This document shows, one piece after another, positions 1-64,000 of a stretch of 64,000 bases of DNA. Origin of the DNA: Chitinophagaceae bacterium (GTDB taxonomy: Bacteria; Bacteroidota; Bacteroidia; Chitinophagales; Chitinophagaceae); the NCBI GenBank assembly GCA_017307735.1, contig JAFKGR010000004.1:124001-188000 (forward strand), written 5' to 3'. The position numbers and the translations under genes were made by a program. The notes beneath the pieces were generated by a model. That model saw nothing but the letters and a program-made list of their open reading frames with translations. It made no database searches and was not told where the DNA came from. Within the stretch, counting starts at the first letter, position 1, and each line of letters starts with the position of its first letter.

Positions 1-187
1 AATAAAAATAATACGTTACCTTATTCACCTGCGAGTTGATCCTGCCTGCAACTTCATTAGCCACTTCACTGTAAACTGCGTTCTGATATTTGTTATAGGA
101 AAATAACAAATACAATGACAGCCCCATCAACAGGAGAAAGAAAAAGAACGTAAAATAAATGCGGATAAAAATGATCACATTACGCAT
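1..187 (-). CDS. mreC: Rod shape-determining protein MreC, N-terminal part
   Basis: The gene runs off the left edge; only the first 62 codons are present. The start is the ATG at 187-185. The visible product opens with MRNVIIFIRIYF, then a single hydrophobic segment (about residues 9-29), then SYNKYQNAVYSEVANEV, a pattern I recognise from the membrane anchor and early coiled region of Bacteroidetes MreC. MreC is a membrane-anchored periplasmic scaffold that links MreB filaments to the elongation machinery of the cell wall. It lies 87 bases downstream of mreB on the same strand, the usual mreB-mreC order, so the two are probably co-transcribed. Identity rests on the anchor pattern plus synteny, because the conserved MreC core lies outside the window. 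Confidence 0.8.
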   Translation of the reverse strand, partial: MRNVIIFIRIYFTFFFFLLLMGLSLYLLFSYNKYQNAVYSEVANEVAGRINSQVNKVTYYFY

Positions 188-274
188 GGCCGCAGTTCTT
201 GAATGTTGAACAGTTGATTAATACGAGAAGATAAATTTATATGAAAGAGAAATGCTGAACAAAGTTCGCAAATA

Positions 275-1300
275 CTATCTCATAATAAAAGGATAGCGGT
301 CATAATGTTTCAATGCAAGACCGGTGCCTCTTACCACACTCTTCAACGGATCATCGGCAATATGAACCGGTAACTTGATTTTTGCGCCCAGGCGTTTGTC
401 GAGCCCGCGAAGCAATGCCCCGCCTCCGGTAATATACAATCCTCTTCTGTAAATATCGGATGCCAGTTCAGGCGGAGTTGTTTCCAGGGCTTTCAGAATT
501 CCTTCTTCAATCTTGAATATGGATTTATCCAGGGCTTCTGCTATTTCCTGATAGCTCACCATAATTTGTTTCGGAATCCCGGTCACAAGGTCTCTCCCGT
601 TTACGGGCATATCATCGGGAGGATTGTCAATATCTTTCATCGCCGCACCAATCTGTATTTTTATTTGTTCCGCAGTACGCTCACCGATAAGAAGACTGTG
701 ATAACGACGAAGCGCTTCCATAATATCGGCAGTGAATTCATCACCTGCAACCCTGATCGATTGATCACACACTATTCCCGCCAGTGCAATCACAGTGATT
801 CCTGTGGTTCCCCCTCCAATATCGATGATCATATTACCCACCGGCTCCTCTACATCAATTCCAATTCCAAGCGCTGCAGCCATCGGTTCATGCAGCAAAT
901 AAACTTCTTTGGCGCCTGCCTGTTCCGCACTATCCCGCACTGCACGTTTCTCAACTTCGGTAATACTGCTCGGAATACAAATCATCATCCTCCAGCTTGG
1001 CGGGAACAATGGTTTGCGCGGATAAATTTTCTTTATCATTTCTCGAATCATCAATTCCGCTGCATTGAAGTCTGCAATCACTCCATCTTTCAGAGGACGA
1101 ACGGTGCGAATGCTTTCATGGGTCTTTTCATGCATCATCAAAGCCTTCTTCCCAACCGCAAGAATATTCTTAGGATTATTCCTGTCCAGGGCTACAATGG
1201 AAGGTTCGTTTACAACAACAGTATCATTGTGAATAATCAATGTGTTGGCGGTTCCGAGGTCTATGGCTATCTCCTGGGTGAAAAAATTAAATAGGCCCAT
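275..1300 (-). CDS. mreB: Rod shape-determining protein MreB
   Basis: Actin-like ATPase that forms membrane-associated filaments and directs lateral cell-wall synthesis. The 341 residues match the family length. The N-terminus MGLFNFFTQEIAIDLGTANT carries the first phosphate motif (DLGTANT, about residues 14-20). The second phosphate loop is GGGTTGITV near residue 166, and the adenosine motif TGGGALLRGLD lies near residue 290. The amphipathic GLFNFF start fits the membrane-targeting helix of the family. A good promoter match lies 38-67 bases upstream. mreC follows, so this is the head of an mre operon reading off the left edge. Nothing is missing or truncated. A long open frame on the opposite strand inside the gene is a shadow. 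Confidence 0.97.
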   Translation of the reverse strand: MGLFNFFTQEIAIDLGTANTLIIHNDTVVVNEPSIVALDRNNPKNILAVGKKALMMHEKTHESIRTVRPLKDGVIADFNAAELMIREMIKKIYPRKPLFPPSWRMMICIPSSITEVEKRAVRDSAEQAGAKEVYLLHEPMAAALGIGIDVEEPVGNMIIDIGGGTTGITVIALAGIVCDQSIRVAGDEFTADIMEALRRYHSLLIGERTAEQIKIQIGAAMKDIDNPPDDMPVNGRDLVTGIPKQIMVSYQEIAEALDKSIFKIEEGILKALETTPPELASDIYRRGLYITGGGALLRGLDKRLGAKIKLPVHIADDPLKSVVRGTGLALKHYDRYPFIMR

Positions 1301-1337
1301 GCTTTATACAGGTATATTGAAAATTATTAATTGGCTG

Positions 1338-1367
1338 CAAAGTTGTAGAAATTAATTGGAATTACAA
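1338..1367 (-). promoter_or_regulatory. Bacteroidetes-type promoter for mreB
   Basis: On the minus strand the site reads TTG, 19 bases, then CAACTTTG. It differs from the Bacteroidetes consensus TTG-N19-TAnnTTTG at one base. Transcription would start about 30 bases before the mreB ATG. Confidence 0.55.
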
Positions 1368-1438
1368 CGTATCGTCGAGCCTGTCTTTACTGTAAACGAT
1401 CAAAAAAACCGGTAAATTATTCAGGAGGCCCAATTTAA

Positions 1439-2749
1439 TTATTTCACAAATTCATTTCCGATATCTCCACGGTAATACATCCCTTCAAAATGTATCTGTC
1501 GCAAAATCTCTTCAGCAATCTCGAGTGACTCCGGTAATGATGTTGAAGAAGCTGAAACCGTCAGTACCCTTCCTCCATTGGTTACCACCTTTCCTTTGTC
1601 TGGTTTTGTGGCGGCATGAAAAACAATGACACCTCCTTTTTTTGTCAGGTGTTTAATCTCTTCAGGATTTTTCAAATACCTGAATTCTACCGGAAATCCT
1701 TTTTGATATTTCTGAGGATATCCGCCGCTAACTGCCATGACAGTTACCACATTATTTTGTGAAAATTCCGTTTGCACTTTATCCATAGTCCCATTGTGCA
1801 TCGCCCTGATAATATCGATCAAATCATTTTCCAATCTCAACAGAATGACTTCGGTTTCCGGATCACCTAACCTGCAATTATATTCAATTACATAAGGATC
1901 TTCATCCACATTGATCAGTCCGAAAAAAATGAAGCCGCGATAGTCAATTTCTTCTTTCTGCAAACCATCAATGGTAGGCTCAATAATCCTTGAAACCACT
2001 TTTTGCATAAAATGATTCGTGGCAAAGGGCACAGGGCTTACCGCCCCCATACCGCCCGTATTCAATCCGGTATCCCCCTCACCGATTTTTTTATAATCTT
2101 TTGCTTCAGGCAGCAAAACATAATGCCTGCCATCCGTTGCCACAAAAACGCTCAATTCTATACCTTTCAGAAATTGCTCGATAACCACTTTTTTCCCGGC
2201 CTGGCCAAATTTTTCATCCTTTAACATGGCTGAAAATTCACGCCTCGCATCTTCGGCATTTTCACAGATAACCACTCCTTTACCGGCAGCAAGCCCGTCG
2301 GCTTTCAATACAACGGGCATCGGATGTCTGCTGATATATTCCAGCCCCTCTTCATATTTGGTTACGTCAAATTCCCTGTAAGCGGCGGTCGGAATGTGAT
2401 GCCTTTTCATAAATGATTTGGCAAAAGCCTTGCTTCCTTCCAACTGTGCACCATGGGCTGAAGGTCCTGTAATAATAATATGTTGAAGGGATGAATCATT
2501 TTTAAAGAAATCATAGATGCCTTTCACCAATGGTTCTTCAGGCCCTGCAATCACCATGTCAATTTGCTTTTTCAAACAGAACTCTTTGACTGCTTTAAAA
2601 TCATTTGGATCGAGGTCAACATTTTCACCAAGTTCTAAGGTGCCTGCATTGCCCGGCGCTATGTACAATGCCGGATCTTCGGAACTCTGAGACAGTTTCC
2701 ATGTAATTGCATGTTCGCGGCCACCGGAACCAAGGATTAAGATTTTCAA
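1439..2749 (-). CDS. purD: Phosphoribosylamine--glycine ligase PurD
   Basis: ATP-grasp enzyme that joins glycine to 5-phosphoribosylamine to make GAR, the second step of purine synthesis. The protein starts KILILGSGGREHA, the standard PurD N-terminus, then shows the ATP-grasp region (PVVLKADGLAAGKGVVI; later EYNCRLGDPETEVILLRL, with the metal-binding E and N). The frame stays open upstream to an ATG at 2839, which would add 30 residues (METKCNKPCSK...) not found in the family. I therefore prefer the TTG at 2749-2747, which places the start exactly where PurD proteins begin. About 436 residues, the usual size. It stands alone, without other pur genes, and is divergent from the ROK regulator. 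Confidence 0.93.
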   Translation of the reverse strand: MKILILGSGGREHAITWKLSQSSEDPALYIAPGNAGTLELGENVDLDPNDFKAVKEFCLKKQIDMVIAGPEEPLVKGIYDFFKNDSSLQHIIITGPSAHGAQLEGSKAFAKSFMKRHHIPTAAYREFDVTKYEEGLEYISRHPMPVVLKADGLAAGKGVVICENAEDARREFSAMLKDEKFGQAGKKVVIEQFLKGIELSVFVATDGRHYVLLPEAKDYKKIGEGDTGLNTGGMGAVSPVPFATNHFMQKVVSRIIEPTIDGLQKEEIDYRGFIFFGLINVDEDPYVIEYNCRLGDPETEVILLRLENDLIDIIRAMHNGTMDKVQTEFSQNNVVTVMAVSGGYPQKYQKGFPVEFRYLKNPEEIKHLTKKGGVIVFHAATKPDKGKVVTNGGRVLTVSASSTSLPESLEIAEEILRQIHFEGMYYRGDIGNEFVK

Positions 2750-3113
2750 ATCTGTTTGTTTTAAAAACCGGCAAGTTAAAAAATTAGTTTTACGCAACCG
2801 TTCCAACTTTGAACAGGGTTTATTACATTTTGTCTCCAATGTATTTTTGCTTCAACACAGAGATGTTGCAGTAAAAAAAATTGTCGATTTACAGGTTTCC
2901 TACTGAATGATGTATTACATATTAATGAGGCGACCGCCACTCTCCTTTTCCTCACAAATATTCATATCTAATTGATAATTATGTCATTATAGTTATTCTT
3001 CTTTTAATTCTGTAAATTAATATTCATTTAAGTTAAAAAAGTTATTAATTAATTTAAAAAGTTTGTTATGTTTGTATAACCGTTTTATTAGACAATAACA
3101 CAACCAGACCATC
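2750..3113. other. Divergent intergenic region between purD and the ROK gene
   Basis: AT-rich spacer holding the promoters of both flanking genes. A direct repeat of the type TTAAAAAGTT occurs twice between about 3031 and 3063. The rightmost part carries the promoter and small inverted repeat listed separately. I see no coding sequence beyond the doubtful purD extension. Confidence 0.4.
3065..3080 (+). promoter_or_regulatory. -7 element with overlapping inverted repeat before the ROK gene
   Basis: TATGTTTG (3067-3074) matches the TAnnTTTG -7 consensus and lies about 40 bases before the ROK start codon. It sits inside a small inverted repeat, GTTAT-6-ATAAC (3065-3080), which could be an autoregulatory site. 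I see no clear -33 element. The palindrome is short and could be chance in this AT-rich DNA. Confidence 0.35.
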
Positions 3114-4331
3114 TTGCTCAGTAAAGAAGACCTTTATAAAAGAAAACTAAAAAAGCATCTCTACTTTGAGAATAAGCTTTCTTGTGCAGACCTCAGCCTT
3201 CTCACAGAAAAGAGTCTTCCATTCACAACAAGGTTTATTAATGAATTAATCAGGGAAGGAAGTGTTGTCGAAACCGGACTGGCCAATTCAACGGGTGGCA
3301 GAAGGGCCCAGTTATATTCTTTGAAGGCCGATACAAATTATATTGTTTCCGTTGCAGTTGATCAGTTTATAACCAATGTGGCCATTTTAGATTTACATAA
3401 CCACACTGTCCGTCCTACCGAAGAAATAGAATTGCCTTTAAAAAACAATCCGGAAGCAACACCCGGATTAAAAGATTTTCTTGCTGACTTTATCAAAAGA
3501 TCCGGAATAGAAAAATCCAAAATAATCGGAGTGGGAATCAGCATGCCGGGATTTGTGGATGTAAAAAAAGGAATCAACCATTCATTCCTGATCCCACCTT
3601 CGGGAACCCTGGAAGAATATCTGCAAAATGCGCTTGGATTGCCGGTACTGATAGATAACGATTCAAGCCTGATCGGGCTTGTGGAATACCGGTTGGGTGC
3701 AGGCAGGCATTATAAAAATGTAATGGTGATCAATATCGGGTGGGGTGTAGGATTGGGAATGATCCTCAACGGAGAACTGTTCAGGGGAAACAACGGCTTT
3801 GCCGGAGAATTCAGCCATATACCGGTTTTCAAAGACAACCACAAAATATGTAGCTGCGGAAAAACAGGATGCCTTGAAACAGAAACCTCTCTGATCAGTA
3901 TCATTGAAAAAGCAAAAGAAGGGATTAGAAATGGCAAGGCGACTATCCTGAAAGACGCGCACTTTGAAAACATCGAAGATTCATTTGAAGCGATTGTTGA
4001 TGCCGCTTTGAACGGCGACACATTTGCGGTTGAGCTTTTCTCAGAGGCGGGATATAATCTGGGATTGGGAATTGCAATCCTGATCACGCTCATGAATCCG
4101 GAGTTAATCGTACTGAGTGGCAGAGGTGCAGCCGCCGGAAAATTGTGGCTTGCCCCGATCCAACAGGCAATTAATGAACATTGCATCCCGAAAATTGCGG
4201 AAGACACCCGGGTAACTGTTTCCGGTTTTCACGAGAAAGTGGATATCATCGGGGCTGCCGCCCTGATTATGGAAAACTATGATTCATTACCTGCCCTGTC
4301 CATCAATCGAAACATAATAAAAACCATATAA
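3114..4331 (+). CDS. ROK-family transcriptional regulator (NagC/XylR type)
   Basis: 405 residues: an N-terminal winged-helix region (about residues 1-75, with LSLLTEKSLPFTTRFINELIREG as recognition region) followed by a ROK sugar-kinase-like domain. The ROK zinc motif is clear near residues 245-257 (CSCGKTGCLE, preceded by H of GEFSHIP). The ATP-binding DxGxT-like segment at VAVDQFITNVAIL lacks the usual G-T, which fits a sugar-sensing repressor rather than an active kinase. The start is TTG at 3114 (MLSKEDLYKRK); no ATG lies nearby in frame. The gene ends 46 bases before a SusC/SusD pair on the same strand, so it probably controls, and is transcribed with, that nutrient-uptake locus. The inducer sugar cannot be read from the sequence. 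Confidence 0.88.
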   Translation: MLSKEDLYKRKLKKHLYFENKLSCADLSLLTEKSLPFTTRFINELIREGSVVETGLANSTGGRRAQLYSLKADTNYIVSVAVDQFITNVAILDLHNHTVRPTEEIELPLKNNPEATPGLKDFLADFIKRSGIEKSKIIGVGISMPGFVDVKKGINHSFLIPPSGTLEEYLQNALGLPVLIDNDSSLIGLVEYRLGAGRHYKNVMVINIGWGVGLGMILNGELFRGNNGFAGEFSHIPVFKDNHKICSCGKTGCLETETSLISIIEKAKEGIRNGKATILKDAHFENIEDSFEAIVDAALNGDTFAVELFSEAGYNLGLGIAILITLMNPELIVLSGRGAAAGKLWLAPIQQAINEHCIPKIAEDTRVTVSGFHEKVDIIGAAALIMENYDSLPALSINRNIIKTI

Positions 4332-4377
4332 TCATTTTTAGTAAGAAACAAATTCTATAATCACAAAAACAATTGCA

Positions 4378-7300
4378 ATGTTCAAGTCAACCATTAAACT
4401 ATTGCTCTGTGCTTTCCTGTGCGTGTGGTCATTCATGACTTATGCGCAACAACGAAGAGTAACCGGAACAATAACGGACTCTAAGTCCGCACCCGTTAGC
4501 AATGCTTCAGTCATGCTGAAAGGAACCAATGTCGGTACCACAACTGATGCAGGCGGAAATTTTAGTATTTCAGTCAACGGTTCAAATGCCGTTCTTGAAA
4601 TCAGTTCAGTGGGTTTCAAATCCAAAGAAGTAAATGTAGGCCAGAGCAGCCATCTTACCATTACCCTTGAAGGTGGAGCAGGTACTCTTCAGGAAGTAGT
4701 TGTAACTGCACTTGGCATTCAGAAAGCCAAAAAATCTTTGGGATATTCGATGCAGGAAGTGAGCGGACAAGCCATCGTCGAATCCAGGGAAGTCAACCTT
4801 GTGAACGACTTGTCTGCAAAGGTATCCGGGCTTCAGATAGTACGCTCCGGAAACGGCCCGAGCGGATCTTCTCAAATCCTGTTGCGGGGAAATAATTCTT
4901 TAACCGGAACTTCCCAACCTCTGATTGTTGTTGATGGAATCCCGATGGATAACGCCATTGGCCGTGTCGGAATCGGCGCTACAAACGACTTCTGGAACCC
5001 CTCACTTGATATGGGTAACGGACTGAGCGATATCAATCCCGACGACATTGCATCCATCAGTGTACTGAAAGGACCCGCTGCTGCTGCACTTTACGGATCT
5101 CTCGGCGGAAACGGTGTCATCATCATTACTACCAAGACCGGCAAGAAACAACCGGGACTGGGAGTTACAGTATCTTCCTCTGTAGGATTTGAAGGCATAC
5201 TGACCAATCCTGAAATGCAAAACTCTTTTGCACAGGGAAGCAATAACGTATATGATTCTATTTCGGGATCAAGCTGGGGACCAAAAATTGCAGGCCAGAG
5301 TGTTGTTGACTGGTCAGGAAAACAAGTGGCACTGGAACCCCATGACAATGTGAGCAATTTCTTTAATAACGGAATCGTATCAAATCAGAATATTTCGTTC
5401 CAGCAACGGGTAAATTCTACTGGTATTTACGTATCCTACAACCGGTTTGACGACAAAAGCATTATTCCCGGTGCAAAGCTCATGAGGAATAACATCACTG
5501 CAAGAACAACCACAAAATTCGGGCGCAATGAACATTGGTCTATTGATACAAAAGTTCAGTACATCAATGCAACTGCCAAGAACAGATCGCTGGAGGGTCA
5601 GAACGGGAGCATCTTCGCAACGATTTATAATCTTCCGAGAACATTAAATATCCTCAACTTCAAAGATCCTCTTGATCAGAACGGCAACATGTTCTGGTGG
5701 CAGAAAGGAAGTGGTACAAACCCTTATTGGGCAGCCCAATACAATTTAAATTCGGATGTGCGTGACCGTTATATTCTCTATGCTGCTGTCGGGCACGATT
5801 TTAATTCATGGCTGAAAGCAGATATTAATGGTGGAGTGGATATGTACACTACCAATACAGAAAATAAAATGTTTGCCGGTAGCCCCGCAAGCACAGGCGG
5901 TCAATACGGGCTTGGAAAACAAACTTACCATCAGACCAACTTCAGCGGAAGGTTAACTGCCAAAAAGGATGATCTCTTTGGAAAACTCGGCGGATCTGTA
6001 ATGGTGGGCGGCAACCTGATGGAATGGCAAAACAGCGCAATCAATATCAGCGCCGGCAATCTCAGGGTACCTAACCTGTTTACTGTTACCAATTCAATCG
6101 GCAATCCCGGGGTAAGTCAATTATTTGCCAGAAAGAAAATCAACTCCGTTTATGGATCTGTGGAATTGAATTATGATGGTTATTTGTACCTGACCGGAAC
6201 ATTCAGGAATGACTGGAGTTCTGCACTGGCGCCAAAAAATAATTCATTCTTCTATCCGTCAGTCAGCCTTTCATACGTCTTCACAGATATGATCAACAAT
6301 CACGGTGGAACGCTTCCCTCATGGTTAAGTTTTGGAAAACTCCGCGCATCTTATGCTGAAGCCGGTAGCGACCTGAATCCTTATGAATTGTTTAATACAT
6401 ATAGAATAGACACAGATCCAAATGGAAATACAACTGCTTCCCGGAGAGGTACCTTGTTTGATTCAACAGTCAGAAGCCAGTTAATCAGGTCTTACGAAGC
6501 AGGCGCCGAATTGCGTTTCTTCGACAACAGGGTAAGCCTCGATGTTTCTGTTTACAAATCAAATGCCATCAGGCAATTGATCAATTTGCCAATGGATCCT
6601 CTGAGTGGTTACAGTTCAATGAAGATAAATGCAGGAAATGTGCAGAACAAGGGAATTGAAGTAACCGCAAATGCAAGAATAATCCAGAGCAAAAGTTCAT
6701 TCAACTGGGATATGGGAGTCAATTTCTCACATAATAAAAATACAGTTCCCTATATTTACCAGGGCGTAAATAAATATCAGTTAGGCGGATTTGACAACAT
6801 ACAAGTTCTTGCTGTAGCCGGTGAACCTTATGGTGAAATTTATGGAAATAAATTATTGCGTGTAACTGACAATAAAGACCCCAATTACGGACAGTTGATT
6901 CTTTCAACCAATGGATTGCCGCAAGCCACAACAGATATTTCAAGGCTGGGCAACCAACAGGCAACTGCTTTATTGGGATTGTCAAATTCATTTACTTACA
7001 AAGGATTCGGGTTGTCAATCTTACTCGATGCAAGAATCGGGGGAAAAATTTTCTCTCAGACACTTGATAACATGGAACGTAGCGGAACGGCATTGATAAC
7101 TGCCGGCAATAACCGGGATTCAATGATTGTGAAAGGTGTTGTACCTGTATCAGGCGGCGGTTATACTTCTAATACCACTAAGATTTCAGCTCAGCAATAC
7201 TGGACTGCCCTTGCAGGTCCCGGAAATACCGGAATTACAGAAATCAACTTGTATGATGCAACCAATTTCAGGATTAGAAATATCCAATTGAGTTATTCAT

Positions 7301-7503
7301 TCCCGAGAAAAATGCTGGAAAATAGTTTTATCCAAAAAGCCGTGGTATCTGTGTCATGTAACAATGCATGGCTCATCAGCAGCCACATGCACGGATTGGA
7401 TCCTGAATCGGCCTATGCCTCAGGTACCCCTGCTGTAGGCTTTGAAAACGGAAGTGCCCCGACTACCCGCATTTTCTATTTCAATTTTTCATTAGGATTC
7501 TAA
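4378..7503 (+). CDS. SusC/RagA-family TonB-linked outer-membrane transporter
   Basis: 1041 residues, typical for SusC. A signal peptide (MFKSTIKLLLCAFLCVWSFMTYAQ) is followed by a carboxypeptidase-regulatory-like domain (about residues 27-100, VTGTITDSKSAPVSNASVMLKGTNVGT), the conserved junction LQEVVVTALG, a TonB plug (about 115-255, including VVDGIPMDNAIG and AAALYGSLGGNGVIIITTKTG) and a 22-strand barrel ending in the aromatic C-terminus FSLGF. SusC forms the TonB-driven outer-membrane channel and the SusD lipoprotein next door is its lid. Upstream is the ROK regulator (46-base gap); SusD follows 25 bases later. No glycoside hydrolase lies beside it, so the substrate is unknown. Confidence 0.95.
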   Translation: MFKSTIKLLLCAFLCVWSFMTYAQQRRVTGTITDSKSAPVSNASVMLKGTNVGTTTDAGGNFSISVNGSNAVLEISSVGFKSKEVNVGQSSHLTITLEGGAGTLQEVVVTALGIQKAKKSLGYSMQEVSGQAIVESREVNLVNDLSAKVSGLQIVRSGNGPSGSSQILLRGNNSLTGTSQPLIVVDGIPMDNAIGRVGIGATNDFWNPSLDMGNGLSDINPDDIASISVLKGPAAAALYGSLGGNGVIIITTKTGKKQPGLGVTVSSSVGFEGILTNPEMQNSFAQGSNNVYDSISGSSWGPKIAGQSVVDWSGKQVALEPHDNVSNFFNNGIVSNQNISFQQRVNSTGIYVSYNRFDDKSIIPGAKLMRNNITARTTTKFGRNEHWSIDTKVQYINATAKNRSLEGQNGSIFATIYNLPRTLNILNFKDPLDQNGNMFWWQKGSGTNPYWAAQYNLNSDVRDRYILYAAVGHDFNSWLKADINGGVDMYTTNTENKMFAGSPASTGGQYGLGKQTYHQTNFSGRLTAKKDDLFGKLGGSVMVGGNLMEWQNSAINISAGNLRVPNLFTVTNSIGNPGVSQLFARKKINSVYGSVELNYDGYLYLTGTFRNDWSSALAPKNNSFFYPSVSLSYVFTDMINNHGGTLPSWLSFGKLRASYAEAGSDLNPYELFNTYRIDTDPNGNTTASRRGTLFDSTVRSQLIRSYEAGAELRFFDNRVSLDVSVYKSNAIRQLINLPMDPLSGYSSMKINAGNVQNKGIEVTANARIIQSKSSFNWDMGVNFSHNKNTVPYIYQGVNKYQLGGFDNIQVLAVAGEPYGEIYGNKLLRVTDNKDPNYGQLILSTNGLPQATTDISRLGNQQATALLGLSNSFTYKGFGLSILLDARIGGKIFSQTLDNMERSGTALITAGNNRDSMIVKGVVPVSGGGYTSNTTKISAQQYWTALAGPGNTGITEINLYDATNFRIRNIQLSYSFPRKMLENSFIQKAVVSVSCNNAWLISSHMHGLDPESAYASGTPAVGFENGSAPTTRIFYFNFSLGF

Positions 7504-7528
7504 TCCCAAAAAAATTAATTCTAAAATC

Positions 7529-9502
7529 ATGAAACATACAATTATAAAATCGGCCTTATTTGCAGCGGCAATAACCATGTTTTCCGCCTGCAAAAAGATA
7601 ACAGATATCAATACCGATCCGACGGCTGCCAGTACCGACCAGGTACAGGTGGAATATTTCATCGACAACTCGATCATAAAAGCCCAAATGGATCCTGGTG
7701 TTTCCGAAAGAGCATTCGTACTTTATTGGGTTGCAGCCGGCCATCAGATCAGCGATGCAGACGGAGCCACCTTCTCCTGGGGCGATTACAGCGATGAATG
7801 GATTGGCGAATACTACAACAACCAATCATCAGGCGCACTGAATACCATCAACAGTGCGATTGACGTAGCCACCAAACAATTGAGTGCGGGGACGAATAAA
7901 AATTACACCAACAACCTCCTGCAGGTAGCCCGGATCTGGCGTGCGTATTTGCTGAGTGAAATGAGTGACAATTTCGGGCCGATGCCTACCACAGCATTCC
8001 AGGGAGTTAATCCGGAATTCCAGGATGTAAAAACAGTTTATTATTACATGTTGGATGAATTGAAAGATGCTACCTCCAAACTTGACCTTTCAGTTCCCGC
8101 AGTTCCATCTGTTGTTTCCAGCGAAGATCCGGCTTATGGATTCAATTTCGCCAAATGGCAGGCATATGGTAATTCTCTTAGATTGAGGTTGGCTATGCGT
8201 TTGTCGGAAGTAGATCCTGCAAAGGCGCAGGCTGAATTTGAAGATGCAGCCAAAGGATCGCTGCTTACCGACAATACTCAAAACTTCCAGATTCAGGAAA
8301 AACCGGGTTGGGATGATCTGTCAGGTATGTACACTCGTTGCTGGTACCAATTGCCTGAGGCTGTTACTTTCAACAATCTTGTTGTTAATTTAGGAGGTGT
8401 TAAGTCTCAAACCCAGATTCCAAACGTGATTTTGGATCCCGCTGCTCAGAATACAGCAATAGCAAATATCAAAGACGCTGATTATGCAGGCCTGTATTTC
8501 CCCGTCCAACTGACATCAAAGACAAATAATCCATTTGCCCCTTTTTGGCTGGATGGTCTTCCAAATACAATTGACCCGAGAGCTTATCAGATCTTTTATA
8601 TGCCCGGCAACAATAGCGATCCCTCTTTTCCAAACGGTACATGCGGAGCAGTGGGTGGTAACACAGTCGGCTTCGTCAAAGATTCCACAACAAGAGCCGT
8701 TATAAAAACTATAGATGCCAAATTCACATGGAACCCAATGCCCGATGGAAACTGGGGTGCAAAGGGAGGCGTTGTGGATGCCTTATTCCAGGGAGCAAAT
8801 ATTGGTGTTACTACAAGTATGAATCCTGTTCTCAAGCAACAGTTCAGAACCCAGACTTCAAAAAGAGTTTTCTTTGGAGCATGGGAAACTTACTTCCTTC
8901 TGGCCGAAGGTGCAGAAAGGGGATGGAACTCTCCGGTTGACGCCAAAACTGCATACGAAACAGGGATCGCAAAGAGTTTTGATTATTGGGGAGTATCTCA
9001 ATATCTCGCCTCTTATCTGGCTTCTGATGATTACAACAGAGCCGGTACTTCAGTGGACTGGAACAACACCACAGAGCCGGGCAACACACATGCAATGACC
9101 TATATAGATGGAATAACAGGTGATACCTCAACTGTGAACATCAATTACCCGGTCAATAATCTGTATAAAAACGGAACTGTGAGAAACGATCATTTAACCA
9201 AGATCATTACTCAGAAATTCATTGCACAAACTCCATGGCTTCCATTAGAAACATGGAGCGATCACAGAAGGCTCGGATTGCCTTTCTTCGAAAATGTAGT
9301 TCTTGAAGGGCCTATCCAGACATTGCCGGCTCTGACCAATGCGAATTACATGACAAGCAGCCAGCAATTCTTCCCTCAAAGAATGAAATATCCTTCAGGT
9401 TTGCAAAACAGCAACGTGAAAGGATATAATCAGGCAGTGGGTGAACTGGGAGGACAGGGTTCCGACCAGGTGCTGACACCATTGTGGTGGGCACAACACT
9501 AA
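7529..9502 (+). CDS. SusD/RagB-family nutrient-binding outer-membrane lipoprotein
   Basis: 657 residues, longer than typical SusD (about 500-550), with the N-terminal layout of the SusD-like branch that opens CKKITDINTDPT. A lipoprotein signal with lipobox FSAC places the mature cysteine near residue 21. Helical TPR-like segments (LLQVARIWRAYLLSEMSDNFGPMPTTAF; FAKWQAYGNSLRLRLAMRLSEVDPAKA) and the C-terminal ETWSDHRRLGLPFFENV are characteristic. It binds substrate at the cell surface and hands it to the SusC barrel encoded 25 bases upstream. A strong hairpin terminator begins 26 bases after the stop, which closes the ROK-SusC-SusD unit. Confidence 0.92.
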   Translation: MKHTIIKSALFAAAITMFSACKKITDINTDPTAASTDQVQVEYFIDNSIIKAQMDPGVSERAFVLYWVAAGHQISDADGATFSWGDYSDEWIGEYYNNQSSGALNTINSAIDVATKQLSAGTNKNYTNNLLQVARIWRAYLLSEMSDNFGPMPTTAFQGVNPEFQDVKTVYYYMLDELKDATSKLDLSVPAVPSVVSSEDPAYGFNFAKWQAYGNSLRLRLAMRLSEVDPAKAQAEFEDAAKGSLLTDNTQNFQIQEKPGWDDLSGMYTRCWYQLPEAVTFNNLVVNLGGVKSQTQIPNVILDPAAQNTAIANIKDADYAGLYFPVQLTSKTNNPFAPFWLDGLPNTIDPRAYQIFYMPGNNSDPSFPNGTCGAVGGNTVGFVKDSTTRAVIKTIDAKFTWNPMPDGNWGAKGGVVDALFQGANIGVTTSMNPVLKQQFRTQTSKRVFFGAWETYFLLAEGAERGWNSPVDAKTAYETGIAKSFDYWGVSQYLASYLASDDYNRAGTSVDWNNTTEPGNTHAMTYIDGITGDTSTVNINYPVNNLYKNGTVRNDHLTKIITQKFIAQTPWLPLETWSDHRRLGLPFFENVVLEGPIQTLPALTNANYMTSSQQFFPQRMKYPSGLQNSNVKGYNQAVGELGGQGSDQVLTPLWWAQH

Positions 9503-9527
9503 GCGTGTATTTGTTTTTATAATAAGG

Positions 9528-9558
9528 AAGGGCCATTCATTGCGAAGGGCCTTTTCTT
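9528..9558 (+). terminator. Rho-independent terminator after the ROK-SusC-SusD unit
   Basis: Stem 9528-9538 pairs with 9544-9554 (11 positions, one A-G mismatch and one G-T wobble) around the loop ATTGC. The 3' side runs into TTTTCTTTT. It lies just after the SusD stop codon. Confidence 0.8.
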
Positions 9559-9778
9559 TTCGAACAACTTTGACTGATACAAAATTATTCAAAACAAAAA
9601 ACCGGAATGGATGCAAACAAGATAGATGCAGGAAGCGACATGAAAAAAATCTTGTATCCACGTATCGGTTTATTTCAGGTTGTTTCTAAAACCATCATTA
9701 CATTTTTTGAAAAAAATAAAATCAATAACCGGCAATCATAGCCCACAACACCAAATCATTCAAAGCTGCTAATTCTAT

Positions 9779-9786
9779 TAATTTTG
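9779..9786 (+). promoter_or_regulatory. -7-like element just before the ABC exporter gene
   Basis: TAATTTTG fits TAnnTTTG exactly but ends only four bases before the ATG at 9791. If used, the transcript would have almost no leader. No -33 match is seen at the expected distance. Confidence 0.3.
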
Positions 9787-9790
9787 CACA

Positions 9791-11551
9791 ATGCAGCAGA
9801 CAGGAAAGAGAAAGAAGTTTATTGATCTGGGAGTCCTTAAAGAAGTATTTGCCTTTGCAAAACCTTATAAAAAGAAAATCTATCTCTCCATTTTTCTTTC
9901 CATCGGAATTGCCATCCTTTCTCCGCTCAGGCCCTACCTGATCCAATATACCATCAACCATTTTATCAACGACAAAAACATTTTTTGGTTGATAATGATT
10001 ACGGTGATTCAGATCGGGATTCTCTTTTTTGAAACTACGTTACGTTATTACTTTGGTTTCATCACCGCATGGCTCGGGCAATATGTGGTACATGATATGC
10101 GGCTCAAAGTGTATAAGAAAATTCTCAGCTTCAACCTCCGGCAATTTGACAAAACACCCATTGGCACGCTCACTACAAGGACAATCAATGATGTTGAAGC
10201 CGTCAATAATATTTTTTCAGACGGATTGATCCCGATCATTTCTGATATGCTCAGCATCATATCCATTTTGCTGTTTATGTTTTTTGTCGACTGGAAATTA
10301 TCGCTGATCAGCCTTGCGCCATTTCCCATTTTAATCATAGCAACATATTTATTCAAGGAAAGTGTAAACAAATCTTTTATTCGTGTACGCAATGCCGTTG
10401 CACGCCTAAATGCATTTGTTCAGGAACATCTTACCGGAATGACCGTGGTACAGGCATTTGTCAACGAGGATAAAGAATTCGAGAAATTCAGGCTCATCAA
10501 TCAGGAGCACCGCAATGCAAACATCCGCGCCATATTTGCCTATTCTGTATTCTTTCCCGTGATAGAAATTGTATTGGCCGTATCCATCGGCCTTCTGGTT
10601 TGGTGGGGCGGAAATTATGAAGCCGACGCAGGTGTAATCATTTCATTCATCATGTATCTCAACCTCCTCTTCAGGCCACTGCGTGTGATTGCTGATAAAT
10701 TTAATACTCTTCAGATGGGAGTCGTAGCAGGAGAACGCATTTTCAAAGTACTGGACAATCCGGATGTTACAGAACAAACACCAGACGGGAAAGCACCGTC
10801 AATAGTTCCCGGAGGTATCAAATTTGAAAATGTATGGTTTGCCTACACAGACGAAGATTATGTGCTCAGAAATGTTTCATTTGAAGCAAAACCCGGTGAA
10901 ACAATTGCCATTGTAGGCCATACCGGCAGCGGCAAGACGACAATCATCAGCCTGATCAACAGATTGTATCACATCAATAAAGGCGATATTAAATTAGACG
11001 GAACAAGTATTTACGATTACAAAACCGATTTCTTAAGAAGTAAGATAGCCGTTGTACTTCAGGATGTATTTTTATTCAGTGGAACTGTTTTTGAAAACAT
11101 AGCCCTGCGCGATAATACAATTACCAGGGAAATGGCGATAGAAGCCGCAAAGATGATAGGTGTTCACGACTTCATTCTCAAACTTCCGGGAGGCTATGAT
11201 TACAATGTAATGGAAAGAGGAAATACGCTTTCACTTGGCCAGCGACAACTCATTTCTTTCATCCGGGCATTGCTTTACAATCCTTCCATTCTGATTCTGG
11301 ATGAAGCCACTTCTTCCATAGATAGCGAGAGTGAAATACTCATCCAAAATGCAATAGACAAAATGATAAAGGGGCGGACTTCAATAGTAATTGCACACCG
11401 GCTCTCAACCATCCGCAAAGCAGGAAAAATTGTTGTAATGGATAAAGGAAAGGCAGTAGAAAGCGGCACACATGAAGACCTTATGCAGTTGCAGGGATAC
11501 TATTACAAATTACATAAACTCCAATTTGAAAAACAGGAAGTGGAGATTTAA
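9791..11551 (+). CDS. ABC exporter, fused permease and ATPase (MsbA/MdlB type)
   Basis: 586-residue half-transporter. Residues about 25-320 hold the six-helix exporter membrane domain. The nucleotide-binding domain follows, with Walker A GHTGSGKTT near residue 376, signature LSLGQRQ, Walker B ILILDEATSSID and the H-loop IAHRLSTI. Such homodimeric proteins flip lipids or export drugs across the inner membrane; the substrate cannot be told from sequence. The ATG is preceded at once by a TAATTTTG box. It is a single-gene unit, convergent with the outer-membrane protein gene that ends 10 bases away on the other strand. Confidence 0.93.
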   Translation: MQQTGKRKKFIDLGVLKEVFAFAKPYKKKIYLSIFLSIGIAILSPLRPYLIQYTINHFINDKNIFWLIMITVIQIGILFFETTLRYYFGFITAWLGQYVVHDMRLKVYKKILSFNLRQFDKTPIGTLTTRTINDVEAVNNIFSDGLIPIISDMLSIISILLFMFFVDWKLSLISLAPFPILIIATYLFKESVNKSFIRVRNAVARLNAFVQEHLTGMTVVQAFVNEDKEFEKFRLINQEHRNANIRAIFAYSVFFPVIEIVLAVSIGLLVWWGGNYEADAGVIISFIMYLNLLFRPLRVIADKFNTLQMGVVAGERIFKVLDNPDVTEQTPDGKAPSIVPGGIKFENVWFAYTDEDYVLRNVSFEAKPGETIAIVGHTGSGKTTIISLINRLYHINKGDIKLDGTSIYDYKTDFLRSKIAVVLQDVFLFSGTVFENIALRDNTITREMAIEAAKMIGVHDFILKLPGGYDYNVMERGNTLSLGQRQLISFIRALLYNPSILILDEATSSIDSESEILIQNAIDKMIKGRTSIVIAHRLSTIRKAGKIVVMDKGKAVESGTHEDLMQLQGYYYKLHKLQFEKQEVEI

Positions 11552-11560
11552 TGACCAGCC

Positions 11561-12478
11561 CTATCTGCGCTCTCTTCCGATGGTAACTCCCAGTTTAAAA
11601 GAAAGTGTAATGTAGCCATCGTTGTTCTTGGGATTGCCTCTGACACCTCCCGGGTGTGCAGTACTGTATTTTGCTCCGGGGATATGCCTGTCGTTAAGGA
11701 TAAGCGCCTGTGCTAACCTGGCTCCGGTAAGGTAATTCGAAAACAAGGAGGGTTCAATATATTTTCCGCTTACATCATCCAGGTAATCGGTAAACAAAAA
11801 TCTGTAGAGTAATTCAATACGAATATTTAAAGCGGGCGACAGATCATACCGCGCCCCTGCTCCGACAGGAAAATTGAATTGGCTCAGCTTATACTCTTTC
11901 ACCTTGGGGTATTCGGCAAAACCTTCACCTTCGGTTCTCAAAGGTTGCAAGTCCACCAAACCTCCATTTAATGTAGCCTGCGGATTAAAATGAAAATACC
12001 CCACTCCGGCGATAACGTAAGGAGATACTTCAGGAGGCCTACGGTCTTCATTGTAATTTATTATCATTTCAAAGGGATGAAATTCTGCCAGCAGGGAAAA
12101 TTCTGATATCGGACTTCGGAATTCCAAATGCCTTTCATAACGGCCGTTGGTGGATGCAGCAACATTTTTGAGAATGCTGTCATAAGCGGAAACAGTCCCG
12201 AAAGTAGCCTCCAGCCGCAACCCGACCGAATTTTTAAACATCAGGCCGGCAAACACTCCTCCTGAAATATGGGTATTCTGAATATTAAAATCTTTGACGA
12301 ATTTCTTACCTACACCCTTCCTCCCGCCGATATCAGTGAAAGCATTCATGGCCCCTAAAGATGCACCTACCTCTATCAGCAGATTATTTTCATAAAATTC
12401 TCCGTTATAAAAATAATATTGCCCTTTGGCAGAAAGCCCGAAAATGACCAGAATTGAAAGAATAATTGTTGTTCTCAT
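11561..12478 (-). CDS. Outer-membrane beta-barrel protein of unknown function
   Basis: 305 residues with a clean signal peptide (MRTTIILSILVIFGLSAKGQ). The mature part is rich in alternating hydrophobic and aromatic segments typical of an 8- to 10-strand barrel (LLIEVGASLGAMNAF; GGVFAGLMFKNSVGLRLEATFG; PYVIAGVGYFHFNP; LNIRIELLYRFLFTDYLDDV) and ends TLSFKLGVTIGRERR. It resembles the family of Bacteroidetes barrels annotated as DUF6089-like or opacity-like, but I cannot name it. It probably sits in the outer membrane. A bulged hairpin lies just upstream at 12487-12516. Confidence 0.75.
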   Translation of the reverse strand: MRTTIILSILVIFGLSAKGQYYFYNGEFYENNLLIEVGASLGAMNAFTDIGGRKGVGKKFVKDFNIQNTHISGGVFAGLMFKNSVGLRLEATFGTVSAYDSILKNVAASTNGRYERHLEFRSPISEFSLLAEFHPFEMIINYNEDRRPPEVSPYVIAGVGYFHFNPQATLNGGLVDLQPLRTEGEGFAEYPKVKEYKLSQFNFPVGAGARYDLSPALNIRIELLYRFLFTDYLDDVSGKYIEPSLFSNYLTGARLAQALILNDRHIPGAKYSTAHPGGVRGNPKNNDGYITLSFKLGVTIGRERR

Positions 12479-12875
12479 AAAGTGTCAGGTCCTGTATGGG
12501 TCCATTATACAGACCTTCCTGTAAAGAAACAACATTTTTATTTCTTTTCTATACATTGGAGCTAATTTATATTTTGATGTGTTGCAGCTTAAGAATGAAG
12601 CCAAATCAATTATAAACTTTATCAAACTTGTTTGAGGATTTATTTTTTGCAATAAAAAAAGCACGAAGTTCGGAATGTATTTTGTTTGCCACTCAACGGG
12701 ATCCCATCCTGTATTCAATCCTCCCTTTTAAACGGGAGAATACAAACTGTCTTTCATCTAAAAAAGATTTATAAAACTTCGATTTACAATATGGATAATC
12801 AATTTGTGAAACTGATTCTTTCTTTATTGAAATTCCCTTCAATAACTTTATATTTCAGCTCAATTGAAAATTGAT
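12479..12875. other. Divergent intergenic region before the GroES-like gene
   Basis: No gene is seen. 12487-12516 forms a 9-bp hairpin with one bulge (AGGTCCTGTA / TACAGACCT) in the leader of the minus-strand barrel gene. 12709-12749 can fold as two short stems (TGTATT/AATACA outer, CTCCC/GGGAG inner) separated by a five-base bulge. The right end holds the promoter for the GroES-like gene. Confidence 0.4.
12827..12856 (+). promoter_or_regulatory. Promoter for the GroES-like gene
   Basis: TTG, 19 bases, TATATTTC: one base from the Bacteroidetes consensus. The predicted transcript start (about 12861) would fall almost on the upstream TTG at 12864. This favours the ATG at 12876 as the true start codon. 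Confidence 0.55.
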
Positions 12876-13247
12876 ATGGTTGTGACTCCGGATAATAAAT
12901 TGAAAAGGTTGATTATTATTGGCGACAGAATATTGATAAAGCCTCAGCAGCCGCATGAAAAGACCTCAGCGGGATTGTATTTACCTCCGGGCGTTCAGGA
13001 AAAAGAAAAGGTACAACAAGGATATGTCCTCAAAACCGGGCCGGGCTACGCGCTACCCATGCCGGTAGAAGATGAACCGTGGAAATCGGCTGATGAACAG
13101 GTGAAATACATTCCTCTGCAGGCGAAAGAAGGAGACCTTGCTATTTTCCTTCTCAGTGGTGCAACAGAAGTCATGTTTGAAGGTGAAAGATATTTCATCG
13201 TCCCTCAGAGCGCTATTCTGATGCTCGAAAGAGAAGAAGATCTTTAG
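12876..13247 (+). CDS. GroES-like co-chaperonin family protein
   Basis: About 123 residues. The segment IIGDRILIKPQQPHEKTSAGLYLPPGVQEKEKVQQGYVLKTGPG is the GroES fold, including the mobile-loop region (EKTSAGLYLPP). GroES normally caps GroEL and has about 95 residues. This copy carries an insertion in the middle (MPVEDEPWKSADEQVKYIPLQAKEG) and stands without groL, so it is likely the secondary GroES-like protein found in Bacteroidetes rather than the main co-chaperonin. The frame opens at a TTG (12864), but the promoter position argues for the ATG at 12876. It is convergent with the methyltransferase gene. Confidence 0.82.
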   Translation: MVVTPDNKLKRLIIIGDRILIKPQQPHEKTSAGLYLPPGVQEKEKVQQGYVLKTGPGYALPMPVEDEPWKSADEQVKYIPLQAKEGDLAIFLLSGATEVMFEGERYFIVPQSAILMLEREEDL

Positions 13248-13271
13248 AGGGGATCAGACAGGAGCCCTTTC

Positions 13272-14030
13272 TTACATTTTTTCCCATACTGAAAAGAACC
13301 CGCCTGTACAGGAATACGGTAAAACTTCCGCGACTTTGCAATCAAGGCGCTGCAGAAATTTGATTCTTTTTGTAAAGATGGAAAATGGAAAAACATCTTC
13401 TATGAAATTGGCTTTGCCAAACCTCACAATCCTAAATTTGTTTTTAGCAGCCAATCCGGTCAGTTTATCCCGCGTAAAAAACTGGACATGGTCCAAATTA
13501 TCTGCAGAAGACTGTACGGTTGTTCCCGTGTAGCCGAGTTTCTTTTTTAATTTGGAAACAGTCTTCCACAAAAATCCATTGTCTTCACGCATTTTCAGAA
13601 TGGGTTTTGTTACAAGAGTTTCCCTTGGGCCCTGGCCGTTGGGTACCGTAACGATTAATATCCCGTCGGGCTTGAGAGATGAATGCAACACTTCCAGCAA
13701 AGCAGATGGATTGTGCAGGTGTTCCAAAACTTCACTGCAAATGATGACATCGAATTGTTCACCCGTTGCCTTCAATTCTTCAGCGCTTTGTACCCTGAAC
13801 CGGACATTCGGATAAATATTGTTTTTACGTGCGTTTTCGATGGTTTTTTCACTCACATCAATGCCGGTTACATTAAACCCGAGTTTACCGAGTTGAATGC
13901 TGATGACACCATTTCCACAACCAACATCCAGCACTTTTCCATGTTCACCGACTTTGCCGGAAACAGCTTCAGCAATAAAATTTAACCGTTTCAGATCTGA
14001 AATTCTTTCGTAAGTAATCACCTGACTCAT
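13272..14030 (-). CDS. Class I SAM-dependent methyltransferase
   Basis: 252 residues. Motif I is VLDVGCGNGVISIQLGK (about residues 33-48), the acidic end of strand 2 is VTGIDVSEKTI, and motif IV is FDVIICSEVLEHLHNP. LKPDGILIVTVPNGQGPRE follows, then a helical tail with FFTRDKL and a C-terminal GGFFSVWEK. The VLEHLHNP-type core is shared by UbiG-like and glycan or lipid methyltransferases, so the acceptor cannot be assigned. It is monocistronic, convergent with the GroES-like gene (24-base gap) and divergent from recG. Confidence 0.82.
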   Translation of the reverse strand: MSQVITYERISDLKRLNFIAEAVSGKVGEHGKVLDVGCGNGVISIQLGKLGFNVTGIDVSEKTIENARKNNIYPNVRFRVQSAEELKATGEQFDVIICSEVLEHLHNPSALLEVLHSSLKPDGILIVTVPNGQGPRETLVTKPILKMREDNGFLWKTVSKLKKKLGYTGTTVQSSADNLDHVQFFTRDKLTGLAAKNKFRIVRFGKANFIEDVFPFSIFTKRIKFLQRLDCKVAEVLPYSCTGGFFSVWEKM

Positions 14031-14052
14031 GGGTATGGAAACAAAAATTAAT

Positions 14053-14079
14053 TTGAAGTTTTCTTTATTTGAACTTCAA
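14053..14079. promoter_or_regulatory. Perfect inverted repeat between the methyltransferase and recG
   Basis: TTGAAGTT (14053-14060) and AACTTCAA (14072-14079) are perfect 8-bp arms separated by 11 bases in the divergent spacer. It could be a shared operator or a leader hairpin for the minus-strand gene. Confidence 0.35.
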
Positions 14080-14212
14080 GGGTTACGTTATTAAAACGAA
14101 ATTAGGAGATATATCTTGTCTGCAGGTGAAAAAGAATTCATACATTTTTATTTTTCCTGCTTTAAAGGAGCCTCGGATATTACAAATTTTAAAATCAGGA
14201 TTTAATAATCAA

Positions 14213-16354
14213 ATGGGGCCGCATGCATCATTTATATTTGTAAAAAACGATTTTTTGACAGTTCAGATTCTTCATACTTCTATCGAATACCTCAAAGGCG
14301 TCGGTCCTGTAAAAGCTGATCTTCTGAAAAAAGAAGCAGGAATTTTTGTGTATGAAGATCTGCTGACCTATTATCCTTACCGGCATATTGACCGCACCAG
14401 AATCACCAGAATAAAAGATCTAAATCACGAGACGGAGTTTGCATTGATCGATGCACATGTGATAAGTGCGGAAGTGGTGGGAGTAAAGAGAGCAAGAAGA
14501 TTGGTCGTTATGGTTACTGATGGGGAGGGTACAATGGAAATGGTGTGGTTTCAGGGGATTTATTATGTTGAAAAAGCCATGCGGCCCGGAGATAATTACC
14601 AGTTCTTTGGCAAGGTTTCTTTTTTCATGGACAAACCCCAGATGACACATCCCGAATTTCAAAAAGCTTCAGAGGGTGCAACCAAAGACTATCTGGAACC
14701 GGTTTATCCAAGTACCGAAAAATTAAAGGCAAGATATCTTGGTGGCCGGCAGATTGCTGCATTGACGGAGGCCCTGTTTCATCAGGTCGGCAGAAATGAT
14801 ATCCCTGAGAATCTCCCCGATTCAATCCTGTCAAAATATAAATTGGCAGATCGATATACCGCATTGCGGCAGGTTCATTTTCCCAAAAACATGGAGGAAT
14901 ATGAGCAGGCAGTCCGGCGCCTCAAATTTGAAGAATTGTTTTTGTCTCAATTGAGAATGACTTTATTGAAAATCAAGAGGCACAATACTTCCAGCGGACA
15001 TGTTTTCAAAATAGTCGGAAATCTTTTCAATTCTTTTTTTAATGAACACCTTCCTTTTGCCCTGACCAATGCACAAAAAAGAGTACTCAAAGAAATCAGA
15101 AAGGATGTGGCAAGTGGCAGGCAGATGAACCGTTTGCTGCAGGGAGATGTTGGCAGCGGAAAAACCATTGTTGCCCTTCTTTCCATGCTCATTGCTGCGG
15201 ATAACGGATTTCAAAGTTGTTTTATGGCTCCCACCGAAATCCTTGCCAGGCAGCATTTTGAAAGCCTTCAGAAATTGCTGGAAGGAATGGATGTGAATGT
15301 GGGTTTGCTGACGGGAAGTACTTCTTCGAAAGAAAGAAAAGTGGTTTTGGAAGGATGTAAGGATGGAGCGCTGAATATAATTACCGGAACTCATGCTCTC
15401 ATAGAGGACAAAGTTGTTTTCAAAAATCTCGGGCTTGCTATCATTGACGAACAGCATCGGTTTGGCGTAGCCCAGCGCGCAAGGTTGTGGGAAAAAAATG
15501 ACCTGCCGCCCCATATCCTTATCATGACTGCAACCCCCATCCCGCGGACACTTGCACTTACAGCTTACGGAGATCTCGATTACAGCATCATGGATGAATT
15601 GCCGCCGGGACGTACACCTGTTCTTACTGTCCACCGCTCGGCGTATCACCGCGCAGAGGTCATGAGTTTTGTAAGAAGTGAAATTGAAAAAGGAAGACAG
15701 GCTTATTTTATTTATCCGTTGATTGAAGAATCGGCCAAACTGGATTACGAAGATTTGATGAAAGGTTATGAAGAAGTGAAATCATTTTTCCCTCCGCCAA
15801 AATTTTTGATCAGCATGGTTCACGGAAAACAGAGCGCTGATTTGAAACAAACCAATATGGATCGTTTTGTAAAAGGGAATACCCAGATAATGGTAAGCAC
15901 AACGGTAATTGAAGTAGGAGTAAATGTGCCGAATGCCACGGTGATGGTGATTGAAAGCGCCGAACGTTTCGGGTTGCCTCAATTGCATCAGTTGCGCGGA
16001 AGAGTGGGGAGAGGAAGTGAAAAGAGTTATTGTATTTTGCTTTCAGGAATCAAATTATCGAAAGAAGCCGGCGAACGCCTCAGCATTATGTGCCAGACAA
16101 ATGACGGATTCAAAATTGCAGAAAAGGATTTGGAACTGAGAGGCCCCGGAGATGTGGAAGGAACCCGCCAGAGCGGATTATTGAATTTTAAACTGGCAAA
16201 CATTCTTGCCGATAAAAATATTTTGAAAGTCGCAATGGATGCGGTGGAAGAATTGGTGAAGGAAGATCCGCAACTGGAAAATGAATCAAACAAAAGACTC
16301 CGGCAATATCTTTCAATGAAAAGAGGGAAAACAGTCTGGAGCAAAATTTCTTAG
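14213..16354 (+). CDS. recG: ATP-dependent DNA helicase RecG
   Basis: SF2 helicase that remodels stalled replication forks and branched DNA. The wedge/OB domain begins TSIEYLKGVGPVKADLL. The motor shows Walker A LLQGDVGSGKTIVAL, the DEEH-type box IIDEQHRFGV, TATPIPRT, and the motif VI region QLHQLRGRVGRG; the C-terminus YLSMKRGKTVWSKIS is complete. The frame is open upstream to 14069, but residues before the wedge domain do not look like RecG. Start candidates are the ATG at 14213 and the TTG at 14255. A TATATTTG box at 14233-14240 would favour the TTG, giving about 699 residues, the usual family length. A terminator lies about 200 bases downstream. Confidence 0.95.
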   Translation: MGPHASFIFVKNDFLTVQILHTSIEYLKGVGPVKADLLKKEAGIFVYEDLLTYYPYRHIDRTRITRIKDLNHETEFALIDAHVISAEVVGVKRARRLVVMVTDGEGTMEMVWFQGIYYVEKAMRPGDNYQFFGKVSFFMDKPQMTHPEFQKASEGATKDYLEPVYPSTEKLKARYLGGRQIAALTEALFHQVGRNDIPENLPDSILSKYKLADRYTALRQVHFPKNMEEYEQAVRRLKFEELFLSQLRMTLLKIKRHNTSSGHVFKIVGNLFNSFFNEHLPFALTNAQKRVLKEIRKDVASGRQMNRLLQGDVGSGKTIVALLSMLIAADNGFQSCFMAPTEILARQHFESLQKLLEGMDVNVGLLTGSTSSKERKVVLEGCKDGALNIITGTHALIEDKVVFKNLGLAIIDEQHRFGVAQRARLWEKNDLPPHILIMTATPIPRTLALTAYGDLDYSIMDELPPGRTPVLTVHRSAYHRAEVMSFVRSEIEKGRQAYFIYPLIEESAKLDYEDLMKGYEEVKSFFPPPKFLISMVHGKQSADLKQTNMDRFVKGNTQIMVSTTVIEVGVNVPNATVMVIESAERFGLPQLHQLRGRVGRGSEKSYCILLSGIKLSKEAGERLSIMCQTNDGFKIAEKDLELRGPGDVEGTRQSGLLNFKLANILADKNILKVAMDAVEELVKEDPQLENESNKRLRQYLSMKRGKTVWSKIS

Positions 16355-16555
16355 ATAGTTTGGCTTTTAGTGATTAGATGGTTTTTCAAAAAAAAAGATG
16401 CTGCTTTTTTAGAGCGACAGAATTTCTTTCCTTTTTGTATATGTTCTTGAAGCAGATGTATTTACCTGTATATTTTGCTTCACAATCCTTTCCACCTCTT
16501 AAAGAAGTGTGATAAAAAAACGAATGGTATGTTAAAAAAGTAAATATATTTGGAT

Positions 16556-16590
16556 AGCCGAAGCTGTGTTTTGTGGTGCTTCGGCTTTTT
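16556..16590 (+). terminator. Rho-independent terminator between recG and the TonB receptor
   Basis: AGCCGAAGC (16556-16564) and GCTTCGGCT (16578-16586) form a perfect 9-bp stem with a 13-base loop, followed by TTTT. It is the likely end of the recG transcript. The rest of 16355-16645 holds no gene that I can see. Confidence 0.8.
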
Positions 16591-16645
16591 AATTTAATAG
16601 GATTCACTAACACCTTCTTCAAACGAAACCAAATTTCAATTTTAT

Positions 16646-19453
16646 ATGAGCCAGCGAATAAAGTTCATCGAACTGCTCTTTATTTCTATTTTCTTTTTTG
16701 CGGCCGCAAAAGCACAGCAAATTACCGGAAGGGTCACGGATACCCACGGAAATGCACTTCAAAGTGTTTCGGTCGTTTTAAAATCGAATAACGTCGGAAC
16801 AACAACAGATGCATCCGGAAATTTTACTTTAAATGCGAAACCCGGCGACGTACTTGTATTCACATCTACCGGATATGACCCGCAACAGATCACAGTCAAA
16901 GACAATTCTTTTCTTTCAGTTCAATTGACCTCAAAGGTGACCCAATTGGATCAGATTGTTTTGCTCGGAAGCAGAGGAAGCGGCAGGGTAAAACTGGAAT
17001 CCCCGGTTCCTGTTGACGTGATAGGCATTGGAGCTGCCGATCAGACTTCGGCGAGAACAAACCTGACGGCAATGCTGAATTATGCCGCACCTTCTTTCAA
17101 CTATAACAAACAAAGCGGAAGTGATGGCGCCGACCAGATTGATTTGGCCACGCTGCGCGGACTGGGACCCGATCAGACACTTGTTTTAGTCAACGGAAAA
17201 CGCAGGCATCAGACTGCATTTGTAGCCATTTTTGGAACCAAAGGGCGTGGGAATTCCGGCACCGATCTGAATGCCATTCCTGAAGCATCTATCGATCGTG
17301 TGGAAATTTTGAGAGATGGCGCTTCTGCGCAGTATGGTTCAGATGCAATAGCAGGAGTTATCAATATTATTCTGAAAAAACAAACGCCCTGGCAAATAGA
17401 CATTGACGGTTCAGGGTATTATGATAAAAAATTCAACCCACACTTTGCGCCGGATCTCCACAATCAATATGATTATGATGGCGCTCTGGACGGAAAGGAA
17501 ATCAGCGGTAGCATCAACAAGGGATTTGCCCTGGGCAAAGAGAAAAAAGGATTTATTAATCTTACTTATAATTTTTTCAAACAGGGAAAAACTTACAGAC
17601 AGGTTCTTGATACAAATCTGAATCACAAAAATGCGCTGCCGATAAATACGGGACGCAGGACAGTGGGAGATGCATCCACTACCGGAAATCTGACCATGAT
17701 GAATATGGAATTGCCCATAGCCGGAACTCACACTACTTTTTACTCCTTTGGCGGATACAGTTACCGGTCAACGGATGCCTTCGCTTACACACGTTCGTTT
17801 TATGATCCCACCAGCCCCGGCAATGCCCGTCCTGAAAGGTTTATCACAGATGACAATGGAAATTTAGTCTGGAATCCGAATATTATGAAGAGCATTCCAA
17901 GCCCGGGCGGTCTGCCAAATGATACAATTTTCAATCCTCATATTCAAACGCACATCGAAGATGGTTCTTTGGCTTTTGGATTCAGAGGCACAATGAATGA
18001 CGGAACTCACTGGGACATCAGCAATACTTTTGGAAAGAACAATTTCCATTATTTCGGAGATAAAACATTTAATGCTTCTTTAGGCCCTTCAGGGATCAAC
18101 AAGAATCATTTTGATGACGGAGGATTTAGCTTTTTGCAAAATACCGCCAATCTTGATTTTGATAAAAATATTGCGGGTGTAGCCAGCGGATTAAATTTAT
18201 CTGCAGGTGCAGAATTCCGTTATGAACAATACAAGATTTACTCAGGTGAATTTGATTCCTATGGAAACAAGGATCCTTCACATGAAAAGGCTTCAGGCTC
18301 GCAGGGATTCCCCGGATTTCAACCTGCCGATGTGGTCAATGCAAAAAGATACGTTGAAGGTGTGTATGTGCAGGGGGATCTGAATGCAACAGAACAATGG
18401 CTTGTGAGCGGCGCCATCAGAGCTGAACATTACAGTGATTTCGGTTCACTCGCTACTTTTAAATTGGCTACCCGATATATGGTGACCCCGAAAACCAATA
18501 TCAGAGGGTCTGTCAGCACAGGCTTCAGGGCTCCTTCGTTACAGCAAATCAACTTCAGTAATACATTTACCAACTTCCAGGGAGGTACTTCTTTTGATGT
18601 AAGGCTTGCTCCCAATAACAATCCGATTACAAGGACTGCGGGAATTCCCAAACTGAAACAGGAAAATGCTTTCAATGCAAGCCTTGGCTTTACAACCAGG
18701 CCAACAGAAAACCTTTCTGTAACAGTGGATGGATACCTGGTAAAAATCAGAAACAGGGTTGTGCTTTCAGGCCAGTTTGATAATTCAAACGTGGCGCTGG
18801 CACCGATCCTGGACAGCCTTCACATTGCGCAGGTTCAGTTCTTTGCCAATGCAGCCAACACAACCAACCTTGGACTTGATATCGTGGTAAATTATATCAA
18901 ACATTGGGGCAACTCAAGTCTGAATGTTTTGTTGGCCGGTAATTTACAGCACATGAAAATTGACAAAATCAATGTGCCTGCTCCTTTGAATCATTCATTT
19001 GAAGAACAGCAATCTTTCTTTAGCCAGAGAGAGGAAAAATTTGTTTTGGCATCTGCTCCGCCGCACAAGATCGGATTGACAATAGATTATGGCATCAACA
19101 AAAACTTTTCAGTTGGAACCCATTTTACAGAATTCGGAAAGATAGAATTGTATGGATATGGATGGGATAATACCTATCCTCCTGAAATTGTTTTGGACAA
19201 CGGGCAAACAGTGCCTGAACAATTCAATTATTATGGAAAGGTGACAACCGATGTGTATGCTTCCTATAAGATAACGAAGAATTTCATGGTTTCACTGGGA
19301 TCAGATAATTTGTTTAATGTCCATCCTGACCTTGGATATGTGCCGGGCGCGCCTACCAAGGCGTATGATGGTGAAACCGGTGGCGCATGGGATCCTGTTC
19401 AGATGGGCATCGACGGAAGAAGGTTATTTGTGAAAGCTCGTTTTACTTTTTAG
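16646..19453 (+). CDS. TonB-dependent outer-membrane receptor
   Basis: 935 residues. A signal peptide ending AAAKAQQ is followed by a carboxypeptidase-regulatory-like domain (about residues 26-100, ITGRVTDTHGNALQSVSVVLKSNNVGTTTDASG), a plug domain (about 105-245, DLATLRGLGPDQTLVLVNGKRRHQ and EILRDGASAQYGSDAIAGVINIILKK) and a barrel with the tail GIDGRRLFVKARFTF. The plug is of the classical receptor type (LVNGKRRH, SAQYGSDAIAG) rather than SusC type, and no SusD follows. The ligand is unknown. It is a single gene between two clear terminators. Confidence 0.92.
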   Translation: MSQRIKFIELLFISIFFFAAAKAQQITGRVTDTHGNALQSVSVVLKSNNVGTTTDASGNFTLNAKPGDVLVFTSTGYDPQQITVKDNSFLSVQLTSKVTQLDQIVLLGSRGSGRVKLESPVPVDVIGIGAADQTSARTNLTAMLNYAAPSFNYNKQSGSDGADQIDLATLRGLGPDQTLVLVNGKRRHQTAFVAIFGTKGRGNSGTDLNAIPEASIDRVEILRDGASAQYGSDAIAGVINIILKKQTPWQIDIDGSGYYDKKFNPHFAPDLHNQYDYDGALDGKEISGSINKGFALGKEKKGFINLTYNFFKQGKTYRQVLDTNLNHKNALPINTGRRTVGDASTTGNLTMMNMELPIAGTHTTFYSFGGYSYRSTDAFAYTRSFYDPTSPGNARPERFITDDNGNLVWNPNIMKSIPSPGGLPNDTIFNPHIQTHIEDGSLAFGFRGTMNDGTHWDISNTFGKNNFHYFGDKTFNASLGPSGINKNHFDDGGFSFLQNTANLDFDKNIAGVASGLNLSAGAEFRYEQYKIYSGEFDSYGNKDPSHEKASGSQGFPGFQPADVVNAKRYVEGVYVQGDLNATEQWLVSGAIRAEHYSDFGSLATFKLATRYMVTPKTNIRGSVSTGFRAPSLQQINFSNTFTNFQGGTSFDVRLAPNNNPITRTAGIPKLKQENAFNASLGFTTRPTENLSVTVDGYLVKIRNRVVLSGQFDNSNVALAPILDSLHIAQVQFFANAANTTNLGLDIVVNYIKHWGNSSLNVLLAGNLQHMKIDKINVPAPLNHSFEEQQSFFSQREEKFVLASAPPHKIGLTIDYGINKNFSVGTHFTEFGKIELYGYGWDNTYPPEIVLDNGQTVPEQFNYYGKVTTDVYASYKITKNFMVSLGSDNLFNVHPDLGYVPGAPTKAYDGETGGAWDPVQMGIDGRRLFVKARFTF

Positions 19454-19528
19454 AAAAGTCTTTTCTTTTTTTGGAGAAAGTATTTTAAGGTTTTCATGGT
19501 TGACTAAATATTTTCTTCATGCATTTAA

Positions 19529-19569
19529 AACTTCCCTGTCTCAATTTTCAGAGGCGGGGAAGTTTTTTT
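19529..19569 (+). terminator. Strong Rho-independent terminator after the TonB receptor
   Basis: 19529-19542 (AACTTCCCTGTCTC) pairs with 19551-19564 over 14 positions, two of them G-T wobbles, around an 8-base loop. A run of T follows to 19569. Confidence 0.88.
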
Positions 19570-19781
19570 ATACAGTTTGACGGATTTTTTTTTCATACTC
19601 CTCTGAAAATCTAAATGTTGGAATAGATACCGGTTTTTATAATATGAATTTTCCTTCTCCTGGGCATCAGGAACTTTTTTCCCTTCATCTATTGGAATAA
19701 TGATGCATTTGTTAAGTATGGATTAAAATAGATGGGCAGGCACGGGTAAATCATGTTCCGGTGTTTTAGTTTTGTAATTTA

Positions 19782-19811
19782 CAATCCCTGTGAAATCAAT
19801 CCCTGTGAAAT
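19782..19811 (+). repeat. 15-bp tandem duplication in a leader
   Basis: CAATCCCTGTGAAAT occurs twice back to back, about 70 bases before the TTG start of the PKD/CHU_C gene. Confidence 0.7.
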
Positions 19812-19881
19812 TTGAAGTACGACAAGAAAGTCTGTAACTTTATTACCGTTAACATCATCTAAAAAATAAAACAATTAACCT

Positions 19882-22800
19882 TTGAAACCTATAGCTTCTC
19901 TAAGTGTCTTTTGGGTAATCATCTGCTGCCTGATGTCGGAGGTTACTTTTGGGCAGGTTCAGTTTATCGAGAACCGTGGTCAATGGAACCCTAAGGTGAA
20001 ATATATGAGTGCAGCGGGAGATGGAAATTTTTATCTTGAAGAAAAGGGTTTTACTGTTTCCCAATATAATCCCGGCGATGTTTTCAATTTCAAAGAAGCC
20101 TTTCATCAAAGGAGAGATAACCCATCAAGAAAATTTTCAGAACCTGTCATTCGCAGCCATGCCTATAAGGTTGAATTTGTCAATGCATCAAGACCGGAAA
20201 TTGTTGCAAGCAAACCGTTGAATACAGTCAATAATTATTTTATCGGAGATGATCCTTCCAAATGGGCGCCCAATTGCAAAATTTACCAGGTAGTTACCTA
20301 CAAGAATGTATATCCGGGAATAGATGTACAATATTTTGTTGACGGAGGTACAAACCTCAATTATGATTTCATCGTTCATCCGGGTGCCGATCCGGGAAAA
20401 ATTGTGATGAAATATTCCGGCACTCAAAAATTAGCAGTAGAAAAAAAGGAGTTGATTATTTCCACACCTCTCGGTAAGAGCAGATCATTGAAGCCCTATA
20501 GTTATCAGTTAGACGGCAATGACCGTGTCACAGTCGAAAATAAATATGAAATCCGGGGAAATGAAGTCAGGTTCAAAATAAAAAATTACGATCCTTCAAA
20601 GGTGTTGGTAATAGATCCGACCGAAATATTTTTTAGTTATTCCGGAAGCACCGCAGACAATTGGGGCTTTACAGCAACATTCGGAAGAGATGGAAGTTTT
20701 TATGGTGGGGGCATTGTATTCGGGCAAGGGTTCCCGACATCTCCCGGCAGCTATCACGAAACTTTTAATGGAGGAGAATTCGACATAGGAATTATCAAAC
20801 TTACCCCGGATGGTAAGAACAGGGTTTATGCAACCTATATTGGAGGTTCAGGGAGAGAACAACCTCACAGCCTTATCGAAGATCCAGGTGGAAATCTTAT
20901 TGTCGCCGGCAGAACAAGTTCTGCCGATTATCCCGTTGTGCCCGCACGGGGAGCATCGAGCGGGGCAGGTGGCGGATATGATATAGTGGTTACTAAACTG
21001 AACGCAACCGGTTCAGCCATCATCGGTTCAGTAAGGATTGGAGGATCAAATGATGATGGGGTAAATATCGGTGATGAAGAATCACAACGGGGAGGGGCAT
21101 TGACCCTAAAAAGGAATTATGGCGATGATGCGCGCAGTGAAGTCTTGCTCGATGGCAATGGCAATATTTATGTGGCAAGTTGTACTACAAGCGGCAACTT
21201 CCCTGTGACTTCCGGGGCTGTTCAGCCAAAGCTGGCAGGTGGTCAGGATGGAGTCCTGATTAAATTGTCTCCCAACTGCCAGAATATTTTGTACAGCACC
21301 TATCTGGGTGGTTCGAAAGACGATGCAGCCTATGTTTTGGCAATTGATAAAGCAAATGATGTATATGTGGGAGGCGCCACTGCAAGCAGTGATTTCTATG
21401 GTATATCTCCATCCGGAGTTATTAAGTCGACTTATTCGGCTCCGGGAGCCACCAACGATCCTGCAGATGGTTTTGTGTTGCAACTTTCTTCGGACGGTAC
21501 CAAAGTGATGAAAGGTACTTATATCGGAACGGGAAGGGCAGATGAAGTGTATGGGTTGGATATCGATAAAAATGGATTCTTGTATGTGATGGGTACCAGC
21601 GTGGGAAATATGCCGGTAATCAATGCGCTTTATTCTAATGCGGGTGCAAAGCAATTTATAAGTAAACTGCAACCTGATCTGAGCGCATACGTATATAGCA
21701 CCGTGTTCGGAAGTACCAATGCACCGGTTCCGAATATATCGCCGACTGCATTTATGGTTGACCGCTGTGAAAATGTATATGTGTCAGGATGGGGTGGGAA
21801 ACCCAATTCCAGTTTTACCGGCGGAGATGTAATTGGTATGCCGGTAACCCCCAATGCAATAAAGACCCAGACAGATGGTTCGGGAACCGATTTTTACTTT
21901 TTTGTTTTGGAGAAAAATGCTACGAGCCAACTTTACGGTTCTTTCTTTGGTGAGAACGATCCACAAGGCCCGACTCCGTTTGGCGATCATGTGGACGGAG
22001 GTACCAGCCGGTTCGATAGCCGGGGATATATTTACCAGGCCATTTGTGCAAACTGCGGGAAGTCTGTTCCTTTTCCGGGAACTCCGGGTTCGTGGTCTCC
22101 CACCAATCAGGCCGGCGGTCCTGCTCCGGGAGGTCTGTGCAATTTGGGCATGTTGAAAATTGAAATGGATTTTACAGGTGTGCGTGCAGCACTTCAGGTG
22201 TTGATTAATAATGTTCCCAATGACACTACCGGTTGTGTTCCGCTTACCGTTCAATTCAGGGATACAGCCAAAAAAGGAAAACTGTTTTATTGGGATTTTG
22301 GAGATGGTACGGGAGATACAACTACGGTTCCGAACACTTCACATTTTTATAGCCTTGTAGGCCAATATAACGTTCGCCTCATTGCCATTGACAGCAGTAC
22401 ATGCAACATTTCGGATACTACCTATCAAACTATTCATTTAGGTGATAATAAAGTTACTCCCGATTTTGTTTCAACAAAGATTCCGCCCTGTACAAACCTG
22501 GCTTATTCTTTTACAAATACTTCTACCGCAGTTTCGGGGACTTTCGATCCCGGAATCTTTACGTGGGATTTTGGAGATGGCTCCCCGGTAGAAACGCATA
22601 ATTTCGCTGATGTGGTACAACATTCTTATGGTGGAACGGGAACGTACAATGTAACGCTGACGGTAACAGATGATAAATATTGCAATTCTCCGGGCGACAC
22701 GGTCAAAGTTATCAGGCTCTCCCCTCAGGTGAAGTCTGCTTTTGCAACCCCGCCGGCAGGGTGTGCTCCTTATCAGGCAATCTTCACAAATAATTCATTG

Positions 22801-23484
22801 GGAGGATTGGATTTTGTCTGGGATTTCGGAGACGGAAATAATTCAACAGATGTGGCACCTACCCATTTATATACCGTACCGGGAAATTACACCATCAAAC
22901 TTTATGCGTTTGATTCTACTTCATGCAACAAAGTTGATTCGTCTTTTGCAACAATTACTGTTGGGACCAATCCGACAGCAGCATTCAGCTATTTGCCAAC
23001 TGTTCCGCAGGAAAATGTGTTTACACAGTTTACGAATCTGTCATCAGGTGCTGTATCTTATCTGTGGAATTTTGGAGACGGAGATACTACCAACGAAGTG
23101 AACCCACGGCATATTTTTCCAGCCACCGCAACTTATACAGTATGCCTTACTTCAACGAATCAATTAGGTTGTTCGGTGGATACCTGTATGCCGGTAAAAT
23201 CTTTGATCCGCCCGCTTCTGGATGTTCCCAATGCATTTACCCCCGGCAAATTTGGAATTAACAGCCGGATCGGTGTCGTTGGTTTCGGGATCATCGAAAT
23301 GCAATGGAATATTTATAACAGATGGGGGCAGAAGGTTTTCTCTACGAACAGTACGAAAACAACATGGGATGGCACTTTCAACGGAAAACCACAGCCCATG
23401 GATGTTTACAGTTATACTTTAAAAGTGACTTTTTCAGATGGAACAAAAACAATAAAAACAGGAGATATAACCCTGATCAGGTAA
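19882..23484 (+). CDS. T9SS-exported PKD-repeat surface protein with gliding-motility C-terminal domain
   Basis: 1200 residues. Signal peptide about 1-24 (MKPIASLSVFWVIICCLMSEVTFGQ), with TTG (19882) as start because the signal begins there. Residues 25-250 begin QFIENRGQWNPKVKYMSA, the N-terminal domain often found with SBBP-type propellers. About 260-740 holds repeated GGS..D and LYGSFFG-like blades. Four PKD domains follow, with WDFGDG/WNFGDG cores near residues 801, 894, 979 and 1060. The C-terminus (about 1113-1200, VPNAFTPGKFGINSRI... YNRWGQKVF... WDGTFNG... YSYTLKV) is the CHU_C gliding-motility-associated domain, a type B T9SS signal. The next gene is PorP/SprF, the partner required for such cargo, as in sprB-sprF. 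It is probably a surface adhesin. Confidence 0.9.
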   Translation: MKPIASLSVFWVIICCLMSEVTFGQVQFIENRGQWNPKVKYMSAAGDGNFYLEEKGFTVSQYNPGDVFNFKEAFHQRRDNPSRKFSEPVIRSHAYKVEFVNASRPEIVASKPLNTVNNYFIGDDPSKWAPNCKIYQVVTYKNVYPGIDVQYFVDGGTNLNYDFIVHPGADPGKIVMKYSGTQKLAVEKKELIISTPLGKSRSLKPYSYQLDGNDRVTVENKYEIRGNEVRFKIKNYDPSKVLVIDPTEIFFSYSGSTADNWGFTATFGRDGSFYGGGIVFGQGFPTSPGSYHETFNGGEFDIGIIKLTPDGKNRVYATYIGGSGREQPHSLIEDPGGNLIVAGRTSSADYPVVPARGASSGAGGGYDIVVTKLNATGSAIIGSVRIGGSNDDGVNIGDEESQRGGALTLKRNYGDDARSEVLLDGNGNIYVASCTTSGNFPVTSGAVQPKLAGGQDGVLIKLSPNCQNILYSTYLGGSKDDAAYVLAIDKANDVYVGGATASSDFYGISPSGVIKSTYSAPGATNDPADGFVLQLSSDGTKVMKGTYIGTGRADEVYGLDIDKNGFLYVMGTSVGNMPVINALYSNAGAKQFISKLQPDLSAYVYSTVFGSTNAPVPNISPTAFMVDRCENVYVSGWGGKPNSSFTGGDVIGMPVTPNAIKTQTDGSGTDFYFFVLEKNATSQLYGSFFGENDPQGPTPFGDHVDGGTSRFDSRGYIYQAICANCGKSVPFPGTPGSWSPTNQAGGPAPGGLCNLGMLKIEMDFTGVRAALQVLINNVPNDTTGCVPLTVQFRDTAKKGKLFYWDFGDGTGDTTTVPNTSHFYSLVGQYNVRLIAIDSSTCNISDTTYQTIHLGDNKVTPDFVSTKIPPCTNLAYSFTNTSTAVSGTFDPGIFTWDFGDGSPVETHNFADVVQHSYGGTGTYNVTLTVTDDKYCNSPGDTVKVIRLSPQVKSAFATPPAGCAPYQAIFTNNSLGGLDFVWDFGDGNNSTDVAPTHLYTVPGNYTIKLYAFDSTSCNKVDSSFATITVGTNPTAAFSYLPTVPQENVFTQFTNLSSGAVSYLWNFGDGDTTNEVNPRHIFPATATYTVCLTSTNQLGCSVDTCMPVKSLIRPLLDVPNAFTPGKFGINSRIGVVGFGIIEMQWNIYNRWGQKVFSTNSTKTTWDGTFNGKPQPMDVYSYTLKVTFSDGTKTIKTGDITLIR

Positions 23485-23495
23485 AAACGGTTTGA

Positions 23496-24521
23496 GTGAT
23501 GAAGAAAATATTTTATTTCACATCTTGTCTGGTTTTAATTTCTGCTATTTCGCAGGGACAGGATCTTCATTTCTCTCAGTTTTTCAATAATCCGTTATTG
23601 ACAAATCCCGCCAATACCGGATTTATTCCGGACGCCGATTACAGGTTGGGAGCTTCCTATCGCAATCAGTACAGCAACATCATGAATGTGCCATACAATA
23701 CCATAAGTATTTTCGGAGATGCGCAGGTGCTCAGAAACCGTATTGAAAATGGATGGCTCGGATTGGGTGGTGTTATACTTCGGGATAATGCGGGTTCGGG
23801 CGGGCTGACCTCTACAAAAATTTATGGTTCTATTGCCTATCACCAGATGCTCGGAATGAGCAGTTTGCTTACCGCGGGATTTAATGTGGGATGGGCGAAT
23901 AAAAGGATTGACCAAAGTAAACTGACTTTTCCTGATCAGTTCGATGGAAAGTTTTTCGATGCAACGATTCCCACCCAGGTTGTGTTGCAAAACAACAGCA
24001 TCAGTTATTTTGATATGCAGGCAGGATTGAATTACGCTTACTTCCCGACCGAAAATTCTTTTATCAATGTGGGATACAGTATTCAGCATGTCAATCATCC
24101 GAAAGAATCTTTTTTTGTGAATAACGGCCCCAATGTCAACAGAGTGGCGATGCGGCACATCGGTTTTTTAAACGGGATTTTTAGGGTAGCCGATAACGTT
24201 ATAATCAACCCGGGAATGTATTACACCTATCAGGCCGGTGCGAGTGAATTTGAAGGAGGTTTGAATGCAGCTTATAATCTGACAGAGCATGGAGAAAAAC
24301 AGTTTCTCGCAGGGCTTTATTACAGATATGGAGACGCAGCCATTCCAATGGTGGGACTTGTGATCAGCAATGTTAGTTTTACCTTTAGCTATGATGTGAC
24401 TACCTCTTCATTGAAAAACTTCAACCATAGTCTGGGCGCTGCCGAGTTCAATATTTTGTACAAAGGATTTTATGATCAGTTTCAGGGAGACCGGAAGCAG
24501 ACGTTGTGCCCCACGTTTTGA
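23496..24521 (+). CDS. PorP/SprF-family type IX secretion outer-membrane protein
   Basis: 341 residues with a signal peptide (MMKKIFYFTSCLVLISAISQGQ) and the family opening QDLHFSQFFNNPLLTNPANTGF. YRLGASYRNQYSNIMNVPYNT and a 14-strand type barrel pattern follow (LNYAYFPTENSFINVGYSIQHVNHP). PorP/SprF proteins act at the T9SS exit and bind cargo carrying a type B C-terminal domain. It starts 11 bases after the stop of the CHU_C protein, so cargo and partner form a two-gene unit. The other T9SS components are not in the window. Confidence 0.93.
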   Translation: MMKKIFYFTSCLVLISAISQGQDLHFSQFFNNPLLTNPANTGFIPDADYRLGASYRNQYSNIMNVPYNTISIFGDAQVLRNRIENGWLGLGGVILRDNAGSGGLTSTKIYGSIAYHQMLGMSSLLTAGFNVGWANKRIDQSKLTFPDQFDGKFFDATIPTQVVLQNNSISYFDMQAGLNYAYFPTENSFINVGYSIQHVNHPKESFFVNNGPNVNRVAMRHIGFLNGIFRVADNVIINPGMYYTYQAGASEFEGGLNAAYNLTEHGEKQFLAGLYYRYGDAAIPMVGLVISNVSFTFSYDVTTSSLKNFNHSLGAAEFNILYKGFYDQFQGDRKQTLCPTF

Positions 24522-24676
24522 GGAGTTTTGCGTTTAGGGTGTAGAGTTCAGATGTTTAGAAGATTAGGTGTTTAGACGTTTAGAGACTGGAAGCCTGCCT
24601 TCTTTGGCGGATTTGGAGAATGGTACAGTCGTGGCATCAACCATTTTCTTTGGAGTAAAGATCATTATTTGGAAAA

Positions 24677-25669
24677 TTAAGAGAGTTTATATTTCTCTTT
24701 TAAAACTTTGCAAGTTCTCTCAATGGTTTCATGCAGTGGCGTGAATTCAAATCCCGGTAGGGCTTTCAGGATTTTTGAATTATCGAAATAAACTTTTGCG
24801 AGGGAAGTTTGTGCGGTTTCTTTTGTGAGTAATGGGCGCTTGCCATTTATCATTGCTTTTATCTTTTCCAATCGCCAAACCAATTCTGCCAAAAAAGGAG
24901 TCACTCTTCTATGTGGTGGTTTTTTGCCGAAGCATTGGGCTATCGTATTAAATATTTCCCGGTAAGAAAGATTTTCTCCACTCAAAATAAATCTCTGTCC
25001 TGAGATGTCACTTTCCATCAATCGTATCATTGCCGCGGCCACATCTTTTACATCTACAAAACCACTGATGCCTTCGGAATACCAGGGGAATTCTTCGTAT
25101 GCCGATTTGAAAATTGCCGAAGACCCGGTACTCCAATTATCTCCGCCGAGGATTAAAGAAGGGTTTACAATCACCACGTCCAGACCTTCGCCCAGTCCGC
25201 GCCAAACCTCCAACTCTCCCAGGTACTTTGATTTACCATAATTGCTGTTGTTGTTTTTTTCAGTCCACTGGGTTTCTTCATTCACCATTTCATCCTGCCT
25301 CAATCTTCCGATAGCAGCGACGGAACTTACATGAACGAATTTCTGAACCTTTGCATCGATACAGGCATTTACCACATTGGCCGTTCCTTCGATGTTGTAT
25401 TTCATCAGGCGGTATCTGTCAATTGGGTCATAGGACACGATGGCTGCACAATGGAAAACGTGTGTGATTTGAGATATCGCTTCTTCAATGGATACCACAT
25501 CGAGAATATCTCCCTGAAAAATTTCGAGATTGGAATCTTTTATTTCGATAGGTGATTTGTGATACAATGCGCGTACACGGTATCCTCTGTCGAGCAGTTG
25601 TTGCACCAGTTCTTTTCCTACCAATCCTGATGCACCTGTTACTAAAATTTTATCTGTATCTCTGTTCAC
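24677..25669 (-). CDS. NAD-dependent epimerase/dehydratase (extended SDR, reductase-like)
   Basis: 330 residues. The Rossmann motif GASGLVGKELVQQLL lies near residues 12-26 and the catalytic Y-x3-K is NYGKSKYLGE near residue 145, with upstream serines VHVSSVAAIG. The sequence around IVNPSLILGGDNWSTGSSAIF resembles the dihydroflavonol-4-reductase/3-beta-HSD-like branch of extended SDRs; the substrate is unknown. The start is GTG at 25669, and its first base is also the last base of the TAG stop of the upstream 3-hydroxyacyl-CoA dehydrogenase gene. The two are therefore translationally coupled and may act in one pathway of acyl or sterol-like ketone metabolism. Confidence 0.88.
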   Translation of the reverse strand: MNRDTDKILVTGASGLVGKELVQQLLDRGYRVRALYHKSPIEIKDSNLEIFQGDILDVVSIEEAISQITHVFHCAAIVSYDPIDRYRLMKYNIEGTANVVNACIDAKVQKFVHVSSVAAIGRLRQDEMVNEETQWTEKNNNSNYGKSKYLGELEVWRGLGEGLDVVIVNPSLILGGDNWSTGSSAIFKSAYEEFPWYSEGISGFVDVKDVAAAMIRLMESDISGQRFILSGENLSYREIFNTIAQCFGKKPPHRRVTPFLAELVWRLEKIKAMINGKRPLLTKETAQTSLAKVYFDNSKILKALPGFEFTPLHETIERTCKVLKEKYKLS

Positions 25670-26526
25670 TATCGGGTGGTTGGTCCGTAATTATAAAATC
25701 CTTTGCCTGTTTTCTTCCCAAGATTCCCTTCTTCCACAAGTTTGATCTGTGTGATGGCAGGTTCCAGGCGTTCGGGCCTGCCAAGCTGGTTGTAAACACT
25801 TTTGGTGGTAGCCAGGTTGATATCCATCCCGATGAAATCCATTAGTCTGAACGGCCCCATTTTAAAACCGGTTGCTTCCAGTATTTCGTCAATCTCTGCC
25901 ACGGTTGCTGCTTTATTTTCCAAAAGCCTCATCGCTTCCAGGTAATAGGGTCTTGCCACGCGGTTGACAATAAATCCCGGCGAATCTTTACATACGATGG
26001 GATGCTTGTCAATTTTTTTGCAAACAGATTTGGCCGATTCGATGGTTTCATCAGAAGTATTTTCTCCTCTCACAATTTCAACCAATGGCATGATGTAAGC
26101 CGGATTGAAAAAATGCATTCCAACGACTCTTTGCGGATAAGAAATTTCTTTTTGTATTTGAGAAATTGAAATAGAAGAAGTATTGCTGGCCAGGATTACT
26201 TTCTCATCATTGACTTCTGCAAGTTGTCGAAGCAGATTTATCTTGGCTTCCTGGTTTTCGTAAATGGCTTCAATAATCAATGGATCAGTGCAGCGTTTCA
26301 CATCGTCCTCAAAATTGATTCGCGATGAAATATCAGATTTTTGCTGTTGATTAATTTTACCTTTTCCCAAAAGATACTGCAGGTTTTTTTCGATGGTATT
26401 TTTTGCTTTGTCAAGGTTGGCTTTCTGAATGTCAAATATCTTTACACTCCATCCCTTCTGTGCAAAGATCTGTGCAATTCCGCTTCCCATGGTACCCGCT
26501 CCGCATACGCAAACCTGTGATTCCAC
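25669..26526 (-). CDS. 3-hydroxyacyl-CoA (3-hydroxybutyryl-CoA) dehydrogenase
   Basis: 285 residues, standard for the short form. The NAD-binding motif is VCVCGAGTMGSGIAQIFAQKG (residues 5-25). The catalytic region shows VGMHFFNPAYIMPLVEIVRG, with the active-site His, and DSPGFIVNRVARPYYLEAMRLLE. The C-terminal helical domain carries GFKMGPFRLMDFIGMDI. It oxidises L-3-hydroxyacyl-CoA to the 3-ketoacyl-CoA with NAD in beta-oxidation or butyrate-type metabolism. It overlaps the SDR gene by one base and follows pheS after 12 bases on the same strand, so all three may share a transcript. Confidence 0.95.
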   Translation of the reverse strand: MESQVCVCGAGTMGSGIAQIFAQKGWSVKIFDIQKANLDKAKNTIEKNLQYLLGKGKINQQQKSDISSRINFEDDVKRCTDPLIIEAIYENQEAKINLLRQLAEVNDEKVILASNTSSISISQIQKEISYPQRVVGMHFFNPAYIMPLVEIVRGENTSDETIESAKSVCKKIDKHPIVCKDSPGFIVNRVARPYYLEAMRLLENKAATVAEIDEILEATGFKMGPFRLMDFIGMDINLATTKSVYNQLGRPERLEPAITQIKLVEEGNLGKKTGKGFYNYGPTTR

Positions 26527-26538
26527 TTTTGAAAAGTT

Positions 26539-27570
26539 TTAAATGGCGTGTGTAAATTGTTTTAAGAAACGAACATCATTTTCGCTGAACAAACGCAGGT
26601 CATTGATCTGGTATTTCAGCATGGTGATTCTTTCGATTCCCATTCCGAAGGCAAATCCGGTGTATTTGTGAGAATCTATTTTGCAATTTTCAAGCACATT
26701 CGGATGCACCATCCCACAACCCAAAATCTCAACCCAGCCGGTGTGTTTGCAAACATTGCAACCCTTGCCTCCGCATATCAGGCAACTGATATCCATTTCA
26801 GCGCTCGGCTCTGTAAAAGGAAAATAAGAGGGGCGAAAACGGATTTTTACATCCTGAAAAAACATTTCCCTGGCAAAGAAATAAAGAGTTTGCTTCAGAT
26901 CGGCAAAACTTGCATTTTCTTCCACATACAAACCTTCCACCTGATGAAAAAAACAGTGTGCCCGCGCGCTGATGGTTTCATTGCGATATACACGTCCGGG
27001 ACAAATAATGCGGATGGGTAATTCTCCTCTTTCCATTTCCCTCACCTGAACGCTGCTTGTATGAGTTCGCAACATCCAGTCAGGGTTTCTTCGAACATAA
27101 AATGTATCCTGCATATCACGGGCCGGATGATTTTCGGGTAAGTTGAGCGCGGTAAAATTGTGCCAGTCGTCCTCTACTTCAGGGCCTTCGGCTACCGTAA
27201 AACCGATTCTCTGGAAAATAGAAATGATTCTGTTTCTTACAATACTGATGGGATGGCGGCTGCCCACCGGCAACTCATTTCCCGGAAGTGTAAGGTCCTG
27301 ATGATTGGAAGTTCTTTCAGCCTCAGGTGAAACGGAATTTTTAAGTTGATTGTATTTTTCTTCTGCAAACTGTTTCAGCGCATTCAGTGCGAGGCCGGCT
27401 TGCTTTCTGTTTTCAGGAGCCACATTTCGCATTTCACCCATGATCTTTTTTACGAGACCTGATGACCCAAGAAACCGGATGCGGAAAGTCTCAGCTTTAT
27501 TTTTTTCTTCTGTCGCAAACTGGTTGATTGATTCCTTTAATTCGGAGATCTTGCTTTTTAACTCTTCCAT
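26539..27570 (-). CDS. pheS: Phenylalanine--tRNA ligase alpha subunit
   Basis: Class II synthetase catalytic subunit; pairs with PheT, which is not in this window. N-terminal coiled coil (about residues 1-85), then HPISIVRNRIISIFQRIGFTVAEGPEVEDDWHNF, motif 2 GRVYRNETISARAHCFFHQVEGL, and motif 3 GFAFGMGIERITMLKY. Four cysteines (CLICGGKGCNVCKHTGW) sit between FTEPSAEMDI and ILGCGMVHP, the variant seen in many bacterial PheS. The frame is open to 27618, but MEELKSKISELK at the ATG 27570-27568 is where PheS normally starts. I therefore drop the 16-residue extension. Confidence 0.95.
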   Translation of the reverse strand: MEELKSKISELKESINQFATEEKNKAETFRIRFLGSSGLVKKIMGEMRNVAPENRKQAGLALNALKQFAEEKYNQLKNSVSPEAERTSNHQDLTLPGNELPVGSRHPISIVRNRIISIFQRIGFTVAEGPEVEDDWHNFTALNLPENHPARDMQDTFYVRRNPDWMLRTHTSSVQVREMERGELPIRIICPGRVYRNETISARAHCFFHQVEGLYVEENASFADLKQTLYFFAREMFFQDVKIRFRPSYFPFTEPSAEMDISCLICGGKGCNVCKHTGWVEILGCGMVHPNVLENCKIDSHKYTGFAFGMGIERITMLKYQINDLRLFSENDVRFLKQFTHAI

Positions 27571-27924
27571 ACGGGCACGAAGGTAAGCTACTAAGAGATT
27601 TTTGAAAAAAGGGAGCATTCTACATACGCCTGAGAAATGAACTAAGGCTGTTTTGATTTGTAGTATTCGTCACGAAGTAATCGCATAGTTCCTTCCGAAT
27701 TAAAGCGGTCGTGATAGATCAATTTATAAATATATTTCTTCATAAATAATCCCAGAAAATATATTGACTTTACAGTGTTTTACAGTGTGATTCGTTTAGG
27801 TAGAAATACCAAAGCAATGGATGTAATGAACCTAATATACAATCAGAGAAAAAAACACATGAACCCTAAATCCGCAAATATAAATAGTGATGGTAATGAT
27901 TATCCTCACACAATTCCTTGATTG
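27571..27924. other. Intergenic region upstream of pheS
   Basis: No gene is supported. A 33-codon frame at 27642-27743 (minus, KKYIYKLIYHDRF...) is too short to call. TTACAGTGT occurs twice within 20 bases near 27770-27790. The segment should hold the pheS promoter, but I do not see a clear consensus match. Confidence 0.3.
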
Positions 27925-28512
27925 CTAATCATCATGTTTATTTACATGAATCTGGAAGCCGATACTGAACCCAAAAGAATGAAAGGGCTCATCAAGATTG
28001 GTACTAAAAGTACTTATAGATGTATAATTTAACAGGAACTCCAAACCGGCATTATTGTTAAAGAAAATAACCGGGCCAGCAGAGATTACAAATTTATTTG
28101 AACCTGCACTATGAGACTTATACATATCCCTATCCTTCATTTCTCCGAGTTGAAAAGTCATATTTGCAATAATATTGTACAAATTGTCGGATGGTAATAG
28201 GTAGTACCTGATAAATGGCCCGCCATAAAAACTTTCAGAATTGGAAAAGTTGTTGGTTGAAGAACCGTTCAAAAAATTAAGATTATTCAAATTATATGAG
28301 AGCACAATACCTCCGGCAAATTTGTCTGCAAAAAAATAACCCGCATCGGCTGACATACTTATATCAGTTGATTTTGATCCCTGGTCATCAGAGCCGGTTT
28401 TGTTGATCGAAGCACTCAGATTTCCTCCAAACATCCAGTATCCGTTAGTTATTTGTGCATGAGATTGGGAAATAATAAAAAAGAATAGTAAGAATAGAAT
28501 AAGGAATTTCAT
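27925..28512 (-). CDS. Small outer-membrane beta-barrel protein (paralogue of 30637-31185)
   Basis: About 195 residues from the ATG at 28512, where a signal peptide begins (MKFLILFLLFFFIISQSHAQ); the frame opens 12 codons earlier. The mature protein starts ITNGYWMFGGNLSASINKT and alternates short strands and turns (YFFADKFAGGIVLSYNLNNLN; GGPFIRYYLLPSDNLYNIIANMTFQLG; GLEFLLNYTSIS; HSFGFSIGFQIHVNKHDD). It shares the plan, the TN-G-W-GG-N opening and the GPFIRYY-type strand with the barrel encoded at 30637-31185, so the two are paralogues on either side of the T9SS-sorted protein. Function unknown; an eight-strand opacity-like barrel is likely. Confidence 0.75.
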   Translation of the reverse strand: MKFLILFLLFFFIISQSHAQITNGYWMFGGNLSASINKTGSDDQGSKSTDISMSADAGYFFADKFAGGIVLSYNLNNLNFLNGSSTNNFSNSESFYGGPFIRYYLLPSDNLYNIIANMTFQLGEMKDRDMYKSHSAGSNKFVISAGPVIFFNNNAGLEFLLNYTSISTFSTNLDEPFHSFGFSIGFQIHVNKHDD

Positions 28513-28727
28513 TTCATTTGAAGTTTTTAATTTTAAGAATTTCATCAATAGTTTTTAATTAAGAATTCAATTTTTGAAAATGTTTTTGGAATAACCACAA
28601 TTCAGTTGTCTATCGTATTAAAAATCTTCAATGCAGTGTGTTTATATTCATGAATCTTTCGGATAAATTCCTTTAACAAATGAAATGGGGCAGTAATGGC
28701 TGAAATTGAAGAAATATCTTACAATTT

Positions 28728-28782
28728 AAAAGGCTTATAGTTGAGATTTTAATAAATTAAATAACTCAACTATAAGCCTTTT
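28728..28782. terminator. Perfect 18-bp inverted repeat, bidirectional terminator
   Basis: AAAAGGCTTATAGTTGAG (28728-28745) and its exact reverse complement (28765-28782) flank a 19-base AT-rich loop. It lies six bases beyond the stop of the minus-strand T9SS protein gene. Both strands end in CCTTTT, so it should terminate that gene. Confidence 0.85.
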
Positions 28783-28788
28783 ATTAAA

Positions 28789-30603
28789 TTATTCTATGAT
28801 CATCTTTTGGGACTCTTTATAACTTCCATTCGAAATCTCCACGAAATAAGTGCCATGGCGCAAAGTGGAAATATTTAACCGAACATTCTTTGTATTAATT
28901 CCAAACTGCCTCTGTACTTTAGTAATACCATTTTCATCTGTTATCCGGACCGACCTGATTGAATAATCGCCTGATTCCATCGGTGAAGTCCCCAACAGAT
29001 TACTTGCACAGGGTACAATAATACTTGGCGTTATACTAATGAAACTGCTTGCGGGGTTGGGTGAAATATTGTAATGATTGCAACCGCCACCGCCTCCGCC
29101 ATTACAGTCGTAGGACCAAAATCCGTATTGTACAGGCTGTGCAATACCACAAGTATTTGAAGCTACGATCTGAAGGACAGCCTGCCTGCCGGAATAAATA
29201 AATGCCAGACTGAGATTATTTCCCGTTTGGTTCCATGTGTAACCAAGGGGGAGAGGAGGATTTTGAGTTATATCGGACCAGGTTACATTACTTGTATCTG
29301 AAATTTGCAAATCGGTAACTGCTCTGAATTGGTTACAAACAGTGTTCCAAGCGTTGTTAATAAATGGCACAAGAGTTTTTGTGGTAGTCTGGCCAGGCGA
29401 AGGATATCCGTTATAACTATAAGTGCCGCCAGAAATTACCGGTTTACCAACTACTATTTGCCTGGTAATGGGCGGAATCGCACCACATACTGAAGCAGTG
29501 ATAATTGCTGTCAGTGTTATAATCCCGTCTGTTTCACGAGTAAGAGTGGTCTGTGAAGCATCGGGAGAATTTATTTGAACAATTTGTGATGGTATGGCTG
29601 ACCAACTAACTGTAGCGCTTGCCGGTAGATTAGGAATTCTGAATGTATCTGAAATGCTGCAAAATATGCTATCACCCGTAATAACCGAGGGTTGTATAAT
29701 GGAGATTATACTGGTATCTGTATGGTAATTTGTGCTTCCAATTGATACAGTTGCAGTAATGTTTTTTGGTGTAACACCGGATACAGGTGTCAGGGTAATT
29801 GTGTTTGTAGTTCCCGTTGAGATATTCTGACTGGCTTCATTTCCATTGTACAACCACCCGTTGGGCACATTGCCCAAAAACCAATTATAGGTTGGTGTAG
29901 CTCCTACTGGTACATTAGTTCCATTGATGGTAAATGTCAAAGGATTCGTAGATCCGCACGCCAGTTCCACAGATTGAGGTGTTATTGTAAATGATGCTGG
30001 TGGCGGAGTTTCTTCTACTGTGATTTTCCTGATAAGTATTGTTTCAAGGCCAGAATTATTTCCCGGAATTGCTGCAATAGCAAGGTTTAATTCTGCAGCA
30101 GATAGTGAATTGTAAAAAAGCACATTATCTGCAAAATTTGTGGGATCAGTCTTTACCTGGAAAGATTGTTTAAAGTTTCCAGATAGGTTTGGATCTATGG
30201 TTTCTGTACCATTACATTGATTATTACCACCTGATGCAACATTATTTAAGTCTATTCTTAAATTAGGATCAATATCACTTGATGAAACTTTTTTTCTCGC
30301 CGCATTAATTGTAATTTTATAAGTGTAGTGTTGTTTAAAACTAACAGATACTTTATATTCTGTGCCTTTAATAACACTATTAGAACTTTCTGTCACTGCA
30401 TTTAATTCAATACTATGATATGTACTATCGTAAGTAGGTTGTCCAATTGTTGTAATATGAGAAATGATACCATTTGTCCCATTAATAGTTACTGGCACAT
30501 TAACCCCATTTGCAAAAATGTTACAGCCTGATGCATTGTAAGTTTGATAATTTATGATTGTGGTCGTCTGAGAATAAACAGTTCCAGTCCCCAAAATTAG
30601 CAT
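28789..30603 (-). CDS. Secreted protein with T9SS type A sorting domain
   Basis: About 604 residues from the first ATG. The C-terminus (NISPNPASSFISITPS ... ISTLRHGTYFVEISNGSYKESQKMIIE) is a type A T9SS sorting domain. The middle holds Ig/PKD-like segments (ASFTITPQSVELACGS; PTYNWFLGNVPNGW; VSWSAIPSQIVQIN; GYTWNQTGNNLSLAF). A GGGGGG linker precedes CNHYNISPNP. The first ATG leaves only MLILGTGTVYSQ as a signal peptide. In the same frame the nine codons before it read LSKKILVLL, which would complete a normal signal, yet no ATG, GTG or TTG opens that stretch (codons TTA TCT AAA AAA ATA...). Either an unusual start codon is used or the start is damaged. Confidence 0.8.
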   Translation of the reverse strand: MLILGTGTVYSQTTTIINYQTYNASGCNIFANGVNVPVTINGTNGIISHITTIGQPTYDSTYHSIELNAVTESSNSVIKGTEYKVSVSFKQHYTYKITINAARKKVSSSDIDPNLRIDLNNVASGGNNQCNGTETIDPNLSGNFKQSFQVKTDPTNFADNVLFYNSLSAAELNLAIAAIPGNNSGLETILIRKITVEETPPPASFTITPQSVELACGSTNPLTFTINGTNVPVGATPTYNWFLGNVPNGWLYNGNEASQNISTGTTNTITLTPVSGVTPKNITATVSIGSTNYHTDTSIISIIQPSVITGDSIFCSISDTFRIPNLPASATVSWSAIPSQIVQINSPDASQTTLTRETDGIITLTAIITASVCGAIPPITRQIVVGKPVISGGTYSYNGYPSPGQTTTKTLVPFINNAWNTVCNQFRAVTDLQISDTSNVTWSDITQNPPLPLGYTWNQTGNNLSLAFIYSGRQAVLQIVASNTCGIAQPVQYGFWSYDCNGGGGGGCNHYNISPNPASSFISITPSIIVPCASNLLGTSPMESGDYSIRSVRITDENGITKVQRQFGINTKNVRLNISTLRHGTYFVEISNGSYKESQKMIIE

Positions 30604-30636
30604 TAACAGAACTAATATTTTTTTAGATAATTATTT

Positions 30637-31185
30637 TTATTTCTTTTCCAGATAAAATTGAAATCCTATATCGAAAATTAAATTCTTCATTTTCCCCCCT
30701 GCGCCCTCAACTTTTATAATAGAATAGTCTGTTGTAAATGCTAAACCGACTGCCGTATTAAAATAAAAAACCATCCCGCCAGAAATCGAATACTCATTAT
30801 AACGAGTGACTCTGACGCCGCCGGAAATGCGCCTGAAAGTATAGCCAGCACCTGCAAATAAATTATATCTTTTTTCAGGATTCAGGAAATAGTACCTGAA
30901 GAATGGGCCTATTCCAAAAATAATCGCATTAACGGAGACCTTTTTATTTATAGAATAATCCATGCTGGGATTAATGCCTATAACAAATCGATCTACTGGG
31001 AAATAGCCTAAAAATCCCTTTAATGTAATCTCTGAGGTACTTTCTGTTGTTATGGTATCCCGAATTTTAGTTCTAGTTGATGATAAGTTTATATCTCCAC
31101 CCATCAGCCATGTCCCTTTATTGGTTTGCGCATTCGAAGTAAATGCCATAATAGTTAATATATTGAGCAGTACAAAGAATTTCAT
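30637..31185 (-). CDS. Small outer-membrane beta-barrel protein (paralogue of 27925-28512)
   Basis: 182 residues from the ATG at 31185, where the signal peptide begins (MKFFVLLNILTIMAFTSNAQ); the 22 codons before it are open but not signal-like. The mature part starts TNKGTWLMGGDINLSSTRTK and shows FGIGPFFRYYFLNPEKRYNLFAGAGYTFRRI and LIFDIGFQFYLEKK. It is related to the barrel at 27925-28512. It ends 33 bases before the first ATG of the T9SS-sorted protein and probably shares its transcript. Function unknown. Confidence 0.75.
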   Translation of the reverse strand: MKFFVLLNILTIMAFTSNAQTNKGTWLMGGDINLSSTRTKIRDTITTESTSEITLKGFLGYFPVDRFVIGINPSMDYSINKKVSVNAIIFGIGPFFRYYFLNPEKRYNLFAGAGYTFRRISGGVRVTRYNEYSISGGMVFYFNTAVGLAFTTDYSIIKVEGAGGKMKNLIFDIGFQFYLEKK

Positions 31186-31728
31186 ATAGTTAAGTTCAGG
31201 ATGATAAAATGAATAAGCGCTATGTATCCGGCGGAGCTTTATCATGAACACTAAAAAGAGAAATTATTTTATCCTCAATGAATTTTACATACACTTGAGA
31301 TTTCAACAAAGACCACTTGAGTTCGCAGCACTTCACATGAATGACACACATTGTTTCGCGGAAATATTGCCAGGTCGTATAAATAAAGATATCTGTAACT
31401 TTATTGATAGCTTCAGAAGATATGTCAGTCGTAAGGTGTGCCACGGCAGGGTTGGTTTAACAGGAAATAAGTTGCAGTGCATGAAATAAACCCAGTTTAA
31501 AGTTATGAAAAAAAATCACAAAGTTTGTAGTCCATTCCACATTTCCCACACAAACAAACCGCAAACTCTAAAAATCATTCCCTGGCCATTATAACAGACC
31601 TGAAGCCTGAAATTATCAAACTTGAAACCCGAAAACCGAAACTTGGAACCTAAATTCTTCCCATTTTCCAATAACCTGAAATAGTACATTTGCCACACCC
31701 TATTTATGAAAAATTAATTCACTGATTT
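31186..31728. other. Intergenic region before the arginase-family gene
   Basis: No gene is supported. 31590-31660 is built of degenerate short words (CCTGAAGCCTGAAA, CTTGAAACCCGAAAACCGAAACTTGG), a decay-type pattern common in Bacteroidetes spacers. TACATTTG at 31685-31692 is an exact -7 consensus about 36 bases before the next start codon. Confidence 0.4.
31685..31692 (+). promoter_or_regulatory. -7 element for the arginase-family gene
   Basis: TACATTTG is an exact TAnnTTTG match 36 bases before the ATG at 31729. The expected -33 TTG is not clear. Confidence 0.4.
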
Positions 31729-32856
31729 ATGTATGATCTTGAACAGTTTCTGGAACCTGTGAACCCGAATGTGCTCAATGGCGATGTGCCTTTTTATGAC
31801 AGGCAGTTTGGAAGAACCATCGATATTTTTTCTGAAACCTTTCCGGATGTGGATAAAGCAGATGTCATCATTGCCGGCATTGATGAATTCAGGGGTGCTG
31901 GTTTTTTCTCAGATTTGAATCCGGCAGACGAAGTAAGAACTCAGCTATACAAACTCCTGCACTGGCATCAGGATATTTCTGTTGCAGATATCGGAAATAT
32001 TAAAACCGGCGCTACACTCAATGACAGCTACTCCTGTGTAACAACTGTGCTTAAAGATTTTGTCAATACCGGAAAATCGGTGATACTGATCGGAGGTTCG
32101 CATGATCTGACACTTGCGCAATATAAAGTGTATAGCAGCGAAAACCAGTTTGCAGAATCTGCTGTTATAGATTCTCACATCGATCTGCAAAGCGAATCGT
32201 CTGTAAAAAGTGAAAATTTTCTGATGGACATGTTAACGTCGGAACCTAATTTCATTCGTTATTACAATCACATTGGATTTCAAAGTTATTTCGTACATCC
32301 ATACATGTTAGAGACGATGGATAAGCTGCGGTTTGATTGTATGCGGGTTGGTATAGCGCGTGAAAAGATGGATGAAATAGAACCGTTGATGAGGCAGTCT
32401 GATTTTATAAGTTTTGACCTGAATGCCATCCGGTACGGCGATGCACCTGCCGGAGGCATCAGCCCAAATGGATTTACAGGGGAAGAAGCATGCAGCTTAT
32501 CCCGTTTTGCAGGATCCGGTGAAAAAACAGATTCCTTTGGTATTTATGGTTACCGGCCCGAAAAAGATACGAATCACATAACAGCCTTGCAGATAGCCCA
32601 GATGATCTGGTATTTTATTGATGGGAAAAGCCGGAGCAAACAGGAATCGGCTTTGCACGACAAGCAAAACTTCAATGAATTTCATACTCCGCTGAACGGT
32701 GAGGAAACTGTATTCCTCCAAAGCAAAAAAACCGGAAGGTGGTGGATGCAGATCGGGGGTAAAAAAATGATTTCATGCAGCTATAACGACTATGTGTATG
32801 CGAGCAATAATGAAATACCGGAAAGATGGTTAAGGGCACAGGAAAGGGATTTTTGA
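31729..32856 (+). CDS. Arginase/formimidoylglutamase-family protein
   Basis: 375 residues. The ureohydrolase fold is visible: VIAGIDEFRG near residue 47, GGSHDLTLAQYKVY near residue 122, VIDSHIDLQ near residue 146 and SFDLNAIRYGDAPAGGISPNGFTGEEACSL near residue 225. Metal ligands His and Asp in SHD and DSHID are kept. In the last motif the second Asp of the usual D-x-D is Asn (D-L-N), so one manganese ligand is changed. Bacteroidetes have a branch annotated as formimidoylglutamase with this weakness, but no hut genes are nearby. It may be a divergent hydrolase of arginine-like substrates or a poorly active homologue. Monocistronic, convergent with the peptidase gene. Confidence 0.78.
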   Translation: MYDLEQFLEPVNPNVLNGDVPFYDRQFGRTIDIFSETFPDVDKADVIIAGIDEFRGAGFFSDLNPADEVRTQLYKLLHWHQDISVADIGNIKTGATLNDSYSCVTTVLKDFVNTGKSVILIGGSHDLTLAQYKVYSSENQFAESAVIDSHIDLQSESSVKSENFLMDMLTSEPNFIRYYNHIGFQSYFVHPYMLETMDKLRFDCMRVGIAREKMDEIEPLMRQSDFISFDLNAIRYGDAPAGGISPNGFTGEEACSLSRFAGSGEKTDSFGIYGYRPEKDTNHITALQIAQMIWYFIDGKSRSKQESALHDKQNFNEFHTPLNGEETVFLQSKKTGRWWMQIGGKKMISCSYNDYVYASNNEIPERWLRAQERDF

Positions 32857-32918
32857 TGACTTGACTTTTAGCCCCTGAATCTTACTTTGTCTTTTGCTCT
32901 TTACCAGCGGGCTGTTGA

Positions 32919-34205
32919 TTAAAGATCCCTCGGTTCTATCCTCGTTGGTGTATCCCTGCCATCGATTATAGACCTGCTGCTGAGCGCAATACTTTTTATA
33001 ATCTCCGTCATGTTTTTCATGTCGAGCGTTTCGAAATTATCACTCTGCTTATGGTAATTCAGTTCATTGTCCATTTTGGAAGTGCTGATGGTATGTGCAG
33101 GAACTCCAAGCGCTGCGAGAGTGGCATTGTCACTTCGATAAAACAATTGTTGTTGCGGATAAGGGTCGGGTTCGAAATGAAACTTACTTCCTTTCAGATT
33201 ATTTTGCAGGATTTTTCCGAAATCACTTTTTTCATAACCGGTTATGTAAGCACTGTTCTCACCCCATTTACTTGCCGTACCAATCATTTCAATATTAAAC
33301 ATGGCCACCACATCCTTCGGGGGAATGTGCATTGAAAAATATCTTGAACCGTATCCGCCCGATTCTTCACCGGTAAAAGTTACGAAGATGAGCGTGCGGT
33401 CGTTATTTTTTAATGCTTTGAAATATTTTGCCAGCATGATGACTGCGGTAGTGCCGCTCGCATCATCATTTGCGCCATTGTAGATTGAATCACCGGTAGC
33501 ATCCGGTTTACCGATCCCGAGGTGATCGTAATGTGCAGAAAAGACCACATATTCATTTTTCTTCGTTTTCCCGGGAATCATTCCGATGATGTTGGTGAGT
33601 GATTGCTTTTCCAGTTCTCTTTTTACTGTAAAGGAAAAATGTTCGGGTTTTTCATGAAGTACTATAAATACAGGAACAGTTCCTTCCATCAAAGGCCGGT
33701 TTGCCAGGAAGCCAAGCCGTTTGAACGAGTTTTCCATATCAGCCGGCATCCACACAATCGTTGGTTTTTCTGATTTTATCAACCCTGAAAGTGTTCTGAA
33801 AAGATTCCCGGTACTGTCAGGGGATACCTGTTCGTAACCACTTTTTTCGTTGATGGTTAAAGAAGTTTCGGTTCCTATTGAAATAATGTTTTGCGAGGGG
33901 ATTGGTTCTCCATTGATTTCTCCTGAAATATCAACCGATTTCGGGCGAAGCATTGAAAATTCCTGACGATAACTATTCAGCCCGTCCCAATATTGCAATC
34001 CGGTTTCTTTAAATTGAGAGGCAATGAAATCCGCAGCTTTTTCTATTCCCGGAGTAAAAATTTTTCTTCCCTGCATATCATCTGCAGAAAGTGTTTTTTC
34101 AATTTGCGAAACAGATTTCTCATTGATGATTTTATAGGCTTTCTGTGCGTGCAGCGAAATGAAGGTTACCAGAAAAGCAAACAGAAGAAAATATTTTCTT
34201 GTCAT
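32919..34205 (-). CDS. M28-family metallopeptidase, exported
   Basis: 428 residues with a signal peptide (MTRKYFLLFAFLVTFISLHAQ). The catalytic domain (about residues 205-420) carries the M28 zinc ligands: H in VVFSAHYDHLG, D in NGANDDASGT, catalytic and bridging EE in FTGEESGGYGS, E in FNIEMIG in place of the usual Asp, and H in GVPAHTIST. M28 enzymes are aminopeptidases or carboxypeptidases that work in the periplasm or outside the cell. Residues 25-200 may form an inserted or PA-like domain. A promoter match lies just upstream. It is monocistronic; the MFS gene upstream is on the same strand. Confidence 0.9.
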   Translation of the reverse strand: MTRKYFLLFAFLVTFISLHAQKAYKIINEKSVSQIEKTLSADDMQGRKIFTPGIEKAADFIASQFKETGLQYWDGLNSYRQEFSMLRPKSVDISGEINGEPIPSQNIISIGTETSLTINEKSGYEQVSPDSTGNLFRTLSGLIKSEKPTIVWMPADMENSFKRLGFLANRPLMEGTVPVFIVLHEKPEHFSFTVKRELEKQSLTNIIGMIPGKTKKNEYVVFSAHYDHLGIGKPDATGDSIYNGANDDASGTTAVIMLAKYFKALKNNDRTLIFVTFTGEESGGYGSRYFSMHIPPKDVVAMFNIEMIGTASKWGENSAYITGYEKSDFGKILQNNLKGSKFHFEPDPYPQQQLFYRSDNATLAALGVPAHTISTSKMDNELNYHKQSDNFETLDMKNMTEIIKSIALSSRSIIDGRDTPTRIEPRDL

Positions 34206-34247
34206 TCAGAGCTGATTAAAAAAAATTATTAAATGTATTTAGAATGC

Positions 34248-34277
34248 CAAAATAAAGGAAATAATTTCTTGCTTCAA
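34248..34277 (-). promoter_or_regulatory. Promoter for the M28 peptidase gene
   Basis: On the minus strand TTG, exactly 19 bases, then TTATTTTG: one mismatch to TAnnTTTG. It lies 42 bases before the start codon. Confidence 0.5.
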
Positions 34278-34359
34278 TTTCGATTCAATGATCGTGATGC
34301 AAAATGGATAAGCGGCAAAAAGTTACCCATTTGAACTAAGGAAGGGTACATATTATTTT

Positions 34360-35568
34360 TTAGGCTAAAGTGTGCTTTCTCTTGGGTAACTCTGTTCTGA
34401 AAAGCCAGAGAGCTATGCCGGAGGCGACAAGTGCTATTCCTCCGAAAGTGCTCAGGGCGACCGGGAATCCGCCGACCAACAACCCTTCAAAGAGCAGGCT
34501 TCCCATTCCAAAACCCACGAACAATGAAAAGGCAGTGAGTGCCACCGATTGTCCGCGCGGCCCTTTCAGGTCAGTGGAGATAGCAGCGAGTTGCGGATGA
34601 GTCAAATCAAACCCGAGTGAAAGAAAAATAATTGCGATTTGTACAAAAACCAATTTGAGGGGAAGAGCAAGAATAAGGGCACAAATTCCCGTGAGCCCCA
34701 CACCTAATGGGACAATCAGCGATCTTCCATATTTGTCCGCAAGCTTTCCGATAAGAGGTCCAAAAATTACACCGGGAATTCCATATCCTAATAATGCCAA
34801 TCCGATTCCGGTTTCATTCAATCCGAATCTGTTGTGCAAATAAACGCCGAGCCATGTAAAAACTCCTGATTGTAAAATTGCATTGAGAAAAATATACGAG
34901 TAAGTTCGTTGTGCACGTGATTGAAGTAACAATGACTTATAATTTTGCAAAACCTTCTTCGGGGAATCCGGATTTTCCGGCAAAGGCAATTTGGGAAAAG
35001 CATGTGTGCCCCATGCAAAAAGTAAAATTAAAACAGCCAGTATGGAGACGGAAAAAAACAAACCGTGCCATCCAGCGATAGGTTCGAGTAATGCTCCGGT
35101 AGCGGCCCCTGTGGCGGTTCCACCTGCGATCGACCCAAACATCCAGCCGACGGCTTTTCCTCTTTTTTCAAATGGAATTACATCACCAATTAAAGTGAGG
35201 CAGATGGGTACGATACCGGCGCCCGCAAATCCGGTCGCTATTCGTAAAGCGATAAAAGAGCCTGCCGTGTGTGCGAAGGGAGTGATGGCTGTGAGTATTG
35301 TGAACAGGGAAAGTGAAGTGTAAATAACAGTTCGTCTTCCATATCGATCTGAAAGCGGACCGGCAATTAACATCAGAGTGCCCTGCGGTAAAATATAAGC
35401 CGGAACGGCTAATGCAACAATATTGATGGGACTCGAGAAAACGACCGACAATTGCGGTATAATCGGAGCCACCATAAATGTTTGCGCAAATACAATAAAA
35501 GATGTCGCACAAATGGCCGGCAATAATGTACTTGAAACCTTGATTGAATCAGAACCTGATATTTTCAT
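34360..35568 (-). CDS. Major facilitator superfamily transporter, probable drug exporter
   Basis: 402 residues with twelve hydrophobic segments. MFS motif A is GPLSDRYGRRTVIYTS (about residues 70-85) and its second-half copy is GPLIGKLADKYGRS. Charged loops and the length fit the DHA1 12-helix drug:H+ antiporter group (Bcr/CflA- or YfcJ-like); the substrate is not known. A TACCTTTG box (minus strand, 35645-35652) lies about 75 bases upstream. The peptidase gene downstream is 154 bases away with its own promoter, so this is a single-gene unit. Confidence 0.9.
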   Translation of the reverse strand: MKISGSDSIKVSSTLLPAICATSFIVFAQTFMVAPIIPQLSVVFSSPINIVALAVPAYILPQGTLMLIAGPLSDRYGRRTVIYTSLSLFTILTAITPFAHTAGSFIALRIATGFAGAGIVPICLTLIGDVIPFEKRGKAVGWMFGSIAGGTATGAATGALLEPIAGWHGLFFSVSILAVLILLFAWGTHAFPKLPLPENPDSPKKVLQNYKSLLLQSRAQRTYSYIFLNAILQSGVFTWLGVYLHNRFGLNETGIGLALLGYGIPGVIFGPLIGKLADKYGRSLIVPLGVGLTGICALILALPLKLVFVQIAIIFLSLGFDLTHPQLAAISTDLKGPRGQSVALTAFSLFVGFGMGSLLFEGLLVGGFPVALSTFGGIALVASGIALWLFRTELPKRKHTLA

Positions 35569-35644
35569 TCTTCAAAACCATTTTCAACAATATCATCTGA
35601 AAAGATGTTCGATGATAAAAATCTGAAATGAGATTTTTGTAATG

Positions 35645-35652
35645 CAAAGGTA
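35645..35652 (-). promoter_or_regulatory. -7 element for the MFS gene
   Basis: TACCTTTG on the minus strand is an exact TAnnTTTG match. A TTG lies 22 bases upstream, somewhat far for the -33 element. Confidence 0.4.
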
Positions 35653-35987
35653 CGGATGAAATTATCCTCGCTGACAATTTGGGTTGCCGTATTCTTTTTT
35701 TCAGATATCGCGGACATAAAATTATTTACAAAGTGTGGTGAATTTTATACAGTATTAAAATGTTATGCTGATAAATTTTTTGAGGAATCATCTCTCTAAC
35801 ATGTATGGCTACCCTAAGATTATAGCTGAATTTTCAGAATGCGGGAATTCATTCTTATCAACCGGGTAATTTTTTGTTGAATAGGAACTCATAATCATTT
35901 TAACACATATATCTATATTCATATTAGTGGGTTTCGCTTTCGTTGCATCTGTTAAAAAAATAACTCTTCCGAAAATAAGGATGCATT

Positions 35988-36000
35988 AATCGAAACGATT
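35988..36000. promoter_or_regulatory. Palindromic operator-like site
   Basis: AATCG-AAA-CGATT is a perfect 5-bp inverted repeat with a 3-base centre, about 315 bases before the SusC start. Its appearance resembles LacI-type half-sites, but no such regulator is in the window. Confidence 0.3.
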
Positions 36001-36199
36001 CACAGTCTGATCAATTTGATCTGTAATTCTTTAAACTCTTAATTGAAAATCAAATATAAATTCATGAGGTAATTCTTATGAAATACAATGCTGTTGCCTG
36101 ATTTAGCTGATTGCCTTTTGCAAGAGTCACACTGATCCTGAAACTTTGGAAAATGAATTTGTATTGGATTAAACTTATTCCGGAAATTATTTTTCACTA

Positions 36200-36260
36200 A
36201 GCGTTAAACATAATTTTTGTTTTTATTATTCTAAGAATTTCTAATTAGACTGTTAACGCT
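36200..36260. promoter_or_regulatory. Nested inverted repeats upstream of SusC
   Basis: Outer arms AGCGTTAA (36200-36207) and TTAACGCT (36253-36260) are perfect 8-mers. Inside them TCTAA (36230-36234) and TTAGA (36245-36249) form a second pair. The block lies 56-116 bases before the SusC start, where a promoter would be expected. Confidence 0.4.
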
Positions 36261-36315
36261 GGAATCAAATTTGATGTGACCCCTTTCTACAAATTGTCAG
36301 GTTAAAAAGTTTTCT

Positions 36316-39312
36316 ATGAAAATGAATTGTACAGGGAAGATTCTCTCTTTCCTTCTTTTGTCAATGTGTTTGACTTTTTTAAGTATTACAACGAATGCAC
36401 AAAATCAAACCTTCCGGGGAACTGTGGTGGATACAAGTGGCTCTCCGATTCTCGGTGCGTCAGTTTTTGTAAAAGGAACTTCTTTTGGAACGACATCCAA
36501 TTCAAAAGGAGAATTTACAATCAGTGCTCCATCCAATGCCATACTGAGTGTTTCTTTTGTCGGGTATAAAACCAGGGAAGTGAGTGTGGGCCTTGGATCT
36601 CCGTTGAAGGTCATTTTAGTACCCCTGAATATTGCGCTGAATTCCGTTGTGGTGGTGGCATATGGAACGCAACAGGAAAAGGATATTACCGGTGCAGTTT
36701 CAGTGGTTACCTCAAAGCAGATTGCACAGCGCCCGATTGTAAATCTTGGCGAAGCGCTTCAGGGGCAGGCCGCCGGTGTGGATGTGGTTTCTAATTCAGG
36801 TAAGCCGGGAGCAGGACTTACAATCAGAGTCAGGGGATCCTCATCTATCAGCGCCGGCAACGATCCGTTGTATGTTGTAGATGGTATTCCGATGAGCGAC
36901 ATTTCTACGCTCGATCCGAATGATATTGCTTCGATGACTGTTTTGAAAGATGCCGCTTCAGCAGCTATTTATGGAACGCGTGCTGCCAATGGTGTGGTGG
37001 TGATTACAACCAAGAAAGGAATACCTGGAAAGAATACAATCAATTTCAGCGGTTACTATGGAATTAGTTCTACCACCAGGATGTTGCCTGTGCTCAATGC
37101 AAATCAATATCAGGCTTATGCAAATGAACAAAAAGGACAAACAGTGGTAACGGATTCAATGGTTCGGGCAAATAATATCAATTGGCCCGGTCAGGTATTT
37201 CAGGACGGGCATCAGCAGAGTTACCAGATTTCATTTTCGGGTGGAAATGAAAAGACGCAGCATTATATTTCTTTGAATTATATGGATCAGGTTGGTATAA
37301 TTAAACCGGCAAATTATAACAGGCTTTCAGGCAGAGTTAATGTGACAACACAGGCAGCTAAATGGTTGAAACTTTCTACCAACACTACTATCACGCAATC
37401 ACATACACGTGATGTGACTGACAATGCGAGTGTCGCGAGAGAAGGAGTTGTACTTTCTGCTTTGGAAACTCCTCCAACGGTTCCCGAATTTGCCCCTGAT
37501 GGTACAATTGGTATCAACCCGTTGACAGGTTGGGAAAATCCACTCGGAGCTATTTTAGGAAGATACAACAAGAACCTGACCGACCGGTTATTGTCTGATG
37601 TGGATGCACAAGTGAAAATTTATAAAGGGTTACAGTTTGAATCGAGGTTTGGAATTGATTATGGAAATTTTACAGACACTTATTTCCTGGATCCTTTTCT
37701 GACAAGTTTCGGCAGACAGACAGAGGGCCAGCAGTCAAGAACAACGACAACGAATCTGACCTGGCTGAGTGAACAGTTATTGTCTTATAAAGCCAATTGG
37801 GGCAAGAGCAGTTTTTCTGCTTTGGCAGGATGGACAGCACAGGATTCACATACTTTGGGTACCACGATTTCCGGATCATTTTTGAAACCGGCATTTCGTT
37901 TTTTATCCTGGGATGCAATGTATCAGAGAGATTCCATCAAACAACCCGGAACGACGGCTGTGGATGACTGGGCTTTGATTTCTTACCTGGGAAGGATTTC
38001 TTACAGTTATGATAACAAATATTTGCTGCAGGCCAACATCCGTCAGGATCAATCTTCCAAATTTGCTCCGGGAAACAGATCTGCTACTTTTCCTTCGGTG
38101 TCTGCAGGATGGAGAATTTCACAGGAAAAGTTTATGCAAAATGTTTCGGCAATTTCTGATTTGAAATTGAGGGCAAGCTGGGGACAAAATGGTAATCAGG
38201 GAGGAATCGGTAGTTACAGCTATTTGCCTTTGTCAAATGTGAATCCGGTAACAGGCGCTGTAACCGCAGCCACTATTGCTCCGGAAAGCCTGACATGGGA
38301 AACTACCTCCCAGACTGATATTGGAGTGGATGCAACTTTGTTTAATGGGATTCTTTCGTTCTCAGGTGATTATTACTTCAAGAAAACGAAGAATGTGTTG
38401 ATCAATATTCCGTTGCCTTCACAAGCCGGATTTTCTACGGCTCCTGTGAATGCAGCTTCAATGCAGAATACCGGAGAAGAATTTTTGATAACAAGCAAAA
38501 ATATTGACAAACATGATTTGAAATGGAACACAAGTTTGAATATCTCATTCAACCAAAATAAAATTACCCGAATCGGTGAAGGCATCAAATTCATGAATGC
38601 CTACGGTGGTATTTATACCAGAGGAAACAGTATTGCATTGGTACAGGGAAAAGGGTTGGGAGAATTTTACGGATATATTGCTGATGGTGTGGATCCTCAA
38701 ACCGGCCATCAGTTATATCTTACTCAAAAGGGAACAAAAACAGATAATCCTTTGCCTTCTGACAGGGTATTGATGGGAAGCGCTCAGCCGACATTTGTTT
38801 ATGGACTGAACAACGATGTAAATTATAAACGGTTTACTTTGACTGTATTCATTGAAGGTTCACAGGGAAATAAAATTTTTAATGCAGGGCGTTTGGAAGC
38901 TGAAGCTATGGTGAATTCTGCAAACCAAAGCGAGGCCGTTATTAACAGATGGCAGAAACCGGGAGATATTACAGACATGCCGGGTGTAAGCACAAACGGG
39001 AGTACAAACAATTCTTTGATATCGACCCGCTTTCTTGAAAACGGATCTTACCTGAGATTTAAGACGATTACACTTTCGTACGAGTTTGATCCAAAAGTTT
39101 TGTCGGGTATTGGTTTAAGAAGTGCTACAGCCTATGTTTCGGCAAACAATCTTTTCACCGTTACAAAGTACAAAGGATTTGATCCGGAAGTCAACTCTTA
39201 TGGAACTCCGGGTAATTCGAATGATGACCGGAATATTTCATTGGGTGTGGATAACGGAGCTTACCCACAGTCAAAGATGATCATATTCGGAGTGAATTTT
39301 AATTTGAAGTAA
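36316..39312 (+). CDS. SusC/RagA-family TonB-linked outer-membrane transporter (second copy)
   Basis: 998 residues. Signal peptide MKMNCTGKILSFLLLSMCLTFLSITTNAQ; carboxypeptidase-regulatory-like domain (about 32-110, FRGTVVDTSGSPILGASVFVKGTSFGT); the SusC junction NSVVVVAYGTQQEKDITGAVS; plug with LQGQAAGVDVVSNSGKPGAGLTIRVRG, YVVDGIPMSDISTLDPNDIASMTVLKDAASAAIYGTRAANGVVVITTKKG; then the barrel, ending in MIIFGVNFNLK. It matches the canonical SusC plug closely, more so than the copy at 4378. A SusD gene follows 41 bases later. No hydrolase, sensor or sigma/anti-sigma pair is adjacent, so the glycan or other substrate is unknown. Confidence 0.96.
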   Translation: MKMNCTGKILSFLLLSMCLTFLSITTNAQNQTFRGTVVDTSGSPILGASVFVKGTSFGTTSNSKGEFTISAPSNAILSVSFVGYKTREVSVGLGSPLKVILVPLNIALNSVVVVAYGTQQEKDITGAVSVVTSKQIAQRPIVNLGEALQGQAAGVDVVSNSGKPGAGLTIRVRGSSSISAGNDPLYVVDGIPMSDISTLDPNDIASMTVLKDAASAAIYGTRAANGVVVITTKKGIPGKNTINFSGYYGISSTTRMLPVLNANQYQAYANEQKGQTVVTDSMVRANNINWPGQVFQDGHQQSYQISFSGGNEKTQHYISLNYMDQVGIIKPANYNRLSGRVNVTTQAAKWLKLSTNTTITQSHTRDVTDNASVAREGVVLSALETPPTVPEFAPDGTIGINPLTGWENPLGAILGRYNKNLTDRLLSDVDAQVKIYKGLQFESRFGIDYGNFTDTYFLDPFLTSFGRQTEGQQSRTTTTNLTWLSEQLLSYKANWGKSSFSALAGWTAQDSHTLGTTISGSFLKPAFRFLSWDAMYQRDSIKQPGTTAVDDWALISYLGRISYSYDNKYLLQANIRQDQSSKFAPGNRSATFPSVSAGWRISQEKFMQNVSAISDLKLRASWGQNGNQGGIGSYSYLPLSNVNPVTGAVTAATIAPESLTWETTSQTDIGVDATLFNGILSFSGDYYFKKTKNVLINIPLPSQAGFSTAPVNAASMQNTGEEFLITSKNIDKHDLKWNTSLNISFNQNKITRIGEGIKFMNAYGGIYTRGNSIALVQGKGLGEFYGYIADGVDPQTGHQLYLTQKGTKTDNPLPSDRVLMGSAQPTFVYGLNNDVNYKRFTLTVFIEGSQGNKIFNAGRLEAEAMVNSANQSEAVINRWQKPGDITDMPGVSTNGSTNNSLISTRFLENGSYLRFKTITLSYEFDPKVLSGIGLRSATAYVSANNLFTVTKYKGFDPEVNSYGTPGNSNDDRNISLGVDNGAYPQSKMIIFGVNFNLK

Positions 39313-39353
39313 AGGCGTGATTGAGAAACTGAATAATTTAAATTATTTATAAG

Positions 39354-40820
39354 ATGAAAAATAAAATGAAATATATGCTGGCTTCTGCGGGTGCATTTGT
39401 GTTATTTGGCATGACCAGTTGCAATAAGCTTTTGGACAAGATGCCGCAGACACAGGTTGTAACCCAAACCGGAAAGTCTGCATCAGTTACAGCCAATGAC
39501 GCAGAAAATTTAATTGCCGGAGTTTACGATGCAGAAACAGGGTATGCATACGGGTTAGAGTCGAATGTGTTGGATAAAATTACCAATGGCGATGTGAGGG
39601 CGGACAACTGTTATGCCGGAGGTGATAATCCGGATAATATTTCAATCGATCTGTTTACAGACAATGCATTGAATGGAAACATTGCCAGAGACTGGAGAGA
39701 TTCTTACGGAATTATCGGAGTAATCAACAGCGCTATTCAACAAATTTCAGGTTCTACAGATCCCGCGCTTACCTCGGCGAGAAAGAATCAGATGCTGGGT
39801 GAGGCAAGCTTCATGAGAGCTTACACTTATTTTTATCTGGTGAGATTGTATGGCCGCGTGCCAATTATGCTCAAGCCGGTTGACCAAACAAACTCTGAAT
39901 CGCTGATTAGTTCAACGCTTGTTCCCCAATCCTCAACAGATACAGTTTACCATGCAATACTGAATGATTTGTGGTACGCAAGGCAGAATGTTCAGAATGA
40001 CAATGTCCCATCGACAAAGGAAATCATAACCAAAGGGGCCGTAAATTCCGTTTTGGCAAAAGTGTATGCGGCCATGCCCACACCCAATTGGGATTCTGTA
40101 GCGTATTATTGTGATCAGGTAATCCCGAACTATTCCCTCGTCCCGGATTACACCTGGCTGTGGGACAACAACCACAAAAATAACAGCGAAGCTATTTGGG
40201 AATTTAATTATATCGGATACAGTAAAGTAGGCAACTGGATCCCATCTCAGTTCATCGGGGCCGGTTGGAAAAAATTTGAAACGCCGACGAATGATTTAGT
40301 TAACGCTTTCCAGGCAGCAGGCGACAATATCCGATTCAATGCTTCTATTGCTTTTGTGAATTATGGCTGGGCTGATCCTTACTGGAAAGATGTAAACCAT
40401 TATCCGATTGTGGTAAAATATAATGATCCAAACAGTGGTACCAATGATTTTTATGCTTTGCGATTGGCAGATATTTTATTGTTGAGAGCCGAAGCCTATA
40501 ATCAGGCCGGTGATTTGGCTAATGCGGCTAACCTGGTAAATCAGGTAAGAGCGCGGGTACAATTGCCGCCGGTTTCACCAAACTCCAAAGATGCCATGGA
40601 AGCCGCCATTCTCAATGAAAGAAGATTGGAACTGGCCTTCGAAGGAAAAAGATGGTTTGATTTGGTAAGGACGGGCAATGCGGTTTCTGTGATGAATGCA
40701 CAAAAAGACGGAAATGGGAATAATTTGAATTATAACGTACAACCCTATATGTTAGTTTATCCGATTCCCCAAACTCAGTTGGACTTGAATCCGCTGTTAA
40801 CACAAAATCAGGGTTATTAA
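39354..40820 (+). CDS. SusD/RagB-family nutrient-binding lipoprotein (second copy)
   Basis: 488 residues, the usual SusD size. The lipoprotein signal ends in lipobox GMTSC, with Cys near residue 23. Typical SusD features are present: LLDKMPQTQVV after the cysteine, MLGEASFMRAYTYFYLVRLYGRVPIML (TPR region), DILLLRAEAYNQAGDLANAANLVNQVRARVQLPPV, and the C-terminal ILNERRLELAFEGKRWFDLVRTG and VYPIPQTQLDLNPLLTQNQGY. It partners the SusC encoded 41 bases upstream. A strong GC hairpin follows about 50 bases after the stop. Confidence 0.96.
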   Translation: MKNKMKYMLASAGAFVLFGMTSCNKLLDKMPQTQVVTQTGKSASVTANDAENLIAGVYDAETGYAYGLESNVLDKITNGDVRADNCYAGGDNPDNISIDLFTDNALNGNIARDWRDSYGIIGVINSAIQQISGSTDPALTSARKNQMLGEASFMRAYTYFYLVRLYGRVPIMLKPVDQTNSESLISSTLVPQSSTDTVYHAILNDLWYARQNVQNDNVPSTKEIITKGAVNSVLAKVYAAMPTPNWDSVAYYCDQVIPNYSLVPDYTWLWDNNHKNNSEAIWEFNYIGYSKVGNWIPSQFIGAGWKKFETPTNDLVNAFQAAGDNIRFNASIAFVNYGWADPYWKDVNHYPIVVKYNDPNSGTNDFYALRLADILLLRAEAYNQAGDLANAANLVNQVRARVQLPPVSPNSKDAMEAAILNERRLELAFEGKRWFDLVRTGNAVSVMNAQKDGNGNNLNYNVQPYMLVYPIPQTQLDLNPLLTQNQGY

Positions 40821-40870
40821 ATTTTGAGTCTGGTGGCCTTTTAATATAGATTGAAAATGTGAAGTTGAAT

Positions 40871-40905
40871 TCCTGCCTGCCTGTACTTACGGGCAGGCAG
40901 GATTG
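40871..40905 (+). terminator. GC-rich hairpin after the second SusC/SusD pair
   Basis: TCCTGCCTGCC (40871-40881) pairs perfectly with 40892-40902 over 11 bp around a 10-base loop. The T-tract is weak (TTGTTT). The arms consist of repeated CCTG units, so it may be a REP-like palindrome that also acts as terminator. Confidence 0.6.
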
Positions 40906-40980
40906 TTTAATAAGGACCATTGGTTTTTGTAATTATTTTTTACCCCAAATTTTGCAGTTGACTGCAAAATCCCGGTTTAA

Positions 40981-41234
40981 TCGCGGCAAGATAAAATCCA
41001 TTTAACCGGAGATACCACCGGATTAATTTACGAGTTTCCGGCCGATAGGAGACAATCATTGCCCAATGATTTTTTTTCTATCAACAGCAATCAAAGCGGA
41101 TTAAGTTATCCGGGATTGAGTATTGCACAATTGATTTGGATGGTGGTGCAATGGGTACTTTGTCTGGAAATTGATCCGGCTCTGTTACATTGTTTGATTT
41201 AAATGAAAATACAAGTGCAAGTTTGCAATATTGA
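40981..41234 (+). pseudogene. Possible degraded coding remnant after SusD
   Basis: One frame reads KIHLTGDTTGLIYEFPADRR and on to SGLSYPGLSIA (about 40993-41130). The protein-like reading then moves to another frame, DLDGGAMGTLSGN-stop-SGSVTLFDLNENTSASLQY-stop (41133-41234), with a TGA where a tryptophan codon TGG would fit. This looks like the end of a gene damaged by at least one frameshift and one nonsense change. I cannot assign a family; a lost SusE/F-like or other surface protein after SusD is a guess. Chance open reading cannot be excluded. Confidence 0.3.
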
Positions 41235-41377
41235 ACCGTTGTTTTGTTAAAGATTCCAATTTGGGTTTTGTAATTTTATTTTAATGCAAACTCATACCTT
41301 TATGAATGCCGGAAACAGAAATAATATATAGTCCGGCTCTGTTATAAAGAGTGTTAGTCTGAAAAAAATATCTCATC

Positions 41378-41980
41378 ATGCAAAAATGTTCAAATTTATT
41401 TGGTTGTCTGATTTTCTGTATGGCATCATTTCCAATGCAGAAAAGTTTTGCTCAGAACTCTCCGATTGCCAGGGGTGCTACGGCTCCGTTGTTTTCAGCA
41501 AAGGCAAGCCTGGCTGGCTCAGCGGTAGATTTTTCATTGAAGAAAGCGTTGGCCAAAGGTCCGGTGGTGGTTTATTTTTATCCTGCAGCTTACACCGGAG
41601 GGTGCGATCTGGAGGCACATACTTTTGCTGAAATGAGCGGCCAGTTTAAAAAGGCCGGTGCCACCATCATTGGTGTTTCAGCAGATGACTTGAAAAGACT
41701 GAATTCATTTTCTGCAGATCCGGATTTCTGTGCAGGGAAATTTGCTGTTGCTTCCGATCCGGATGGAAAAATTGCAGCATCCTACGGATTAAAAATGGTA
41801 CCTCCTCAAAAGGGTGTAAAAGATGTGCGGGGAGTGGAAGTTACCCACGGATTTCTTCCGAGGACAACTTATGTAATCAACAAGGAAGGAAAAATTGTAG
41901 CGGTGTTTTCATCAAAAACGGATGGCATTTCTCCTGATCAGCATGTGAAGAAATCGCTGGAGATTGTGGAGAGCCTGTAG
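41378..41980 (+). CDS. Exported peroxiredoxin (AhpC/TSA, BCP-like)
   Basis: 200 residues with a signal peptide (residues about 1-26, ending KSFAQ), so it acts in the periplasm. The thioredoxin-fold core shows PVVVYFYPAAYTGGCDLEAHTF, with the peroxidatic cysteine at C76 in the PxxxTxxC setting, followed by IIGVSADDLKRLNSF and RTTYVINKEGKIVAVFSS. The BCP resolving cysteine five residues after the first is replaced by His (H81); C118 is the only other mature cysteine and may take the role, or the enzyme is 1-Cys. It reduces hydrogen peroxide or organic peroxides. It stands alone between the SusC/SusD pair and the TetR gene. Confidence 0.88.
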   Translation: MQKCSNLFGCLIFCMASFPMQKSFAQNSPIARGATAPLFSAKASLAGSAVDFSLKKALAKGPVVVYFYPAAYTGGCDLEAHTFAEMSGQFKKAGATIIGVSADDLKRLNSFSADPDFCAGKFAVASDPDGKIAASYGLKMVPPQKGVKDVRGVEVTHGFLPRTTYVINKEGKIVAVFSSKTDGISPDQHVKKSLEIVESL

Positions 41981-42109
41981 GTTTGCCGGATACATTTTTC
42001 CACTGTTTTATTTCCGGAACTATTTCTCAGGAAGATTATGGCAATACATTTATTGAGCAATTCCTGTAATTTCTAAAAGTAATTTTTCTGTCGTTTTAAC
42101 AAACTATTT

Positions 42110-42139
42110 TTTGATAGTAAAAAAAATGTCTTACTTTTG
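42110..42139 (+). promoter_or_regulatory. Promoter of the TetR gene
   Basis: TTTG (42110-42113), 18 bases, TACTTTTG (42132-42139): both elements match the Bacteroidetes consensus. The transcript would start near 42144, inside the palindrome described next, about 20 bases before the ATG. Confidence 0.7.
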
Positions 42140-42154
42140 TTAGTAAATACTAAC
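42139..42154. promoter_or_regulatory. TetR operator palindrome
   Basis: GTTAGTA-AA-TACTAAC is a perfect 7-bp inverted repeat with a 2-base centre. It overlaps the last base of the -7 element and the predicted transcription start. This is the classic position for autorepression by the TetR protein encoded nine bases further on. Confidence 0.7.
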
Positions 42155-42162
42155 TAACATAA

Positions 42163-42759
42163 ATGAACAATATGAATAAATATACTGAAAGACAGATTGA
42201 AATTATAGAAGCTGCCACAGAAAGAATTGACAGGTTTGGGATACAAAATTTCACTATAAAGAATCTGGCTGGTGACATTGGCCTGTCAGAACCCGCGCTT
42301 TACAGGCATTTCGGCGGGAAGAATGAAATCCTGGTTGGATTACTTGATTATTTTTCTGCAGAAATGAAAAATCGTCTGAGCAATATAATTTCCACCGGCA
42401 ACAATTCGGTAAGCGATGAATTGCGTGCTATTTTTAAATCACAGTTACAAACCTTCTCGGAAAAGCCTGCTATTGTGAGTGTCATTTTTGCCGAAGGTAT
42501 TTTTCATTTTAATGAAGAGTTGAGCGGCAAAGTTTCTGAAATTATGAAAATGATGAGTGATGTTGTAAAATCCAATATTAAGAAAGGGCAGGATGCCGGG
42601 GAATATGCCGGGCTTATCAACTCGTCAACATTGGCAACCATCATTATCGGAGGTATGCGGATGACCGTTTTAAAATGGAAATTGACAGGACACAAATCAA
42701 ATCTTGTAAAAGACGGGAGTGCTATTGTGGAAGGGGTTTTAAAAATGATTGAAAAGTAA
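42163..42759 (+). CDS. TetR/AcrR-family transcriptional regulator
   Basis: 198 residues. The N-terminal helix-turn-helix is clear: ERIDRFGIQNFTIKNLAGDIGLSEPALYRHFGGKNEILVGLLDYF (about residues 17-62). The rest is the helical ligand and dimer domain. It is the first gene of a set with TolC, membrane-fusion and RND genes on the same strand, the usual repressor of such a pump. A perfect palindrome overlapping its own promoter implies autoregulation. I see no second copy of that palindrome before the tolC-like gene 194 bases downstream, so pump control may be by read-through from this promoter. Confidence 0.92.
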   Translation: MNNMNKYTERQIEIIEAATERIDRFGIQNFTIKNLAGDIGLSEPALYRHFGGKNEILVGLLDYFSAEMKNRLSNIISTGNNSVSDELRAIFKSQLQTFSEKPAIVSVIFAEGIFHFNEELSGKVSEIMKMMSDVVKSNIKKGQDAGEYAGLINSSTLATIIIGGMRMTVLKWKLTGHKSNLVKDGSAIVEGVLKMIEK

Positions 42760-42953
42760 AAAAAGCTAATAGGAATATCTGTGATTGGATTTTATGAAGG
42801 TGGGGAATGAAGAATTAAGAATTTACAATTGGTGACAGGCGATATGTAGAGGAGCAAATAATTGAAAAGATTAAAATGAACGGAGAAAGGCCGGTTGCTG
42901 ATTACACATTGTATAACAAGAAGATTATAAAATATTAAATTTTTTTTTGCCTC

Positions 42954-44282
42954 ATGAAGTTAGTTAATATTCACAAACATGTTTTAACTCTGATAATCCT
43001 GTTAGGCTGGAATACGCTCCACGCGCAGGATGTATGGACATTGCAGCAATGCACCGACTCTGCGAAAGTATATAACAAGAGCCTGCAGATTAACCGAAAC
43101 AATGTTACATCGGGCGAGGAAAGAGAAAAAGAAGCGAAAGCAAATCTGAACCCCAAAATTTCTGCAGTGGCAGACTATAAATATTTTTTGGAATTGCCGC
43201 ATCAGTTGATGCCGATGAATATTTTCAATCCAACCGTTCCTGAAGGACAATATAAAGATGTGCAATTCGGTGTGCCGCATACCATTAATGCCAGCGCTCA
43301 ACTGACCATGCCCTTGTTTAATCCTCAGATAAAAGGAGCTATTGAAAATGCTAAAACAGCGTCTGAACTGACCAGACTTCAATACCGGAAAACAGAAGAG
43401 CAGGTTTCGTATGATGTGGCCACACTTTATTACAACGCACAATTGCTGATCCATCAATTAGAGTTTATTGACAGCAACCTGGTGAATACAAATAAACTGG
43501 TGAAAAATATGCAATTGCTCCATGAACAATTACTGGCCAAAGGTTCTGATGTGAATAAAGTGAAACTTCAGGCAGACCAACTTTCCACCCAACGAGATAA
43601 TGTAAACAACAAACTGGTGCAGGTGTTAAATGCCTTGAAACTGGCTATGGGCGTTGATTTGGAACGAAATATCATGGTGGAAAAGGATATTCATTTTCAG
43701 ACAGCCATTCAGTACGATACCAAAACCATAACAGACCTGGATTTATTAAGTACTCAGCATAAATTATTGAATAACGAATTAAAAGTACTCAACAAATCAT
43801 CGTATCTGCCATCCATTAGTTTGATAGCGTCTTACGGTACATCTGGTTTCGGATACGACAAAAAGCCGAACAGTTTTCTCAAATTTTATCCGGTAGGTTT
43901 TGCCGGTGTACAATTGACCTATCCTATTTTCAACGGTGGAATTACGAAGAGAAAAATCAATCAGAAAAACATAGAAATCAGAAACAACGAGTTGCAGTCT
44001 CAACTAATCGCTGACAAGAATAAAATGGAGATTGAAAATGTGAGCAGGGAGCGGCTCATAGCTGAGAAAACACTTACCAATACGGAGAGCCAAATCATTC
44101 AGGCACAGACTATTTACAATCAGACGGTATTGCAACAAAGAGAAGGAACAGCAAATCTGACAGAAGTGCTGATGGCAGATAATGCATTGAGAGAAGCCCA
44201 ACAGAATTATTTGTCGGCAGCAATTGATTATCTGAAAGCGGATCTGGAGTTGAAGAAGATAACGGGAAATCTTATCAATTGA
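42954..44282 (+). CDS. TolC-family outer-membrane efflux protein
   Basis: 442 residues with a signal peptide (MKLVNIHKHVLTLIILLGWNTLHAQ). The two TolC repeats are visible: WTLQQCTDSAKVYNKSLQINRNNVTSGEEREKEAKANLNPKISAVADYKYF and the second-half counterpart near KSSYLPSISLIASYGTSGFGY, with long coiled-coil stretches between. It forms the outer-membrane channel of the tripartite pump built with the next genes. The last residues LIN and the TGA stop lie at the start of a heptanucleotide repeat array, so the C-terminus may have been trimmed or extended by repeat slippage. Confidence 0.93.
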   Translation: MKLVNIHKHVLTLIILLGWNTLHAQDVWTLQQCTDSAKVYNKSLQINRNNVTSGEEREKEAKANLNPKISAVADYKYFLELPHQLMPMNIFNPTVPEGQYKDVQFGVPHTINASAQLTMPLFNPQIKGAIENAKTASELTRLQYRKTEEQVSYDVATLYYNAQLLIHQLEFIDSNLVNTNKLVKNMQLLHEQLLAKGSDVNKVKLQADQLSTQRDNVNNKLVQVLNALKLAMGVDLERNIMVEKDIHFQTAIQYDTKTITDLDLLSTQHKLLNNELKVLNKSSYLPSISLIASYGTSGFGYDKKPNSFLKFYPVGFAGVQLTYPIFNGGITKRKINQKNIEIRNNELQSQLIADKNKMEIENVSRERLIAEKTLTNTESQIIQAQTIYNQTVLQQREGTANLTEVLMADNALREAQQNYLSAAIDYLKADLELKKITGNLIN

Positions 44283-44325
44283 GAATTGAGAATTAAGAAT
44301 TAAAAATTACGAATTACGAATTACG
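44277..44325 (+). repeat. Heptanucleotide array at the tolC-like gene end
   Basis: Seven 7-base units: AATTGAG twice, AATTAAG, AATTAAA, AATTACG three times. The stop codon of the tolC-like gene (44280-44282) is inside the first unit. Confidence 0.85.
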
Positions 44326-44342
44326 ATAGTAAAATTTAAGAG

Positions 44343-45401
44343 ATGAAACTAAAACGAATTATCTGGATAACAATTGGAGTGGCGCTTGTTGCGGCCATGA
44401 TACTCAAATTAAAGAGTAACAAAGACACTACTCAGGAGATGGTATATCACTATGACAAAGAAAAGCCCATCATGGTGGGTGTGGACACCATAAGAATAAT
44501 CAGCATTGATGACAGTAATGTTTACACGGGAACTTTTGAACCGAATAAAGAAACTAAAATCAGTTCGGAAGTTCAGGGAAAAATCAATTCTATTTTGGTG
44601 GATTTGGGAAATTACGTTAGCAAAGGACAGCCGCTGATTCAACTGGATAATTCATTGCTGAAACTTCAACTGCAAAGTGTGGAGGTGCAGATTGAAGGAT
44701 TGGAAGACGATGTAAAAAGGTTCACGATACTGACCCGGGCTGATGCGGTGCAGGGAGTTCAGTTGGAGAAAGCAATGCTGGGTTTAAAATCTGCAAAAGT
44801 CCAGAAAGCTACATTAATAGAACAGATTAGCAAAACCACCATCAGAGCGCCTTTCAATGGAGTAGTTACTGCCAAGCTCAACGAGGAAGGTGCCTTTGCA
44901 GCACCCGGCATTCCGCTGTTGCAAATTACAGATATTTCCAATCTCAGATTTACCGTTAATGTTCCCGAAAACGATTTGAATAAATTCCAATCAGGACGTA
45001 ATTACAGTGTTTCGGCTGATGTTTTCCCCGGCACTGAACTTTCCGGCAGGGTGGCGATGATAGGCAGCAAAGCCAACATCGGGAACAGTTTCCCGGTGCA
45101 GTTGCGGGTTGCCAATACCAAAAATCTGAGTATTAAATCCGGCATGTTTGGCAAGGTTAAGCTAACCTCCGGAAAGGGAGAAAAAGGAATTCTGATTCCT
45201 TCTTCAGCCATCATGGAATCCGGAGGGAAACCACAAGTGTATCTGGTAAAAGACGGAAAGGCAATGATACATGATGTGACAATCTCAAGAAACCTCGGCA
45301 ATCAATCAGTAGTTTCAGGTGGCTTGCAGGAAGGAGATGTGATCATTACTTCAGGCTTCATCAATTTATCAAGTGGGATGAATGTTTCAATTGAGAATTA
45401 A
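44343..45401 (+). CDS. RND periplasmic adaptor (membrane fusion protein, HlyD/AcrA family)
   Basis: 352 residues: an N-terminal membrane anchor (about residues 4-21, no lipobox), then the lipoyl half-motifs (KISSEVQGKINSILVDLGNYVSKGQPLIQLD and TTIRAPFNGVVTAKLNEEGAFAAPGIPLLQI), a short helical hairpin, and the beta-barrel and membrane-proximal domains (LVKDGKAMIHDVTISRNLGNQSVVSGGLQEGDVIITSGFINLSSGMNVSIEN). It bridges the RND pump and the TolC channel. The final codons ATT GAG AAT TAA are themselves part of a heptanucleotide array. Confidence 0.93.
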   Translation: MKLKRIIWITIGVALVAAMILKLKSNKDTTQEMVYHYDKEKPIMVGVDTIRIISIDDSNVYTGTFEPNKETKISSEVQGKINSILVDLGNYVSKGQPLIQLDNSLLKLQLQSVEVQIEGLEDDVKRFTILTRADAVQGVQLEKAMLGLKSAKVQKATLIEQISKTTIRAPFNGVVTAKLNEEGAFAAPGIPLLQITDISNLRFTVNVPENDLNKFQSGRNYSVSADVFPGTELSGRVAMIGSKANIGNSFPVQLRVANTKNLSIKSGMFGKVKLTSGKGEKGILIPSSAIMESGGKPQVYLVKDGKAMIHDVTISRNLGNQSVVSGGLQEGDVIITSGFINLSSGMNVSIEN

Positions 45402-45420
45402 GAATTAAAAATTAAAAATT
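45389..45420 (+). repeat. Heptanucleotide array at the adaptor gene end
   Basis: Units AATTGAG, AATTAAG, AATTAAA, AATTAAA, then a partial AATT. The TAA stop of the adaptor gene (45399-45401) is inside the second unit. Confidence 0.85.
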
Positions 45421-45426
45421 ATTTTT

Positions 45427-45804
45427 ATGAAAGAGAATATCATCCAACAAAAAAGCTCTGTTTTTGCAATCAAAATTATTGAAACATTCAAATTTCTTCA
45501 AACAGAAAAAAAGGAATTTGTATTGTCAAAACAGTTGCTAAAATCCGGAACAGGCATGGGTGCAAAACTGGAAGAAGTAACTTATGGGCAATCTAAAGAA
45601 GACTTCATCAACCGGATTTCTGTTGCTTATCAAAAAGCCTGTGAAACAAAATATTGGATCAAACTACTGATGGCTTCTGAATACCTGGAAAGAAGAGAGG
45701 CAGATACGCTTCTGGATGAGACAAATGAGTTTTGTGAAATCCTTTCATTAATCCTGTTGACAGTAAATAAAAACCATTATCAATTTTTGATAACCAATTC
45801 TTGA
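45427..45804 (+). CDS. Four-helix-bundle protein (S23/IVP family)
   Basis: 125 residues that match the four-helix-bundle family first known from proteins encoded in 23S rRNA intervening sequences. Features: FAIKIIETFKFLQTEKKEFVLSKQLLKSGTGMGAKLEEVTYGQSKEDFINRISVAYQKACETKYWIKLLMASEYL. The function of the family is unknown; members form pentameric bundles. Here the gene lies between the adaptor and the pump genes of an efflux operon, 25 bases after the adaptor stop and 24 before the pump start. It looks like an insertion into the operon. Confidence 0.85.
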   Translation: MKENIIQQKSSVFAIKIIETFKFLQTEKKEFVLSKQLLKSGTGMGAKLEEVTYGQSKEDFINRISVAYQKACETKYWIKLLMASEYLERREADTLLDETNEFCEILSLILLTVNKNHYQFLITNS

Positions 45805-45828
45805 TACATAACCCGTAACTGAAAGAAA

Positions 45829-48800
45829 ATGAATTTAACCGAAATCTCCATAAAACGTCCATCGCTGATCATCGTGCTTTTCAGCTTGTTCACCTTGCTG
45901 GGCATCATCGGGTACCAGAATCTGAGTTATGAGTTGATGCCAGATTTTAATCAGCCGGTGGTTGTTATCAACACCCTTTACCCGGGAGCTGAACCCAATG
46001 AAGTAGAAACGTCTGTTTCGCGAAAAATTGAAGACGCCCTGTCTAATCTGGAAGGAGTGGATTATCTCGTTACCAAATCGCTTCCCAATGCATCCATCAT
46101 CATTGCCAATCTGAAATATGGTACCGACCTGGATAAGACGATGCAGGATGCGCAGCGATACATTGACAATATCCGTAAAGATTTACCTGCGGATATTCAG
46201 AATCCGGTGATGAGCAAAGTCTCACCCAACGATTTGCCCATCATGTCGGTCAGCGCCACAAGTAATTTCAAGCCGACAGAGTTTTATCAAAAACTGAAAG
46301 ATGATTATCTGCCCCAAATTCAACAATTGAAAGGCGTGGCAGAAATAACGATATTAGGTGGGGAAGAGAGGGAGATTCAGGTGAAGGTGAATAAAGATAA
46401 ATTGAAGCTTTATAAAATTTCACTGTATCAGGTTGTGGAAGCTATTAACCATTCGGGAATAGATTTACCCTCCGGAAAAATTCAAACAGATAAAGAGAGT
46501 AACTCGGTCCGCTTGGTTGGAAAGTTTACGAATGTCAATGATATAAAAAATGTGCAGGTAGCGATGCCGGTTCCCGGAAGCCCGGTGTATGTGAAAGATG
46601 TGGCTGATGTCGTTGACGGAATCAAGGAAGTGAGTTCTGTGAGCCGGTACAATGGGAAAAACGGCATTGGATTGCTGATTAAAAAACAGGGTGATGCCAA
46701 TGCAGTGGATGTATCAAAACTGATCCGCAAGAAGTTTCAGGAAATAGAAAAGAACAATGCATCTTCTGAGGTAAAGTTTGTGATAACGGATGACAGCACA
46801 GACAATACCATCGCTGCAGTTAATTCTGTGGTGCACGACCTCATTCTGGCGGTTATATTGGTTTCCATAGTGATGCTTTTGTTTCTGAGAAGTTTCCGCA
46901 ATTCTCTGATAGTGGCGGTTGCCATCCCTACATCTTTAGTTACGGCATTCGGGATGATGTGGTTGTTGGGATATACACTCAACTTGATGACGCTGTTGGC
47001 AATGTCGTTGGTGATTGGTGTGTTGGTGGATGATGCGACAGTTGTGCTTGAAAATATCCAGCGCCACCTGGATATGGGGAAGGAAAAACGAAAAGCGGCG
47101 ATGGACGGACGTATGGAAATTGGCTACTCAGCCGTTTCCATTACGCTGGTGGATGTGGTCGTTTTCCTTCCCATTTTATTTTTACAGGTATTCGTGGCTG
47201 ATATGCTGAAACAATTTTCAGTGGTTATTATCACAACGGTTCTCACCAGTTTGCTGGTTGGTTTCACACTTACTCCCTGGCTTGCATCGCGGATCGGGAA
47301 GAAAGAAGATTTGAAACCATCCAATTTTTTCAACCGGTTTTTGCTTTGGTTTGAACATCAGTTAAATACTTTTATCAGTTGGTATGGCAGGAAGCTGGAT
47401 TGGGTTTTAAGTCATAAACTAATTTTTACAGCCATCGTTTTATTGTTGTTTGCAGGAACTGCGGTGATGATGAAACAGGGTATTGTGGGCAAGGAATTAA
47501 TTGCAACCGGCGACCAGGGAAAGTTTCAGTTGGCGCTGGAATTTGACAAGGGAACCGCCCTTGAACAAAATAATTTAGTTTCCGAAAAAATAGAACATTA
47601 CATTCTTCAGCAGCCGGAAGTGGCAGCCTTATTCAGCAATGTGGGTGGGCCAAGCACAGGGATTGGAAGCCTCGGTGTGGGAATGGCGAATAAGACGGAG
47701 TTTACAATTCAGTTAAAAACGAAGGATGAAAGATTAAAAATTAAAAACGAGAAACAAGAAACGAAAAATGAAATTTCCGGAAACGATTGGGTGAATGAGT
47801 CAACGGAAACATTTATGCGGAGGTTGAGGGATAGTTTGCAAAAAGATTATTCCGGTATCAATTTTTCCATGATGGCCTTGGGATTGATTCCGCGGACTGC
47901 CCCCATTGAAATTACACTGAGTGGTAATAGCCTGAACCAGGTGCTGGCTACAGGGCAACAGATGAAGCTGGCTATTGAAAAGATTCCGGGCGCTGATAAT
48001 GTTCGCCTTTCGGTAGAGGCCGGAAGCCCTGAATTAAAAGTTGTTCCCGACAAAGACCGGATGCAGCGATTGGGTTTAAGCACTTCTTATGTGGGTATGA
48101 ACCTGCGGACAGCGTTTACTGGAAATGACGATGCAACCATGACGGATGCCGGCACTGAATATCCTGTGAGAATATGGTTAGACAAATTCAACCGGCAAAA
48201 TTATGAAGATGTAAAGCAACTTTATGTGGTTAACCCTATGGGAGCGCCGGTAGAAGTTTCTCAGTTTGCCACCATTGAAAAAGATAATTCTCCTTCATTG
48301 CTGGAACGAAAGGACAGGCAACCCGCTGTAACGCTTACCGCCGATGCGTTGGGCAGGCCGTCAGGGACGGTTGCCGACGATGTGGTATCCTATGTGAAGG
48401 AAAATCCGCTTCCGGCGGGGATTCAAATGGCCTGGGGCAGCGACATCAAAAGGCAGAACGATAGTTTTGGCGCATTGGGCTCGGTGTTGCTTATCTCATT
48501 CATTTTGATTTACCTGATTATGGTGGCGTTGTATGACAGTTATATATACCCGTTTGTTGCGCTGTTCGGTATTCCGGTCGCTGCCATTGGTGCATTTCTG
48601 GCGCTGAATCTCTCTTTAAGTCATATCAGTTTGTTTGCCCTGCTGGGAATGATTATGCTGATGGGGTTGGTGACGAAGAACTCAATCCTGATTGTGGATT
48701 TCACCAACCAGTTAAAAGCAGAAGGCAAACCCTTCCGTGAAGCCATTATTCATGCAAGTATGGGCCGTATGCGTCCGATTATGATGACCACGCTTTCTAT

Positions 48801-48972
48801 GGCTATCGGGATGCTTCCGATTGCATTGGCAACGGGTACTTCGGCAGAATGGAAGAATGCGCTTGCCTGGGTAATTATTGGCGGTTTGCTGTCGTCATTG
48901 GCGTTGACAGTCTTTTTGGTTCCGATGGTGTATTATGTGGTGGACACTGTCAAATTAAGAATTAAAAAATAA
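45829..48972 (+). CDS. RND-family multidrug/metal efflux pump (AcrB/HAE1 type)
   Basis: 1047 residues, full-length for the family, with the N-terminal helix MNLTEISIKRPSLIIVLFSLFTLLGIIGY and two large periplasmic loops. Proton-relay residues are present: the Asp pair in TM4 (GVLVDDATVVLENI) and the Lys in TM10 (GLVTKNSILIVDF). It is the inner-membrane proton-driven component of the TolC-adaptor-RND pump; the HAE subfamily suggests organic compounds rather than metals. Residues about 635-648 (RLKIKNEKQETKNE) come from a 42-bp heptameric array within the second periplasmic loop. The C-terminal LRIKK and the stop lie in another array. Confidence 0.95.
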   Translation: MNLTEISIKRPSLIIVLFSLFTLLGIIGYQNLSYELMPDFNQPVVVINTLYPGAEPNEVETSVSRKIEDALSNLEGVDYLVTKSLPNASIIIANLKYGTDLDKTMQDAQRYIDNIRKDLPADIQNPVMSKVSPNDLPIMSVSATSNFKPTEFYQKLKDDYLPQIQQLKGVAEITILGGEEREIQVKVNKDKLKLYKISLYQVVEAINHSGIDLPSGKIQTDKESNSVRLVGKFTNVNDIKNVQVAMPVPGSPVYVKDVADVVDGIKEVSSVSRYNGKNGIGLLIKKQGDANAVDVSKLIRKKFQEIEKNNASSEVKFVITDDSTDNTIAAVNSVVHDLILAVILVSIVMLLFLRSFRNSLIVAVAIPTSLVTAFGMMWLLGYTLNLMTLLAMSLVIGVLVDDATVVLENIQRHLDMGKEKRKAAMDGRMEIGYSAVSITLVDVVVFLPILFLQVFVADMLKQFSVVIITTVLTSLLVGFTLTPWLASRIGKKEDLKPSNFFNRFLLWFEHQLNTFISWYGRKLDWVLSHKLIFTAIVLLLFAGTAVMMKQGIVGKELIATGDQGKFQLALEFDKGTALEQNNLVSEKIEHYILQQPEVAALFSNVGGPSTGIGSLGVGMANKTEFTIQLKTKDERLKIKNEKQETKNEISGNDWVNESTETFMRRLRDSLQKDYSGINFSMMALGLIPRTAPIEITLSGNSLNQVLATGQQMKLAIEKIPGADNVRLSVEAGSPELKVVPDKDRMQRLGLSTSYVGMNLRTAFTGNDDATMTDAGTEYPVRIWLDKFNRQNYEDVKQLYVVNPMGAPVEVSQFATIEKDNSPSLLERKDRQPAVTLTADALGRPSGTVADDVVSYVKENPLPAGIQMAWGSDIKRQNDSFGALGSVLLISFILIYLIMVALYDSYIYPFVALFGIPVAAIGAFLALNLSLSHISLFALLGMIMLMGLVTKNSILIVDFTNQLKAEGKPFREAIIHASMGRMRPIMMTTLSMAIGMLPIALATGTSAEWKNALAWVIIGGLLSSLALTVFLVPMVYYVVDTVKLRIKK
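47731..47772 (+). repeat. In-frame heptanucleotide array inside the RND pump gene
   Basis: Six degenerate 7-base units of the type AGATTAA, AAATTAA, AAACGAG, AAACAAG, AAACGAA, AAATGAA. They encode a very hydrophilic stretch in the second periplasmic region. 42 bases equals 14 codons, so the reading frame is kept. Confidence 0.65.
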
Positions 48973-49008
48973 GAAATAAGAATTAAAAATTTAGAATTAG
49001 GGATTACG
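48953..49008 (+). repeat. Heptanucleotide array at the RND gene end
   Basis: Eight units: AATTAAG, AATTAAA, AAATAAG twice, AATTAAA, AATTTAG, AATTAGG, GATTACG. The TAA stop of the pump gene (48970-48972) lies in the third unit and the residues LRIKK are encoded by the first two. Confidence 0.8.
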
Positions 49009-49035
49009 GAAGTGAAAAACTAAAAACAAAAAGTG

Positions 49036-49073
49036 GAGAAGGGGTCGGCACCGGAGGTCAGACCGCGAAAGCC
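49036..49073 (+). repeat. 38-bp intergenic repeat, copy 1
   Basis: Matches 50340-50377 at 34 of 38 positions and shares the 20-base core ACCGGAGGTCAGACCGCGAA. The words GTGAAAAACTAAAAAC precede both copies. It contains short dyads (GGT-CAG-ACC). Confidence 0.8.
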
Positions 49074-49125
49074 AGATAGAAATTGAAGTGTGATAAAAGT
49101 GAAAAACTAAGAAGAAAAAGTCAAG

Positions 49126-49146
49126 AATTACAAATTAGAAATTACG
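49126..49146 (+). repeat. Short heptanucleotide array
   Basis: Three units, AATTACA, AATTAGA and AATTACG, of the same family as the arrays at the neighbouring gene ends. Confidence 0.6.
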
Positions 49147-49288
49147 AAAAACGAACGGCTATTAACTAAAAGGTACGAACTACGATTGAACAATTAACAA
49201 TAATCAACAAGCAATTGGATTTGCTCTTATTTTCTTGGTGAACCTTAGTGTTTTTGTGTCTTGGTGGCGAGAAATTTGATTTTATGAT

Positions 49289-50263
49289 ATGAAAAAAACA
49301 ATCGCAAATATTATTTTCCTGATGCTTTTATCTGCTACTGTTTCTGCGCAGAAAGTAAATGAGGGTTCTTATTTCAGTCTGATGTCTGAAAACGATTTAT
49401 ATAGTTTTCCCGGAGGAAATACCGACCGGTATTATACCAATGGATTGCGGTTGGATTATTTTTTTTCAAAGAAGAAATTTCAATTCCCTTCCACCTTATT
49501 GCTGAAAATTTCTGATGATAAAAATGTCTTCGGCTGGGGACTGGCCCAATACATGTTCACTCCCTCAAGGATTGACATTCAGACCGTTCAATACGACGAC
49601 CGTCCCTATGCCGGAGCACTATTTGGCATTCATTCTTTAAGTTCCTATGATTATGAAAAGAAAATAAAACTGAGGTCTGAAATTTATTTTGGAGTGATGG
49701 GGCCGCTTAGCCTTGCCGAAGAAGCACAGACCACCGTCCATAAATTGATCAATTCGCCTCATCCGGAAGGATGGCAGAATCAGGTTCCCAATGATGTGGT
49801 TGTTAATTATAATCTTCATCTGGAAAAAGAAATAATATATGTACCTGAAAAAATTTTGGTAACCGGGAATATGGAAACATTCGCAGGTACGCTTTATGAT
49901 GCAATGGGAGCCGGATTTTCAGTTAAAATAGGAAGGATTAAAAATTATCTGGAAAAAAATGACAGAATGGAAAGCAAACCAAAATCACAGATTTATGTAG
50001 TATTAAAGCCCACTGTCAGAATTATATATTTCAATGCACTTTTGCAGGGAGGGATTATAACCAACATTTCGGGTACACATAAGGGTTATACATTAGATAA
50101 AGACCAGATAGAAAGAATCAATGTATTTACCGAAGCGGGAATTACTTATGAACGTCCGGGGATGAGTATTTCGCTGCTTCAAAAAATGAGGTCAGCTCCC
50201 TTCAAAGGCGGGAATGCACTGGAGTATGGAAGTGTTGCGGTAGCGTTTAGAATTAAGAGTTAA
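49289..50263 (+). CDS. LpxR-like lipid A deacylase family protein (DUF2219)
   Basis: 324 residues with a signal peptide (MKKTIANIIFLMLLSATVSAQ). The family hallmark is present: SLMSENDLYSFPGGNTDRYYTNGLRLDYF (about residues 28-58), then GWGLAQYMFTPSRI and DRPYAGALFGIHSL, as in the LpxR outer-membrane barrel that removes the 3'-acyloxyacyl group of lipid A. The catalytic His and Ser positions cannot be checked without an alignment. The function may be remodelling of lipid A in response to drugs, which would suit the efflux neighbours. The last codons (AGA ATT AAG AGT TAA) are part of a heptanucleotide array. Confidence 0.8.
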   Translation: MKKTIANIIFLMLLSATVSAQKVNEGSYFSLMSENDLYSFPGGNTDRYYTNGLRLDYFFSKKKFQFPSTLLLKISDDKNVFGWGLAQYMFTPSRIDIQTVQYDDRPYAGALFGIHSLSSYDYEKKIKLRSEIYFGVMGPLSLAEEAQTTVHKLINSPHPEGWQNQVPNDVVVNYNLHLEKEIIYVPEKILVTGNMETFAGTLYDAMGAGFSVKIGRIKNYLEKNDRMESKPKSQIYVVLKPTVRIIYFNALLQGGIITNISGTHKGYTLDKDQIERINVFTEAGITYERPGMSISLLQKMRSAPFKGGNALEYGSVAVAFRIKS

Positions 50264-50298
50264 GAATTAAGAATTAAGAATTAAAATCACGAATTACG
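50251..50298 (+). repeat. Heptanucleotide array at the LpxR-like gene end
   Basis: AATTAAG, AGTTAAG, AATTAAG twice, AATTAAA, a 6-base unit, AATTACG. The stop codon (50261-50263) lies inside the second unit. Confidence 0.8.
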
Positions 50299-50339
50299 AA
50301 TTGGGGGAGTGAAAAACTAAAAACTAAAGACTAAAAGAT

Positions 50340-50377
50340 GAGAAGCGGTCAGTACCGGAGGTCAGACCGCGAATGCC
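50340..50377 (+). repeat. 38-bp intergenic repeat, copy 2
   Basis: Second copy of the repeat at 49036-49073, in the same orientation. The pair brackets the LpxR-like gene as direct repeats about 1.3 kb apart. Confidence 0.8.
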
Positions 50378-50464
50378 GCAATCAAGTTGCAGCTTTTCCC
50401 TCGGTGAAATTCGGCGCCTTGGCGCTTTAGTGAAAAAAAATATGAAATACAAAAACAAATAATC

Positions 50465-50761
50465 ATGGAAAAGATTACTAAACCAACAGTTAGTGTTCTG
50501 GCTGCGGGCGCTGATTTTATTGCGAAACAAATGAGCGCCGCATCGGGAGATTTGTTGCCCGAACATCAGGCCAGTGTTGAATCTGCACTTTTTGTACAAG
50601 AAGGTAAGTGCATCCTGAAAATAAACGGGGAAGATGTCTTATTGCAACCGGGGGAAGCATTCGTGATACCCCCTCAAACCAGGCATCAGATAAAAGCGCT
50701 GACCGACTTCAAAGGCATCCATTTTATGCCCAAAAATATTGAATTCAAATTCTTCTCATAA
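50465..50761 (+). CDS. Small cupin-domain protein
   Basis: 98 residues, a single cupin barrel: HQASVESALFVQEGKCILKINGEDVLLQPGEAFVIPPQTRHQIKALTDFKGIHFMPKN. The two cupin motifs are partly kept (PGEAFVIPPQTRHQIKAL), with one clear His and a Glu, so metal binding is possible but weak. It may be a small isomerase or sensor-like cupin; the role is unknown. The start is the ATG at 50465. It lies in line with the DUF2141 gene 51 bases downstream. Confidence 0.8.
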   Translation: MEKITKPTVSVLAAGADFIAKQMSAASGDLLPEHQASVESALFVQEGKCILKINGEDVLLQPGEAFVIPPQTRHQIKALTDFKGIHFMPKNIEFKFFS

Positions 50762-50812
50762 CAGATTTGATTTTAAGAATGAATAGACATTTTCTTCACA
50801 AAATAAAAAGAC

Positions 50813-51274
50813 ATGAAACTAAAAATTCTGACCTTTTTTATCGGCCTGAATATGCTTACCACAGGCCATTATTTCTCTTTCAACCCCGGTAACAAACAGG
50901 CAGGTTATTCACTGACTGTTGAAGTGGAAGAATTACGAAACACAAAAGGAGTTGTGCAGTTTGCCCTGTACAATAAAGATGGCACCATTCCGGATGGGCA
51001 TTACAAAAAATATTTTAAAATCGGGAAGAGTGTAATTGTCAATGGCAAAGCCACCTTCACATTTTCCGGATTACCTGCCGGCACCTATGCCGTCAATATC
51101 CTGCATGATGAAAACGAAAACGGAAAGATTGACAAAGGTTTGATTCTGCCTAAGGAAGGAATCGGATTTTCCAATTATCAATCTATCGGAATGAGAAATA
51201 AACCCAATTTTCAAAAAGCAAGTTTTGAATTGAACGGGGACATGAAAATTAATGTGAAAGTCGTCTATATGTAA
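50813..51274 (+). CDS. DUF2141-family exported protein
   Basis: 153 residues. An N-terminal signal (residues about 1-22) is followed by the DUF2141 core: LTVEVEELRNTKGVVQFALYNKDGTIPDG, ATFTFSGLPAGTYAVNILHDENENGKIDKG, and GIGFSNYQSIGMRNKPNFQKASFELNG. The DENENGKID loop looks like a calcium-binding-type acidic loop. Family members are small secreted beta-sandwich proteins of unknown function. A GC-rich hairpin 75 bases downstream should end the transcript. Confidence 0.85.
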   Translation: MKLKILTFFIGLNMLTTGHYFSFNPGNKQAGYSLTVEVEELRNTKGVVQFALYNKDGTIPDGHYKKYFKIGKSVIVNGKATFTFSGLPAGTYAVNILHDENENGKIDKGLILPKEGIGFSNYQSIGMRNKPNFQKASFELNGDMKINVKVVYM

Positions 51275-51348
51275 AACCACCAGAAAGGTGAAAGCCGTTT
51301 TGCTATTTACGATGTTGGTTTTGGAGGATGATTTGGAGTGAGCAAAAC

Positions 51349-51378
51349 AACCCCCGCCTTTGTCATAGGCGGGGGTTT
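51349..51378 (+). terminator. GC-rich hairpin terminator before the ars operon
   Basis: AACCCCCGCCT (51349-51359) and AGGCGGGGGTT (51367-51377) form a perfect 11-bp stem with a 7-base loop. Only a short T run follows. It separates the DUF2141 unit from arsR. Confidence 0.75.
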
Positions 51379-51397
51379 CACCTTCAAAAAAAATGTT

Positions 51398-51427
51398 TTG
51401 TTAGTTTTAATCTATATCGTAATATTG
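51398..51427 (+). promoter_or_regulatory. Promoter of the ars operon
   Basis: TTG (51398-51400), exactly 19 bases, TAATATTG (51420-51427): one mismatch to TAnnTTTG. The -7 element lies in the middle of the ArsR palindrome. Confidence 0.65.
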
Positions 51428-51434
51428 CAATATA
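51413..51434. promoter_or_regulatory. ArsR operator palindrome
   Basis: Imperfect 22-base palindrome of form TATAT-N3-AATATT-N3-ATATA, centred on the -7 element and ending 16 bases before the arsR GTG. It is the likely binding site through which ArsR represses its own operon until arsenite binds. Confidence 0.65.
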
Positions 51435-51450
51435 AAAATAAAAATCAGCC

Positions 51451-51783
51451 GTGGGAATTACTAAATCAGATCAATTTACAGACAAACAAAATGCCATCGC
51501 AACCATTGCCAAGGCATTCGGGCATCCTGCGCGGGTAGCCATCATGGAGTATTTACTTAAAGTGGATAGCTGTATCTGCGGCGACATTGTAAACGAATTG
51601 CCCCTTGCACAGCCGACCATTTCACAACATCTGAAGGAACTTAAAAATGCCGGATTGATAAAAGGAAATATTGAGGGCAACGCAATCTGTTACTGCATTG
51701 ATGAAAAAACCATTGAAAAATTGCAGAACTACTTTGGCAACATCTCCGCAAAACTCAGGAAACATAAAACCAATTGTTGTTGA
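51451..51783 (+). CDS. arsR: ArsR/SmtB-family metalloregulator
   Basis: 110 residues; winged helix with AIATIAKAFGHPARVAIMEYLLKVDSCICGDIVNELPLAQPTISQHLKELKNAGLIKG. The CxC in DSCICGD (about residues 31-37) sits where classic ArsR sensors bind arsenite in helix 3, and the tail ends TNCC, a possible third thiol site. The start is GTG at 51451, the only start before the HTH. It heads arsM and arsC, so it is the arsenite-responsive repressor of a detoxification operon. Its operator and promoter overlap just upstream. Confidence 0.92.
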   Translation: MGITKSDQFTDKQNAIATIAKAFGHPARVAIMEYLLKVDSCICGDIVNELPLAQPTISQHLKELKNAGLIKGNIEGNAICYCIDEKTIEKLQNYFGNISAKLRKHKTNCC

Positions 51784-51801
51784 ATAAAAAAATAAAATAC
51801 G

Positions 51802-52635
51802 ATGAGCGATAATTCACAAATCAAAGAAATGGTAAGGCAGAAATACAGCGAAATTGCCTTGCAGGATAACGAGACAAATGCCACATCCTGCTGCGGCAGC
51901 ACCTGTTGCAGCACGGAAGTTTATAACATCATGAACGATGAATATGACCGGCTGGAAGGATATAATCCGGATGCCGATTTAAAATTGGGTTGCGGGCTTC
52001 CCACACAGTTTGCGAAAATTAAGAAAGGCGACACCGTAGTGGATTTGGGCAGCGGCGCCGGCAACGATTGTTTTGTAGCACGGCATGAGACAGGCGAATC
52101 CGGAAAAGTTATCGGAATAGATTTTACTGAGGCGATGATTGAAAGAGCAAGAATCAATGCTGAAAAACTGAATTACAATAATGTGGAATTTCGTTTCGGT
52201 GATATTGAAAAAATTCCGATTACTGCAAACATGGCTGATGTAGTAGTGAGCAATTGCGTGATGAATTTGGTACCCGACAAGCCCAAAGCCTTCGCCGAAG
52301 TTTTTCGTATTTTAAAACCCGGAGGGCATTTCAGCATTTCGGATATTGTGCTTACGGGTGAATTGCCTGAAAGGATTAAAAATGCAGCCGAGATGTATGC
52401 AGGTTGCGTGGCCAGCGCGATTCAAAAAAATGATTACCTGAAAATCATTGCAGAGGCCGGATTTAAAAACATTGCGCTTCAGAAAGAAAAGCCAATCATC
52501 ATCCCAGATGATATTTTGAAAAATTACCTGAGCGATGAAGAAGTTGCGGTTTATCAATCCAACAAGAACATCATTTACAGCATCACGGTTTATGGTGAAA
52601 AGCAGGCAACCTGCTGCGGCCCGGATTGTTGCTAA
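51802..52635 (+). CDS. arsM: Arsenite S-adenosylmethionine methyltransferase
   Basis: 277 residues. SAM motif TVVDLGSGAGNDCFVARHETG (about residues 75-95) and GIDFTEAMIERARINAEKL. The conserved arsenite-binding cysteines are in place: cysteine pairs near residues 30-36 (TSCCGSTCCSTE), VVSNCVMNLVPDK and MYAGCVASAI. The tail KQATCCGPDCC adds further thiols. ArsM methylates arsenite to mono-, di- and trimethyl forms, which escape as gas or are exported. It lies 18 bases after arsR and 10 before arsC, so the three form an operon. Confidence 0.95.
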   Translation: MSDNSQIKEMVRQKYSEIALQDNETNATSCCGSTCCSTEVYNIMNDEYDRLEGYNPDADLKLGCGLPTQFAKIKKGDTVVDLGSGAGNDCFVARHETGESGKVIGIDFTEAMIERARINAEKLNYNNVEFRFGDIEKIPITANMADVVVSNCVMNLVPDKPKAFAEVFRILKPGGHFSISDIVLTGELPERIKNAAEMYAGCVASAIQKNDYLKIIAEAGFKNIALQKEKPIIIPDDILKNYLSDEEVAVYQSNKNIIYSITVYGEKQATCCGPDCC

Positions 52636-52645
52636 AGGATGATGT

Positions 52646-53062
52646 ATGAAAAAAAAGATTTTAGTGCTATGTACCGGAAATAGCTGCAGGAGCCAGATTG
52701 CCGAAGGTTACCTGAAATATTTTGCCGGAAATAAGGCGGATGTTTTCAGCGCAGGTATTGAAGCGCACGGTGTAAATTCAAAAGCAGTAGAAACGATGAA
52801 GGAAGATGGTATTGATATTTCAAATCATACATCTAACCTTGCGGGCGAATATGATGATATGGATTTTGATTTTGTCATCACCGTTTGCGACAACGCAAAA
52901 GAACGGTGTCCGTATTTCCCTTCTTCAGCAAAAAGATTTCATCAAAATTTTCCTGACCCGGCAAAATACACCGGAAGCGATGAAGAAATCAAAGAACAAT
53001 TCCGCCGGGTCAGGAAACAAATAAAGGAATATTGCAAACAGTTTGTGCAGGATAATTTATGA
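52646..53062 (+). CDS. arsC: Arsenate reductase, low-molecular-weight phosphatase type (ArsC)
   Basis: 138 residues. The P-loop CTGNSCRSQIAEG (C-x5-R) opens the protein, with a second redox cysteine in ITVCDNAKERCPYFP and the catalytic Asp in FPDPAKYTG. This is the thioredoxin-coupled class with the nucleophile near residue 10 and a Cys pair near 82 and 89. It reduces arsenate to arsenite, which ArsM next door methylates. It ends only 7 bases from the convergent DUF4382 gene. No Acr3 or ArsB efflux gene is in the window. Confidence 0.94.
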   Translation: MKKKILVLCTGNSCRSQIAEGYLKYFAGNKADVFSAGIEAHGVNSKAVETMKEDGIDISNHTSNLAGEYDDMDFDFVITVCDNAKERCPYFPSSAKRFHQNFPDPAKYTGSDEEIKEQFRRVRKQIKEYCKQFVQDNL

Positions 53063-53069
53063 GAAATAA

Positions 53070-53891
53070 TTATTTTTTCAGCACAACCGTATCTACAATG
53101 GTAACTTCTCCCACCTTAACGTTAATATTATTCAGCGTGTCGCTATTGTAACCCGTAGTGGCGTCGGCGGCAAAAATAAGTTGATAGTTATTGGCATTGA
53201 TACCCCAGAATTTATAGTATCCTGTAGAATCAGGTATCGTGCCGAGCGTATCTGTATTATTGATGGCCAAAACGTTGGCATTCGCCTGCTCAGGCAGTAC
53301 TACTCCTTCTATTGCACCTCCTGCTGCTTTGGCAAATGTGCGGATGACAGGCTTTAAAATATATGTTCCGGGTTCTCCCGTTTCCACAATAGACCGCGAT
53401 GCGTCAAAATCAAGTACCAGCGCGTAAGGTATCCCGGCCATTAATTCGGAATGCACATTGAGTTTGAGGCCCGATTGTTGCGATGAGGGTGTGGTGAGTG
53501 GAACCTCAGAATTATCTTTCAATACCAGATGATTATTGTTTCCAAGCACCAGCCTTATTTGGGAAACAACGCCGGCAGGCAGATCTGCACCTGCAATAAT
53601 GGTATCAGCGCCATTACTGAAATCTAACAGATTATACAAGCCTGGCCGCAGCAATGGAATTTCCTTCCAGCCTTTTGAGTTTGAAGATGTATCTGTACCA
53701 ACATTCACCATCACCTTTTGAATGTCAACCCAGACTTCTTTGTAATTTCCCGGGGCATCTGTCAGGTAAAGTTCCAGTCGTGAGGTGTTTCCTAAATTAG
53801 AATCCCCTGATTTGTTGCAGGAATTCAGGAAGATAATTCCTCCTATAAGTACCATACCAATAGCACCAAAGAGCAGATTTGTTTTTTTCAT
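53070..53891 (-). CDS. DUF4382 lipoprotein
   Basis: 273 residues. The lipoprotein signal ends FLNSC (Cys about 25). The DUF4382 core follows: RLELYLTDAPGNYKEVWVDIQKVMVNVG... LYNLLDFSNGADTIIAGADLPAGVVSQIRLVLG ... LVLDFDASRSIVETGEPGTYILKPVIRTF (about residues 38-195). The last part (GAIEGVVLPEQANANVLAINNTDTLGTIPDSTGYYKFWGI) resembles a carboxypeptidase-regulatory-like sandwich. Family members are surface or periplasmic lipoproteins of unknown function. Monocistronic and convergent with the ars operon. Confidence 0.88.
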   Translation of the reverse strand: MKKTNLLFGAIGMVLIGGIIFLNSCNKSGDSNLGNTSRLELYLTDAPGNYKEVWVDIQKVMVNVGTDTSSNSKGWKEIPLLRPGLYNLLDFSNGADTIIAGADLPAGVVSQIRLVLGNNNHLVLKDNSEVPLTTPSSQQSGLKLNVHSELMAGIPYALVLDFDASRSIVETGEPGTYILKPVIRTFAKAAGGAIEGVVLPEQANANVLAINNTDTLGTIPDSTGYYKFWGINANNYQLIFAADATTGYNSDTLNNINVKVGEVTIVDTVVLKK

Positions 53892-54173
53892 AGGTATATA
53901 TTTTTTTTAATTAAAAAAATGGGTATAAAAATATATTGAACGTGTTAAAAGTGCAAGCCCCGGGGAAATGATTTTATAAAAATTTACTATTGCAATGCTT
54001 TCGTTGGCTGCAAGGTCCAGGCAGGTAAATAAAACCGGTTTGAAAACAAGGGTAAAATCAATGAATGGAGAAATCGGATTGTCCTAACGACAATACAAAA
54101 AGTATAACGGAAAACTATTGGGAATCAATGACAATAATTTCTGTATAATTGTGTAGGATAACATAAATGAAAA
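53892..54173. other. AT-rich spacer left of the cassette region
   Basis: No gene is seen. A palindromic AT tract (T8-AATT-A7 type, about 53902-53920) lies just before the DUF4382 gene. The right part leads into the inverted repeat at 54174. Confidence 0.4.
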
Positions 54174-54825
54174 TGTTGTAGGCAATGCGAACCGACATTA
54201 TGAAGCGATTAACAATTCTATTCTTTTCAATCTCTTTAATCAGTTGCAACCAAAATACACAGACACAAAATGACAATATGCTCAAGTTCTCAGACAAAAG
54301 AAATTATGCGACAGAACTAATTGACAACGGTTTTTTAAAATATGCAGACAGTTCAAAGGTTGACAGTTTAAAAACTCAGCTCAGAGATTCATTTAATATT
54401 TATGAAGACGACAATTTCAAAATAGCTCACATTGACGCCGAAGAACTTGCTGAATTCAGCTTTGACTTTTTTCTTCCAAGTTTGAATAGGATTTTAGCCA
54501 AAAGAGACGTTCAACTTTCGGTTAAAAAACTAAACGATGATGATAAATCGTTTGACGTTTTAATAAATGACGATACAATTCAACTTTACACTCAACAAGA
54601 TTTAAACAACAATACATTTTGGGACGCAGCTTCAAGAAATTTCTTTAGAAAATTAAACGAGCTTTTGAAAGCAAAAAATCACGACGAGCAATTTTATTTG
54701 CTTTATGGCGGTAACGACTTGCACACAATGCTTCTGACAGACAAACAGTTTTCAATTATAGCCGACTACTATAAAAAAAGTATTAAGGAGACACCCTATA
54801 AACCATGACAGCACTGCCTACAACA
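54174..54825 (+). mobile_element. Single-gene cassette bounded by 14-bp inverted repeats
   Basis: TGTTGTAGGCAATG (54174-54187) and CACTGCCTACAACA (54812-54825) are inverted repeats that differ at one base. Between them is only one gene, whose chosen ATG lies 12 bases inside the left repeat and whose stop lies 3 bases before the right one. The ends belong to the same family as the ends of the large segment 55011-63957. No transposase or integrase is inside. I infer a mobile cassette; mobility is not shown by the sequence. Confidence 0.5.
54200..54808 (+). CDS. Small lipoprotein of unknown function (cassette gene)
   Basis: 202 residues from the ATG at 54200, chosen because it opens a lipoprotein signal peptide (MKRLTILFFSISLISCNQN, lipobox LISC). 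An in-frame ATG at 54185 lies inside the terminal inverted repeat and adds five residues. I do not recognise the mature protein. It is acidic and helical, with EDDNFKIAHIDAEELAEFSFDFFLPSLNRILAKR and FWDAASRNFFRKLNELL, and a C-terminal FYLLYGGNDLHTMLLTDKQFSII. The base composition is AT-rich like the segment to the right. It is the only gene of its cassette. Confidence 0.7.
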   Translation: MKRLTILFFSISLISCNQNTQTQNDNMLKFSDKRNYATELIDNGFLKYADSSKVDSLKTQLRDSFNIYEDDNFKIAHIDAEELAEFSFDFFLPSLNRILAKRDVQLSVKKLNDDDKSFDVLINDDTIQLYTQQDLNNNTFWDAASRNFFRKLNELLKAKNHDEQFYLLYGGNDLHTMLLTDKQFSIIADYYKKSIKETPYKP

Positions 54826-55025
54826 TTCGCATTGGCAATAGCTGGGGGTGACGTGCATTTCATCAGCTTTTTGTTCGCTATTTAGCTGTAGTTCCGGGCT
54901 GAAAATTATCTATTAAGCAACAGAATAAAAATCTCAACTTTTTGTTCGTTTACTGGGCAGACGTTCCGGCAGAAAGTTATAAATTGCCCAGCCATCGCCA
55001 ATGCGTGGCCGTTATAGCCAATGGT
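54812..55025. repeat. Long imperfect palindrome between the two cassettes (attC-like in plan)
   Basis: About 214 bases. The outer boxes are CACTGCCTACAACA on the left and GTTATAGCCAATG on the right. Inside them CGCATTGGC (54828-54836) is the exact reverse complement of GCCAATGCG (54997-55005), and AATAGCTGGG (54837-54846) pairs with CCCAGCCATC (54987-54996) at 8 of 10 positions, the other two being G-T type. The centre holds two related modules (54865-54923 and 54936-54991) that share CTTTTTGTTCG and GTTCCGG; the second is closed by a perfect 7-bp stem CTGGGCA/TGCCCAG. The plan resembles large integron attC sites, but the boxes do not fit the RYYYAAC/GTTRRRY core. Confidence 0.6.
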
Positions 55026-55042
55026 AGGACGACCGTGCAAAC

Positions 55043-55329
55043 AACGAACAGACGAACAAAATTTAAAAAGTAAAACTAAGATAAACCATTTTGAAAAGTG
55101 AACAACATACAGACCATATTACAAACGGACAACGATTAAGCCGACACTCATTGCCTACCCCTATGTTTTTTATTTTTTTCCAACGCACATTTTTTAAAAA
55201 CAATTTTAGCCAATCGCACATTGGCACATTTGGTTTTGCCCCGACACGCAAAGCCAACACTTCGCAAAACCAAAAGAGCCAATTTTCCAACGCTCAATTT
55301 TGTTACATTAGTAATCCTGAATTTTAATT
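55043..55329. other. Structured leader or upstream region of the helicase gene
   Basis: No gene. It contains CAACATACAGACCA (55103-55116) and AGCCGACACTCATTGCC (55139-55155), both of which recur near the other end of the cassette. It also holds the hairpin set listed next and a CAATTTTG box (55294-55301) that may be the -7 element of the operon. Confidence 0.4.
55209..55283 (+). promoter_or_regulatory. Alternative hairpins upstream of the helicase gene
   Basis: GCCAAT (55209-55214) can pair with ATTGGC (55220-55225) over a 5-base loop. The same ATTGGC can instead pair with GCCAAT at 55278-55283, enclosing a second perfect 8-bp stem GGTTTTGC (55232-55239) / GCAAAACC (55264-55271) with 6-base internal loops on both sides. 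The two folds exclude each other. If the promoter is the CAATTTTG box at 55294, this region is not transcribed and would act as DNA. Confidence 0.45.
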
Positions 55330-58300
55330 ATGGCAGAATTTAATCGCAGACCTGAAACCAATAACATTTTTGAGGGAACTTCTGATGAAGTAATCGTAAT
55401 CACATTACGAGTCAAAGATGATTTTGCTCAACAGTACAATAATAATTCAAGCAATGAAATCCAATTTGAAAATTTATTGAATCAAATTGCTGAAAATAAC
55501 ATTGTGTGTTTGTTTCAGAAACAAAAAGAATTTTTAAACAAAGACAAAACTACTGGTGCTGTTAAAAAAAGTTCTACCCATAAAATTATAATTCCGTTAG
55601 GTAACGAAACTGCCATTGAAGGAACATTAGCACTTTTTCAAGACGAATATTCGTACAGAGTTGTGAAATTGAAACAGGTAAAACTGTTCAATGAGCCAAT
55701 AAAAAATACAATCAGAAGAAATTGTAACCTAACATTTCGAGGTTTCAATGATTATCGTGGCTTTGTATCTTCTGAAAAATTCAAAGAATTGTATGAGCAA
55801 ATAGAAAATTTACAAATCCCATTAATTGACATCAACAAAGAAAAAGACCGTCAAATTTGGGAAAAGTATGTTGTTGCTTTAAAGAAGTTAGTTAAACAAA
55901 AAGAACAAGTTTGGAAAATCCAAAACATTAAAATGCCTTATGCAGAAGCAAGACAAGGCGAAGCGGAAAGAGCAAACTATATTGATATTTTCATCAATGA
56001 AACAGAACTAAGAGAACAACTTGAAAAAGACATTTTAGGGTTATTCAATGAAAGCGAATTGGAAGATTACGGAGTAAGTGAAAACAAAGCGTTTATTGAG
56101 TTCAAAAATTACAGAGAATTAGGGCAAGAAGAATTGAACCAACTCAAAGAGTTGGGAGATGAATTATTTTACGAAATTTCAAATAATTCGCCATTTCACA
56201 CCATTTCGGGAAAAATTGATTTCAAGTATGCCGACAACGTTTCAAAAGAAGATATTTATGCTGAAATACAAGACAAACTGCAAGCAGAGTATGAACTTGA
56301 ATGTTCAATCAGCAATGACGGTTACATTGACCTTAACGAAAATGATATTCCGCATTTGCAAAAAATCGTTGCAGACAATTATTCTCATATTCTCTCGGTT
56401 CACAAAGACAATGTTGTTCAGTTAAAAGTTGATTTCAAAGCGGACAATGAATTACCAAAAATATCACAATCAATAAAACAAGAATTAAATAGTCTTGGAC
56501 ATACAAATTCTAATGTTTCTATTTCTAATGAAAAAAATATTGTTGTTGAAATAGCAGTGCCTTTATTTGAGCAATTTGGAGTTTTGTCTGTATTCCAAAA
56601 GGGAATGCCAGCAACAAAATTACCGTTATCGGATATTAAAATTGAAAAGTCTATTCTTAGGTTCTCAACCAATCAACGTTTAAATTTTAAAGAAATAAAA
56701 GGTTTTGAATTTGTTGCTGGAAATTATCAAATAACCAACCCAACAAAAGAACAAATTCAAAATTCTCAATCAATACTTGAAAATGAATTTAGAGGAATAC
56801 GATTTCGAAGAATGCCAAATTTATACTATTTGAAATCTCTTGAAAAAGTAAATCTCGAAACGCTTCGCAACTTTAGAACACAAACTAATTTACAAGGAAA
56901 AACAGAATTTGTTTTAGCAAGTTCAACACTTAAAATTTCAGCAGAAAATAATACAGATTACGAAAACCAATTAAAACGTATCAAACAACAGTTTCCGAGT
57001 GCAACTATTGAAGAAAAGCCATTTAATCCGACATATCAAATTGTGTTCGATACAGATGTTGAATCAAAACGGCAAAACGTAATCAACAAAATTCAAAATG
57101 AAATCAGAAAAGAAATTGGCAAATCGGCTGATTTTGATGTTGTAAAAAAACATACCAGAATTTTATTTTCTTATCAATTCAAAACAGATGACGAAAGAGA
57201 TTTATTTAAACAAGCGGTGTTAACCGCTTGTTCAGAACATCGTCATATTTTGAATTTTACTTTTGAAAATCCATTAGGAAGAACAACCTACGAACTTTTC
57301 AAAAATGAAACGCTTGAACTTGAAAAGGAAAAAGAAGTGAGACGGAACATTAGCCAAGCTACATTTATTTACTTGAGTCCAGAGCAAAGAAAAAATTTAA
57401 GTGAAAAAATTGAGCAGTTCGGAGAAGAAGCTATTTTCAAAGAAGGCATACAAATAGGAAGATTAGTAAAAAAGGAAAAAGACAGGTTGAAATTCAAAAT
57501 AACTGATGCTTTTGATGAAATCATTAACGGACGAGAGCAAGACCGTATTGAATTAAGTGAAATCCGAAAAGGTTTTATCAAACCTATTTTCCCAGGAGAA
57601 CTAACAAACATTGGTAGAATGATTCGGGCAATGAAAAAAGTTACCGAACCAAATACAAGAAACGGCTTTCCTATCAATCAAAACTTGCCAAACTTTTTAT
57701 TTGACCCAAATGAAGCAAGACAATCATCAACAGACCTTGAAGAAGAAAAACAAAAAGTTGTTCAGAATCTGAATGAACCTTTGCTTAAAGACCAACCAAA
57801 ACAACTTGAAGCTGTTGCAAAAACGCTTTTAGCAAAAGATTTGGCACTTATTCAAGGTCCGCCCGGAACAGGAAAAACAACTGTAATTGCTGAAATAATT
57901 TGGCAAACACTTTTGCGAGAACCAAAAGCGAAATTGTTGATTACATCGCAAACAAACCTTGCAGTTGATAATGCTTTGGAACGTATTAAAGGTAAAAAAT
58001 TAGTGCGACCAATTCGTGTTGGAAATATTGACAAATTTGAGGATGAGGGAAAAGTTTATTCCAATGACCGAATCAAAAATTGGATTCAGGCAAAGACTGG
58101 TTCAAAGGAAGAAAAACAATATTCCGATAATGCCGTTTGTCAATGGATTGAAAACGTAAAAGATAAATGTAGTAAAGATGAAAAATACGCAAAAGCAGTT
58201 TCCAAATGGAAAAAAGGTTTAGTTGAAAAAGACGTATTGATTAAATCAACTTTTTCAAATGCCTACTACGAATATGTGAACGTATTTGCAGCAACGTGTA

Positions 58301-59406
58301 GCGAATGTGGTAGCCGAAATTTTGGCGACACTTATCAAATGACATTCAACCAACATTCAGAAAGAAAAAGCGAACCTGAATTTGATTTGGTAATAATGGA
58401 TGAGGCAAGTAAAGCAACGCCACCCGAATTGGTTTTGCCTTTAACATTAGGAAAAAAGGTTGTGATAATTGGCGACCATAAACAGTTGCCACCAATGATT
58501 GACGAAAAAGAATTTGGCGAAGCATTAGAAGCAGTTGGAGCAAAAAAACTGATTGAGGATTGGACAAAAGAAGATTACAAGGTTTCGCAATTTGAAAAAT
58601 TATTCAAAAATGCACCGAATAACTTTGTTGCGAGTTTGGATACTCAATTCAGAATGCACGAACAAATTATGAATTGTATTTCCGAGTTCTATTCTGACCA
58701 AGAAGAATTGGAAAATGGTTTGATATGCGGAATTAAAGGCGAAATGAACATTGCCGACTTCAATGTAAAAGCAAGTCGTTGGCACGGTTTAAACATTCCT
58801 CCTTTAATAACTCATGACATACACGCTATTTGGGTAAATGTTGAAACACCCGAAGATAAAGTTGGAACATCTTACGAAAATGAAGGCGAAATCAAAGCCA
58901 TTCAAACTGTTCTGAGAGCATTAACCAAAGCCGAAGGATTTGAACAATATCAAAATCATTTCAAAAAAGACGAGGACAAAGAAATAGGAATCATTACTTA
59001 CTATATGCCACAAATGCAAAGCATACGAAAAGCAATGTATCCACATTTTTCAAAAAATGAATGGCGAAATTTTGAGCAACATAAATTTGAAAACGAATTT
59101 CAACTTCCACTTAGAATAAATACCGTTGACCGTTTTCAAGGAATGGAGCGAAATATCATTATCATTTCAACGGTAAGAAGCAACAAACAATACAAAGAAG
59201 AAAGGGGAAAGAAAATTCCGATTGACAATGTCGCATTAGGTTTTGCAAGAGAATTGCAACGTATCAATGTTGGTTTTTCAAGAGCAAAAAGATTGCTGAT
59301 TGTAGTTGGAAATCAAAAACACTTTTCACGTAAACCTGAATATCAACAAGCAATTCAAAAAATGCACCCAATTGACATTGCACAAATTCAAAATCTTATT
59401 AAGTAG
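55330..59406 (+). CDS. Large SF1 helicase, UPF1-like (COG1112 type), first gene of the cassette operon
   Basis: 1358 residues. The motor is in the C-terminal third: Walker A GPPGTGKTT from residue 843, motif Ia SQTNLAVDNALERI, motif II MDEAS (D1024) with PPELVLPLTLGKKVVIIGDHKQLPPM as motif III, DTQFRMHEQI as motif IV, VDRFQGMERNIIIISTVRSN as motif V and NVGFSRAKRLLIVVGN (about 1313) as motif VI. These fit the AAA_11/AAA_12 UPF1-like family that unwinds RNA or DNA 5' to 3'. Residues 1-840 match no domain I know; segments near 310-360, 370-410 and 560-640 look like repeated small alpha-beta modules. The stop TAG shares its last base with the GTG start of the next gene. Confidence 0.88.
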   Translation: MAEFNRRPETNNIFEGTSDEVIVITLRVKDDFAQQYNNNSSNEIQFENLLNQIAENNIVCLFQKQKEFLNKDKTTGAVKKSSTHKIIIPLGNETAIEGTLALFQDEYSYRVVKLKQVKLFNEPIKNTIRRNCNLTFRGFNDYRGFVSSEKFKELYEQIENLQIPLIDINKEKDRQIWEKYVVALKKLVKQKEQVWKIQNIKMPYAEARQGEAERANYIDIFINETELREQLEKDILGLFNESELEDYGVSENKAFIEFKNYRELGQEELNQLKELGDELFYEISNNSPFHTISGKIDFKYADNVSKEDIYAEIQDKLQAEYELECSISNDGYIDLNENDIPHLQKIVADNYSHILSVHKDNVVQLKVDFKADNELPKISQSIKQELNSLGHTNSNVSISNEKNIVVEIAVPLFEQFGVLSVFQKGMPATKLPLSDIKIEKSILRFSTNQRLNFKEIKGFEFVAGNYQITNPTKEQIQNSQSILENEFRGIRFRRMPNLYYLKSLEKVNLETLRNFRTQTNLQGKTEFVLASSTLKISAENNTDYENQLKRIKQQFPSATIEEKPFNPTYQIVFDTDVESKRQNVINKIQNEIRKEIGKSADFDVVKKHTRILFSYQFKTDDERDLFKQAVLTACSEHRHILNFTFENPLGRTTYELFKNETLELEKEKEVRRNISQATFIYLSPEQRKNLSEKIEQFGEEAIFKEGIQIGRLVKKEKDRLKFKITDAFDEIINGREQDRIELSEIRKGFIKPIFPGELTNIGRMIRAMKKVTEPNTRNGFPINQNLPNFLFDPNEARQSSTDLEEEKQKVVQNLNEPLLKDQPKQLEAVAKTLLAKDLALIQGPPGTGKTTVIAEIIWQTLLREPKAKLLITSQTNLAVDNALERIKGKKLVRPIRVGNIDKFEDEGKVYSNDRIKNWIQAKTGSKEEKQYSDNAVCQWIENVKDKCSKDEKYAKAVSKWKKGLVEKDVLIKSTFSNAYYEYVNVFAATCSECGSRNFGDTYQMTFNQHSERKSEPEFDLVIMDEASKATPPELVLPLTLGKKVVIIGDHKQLPPMIDEKEFGEALEAVGAKKLIEDWTKEDYKVSQFEKLFKNAPNNFVASLDTQFRMHEQIMNCISEFYSDQEELENGLICGIKGEMNIADFNVKASRWHGLNIPPLITHDIHAIWVNVETPEDKVGTSYENEGEIKAIQTVLRALTKAEGFEQYQNHFKKDEDKEIGIITYYMPQMQSIRKAMYPHFSKNEWRNFEQHKFENEFQLPLRINTVDRFQGMERNIIIISTVRSNKQYKEERGKKIPIDNVALGFARELQRINVGFSRAKRLLIVVGNQKHFSRKPEYQQAIQKMHPIDIAQIQNLIK

Positions 59407-61490
59407 TGAAGAAACGATTATCTAAAATAGCGAGAGATTTTAAAAGCAACATTCCTGTTGTTGTTGAATTTTTGCGTGTAAATGGTTACGAATGTGAGGA
59501 AGACCCCGAAGTGGAATTTTCAAGTGAAGTAGTTGAATTTATTGAAAATAATTTTCCTGCATTTCTATCAGAACGCAACAAAGAGAATCAAAAACAAGCA
59601 CCAAAAAAGAAAGAAAAAAGCAGTGATTCTATTCTAAGCGAACAAATTCCTTTGGAATTAAAAATCATTGAATCGGCAAGCAAAGAGAAAAAACTAATTG
59701 AGAGAATTATTGGTTTTACAGAGTTTGACTGGCATTACACTATTGCAAAATTCAAAGGCACTTGTTCACAGCCCGTTGATTTCAACTTGTTTGATGAAGT
59801 TCTTTGCGACTTGCTTTTGACCGAACAAATGTCGGCTGAAAAAATCGGAAACATTCTCGGTTTTGACATTCAAAAAGACCCAGCCGAAAATGATATTCTT
59901 CTAAAAGCAATCAATGATTTGAAAGCAGATAAAATGCTTGACGGAGATGAAAGTATTTTATGGCTTACTGATGTCGGTATTGAATACGCAAAAAATGGTG
60001 TGAAATTCTCAACATTTACAAGAGATTTTGATTTGTATGTTGATAATATTGGTGTTGCAAAAGAAAAAGTAAAAGAGATTTTCAGTAACCTGAAAAGTGA
60101 AAAGCAAGCTACATTCAGCAAAGATTTTCTTCCAAAAAATAGTGAAGAAGTAAAGCCATTAGCAGAATTACAAGCACCTGAAATTCATTTCCCAAAAAAG
60201 AATTTTTTGTTGCAAGAATGTACCCCAACAGGTGCGGAAGGATATAAAGCAAAAGTTTGGGTTGTGTTGTTAGAAAATTTCAGAGATAACACAATGCGGG
60301 CAATCGTCTATGACGAAAAGCAAAATAAAGTGATTGATGCTTTATCCGAAGCATTGGACAAACAAGATGAAATAAAAGCCGAATTACTTGAACGTTTAGT
60401 AAAAGTTGATGATGAAATTGAATTTACTAATGAAGAAAAGCAAAAAGAACAGGTTGAAATTGAACAAGCGTTAATTCATAAACAAGAAGAAATTGACGAA
60501 GCGATAAACAACCAAGACACAACCAAAATAAAAGAAATAGAAAAAGAAGTTGAATCAATCAAAAGACATTTCAACTCTTTGGAATTTGAAGTTGAATTGA
60601 AAAAACTCTTTGACACAACTTCCGACACAATTTTAATTCAAAGTCCTTGGGTTCGTGATTTTGCTTTCAAAAATAGAGTTCCGTTTATCAAAGATTATTT
60701 GCGTAAAGGCGGTAGAGTTTACATTGCATATTCCGAAAATGAAAGTTTTGGAGGCGAAGATATGGTTCAAGAAGAATCAAAGAAACTGCTTGCAGAATTA
60801 GACAAGAATTTGAATTTCTATTGTTGTGAATTGCCAGCATTTCATTACAAAAACGTTTGGTTGGTAAAGGAAGATAACAAGAATAGTTACTATTCGGGCA
60901 GTTACAATATTCTTTCATTCTTTGTTCATCAGAATATGAAAAATGTTCGTCAAGAAAAAATGACGAGAATGGATTGGGACAGCGAATTAGAAGAACAATA
61001 TTTTGAGGTTTTCAAAAAGTTTGGATTGAAGTACATCAATTCGGCAATAGAAGATTTTAATACACTTTGTAATAACCCACCAACAAAAATTGACAGAGAT
61101 TATTTGCAAAAACTACGAACTGTTGATAACAGTAAATTAAAGCCATTTAAAGGAATTGGAGTTGAAGAATTTGACGGAGCTTTAGCTTCACTTGAAAATA
61201 CTAAAACTGAAAATCTCAATTATTATCGAAAAATATTTTTTGAAAACGAAATAGAACGATTTGAAAAACAGGTAAATGAACTTTCACAAAAACCAATTTC
61301 AATAGACAGAAAGAAAAATCTGCAAAAAGAATTTGAAAAGGTTAGAGATGAATTTGTTGATTTACTTGATTTGCAAATGAATAAAGCAAAAGATGTAACG
61401 GATATAATAAATAACTTAAAGGTTTTCAGTCCACAAAACCACCAAAAACAGCATAACCACAACCACAATAAAAACAAAAAGAGAAGATAA
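59406..61490 (+). CDS. PLD-like protein with an IF2-N-like head, cassette operon gene 2
   Basis: 694 residues from a GTG that overlaps the helicase stop by one base. Residues 1-50 (KKRLSKIARDFKSNIPVVVEFLRVNGYECEEDPEVEFSSEVVEFI) resemble the IF-2 N-terminal domain that begins Bacteroidetes translation factor IF2. The middle is helical with a strongly charged coiled coil (about residues 325-400). A phospholipase D-like region starts near 405 (TILIQSPWVRDFAFKNRVPFIKDYLRKGGRVYIAYSE). The HKD motif appears once as H480-Y-K482, but the Asp expected five residues after the Lys is Val; D490 is shifted. GSYN (498-501) replaces the GSxN tail. It could be a dimeric nuclease or an altered one. Confidence 0.75.
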   Translation: MKKRLSKIARDFKSNIPVVVEFLRVNGYECEEDPEVEFSSEVVEFIENNFPAFLSERNKENQKQAPKKKEKSSDSILSEQIPLELKIIESASKEKKLIERIIGFTEFDWHYTIAKFKGTCSQPVDFNLFDEVLCDLLLTEQMSAEKIGNILGFDIQKDPAENDILLKAINDLKADKMLDGDESILWLTDVGIEYAKNGVKFSTFTRDFDLYVDNIGVAKEKVKEIFSNLKSEKQATFSKDFLPKNSEEVKPLAELQAPEIHFPKKNFLLQECTPTGAEGYKAKVWVVLLENFRDNTMRAIVYDEKQNKVIDALSEALDKQDEIKAELLERLVKVDDEIEFTNEEKQKEQVEIEQALIHKQEEIDEAINNQDTTKIKEIEKEVESIKRHFNSLEFEVELKKLFDTTSDTILIQSPWVRDFAFKNRVPFIKDYLRKGGRVYIAYSENESFGGEDMVQEESKKLLAELDKNLNFYCCELPAFHYKNVWLVKEDNKNSYYSGSYNILSFFVHQNMKNVRQEKMTRMDWDSELEEQYFEVFKKFGLKYINSAIEDFNTLCNNPPTKIDRDYLQKLRTVDNSKLKPFKGIGVEEFDGALASLENTKTENLNYYRKIFFENEIERFEKQVNELSQKPISIDRKKNLQKEFEKVRDEFVDLLDLQMNKAKDVTDIINNLKVFSPQNHQKQHNHNHNKNKKRR

Positions 61491-61492
61491 TT

Positions 61493-62122
61493 ATGTCGTG
61501 TTTTGAATCATCAACTTTTTTGAAAAATCCTGATGTAATGAATCAGGAAATTCTTATTTCAGCTTGCGACAAGTTGGGTTGGAAATATTCTGCAACAGCA
61601 AATGAACTAACCGTTTTTCAATTGAACTCAAATGAAAATTTGAGAGGAGAATATGCAATGAAAATTATCGGTAACAAAGTTACTTACAACACTTACTATT
61701 TGCAGAACGCCAAAAGTAAAGTTCAGGAATTGCAAAACACATTTTACGATTTGAATGTAAAATATGCAGAGGAATCAATAATTCGTGAGTTTAAAAAGCA
61801 AGGTTGGACTTTTAAGAGCAATGATAAATTCAAAGCAAATGAAAACGAAAAAGTGAGTTTTTATATGGTTGGACGGAGCAAATTAAAAGAAGAAACCGAG
61901 CCAATTTCGCAAATAAAATTTACGATTTTTAAAGATGGTTCGGTTAAAACAGATAGCGACTACATTCCAAAAGACATTCACGAATTAGCCGACAAAGCAA
62001 TGGAATCATTGGAAAGTATTTTTGGAAACAAAAGAGAAATTAACGGAAAAGAAATTCCATTGAAATATAAACACAAAACATTTTGCGAAAGCAAGAAAAC
62101 AATCTCAATTACTAAAAAATAA
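61493..62122 (+). CDS. DUF1257 (Ycf35-like) protein with a DUF2997-like tail, cassette operon gene 3
   Basis: 209 residues, starting 2 bases after the PLD gene stop. Residues about 1-120 follow the DUF1257/Ycf35 pattern: FLKNPDVMNQEILISACDKLGWKYSATANELTVFQ ... KVQELQNTFYDLNVKYAEESIIREFKKQGWTF. Residues about 137-180 (ISQIKFTIFKDGSVKTDSDYIPKDIHELADKAMESLES) resemble DUF2997, a small protein often encoded next to DUF1257 in bacteria, so this looks like a fusion. The function of these families is unknown. Its TAA stop overlaps the ATG of the AAA+ gene by one base, as expected for a tightly coupled Ycf35-Ycf46 pair. The family call is from memory of the pattern. Confidence 0.6.
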   Translation: MSCFESSTFLKNPDVMNQEILISACDKLGWKYSATANELTVFQLNSNENLRGEYAMKIIGNKVTYNTYYLQNAKSKVQELQNTFYDLNVKYAEESIIREFKKQGWTFKSNDKFKANENEKVSFYMVGRSKLKEETEPISQIKFTIFKDGSVKTDSDYIPKDIHELADKAMESLESIFGNKREINGKEIPLKYKHKTFCESKKTISITKK

Positions 62123-63726
62123 TGGCACAGATAACAAAAAACAATACCGATACATTTGGGCAAATTCAAGATATGCTAAAAGCATACTACCCGATTTTAT
62201 ACTTGACAACTTTTGAGTATGACCGAACGAAACAAAAATTGAGAGGTGTTGCGAAAAATCTCAACAAAAATTTTCAATTCTACGAATGGAATTGCGTTGA
62301 TGGCTTGGGTAAAAGAGATTTGAACGAGGGTGGACTTACGCCATTTGAAAACGTTGAAGAACCCGAACAACTTTTAAAACACATTTCTAATCAAACAGAA
62401 AAAGACGATAACGAAATTTATGTTCTTGAAGATTTTCACGACTTTATTTCCGAAAGAAATATCAAAATTCAATTACGCCAATTAGCTGAAAAATTGAGAT
62501 TTTACAGAAAGCATATCATTATTGTTTCTTCTGTTTTAAACTTACCTATTGAGTTAGAAAAATACATTACCGTTCTTGAAATGCCGTTACCGGGCAGAGT
62601 TGATTTGGAAATTGTTTTGAATACAGTTTCCAAAAATGCTAAAAAAGAAATCGACAACGACCTTAAAAAGAAACTTATTGATTCTGCATTAGGAATGACC
62701 GTTATGGAAGCGGATTTAGCTTATTGTCTTGCCGCAGTAAAAGACGAATTTGGAATCAATTCACCAAGAACAGTTGCTTTTGAAAAAGAGCAAATCATCA
62801 AAAAAAGCGGATTGCTTGATTACTTTCAAGTAAATGAAAGTTTGAAAAGTGTTGGAGGAATGAATAATCTGAAAGATTGGTTAGAGAAACGTAAACAAGC
62901 ATTTGATTTCAAAGCACAAACTTGGGGACTTGCAGAACCAAAAGGGCTTTTACTTTTAGGTGTGCCGGGCTGCGGAAAAAGTTTGACAGCAAAATGTATC
63001 GCTTCACTTTGGAATATGCCTTTGTTACGACTTGATATTGGTAAAGTTTTTCAAGGAGAAGTTGGAAGTAGTGAAAGCAATATTCGTAGGGCTATTGCAA
63101 CAGCCGAAGCGGTTGCACCTTGTGTTTTATGGATTGACGAAATTGAAAAAGGACTTTCAGGAGTTCAAAGTAGCGGAGCGACAGACGGAGGAACAACCTC
63201 ACGGATTTTTTCAACTATTTTGACTTGGATGCAAGAAAAAACACAACCTGTTTTTGTTGTGGCAACAGCAAACGACATTTCTCAATTACCACCCGAACTT
63301 TTACGCAAAGGACGATTTGATGAAATATTTTTCGTTGACCTTCCTTCGGAAGAAGATAGAAAAAGTATTTTCTCTATTCACTTGACAAAAAACAACCAAA
63401 AACCCGAAAATTTCGGACTTGACAAATTAGCAAAAGAATCGAAAGGTTTCAATGGTGCTGAAATTGAAGAATGTGTCAAAGAAGCAATGTTTTCAGCATA
63501 TACCGATAATCCAAACGAACCCAAATTGCAAATACTTCATTTGCTAAATTCAATAAAAGACACAGTTCCGCTTTCCAAGACAATGAAAGACCAAATTGAA
63601 TTTTTACGCAAGTGGGCTAACAGCAGAGCGAAACAAGCAGGGCAACTAAACAACGAAGATTTGAAAACCGATGAAGAAGTTCCATTGACAAAAGTGGAAA
63701 AAGAACTGAACAGAAGTTTTGACTAA
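62122..63726 (+). CDS. Ycf46-like AAA+ ATPase, cassette operon gene 4
   Basis: 534 residues. The C-terminal AAA+ module is complete: GLLLLGVPGCGKSLTAK (Walker A from G280), ESNIRRAIATAEAVAPCVLWIDEIEKGLSG (Walker B, D339-E340), sensor 1 FVVATANDISQLPPELLRKGRFDEIFFVDLP with the arginine finger region, and sensor 2 KESKGFNGAEIEECVKEA. Residues 1-250 form the degenerate ATPase-like half typical of Ycf46 (YYPILYLTTFEYDR, EIYVLEDFHDFIS, LEKYITVLEMPLPGR). Such proteins probably make hexameric rings that remodel an unknown client, here presumably the DUF1257 or PLD partner. The gene ends the operon; the right terminal repeats begin about 190 bases later. Confidence 0.85.
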   Translation: MAQITKNNTDTFGQIQDMLKAYYPILYLTTFEYDRTKQKLRGVAKNLNKNFQFYEWNCVDGLGKRDLNEGGLTPFENVEEPEQLLKHISNQTEKDDNEIYVLEDFHDFISERNIKIQLRQLAEKLRFYRKHIIIVSSVLNLPIELEKYITVLEMPLPGRVDLEIVLNTVSKNAKKEIDNDLKKKLIDSALGMTVMEADLAYCLAAVKDEFGINSPRTVAFEKEQIIKKSGLLDYFQVNESLKSVGGMNNLKDWLEKRKQAFDFKAQTWGLAEPKGLLLLGVPGCGKSLTAKCIASLWNMPLLRLDIGKVFQGEVGSSESNIRRAIATAEAVAPCVLWIDEIEKGLSGVQSSGATDGGTTSRIFSTILTWMQEKTQPVFVVATANDISQLPPELLRKGRFDEIFFVDLPSEEDRKSIFSIHLTKNNQKPENFGLDKLAKESKGFNGAEIEECVKEAMFSAYTDNPNEPKLQILHLLNSIKDTVPLSKTMKDQIEFLRKWANSRAKQAGQLNNEDLKTDEEVPLTKVEKELNRSFD

Positions 63727-64000
63727 GGGAAAGCTAACACTCAAAAGCAAGCACATTTGTAAACCGCACAATCCAACACACAGACCAAAGTTTGCAAAAG
63801 AACTTGCTTTTCGCCATCGCTGACAAAATTGTTTTTAAAAAATTTCCAACGCTTCAAAAAAATAAAAAACGCAACACACAGCCGACACTTAATGGCACGG
63901 AAACCTAATATTGACAATGGTTTGCAAGGACGACCGACAAGAACCACTGGCTATAACAAGGGTTTTGCAAGAGAGCGGGTTAAGTGCTTCGTTTCAAACT
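63727..64000. other. Right end of the four-gene cassette and start of the next palindromic element
   Basis: No gene. CAACACACAGACCA (63774-63787) and AGCCGACACTTAATGGC (63880-63896) repeat words from the left end of the cassette (55103, 55139) in direct orientation. GTTTGCA, AGGACGACCG and ACCACTGGCTATAAC form the terminal block 63920-63957. From 63946 the sequence aligns with the start of the palindrome at 54812 (CACTGSCTAYAACA, then TTkGCAA and GGG words). A further palindromic element therefore begins here and runs off the window. Confidence 0.5.

Follow-up and report, generated by a model that had tools for sequence, protein, structure and literature searches.

The window analysed here, a stretch of 64,000 nucleotides from a Chitinophagaceae bacterium (C17:124001-188000 of its genome, G000, which consists of 37 contigs), ends in an array of features (Table 1) that is best read as an attI-like leader followed by one cassette of 0.84 kb and most of another one of 9 kb. 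The four genes of the larger cassette form an operon (55330-63726) and may constitute a composite, undescribed defence system which travels as one 9-kb cassette.

Table 1. Features of the cassette array in the window (window coordinates; bracketed tokens stand for the sequences of boxes and arms)
Feature	Position	Strand	Basis
attI-like leader, ending in ...ATAACATAAATGAAAAT directly before the crossover GTT	54060-54174	+	Leader common to C1, C16, C29 and C12
R'-type box of cassette 1, GTTGTAGGC, with crossover G^TT	54175-54183	+	Exact complement of GCCTACAAC at 54816
Cassette 1, 836 bp	54176-55011	+	Own-end complementarity 9/9, GTT borders
ORF of cassette 1, 207 aa, without family match	54185-54808	+	
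attC-like site of the long class, the element studied here	54815-55019	+	Covariance-model limits; copies in the same genome
R''-type box GCCTACAAC, part of cassette 1	54816-54824	+	End-complementarity rule and letters
L''-type arm CGCATTGGC	54828-54836	+	Covariation of helix 2 and letters
L'-type arm GCCAATGCG	54997-55005	+	Covariation of helix 2 and letters
R'-type box GTTATAGCC, part of cassette 2	55011-55019	+	Exact complement of GGCTATAAC at 63949
Cassette 2, about 9 kb, its site ending at 64085, beyond the window	55012-64000	+	End complementarity 9/9
SF1 helicase-like protein, MkoA-like, cargo of cassette 2	55330-59406	+	Pfam AAA_11/AAA_12; PADLOC MkoA 2.4e-110
MkoB-like protein (weak match), cargo of cassette 2	59406-61490	+	PADLOC MkoB 4.6e-9
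Unknown protein, 209 aa, cargo of cassette 2	61493-62122	+	No match in family and PADLOC searches
AAA+ ATPase, IetA-like, cargo of cassette 2	62122-63726	+	Pfam AAA; PADLOC IetA 2e-25
Start of the next attC-like site, short class, with R'' GGCTATAAC at 63949-63957	63948-64000	+	Model R2, 34.5 bits; site cut by the window end

The element between the two cassettes has the architecture that the original prediction had described: the letters of the window contain nested complementary arms with a perfect 9-bp inner pair (CGCATTGGC/GCCAATGCG), separated from the outer boxes by 3 bases on one side and by 5 on the other, and inward of this pair there is a 4/4 internal loop followed by GCTGGG/CCCAGC. 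The limits set by the covariance model lie slightly inside the earlier-quoted 54812-55025, and the element scores 155 bits with model R1 (own genome) and 56.4 bits with model R2. It is not a product of chance, as follows from its further copies in the same genome (best E 4e-78, 92% over 201 bases) and from the matches of a model made from long elements in 136/195 genomes of the family; the genome searches scored at most 12 candidates of each genome in the family sample and at most 8 in that of the phylum. Contig C29 of the same genome harbors several copies in one array, each of them after an ORF. It had also been supposed that the same element begins again at 63946. The second copy is real, but it starts at 63948 and belongs to a shorter class, its full extent being 138 bp (G000:C17:187948-188085), so that it ends 85 bases past the window.

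An element's two outer boxes are parts of two neighbouring cassettes, and each box has its partner at the opposite end of the cassette to which it belongs. In the window the pairing is perfect: GCCTACAAC is complementary to GTTGTAGGC, and GTTATAGCC to GGCTATAAC, at 9/9 positions, in the latter case across 8.9 kb, and in the cassettes of contig C29 the end box is complementary to the first bases of the same cassette (GTTGGCAGC...GCTGCCAAC, GTTGGATGC...GCATCCAAC). This rule was measured, as the agreement over the six variable bases after GTT, on 95 elements from 26 oriented stretches of the same genome and its relatives, two of the 95 being left out for want of a readable box. The two ends of one cassette agreed at 6/6 positions in 59/75 cases and at 5/6 in six more (mean 5.44), whereas the two boxes of one element agreed on average at 2.99/6 (n = 93), the permuted mean being 2.81 (sd 0.12). 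Among the 16/75 cassettes that fall short of 6/6, ten score 4 or less, and six of these ten span gaps of more than 2 kb, in which a site may have been overlooked. Since the complementarity links the ends of one cassette and not the boxes of one element, the exchange should take place at G^TT, the right box of a site being part of the cassette that follows it; a G^TT boundary and an end box complementary to the start of its own unit are likewise part of the working principle of integrons.

A scan for such chains that makes no use of a model of the element revealed up to 14 cassettes in a row in real arrays, while 280 shuffled controls contained no chain of four or more, and chains of three in two of them. 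In genome G068 (L093) one cassette is present four times in one array, its bodies being 92.5-100% identical, the similarity starts at one CGTT and stops exactly at that of the site, and the neighbours of the four copies are unrelated. Such a pattern in the sequences points to recombination of cassettes as whole units.

A 103-bp leader block precedes the first cassette in the window (93% identity) and on contigs C1, C16 and C12 (99-100% identity). The block ends exactly at AAAAT|GTT, and four different cassettes then follow in the window, C1, C16 and C12. On C12 a tyrosine recombinase gene (66316-67527) and an SSB gene directly precede the leader, an arrangement that corresponds to the attI-type leader of integrons, located beside the integrase gene and joined to the first cassettes at GTT. 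In other genomes the first cassette starts 34-560 bases after the stop codon of the recombinase, and the leaders are mostly AT-rich, some of them having inverted repeats at the joint (as judged by eye). No recombinase gene is found beside the array of the window, and we therefore assume action in trans, the recombinase of contig C12 being the likely source of the enzyme.

Covariation within the stem was assessed separately for the two main size classes. The long-class alignment (A1) consists of the window element and 36 of the 46 elements chosen out of 71 full ones, i.e., of 37 elements; in it, 92.7% of the cells in the proposed helices are paired (65.6% in shuffles), 174 cells are doubly changed (68 in shuffles), and 13/15 pairs of the inner helix (helix 2) have changed on both sides. 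Thus, compensatory changes, whose lack among the copies had been named as grounds for giving up the original prediction, are abundant. The short-class alignment (A3), which includes 20/22 short elements of the family and nine named ones, gives 88.7% of cells paired vs. 68.2% after shuffling, and 96 double changes vs. 35. The sites come in sizes of about 202 bp, about 137 bp and 74 bp (L114:14117-14190), and they follow the attC-type plan, with R and L arms, unpaired spacers and a variable terminal part. Canonical attC has an extrahelical base in its L'' arm; here the nine L pairs are aligned without a bulge, bulges being located further in, and for some of the L pairs a T-G pairing occurs on the top strand alone. 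Reconstituted sites, exemplified by that of the window and by one short site, adopt a single long hairpin. Of the 58 folded sites, 39 are more stable as the bottom strand (p = 1e-4), which is a modest bias, and this strand comparison is the sole informative part of the folding, the 58 sites having been picked for perfect end pairing.

Recognition of a folded single strand is suggested by the fact that the paired letters vary freely without loss of perfect pairing, as would be expected if structure and not sequence is recognized. We use here by analogy the mechanism outlined for the folded bottom strand of attC in the part of PMC4792948 that concerns it: the site would be recognized as a folded single strand, and excised circles would insert at the leader, as they do in integrons. 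Alternatively, the element could serve as a double-stranded palindromic core site, similar to dif, used by the recombinase without any folding. This would agree with the XerA/XerH-like fold of the recombinase and with the absence from it of the IntI insertion, which is called essential for integron function in the part of PMC8138268 devoted to the integron-like subgroup of tyrosine recombinases. However, the outer box varies at its inner positions and is nevertheless self-complementary in each cassette, which binding to a duplex would not select for, and the spacers are asymmetric as in attC, so we regard a site of this kind as unlikely.

The recombinase of contig C12 is 403 aa long and has relatives in 73/195 genomes of the family (E<=1e-40). 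According to the original prediction, genomes with matches were to be searched for a tyrosine recombinase near an array, and such recombinases do adjoin the arrays: elements are present downstream of the gene in 17/20 loci of the relatives, while in the other three the contigs end at most 546 bp after it. All 145 element matches in oriented loci are on the recombinase strand; for arrays of G000 that have no recombinase the orientation was set by the leader or by the array itself. Downstream arrays were found, in particular, in the named loci of Flavobacterium aciduliphilum DSM 25663 (L114), Algoriphagus ornithinivorans DSM 15282 (L126), Winogradskyella ursingii (L112), Seonamhaeicola aphaedonensis (L120), Algibacter onchidii (L129) and Rufibacter sp. 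(L119). Altogether, 22 named Bacteroidota loci have at least 1.5 kb of sequence downstream, with an array in 15 of them and none in seven. The recombinase is divergent from the elements, beside them or on their other side in G126, G196, G014, G383 and G514. Among the named loci outside Bacteroidota, a match to R1 or R2 at E<=0.1 was obtained in L180 only; this locus, from Calditrichota, was set aside, as its recombinase is an IntI relative by the tree.

The association also holds at the level of genomes. In the family, elements occur in 69/73 genomes with the recombinase and in 67/122 without it (p = 5e-10; Fisher test, not corrected for kinship), and in the phylum in 99/115 and 82/280, respectively (odds ratio 15; Fisher test, also not corrected for kinship), while for canonical IntI and the elements in the phylum the odds ratio, with kinship likewise uncorrected, is 0.55. 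When the genomes are divided by type, elements are found in 12/77 of those with IntI only, 74/87 with the new recombinase only, 25/28 with both and 70/203 with neither. The short-class model has matches in 181/395 genomes of the phylum, distributed over 100/171 genera. The elements in the 70/203 genomes in which neither recombinase reaches the thresholds may be due to another enzyme or to gene loss. These genomes, together with the 67/122 of the family, are also in line with the view that sites of the integron type are run by some other recombinase (e.g., host XerC/D or IntI acting in trans) and that the neighbouring gene is incidental. We consider this to be very unlikely, however, because of the adjacency, the common orientation and the common leader, the odds ratios near 15 in two samples and the absence of a positive association with IntI. 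Most probably, the adjoining recombinase itself is the integrase: a tyrosine recombinase of a Bacteroidota-specific clade related to XerA and IntI, it would join cassettes at G^TT between the sites and the attI-like leader.

Two other candidates for a part in the system were rejected. SSB was considered as a conserved partner of the recombinase, but its gene is found in few loci only (C12 and L079; in L097 it precedes the recombinase, and in L085 it is on the opposite strand), and for this reason SSB is left outside the definition of the system. The recombinase that lies beside an element on contig C3, considered as a candidate for the integrase, belongs to an IS91-like two-gene element (L029:562-2990), where the tyrosine recombinase is followed by a Y2 transposase, and a diverged copy of the cassette-associated element adjoins it on the minus strand (562-763). 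This related recombinase also lacks the insertion; unlike the new family, it is paired with a Y2 transposase and occupies a far branch in the tree.

By the tests available, the new recombinase falls outside the IntI family. It has no counterpart of the insertion of about 25-30 residues that is present in the IntI shown (19 IntI of the phylum were aligned), and the IntI-specific additional domain (patch III) by which integrons are defined was not found in it. The NCBIfam model integrase_gron (TIGR02249) matches in two pieces with 181.9 bits, the cut-off being 265, and the XerA profile gives 214.8 against a cut-off of 220. Of 80 named loci, 66 were taken into the comparison and 65 gave a recombinase ORF; the tree includes 98 proteins, nine of 107 (fragments, frameshifts, fusions) having been left out. 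One branch of it (93/92) unites the IntI and four of their relatives, which come from Planctomycetota, Pseudomonadota and Calditrichota. Another grouping (47 rows, 85/92) contains the new recombinases and further homologues from Bacteroidota; in it, the 19 members of the family are one group with respect to the other labelled rows (100/94). The host's own XerC/D-like proteins (C32, C17) are located elsewhere in the tree, on long branches. The residues R, K, H, R, H and Y, which we take to be the catalytic ones, are invariant in the 19 recombinases.

For the structure predicted for the recombinase of Flavobacterium aciduliphilum (pLDDT 86.6, pTM 0.57), Foldseek gives IntI4 (2A3V) as the nearest one, and VIA-align gives XerA, IntI4 and XerH; since VIA-align barely covers residues 1-66 of the model, the fold comparison refers to the remaining part. 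The XerA/XerC-like recombinases of archaea (4A8E, 5HXY) are the best solved relatives by sequence, and they and XerH (5JJV) are among the top ones by fold. The Bacteroidota clade differs from XerA and XerH in being tied to cassette arrays and a leader; in addition, the Xer-like part of most of its members is preceded by an N-terminal region of about 60-110 residues.

The evidence favours the reading of the original prediction as an attC-like folded recombination site with boxes of a non-ordinary kind, and, going further, the element is with high probability the attC-like site that closes a cassette at its 3' end, within an integron-like platform that has a non-IntI integrase and is widespread in Bacteroidota. 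This platform shares with classical integrons one terminal palindromic site per cassette, the G^TT crossover, the end-to-end complementarity within the cassette, the attI-like leader, the unidirectional ORFs and the diverse accessory cargo. It differs from them in the recombinase, which lies outside the IntI clade and is devoid of the IntI insertion, in the sites, with their R' CGTTRNNNGY and a 9-bp L arm that is aligned without a bulge, and in the position of the recombinase gene, which is usually upstream of the array and co-directional with it, not divergent. The motif GTTRNNNGY is present in 73/93 new sites and in 5/37 canonical ones. The observation that the outer boxes fail RYYYAAC/GTTRRRY is correct, as 5/93 and 5/93 of them fit, but it is weak evidence: GTTRRRY fits 6/37 of the canonical sites next to true IntI in the phylum, and it was dropped as a discriminator because these canonical sites fail it too.

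The two kinds of sites were also compared by means of reciprocal covariance models. A canonical attC model, which represents 27 canonical sites from a few loci of the phylum and not all integrons, gave 85 matches at E<=0.1 on 19 canonical loci, as against 6 on 36 new-kind loci at E<=1, the best of them with 27.8 bits, and by this model the new sites do not belong to the canonical attC of the phylum. Model R2 gave 192 matches at E<=0.01 on the same 36 loci, a few of which represent the same site read, with a lower score, on the reverse strand, and five matches at E<=1e-4 on canonical loci, four of them in L202 and one in L192. L202, a canonical IntI locus, would seem to be a counterexample, but its short ORF at L202:5725-5997 resembles, by eye, the start of a new-type recombinase. 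The first cassette there starts at GTT inside this ORF, upstream of the canonical IntI locus, and it is possibly a cassette inserted into the recombinase gene; G199 also carries a relative of the new recombinase elsewhere.

One could still regard the array as that of an ordinary integron, namely as a CALIN (a cluster of attC sites that has no integrase) which belongs to the classical IntI system and whose attC sites are unusual, given that the logic and the general plan are the same, that canonical IntI is encoded in 105/395 genomes of the phylum and that R2 weakly matches canonical sites (34.6 bits for the best one outside L202). But IntI exceeds the cut-off in 1/195 genomes of the family, far from the 136/195 with elements, genomes with the new recombinase only contain elements more often than genomes with IntI only, and the canonical model behaves on the two sets of loci as described above, which makes this explanation highly improbable. 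In the sole genome of the family with IntI above the cut-off (L181, G172:C24:31071-31796) the copy has an in-frame stop. The transcription-ending spacer that had been offered as a second reading, i.e., a bidirectional terminator or an RNA structure common to neighbouring genes, would suit a long stem at the 3' end of a gene, but it can practically be dismissed, as there is no intrinsic terminator (GC stem and T-run) within the element, T-runs after elements are at the random level (6/93 vs. 25/465), no match to a known RNA family was found in Rfam, and both the kilobase-range end complementarity and the exact GTT-to-GTT duplication would be left without explanation.

Returning to the integron-like platform with its own integrase, we consider it likely that it represents a second integron lineage outside the IntI family, which would operate with a XerA/IntI-related recombinase devoid of the supposedly indispensable domain and with folded single-stranded sites. 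The position of this recombinase outside the IntI family is probably the reason why surveys of integrons have not reported the system. IntegronFinder, as set out in the relevant part of PMC9668308, calls IntI by PF00589 together with a profile of the IntI-specific domain, a requirement that would exclude the new family. The passages on Bacteroidetes in the paper on IntegronFinder 2.0 (PMC9024848) mention a complete integron from Salinibacter, only In0 having been known before, and PMC8618304 lists Bacteroidota among the phyla with integrons. For those members of the integron-like subgroup that have no insertion, the corresponding part of PMC8138268 describes no cassette system, unlike what we find in the new family. 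A search of the open-access literature, as far as its texts were accessible and with bioRxiv outside its scope, yielded no paper on such a system.

If the proposed interpretation is true, the capture of genes in the manner of integrons has arisen, or persists, in more than one lineage of recombinases, and the new family would provide a natural test of what the extra domain of IntI does. The sites are present in close to half of the sampled genomes of the phylum; the system would have been missed as the tools require the IntI domain, and common environmental bacteria would possess a large uncatalogued pool of mobile cassettes, including restriction systems, candidate defence operons and families of antibiotic-modifying enzymes.

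The cargo was surveyed in 90 cassettes, taken from exact-complement pairs and from seven named loci selected for having chains. The longest ORF is in the array direction in 87/89 cassettes with an ORF, and the median cassette body is 690 bp. The 86 cassette ORFs gave 37 Pfam families, the 25 listed being found in one ORF each; among the families are a HaeII-type restriction enzyme, C5 methylase, streptomycin adenylyltransferase, a beta-lactamase family, superoxide dismutase and cation efflux. Cassette 1 of Flavobacterium aciduliphilum (L114:11265-13293) looks like a complete HaeII-type restriction-modification pair; its two ORFs were included in the survey, and we take them to be the source of the two matches.

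One more feature of the genome concerns the leaders and the repeats. The same attI-like leader is present on at least five contigs (L098, L099, L009, L028 and the window; C1, C16, C29, C12 and C17), which suggests that the leaders themselves are copied. Upstream of the leader, C1 and C16 have a further 0.7 kb of repeat-rich sequence in common, and imperfect tandem and inverted repeats are located inside ORFs shortly before the C29 leader (L009:7627-8042). In the window, AT-rich repeats of the type GAATTAAGAATTAAAAATTA occupy intergenic gaps at 44272-44334, 45377-45439, 48934-49017 and 50232-50308.

Follow-up and report, generated by a model that had tools for sequence, protein, structure and literature searches.

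What does a run of four tightly joined genes, standing alone in a repeat-bounded segment of a Chitinophagaceae genome, do, and how is it carried? The operon occupies positions 55330-63726 of the window, the whole 64,000-nucleotide stretch of contig JAFKGR010000004.1 analysed here, and an original prediction had proposed that it joins a Mokosh-like helicase/nuclease pair to a Ycf35/Ycf46 module as a new system. Judged from sequence, it is probably a Mokosh variant that defends against phages and is carried within a single large integron-like cassette.

Four coupled genes in an AT-rich segment

All four open reading frames are intact, translationally coupled and located as originally described; the features of the operon are as follows.

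55330-59406, + strand: gene 1, MkoA-type SF1 (UPF1-like) helicase, 1358 aa
59406-61490, + strand: gene 2, MkoB-type nuclease, 694 aa, start codon GTG
61493-62122, + strand: gene 3, tentatively DUF1257/Ycf35-like protein, 209 aa
62122-63726, + strand: gene 4, Ycf46-type AAA+ ATPase, 534 aa
55020-55329, + strand: non-coding 5' region of the cassette, where the promoter is expected

One base is common to genes 1 and 2 (59406) and to genes 3 and 4 (62122), and a 2-base gap (61491-61492) separates genes 2 and 3, which confirms the predicted one- or two-base junctions at 59406, 61490/61493 and 62122. The segment is also AT-rich and free of other genes, as had been claimed: its GC content is 0.33 against 0.41 across the remaining window, and 54811-64000 holds no plausible gene besides the four. 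The Bacteroidota promoter consensus, sought upstream of the operon in 55020-55329, was not found.

Genes 1 and 2 form a Mokosh-like pair

Gene 1 is of MkoA type (PADLOC E 2.4e-110), aligned over aa 653-1344 in its C-terminal half, with Pfam matches to AAA_11/AAA_12 and intact Walker A (GPPGTGKTT) and motif II (DEAS) sequences; gene 2 is a diverged MkoB, recognised both by PADLOC (E 4.6e-9) and by hhalign (E 6.2e-12), where 449 columns, the PLD region among them, aligned to a pair of cyanobacterial MkoB proteins. The proposed Mokosh-like helicase/PLD pair is thus borne out. The nuclease contains a single PLD half-site (FHYK...SGSYN, aa 479-501), whose residues H480, K482, G498, S499 and N501 are invariant across six copies, whereas the same comparison shows no conserved Asp in the HxKx4D motif; PLD activity is accordingly predicted for gene 2 but not certain. 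In the most diverged copy (L032) the PLD motif is lost and a C-terminal PIN_4 domain (E 7e-22) is fused instead. An IF2-N-like start of gene 2, which seemed likely by eye, matched nothing in Pfam, and tblastn returned no relatives of this gene on plasmids or in phages.

The operon shares with Mokosh type I the same adjacent MkoA helicase and MkoB nuclease in a like order, and differs from it by the two additional coupled genes (gene 3 and the Ycf46-type AAA+), by the variable HKD Asp and PIN-for-PLD replacement just described, and by a helicase without a kinase domain. MkoA of Mokosh type I carries a serine/threonine kinase domain, whereas no Pfam kinase family matched gene 1; among relatives, a kinase is annotated on some plasmid proteins and absent from the two-gene relative L028. 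Because a described system already has homologues of two of the four genes, the term "new system" is too strong, and because four coupled genes are kept as a unit in place of the two-gene composition, we regard the operon as a Mokosh variant rather than a member.

Relative to the copy from Weeksella, two parts of the helicase stand out.

55330-55713, + strand: variable helicase segment, aa 1-128 (dN 0.34, dS 1.30)
56437-56838, + strand: variable helicase segment, aa 370-503 (dN 0.60, dS 1.35)

In both, dS is higher than over most of the remaining cassette (about 0.1-0.75), which points to recombination and does not necessarily imply sensing. The AlphaFold model of the N-terminal half (aa 1-820) reached a pLDDT of 38 and was set aside. 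In the helicase phylogeny, the four-gene helicases form a single clade, separate from those of two-gene and five-gene loci.

The AAA+ ATPase and its small partner

Gene 4 (Pfam AAA E 1.4e-31; Walker A GVPGCGKS, Walker B WIDEIE) resembles, at 40% identity across 518 aa (E 2e-127), the AAA+ encoded in a cyanobacterial DUF1257/DUF2997 module, in agreement with its designation as a Ycf46-type partner. Modules of this kind, found in cyanobacteria, Bacillus and actinobacterial plasmids, encode an AAA+ 38-47% identical over at least 90% of its length and have DUF1257 at the position that gene 3 has in the operon; unlike the operon, they lack the helicase and nuclease, contain a separate DUF2997 gene and often include a 4Fe-4S protein.

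The DUF1257/Ycf35 label of gene 3 stands in part. Pfam DUF1257 (PF06868) was unmatched above the gathering score by gene 3 of the window, by the L032 copy and in the window's own genome; gene 3 and DUF1257 proteins are nevertheless collinear reciprocal best matches among 1359 ORFs, at marginal E-values of 0.001 and 0.006-0.03 (hhalign P 0.003), and this match and the gene context weakly suggest a DUF1257/Ycf35-like protein. A C-terminal DUF2997 domain seemed likely by eye and gave an hhalign P of 0.005, but its signal did not stand out from background. For gene 3 the AlphaFold prediction (pLDDT 73.5) matched no PDB fold at E ≤ 0.001, the only hit being a meaningless viral one (TM 0.17), and relatives were found neither in viral contigs nor, by tblastn, on plasmids. 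Our literature search found no paper linking DUF1257 with defence, or Mokosh with PIN or DUF1257.

The four genes recur as a unit, mostly beside defence genes

Six other Bacteroidota genomes contain the four genes in identical order: five copies (L003-L007) have junctions the same as, or almost identical to, those of the window, and the diverged L032 keeps the order at 38, 31, 49 and 53% identity for genes 1 to 4. Since this order recurs and purifying selection acts on each of the four genes (dN/dS 0.01-0.21), their association is not due to chance. A search of 196 further genomes of the family did not recover the operon, and its occurrence in the genome samples is rare and patchy (3/395, 1/395 and 2-3/395); from the sequences compared, it is spread horizontally as a unit. 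The expectation that the four genes would recur in distant lineages therefore held for distant Bacteroidota genera and families; in other phyla this exact set was not found among the sequences compared, and proteobacterial plasmids carry an analogous set of five genes. In that set (MkoA-PIN-unknown-AAA+-4Fe-4S, on Gamma- and Betaproteobacterial plasmids; no name in PADLOC) helicase, nuclease, third gene and AAA+ are ordered as in the operon, but the AAA+ is of ClpB-D2 type and a radical-SAM-like 4Fe-4S gene is added; we call these systems analogous because, when tested, their genes 2 and 3 had no detectable homology to genes 2 and 3 of the operon.

Such persistence bears on whether the locus is plain two-gene Mokosh, to which the AAA+ and gene 3 are attached as independent passengers outside the mechanism. 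Described Mokosh does act as a pair (PADLOC models; two-gene loci L028 and L029), and Ycf46/DUF1257 modules exist elsewhere without a helicase; order and coupling, however, persist down to 31-53% identity, the coupled junctions are alike in nearly all copies, and the AAA+ is the best conserved of the four proteins (86-99% across copies) and under the strongest purifying selection (dN/dS 0.01), so that we consider this explanation decidedly unlikely.

Most copies adjoin defence genes, as the original prediction had anticipated, in a tally made without a computed baseline: a short pAgo and its REase partner lie immediately upstream in L005 (E 3e-186 and 3e-164), SspB/SspC neighbour L006, McrB-like and McrC genes neighbour L003, an N6 methylase neighbours L032, and type I restriction is also found next to copies of the operon. 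No recognised defence neighbours occur at L007, and the other cassettes of the window's own array are non-defence genes. An RNA/DNA quality-control or repair operon, in which a UPF1-like helicase, a nuclease and an AAA+ remodeller serve the cell outside defence, would suit the solved structures nearest gene 1 in the PDB (UPF1, SMUBP-2, SEN1 and DNA2) and the Ycf35 and Ycf46 genes of algal plastids and cyanobacteria, which are not known to act in defence; it is made very improbable by the rarity, patchiness and horizontal mobility of the operon, by its mostly defence-associated positions and by the swapped effector domain.

An integron-like cassette of about 9.1 kb

The boundaries of the segment and of its upstream neighbour are as follows.

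54175-55019, + strand: upstream neighbouring cassette, with a 207-aa lipoprotein-like gene (54185-54808)
54816-55019, + strand: attC-like site of the upstream cassette, R'' GCCTACAAC, chimeric R' GTTATAGCC
55012-64000, + strand, continuing to about 64077 (L009 position 1077): four-gene cassette, starting with TTATAGCC (55012), about 9.1 kb
63949-64000, + strand, ending at 64085 (L009:1085): the four-gene cassette's own attC-like site, R'' GGCTATAAC

The segment had been described as repeat-bounded, and it is indeed framed by two 9-mers that complement each other exactly, GTTATAGCC (55011-55019) and GGCTATAAC (63949-63957), each adjoining a long imperfect hairpin. In the upstream cassette, R' GTTGTAGGC (54175) exactly complements R'' GCCTACAAC (54816), and the inner arms of the attC-like site (54828-54846 / 54987-55005) are 89% complementary. 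The Weeksella copy has an attC-like site in the matching place (89% identical); the flanking non-coding stretches of the two copies show identities of 0.90 and 0.87, and identity drops to a background of 0.45 just beyond the cassette end. In a site-based test with controls, R' at the cassette start complements the cassette's own R'' at 6/6 positions in 12 of 19 consecutive pairs (controls, 2/94 and 16/841). An earlier chain finder for cassette ends was dropped after giving 22 matches in 346 kb of reversed-sequence controls. The repeats are thereby explained: the operon is one integron-like cassette of about 9.1 kb within an array, a point that the original prediction had missed.

Like integron cassettes, those of the array are co-oriented and have chimeric complementary R boxes and long bottom-strand hairpins; they differ in the size and four-gene content of this cassette, in R boxes that deviate from RYYYAAC / GTTRRRY (AAC/GTT is retained, the purine/pyrimidine pattern partly) and in the IntI search (TIGR02249), which gave nothing over the cut-off in the source genome and was positive in 3 of 20 other array-bearing genomes. 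The attC-like element is present in 41/296 Bacteroidota genomes (about one in seven). At 10 of 14 such loci (0/10 Xer controls) its position is downstream of a tyrosine recombinase, 355-403 aa long, that is not IntI and lacks the IntI-specific region. According to one survey of complete genomes, integrons in Bacteroidetes are very rare (PMC9024848).

That the operon might serve the array or another mobile element, for instance by anti-plasmid activity or cassette stabilisation, is suggested by the integron-like arrays in which it sits in the window and in L003; with no attC-like sites at L005, L006, L007 and L032, such a role is extremely improbable.

Proposed mechanism and significance

As a defence system, the operon could work as follows. 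The helicase would use its variable N-terminal half to survey nucleic acid; once RNA or DNA of the phage, or a structure that the phage induces, was recognised, the nuclease, an exchangeable effector of PLD or PIN type, would be freed or fed and would then cut. Gene 3 would serve as adaptor for the AAA+ ring, which would remodel the helicase-nuclease complex, either licensing activation or resetting it. This controller role for the AAA+ and gene 3 is one that we infer by analogy. The same pair might instead be an antitoxin-like immunity or silencing pair, disabled by phage products so that a toxic helicase-nuclease is released in abortive infection. The coupled order with the nuclease upstream would fit, as would the analogy of Hachiman (HamAB), where the helicase is reported to hold the nuclease back until damage is sensed (PMC12278908); an ATP-driven AAA+ would, however, be an unusual antitoxin, and we hold this unlikely. 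Hachiman is a functional parallel only, in that a helicase senses and a partner nuclease executes: unlike the operon it has no AAA+ partner, and homology between the nucleases was undetected.

On a broader reading, given slightly less than even weight, a Bacteroidota-wide cassette platform built on a non-IntI tyrosine recombinase would be able to mobilise cassettes of about 9 kb that hold several genes, its cargo including a four-gene defence system, complete in itself, whose AAA+/Ycf35-like pair controls an exchangeable PLD/PIN nuclease on a Mokosh helicase. The platform may be more novel than the operon itself.

In summary, if the favoured Mokosh-variant reading is true, Mokosh extends beyond the helicase-nuclease pair to a form that adds an ATP-driven controller and can exchange its nuclease, and how this system, little understood so far, is activated becomes directly testable; the Ycf46/Ycf35-like pair, a puzzle of algal plastids and cyanobacteria, would gain a concrete setting. 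Equally important would be its carriage as a single cassette, by way of an attC-like element found beside a non-IntI recombinase in roughly one in seven sampled Bacteroidota genomes.

Composition of the operon

The four ORFs predicted from the sequence were found at the expected positions, with one-base overlaps between genes 1 and 2 and between genes 3 and 4, and a two-base gap between genes 2 and 3.

Genes of the operon (window coordinates)
55330-59406, + strand: gene 1, ORF for an MkoA-type helicase
59406-61490, + strand: gene 2, ORF for an MkoB-type nuclease
61493-62122, + strand: gene 3, ORF for a DUF1257/Ycf35-like candidate
62122-63726, + strand: gene 4, ORF for a Ycf46-type AAA+ ATPase

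Genes 1 and 2 make up the Mokosh-like helicase-PLD pair of the original prediction. Gene 1, whose catalytic motifs (GPPGTGKTT and DEAS) are intact, matches the MkoA models of PADLOC (2023 version) with E 2.4e-110 and has UPF1, SMUBP-2, DNA2 and SEN1 as its nearest solved structures. Gene 2 matches PADLOC MkoB (E 4.6e-9), and over 449 columns (E 6.2e-12) its profile aligns with two MkoB proteins that cyanobacteria encode in ordinary two-gene Mokosh loci; its homology to MkoB thus covers most of the protein and reaches beyond the PLD part. H480, K482, G498, S499 and N501 are kept in 6/6 close copies; these copies do not, however, conserve the aspartate expected in a classical HxKx4D motif.

The proposed Ycf46-type partner is likewise present: gene 4, with intact GVPGCGKS and WIDEIE motifs, is by homology a Ycf46-type ATPase, sharing 40% identity over 518 residues with a Pseudanabaena AAA+ whose gene lies next to genes annotated as DUF1257 and DUF2997. 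Its closest AAA+ on any plasmid (47%; Treponema, L022:8345-10500) is flanked by a 4Fe-4S protein and by phage-baseplate/VgrG-like genes and is not part of a helicase operon. The DUF1257/Ycf35 label of gene 3 is the least secure of the four. Pfam DUF1257 gives no match to it, but among 1359 ORFs the best outside match of the gene 3 profile is a true DUF1257 protein (E 0.001) and, reciprocally, the gene 3 family ranks directly after the DUF1257 profile's own members (E 0.006-0.03), with collinear alignments in both directions; gene 3 is a likely DUF1257 protein.

Recurrence, neighbours and selection

A scan of GTDB genomes for gene 3 recovered six relatives, five of which (L003, Weeksella; L004, a Bacteroidetes MAG; L005, a Bacteroidia MAG; L006, Flavobacterium glaciei; L007, a Chitinophaga MAG) have the complete set of four in unchanged order, with junctions that are identical or nearly so; in the sixth, L008, the contig ends within the operon. 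L032, a complete genome from the phylum sample, has a more diverged copy whose genes keep this order (identities of 38, 31, 49 and 53% for genes 1-4). In the window's family, 196 further genomes, including two congeners, lack the operon, which is also rare in three overlapping samples (3/395; 1/395; and, in the third, 2 clear cases and 1 doubtful one among 395 genomes). Recurring in the same order, yet missing from family relatives and rare, the operon is thus a real, horizontally moving unit. Conserved order is found within Bacteroidota (L003-L007 and L032); outside the phylum, searches with a reach limited to close relatives gave no exact four-gene set. A weak gene 3 relative with a broken frame and two stops (L100, G467:C94:695-991; E 4.5e-5) is perhaps a relic of the operon.

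The anticipated proximity to defence genes is seen at most of these loci but not at L007, where no such neighbour was seen. Directly upstream of the operon in L005 are a short Argonaute and its REase partner (E 3e-186 and 3e-164); SspB and SspC lie upstream in L006, an N-6 DNA methylase followed by a putative specificity-subunit gene upstream in L032, and a CapP-like gene nearby in L008, while a later cassette of L003 contains McrB-like and McrC genes.

Compared with the Weeksella copy, the window's genes 1 to 4 have low dN/dS values (0.21, 0.05, 0.04 and 0.01, in that order), which indicates that all four are used. In the same comparison, helicase residues 1-128 (dN 0.34, dS 1.3) and 370-503 (dN 0.60, dS 1.3) exceed most of the remaining sequence in dS (about 0.1-0.75), which points to recombinational exchange; we infer that they may be recognition segments.

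Exchange of the nuclease

In L032, gene 2 still has its N-terminal part; the HxK...GSxN motif has disappeared, and a PIN_4 domain (E 7e-22) has been acquired at the C-terminus. The swap leaves genes 1, 3 and 4 in place and so suggests an effector role for the nuclease, with the helicase, gene 3 and the AAA+ as a platform around it.

Plasmids of Betaproteobacteria and Gammaproteobacteria (Polaromonas, Acinetobacter, Photobacterium, Moellerella) harbour a set of five genes whose kinds follow a matching order, namely an MkoA helicase, a PIN protein, an unknown protein, an AAA+ and a 4Fe-4S protein (L033:5867-15778; L034:7074-16793; L035; L036). Its AAA+ is of ClpB-D2 type, unlike the operon's Ycf46-type ATPase, homology of its genes 2 and 3 to those of the operon is not detectable, and PADLOC matches only its helicase strongly. 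The plasmid bearing L034 is named pNDM1, and BrxL and DarT genes lie close by. A tree of helicases places each of the four-gene, five-gene and two-gene groups in a single clade, though one Hymenobacter helicase adjoining a DarT gene is a long branch within the four-gene side. A DarT-type ADP-ribosyltransferase adjoins an MkoA-like helicase at L037:7248-13996, inside a BREX operon and with an ADP-ribosylglycohydrolase, and at L027:7897-16195, which may reflect a further change of effector around this helicase.

An integron-like cassette

The segment had been described as repeat-bounded, and complementary words indeed mark its ends as those of an integron-like cassette, which starts at G|TTATAGCC (55011) and whose own site opens at 63949 with the complement GGCTATAAC.

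attC-like sites
L009:949-1085 (window 63949-64085): attC-like site of the operon, running past the window end
L052-L061, L068-L072, L080-L089: related attC-like arrays

The array extends on both sides, with GTTGTAGGC (54175) pairing with GCCTACAAC (54816), GTTATGGGC with GCCCATAAC and GTTGTGTGC with GCACACAAC; every attC-like site here is an imperfect hairpin of 136-204 nt. In integrons, each array attC ends in bases that are part of the following cassette, and the complementary ends follow this rule: the six variable bases match fully in 11/18 consecutive pairs from ten loci and, with the operon's own pair added after that run, in which a false site had masked it, in 12/19, compared with 2/94 non-consecutive same-locus and 16/841 between-loci pairs (p 8e-10). 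The Weeksella copy ends at the same boundary, followed by a different cassette, and identity to the window is 0.87-0.90 inside the cassette and 0.45 just beyond its end. To our knowledge, usual cassettes are far smaller than this one, with its four genes and about 9.1 kb. In the same Weeksella array, a two-gene McrB-like/McrC operon is a single cassette (L003:11867-14864; GTTGTGCGT ... ACGCACAAC). Just upstream of the window's array, consecutive genes for an ArsR-like regulator, an arsenite methyltransferase-like protein and an ArsC-like protein (51451-53062) form, judged by eye, an ordinary arsenic cluster.

Relatives of the operon's site, similar to it in the core but not in the R boxes, occur in 41/296 Bacteroidota genomes, with two candidates scored per genome. 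The window's own genome has no IntI above the NCBIfam cut-off, and IntI is present in 3/20 array-bearing genomes. A different tyrosine recombinase, of about 355-403 aa, matches the IntI model except at roughly positions 180-238; attC-like sites lie downstream on its strand at 10/14 loci chosen by recombinase versus 0/10 Xer-type control loci from the same samples (p 5e-4), a figure that measures the contrast with Xer and not a Bacteroidota-wide rate, since some of the 14 loci belong to genomes in which sites had been found before. The window's genome has a recombinase of this kind on another contig (L089), with one attC-like site ~1 kb downstream. A single-strand DNA-binding protein gene lies between the two (L089:9490-9909), and another adjoins an array-linked recombinase in a second genome (L069:3918-4286), an arrangement worth noting given that the attC sites of integrons recombine in a folded, single-stranded form. 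By these comparisons, attC-like cassette arrays with a chimeric R-box rule, linked to this recombinase, from which the IntI-specific region is missing, are phylum-wide in Bacteroidota. We term the platform integron-like, not an integron, because its R box departs from the consensus, its recombinase is not IntI and recombination at its sites is a prediction from sequence.

In summary, the candidate new system is better described as a Mokosh variant: its Mokosh parts were already known, but the four-gene set adds a Ycf46-type AAA+ and a small partner and has an exchangeable nuclease, and its role is most likely anti-phage. In the mechanism that we infer, the variable helicase would sense, the nuclease would cut, and the AAA+ and gene 3 would license or reset. 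The cassette platform may be a more novel part than the operon.
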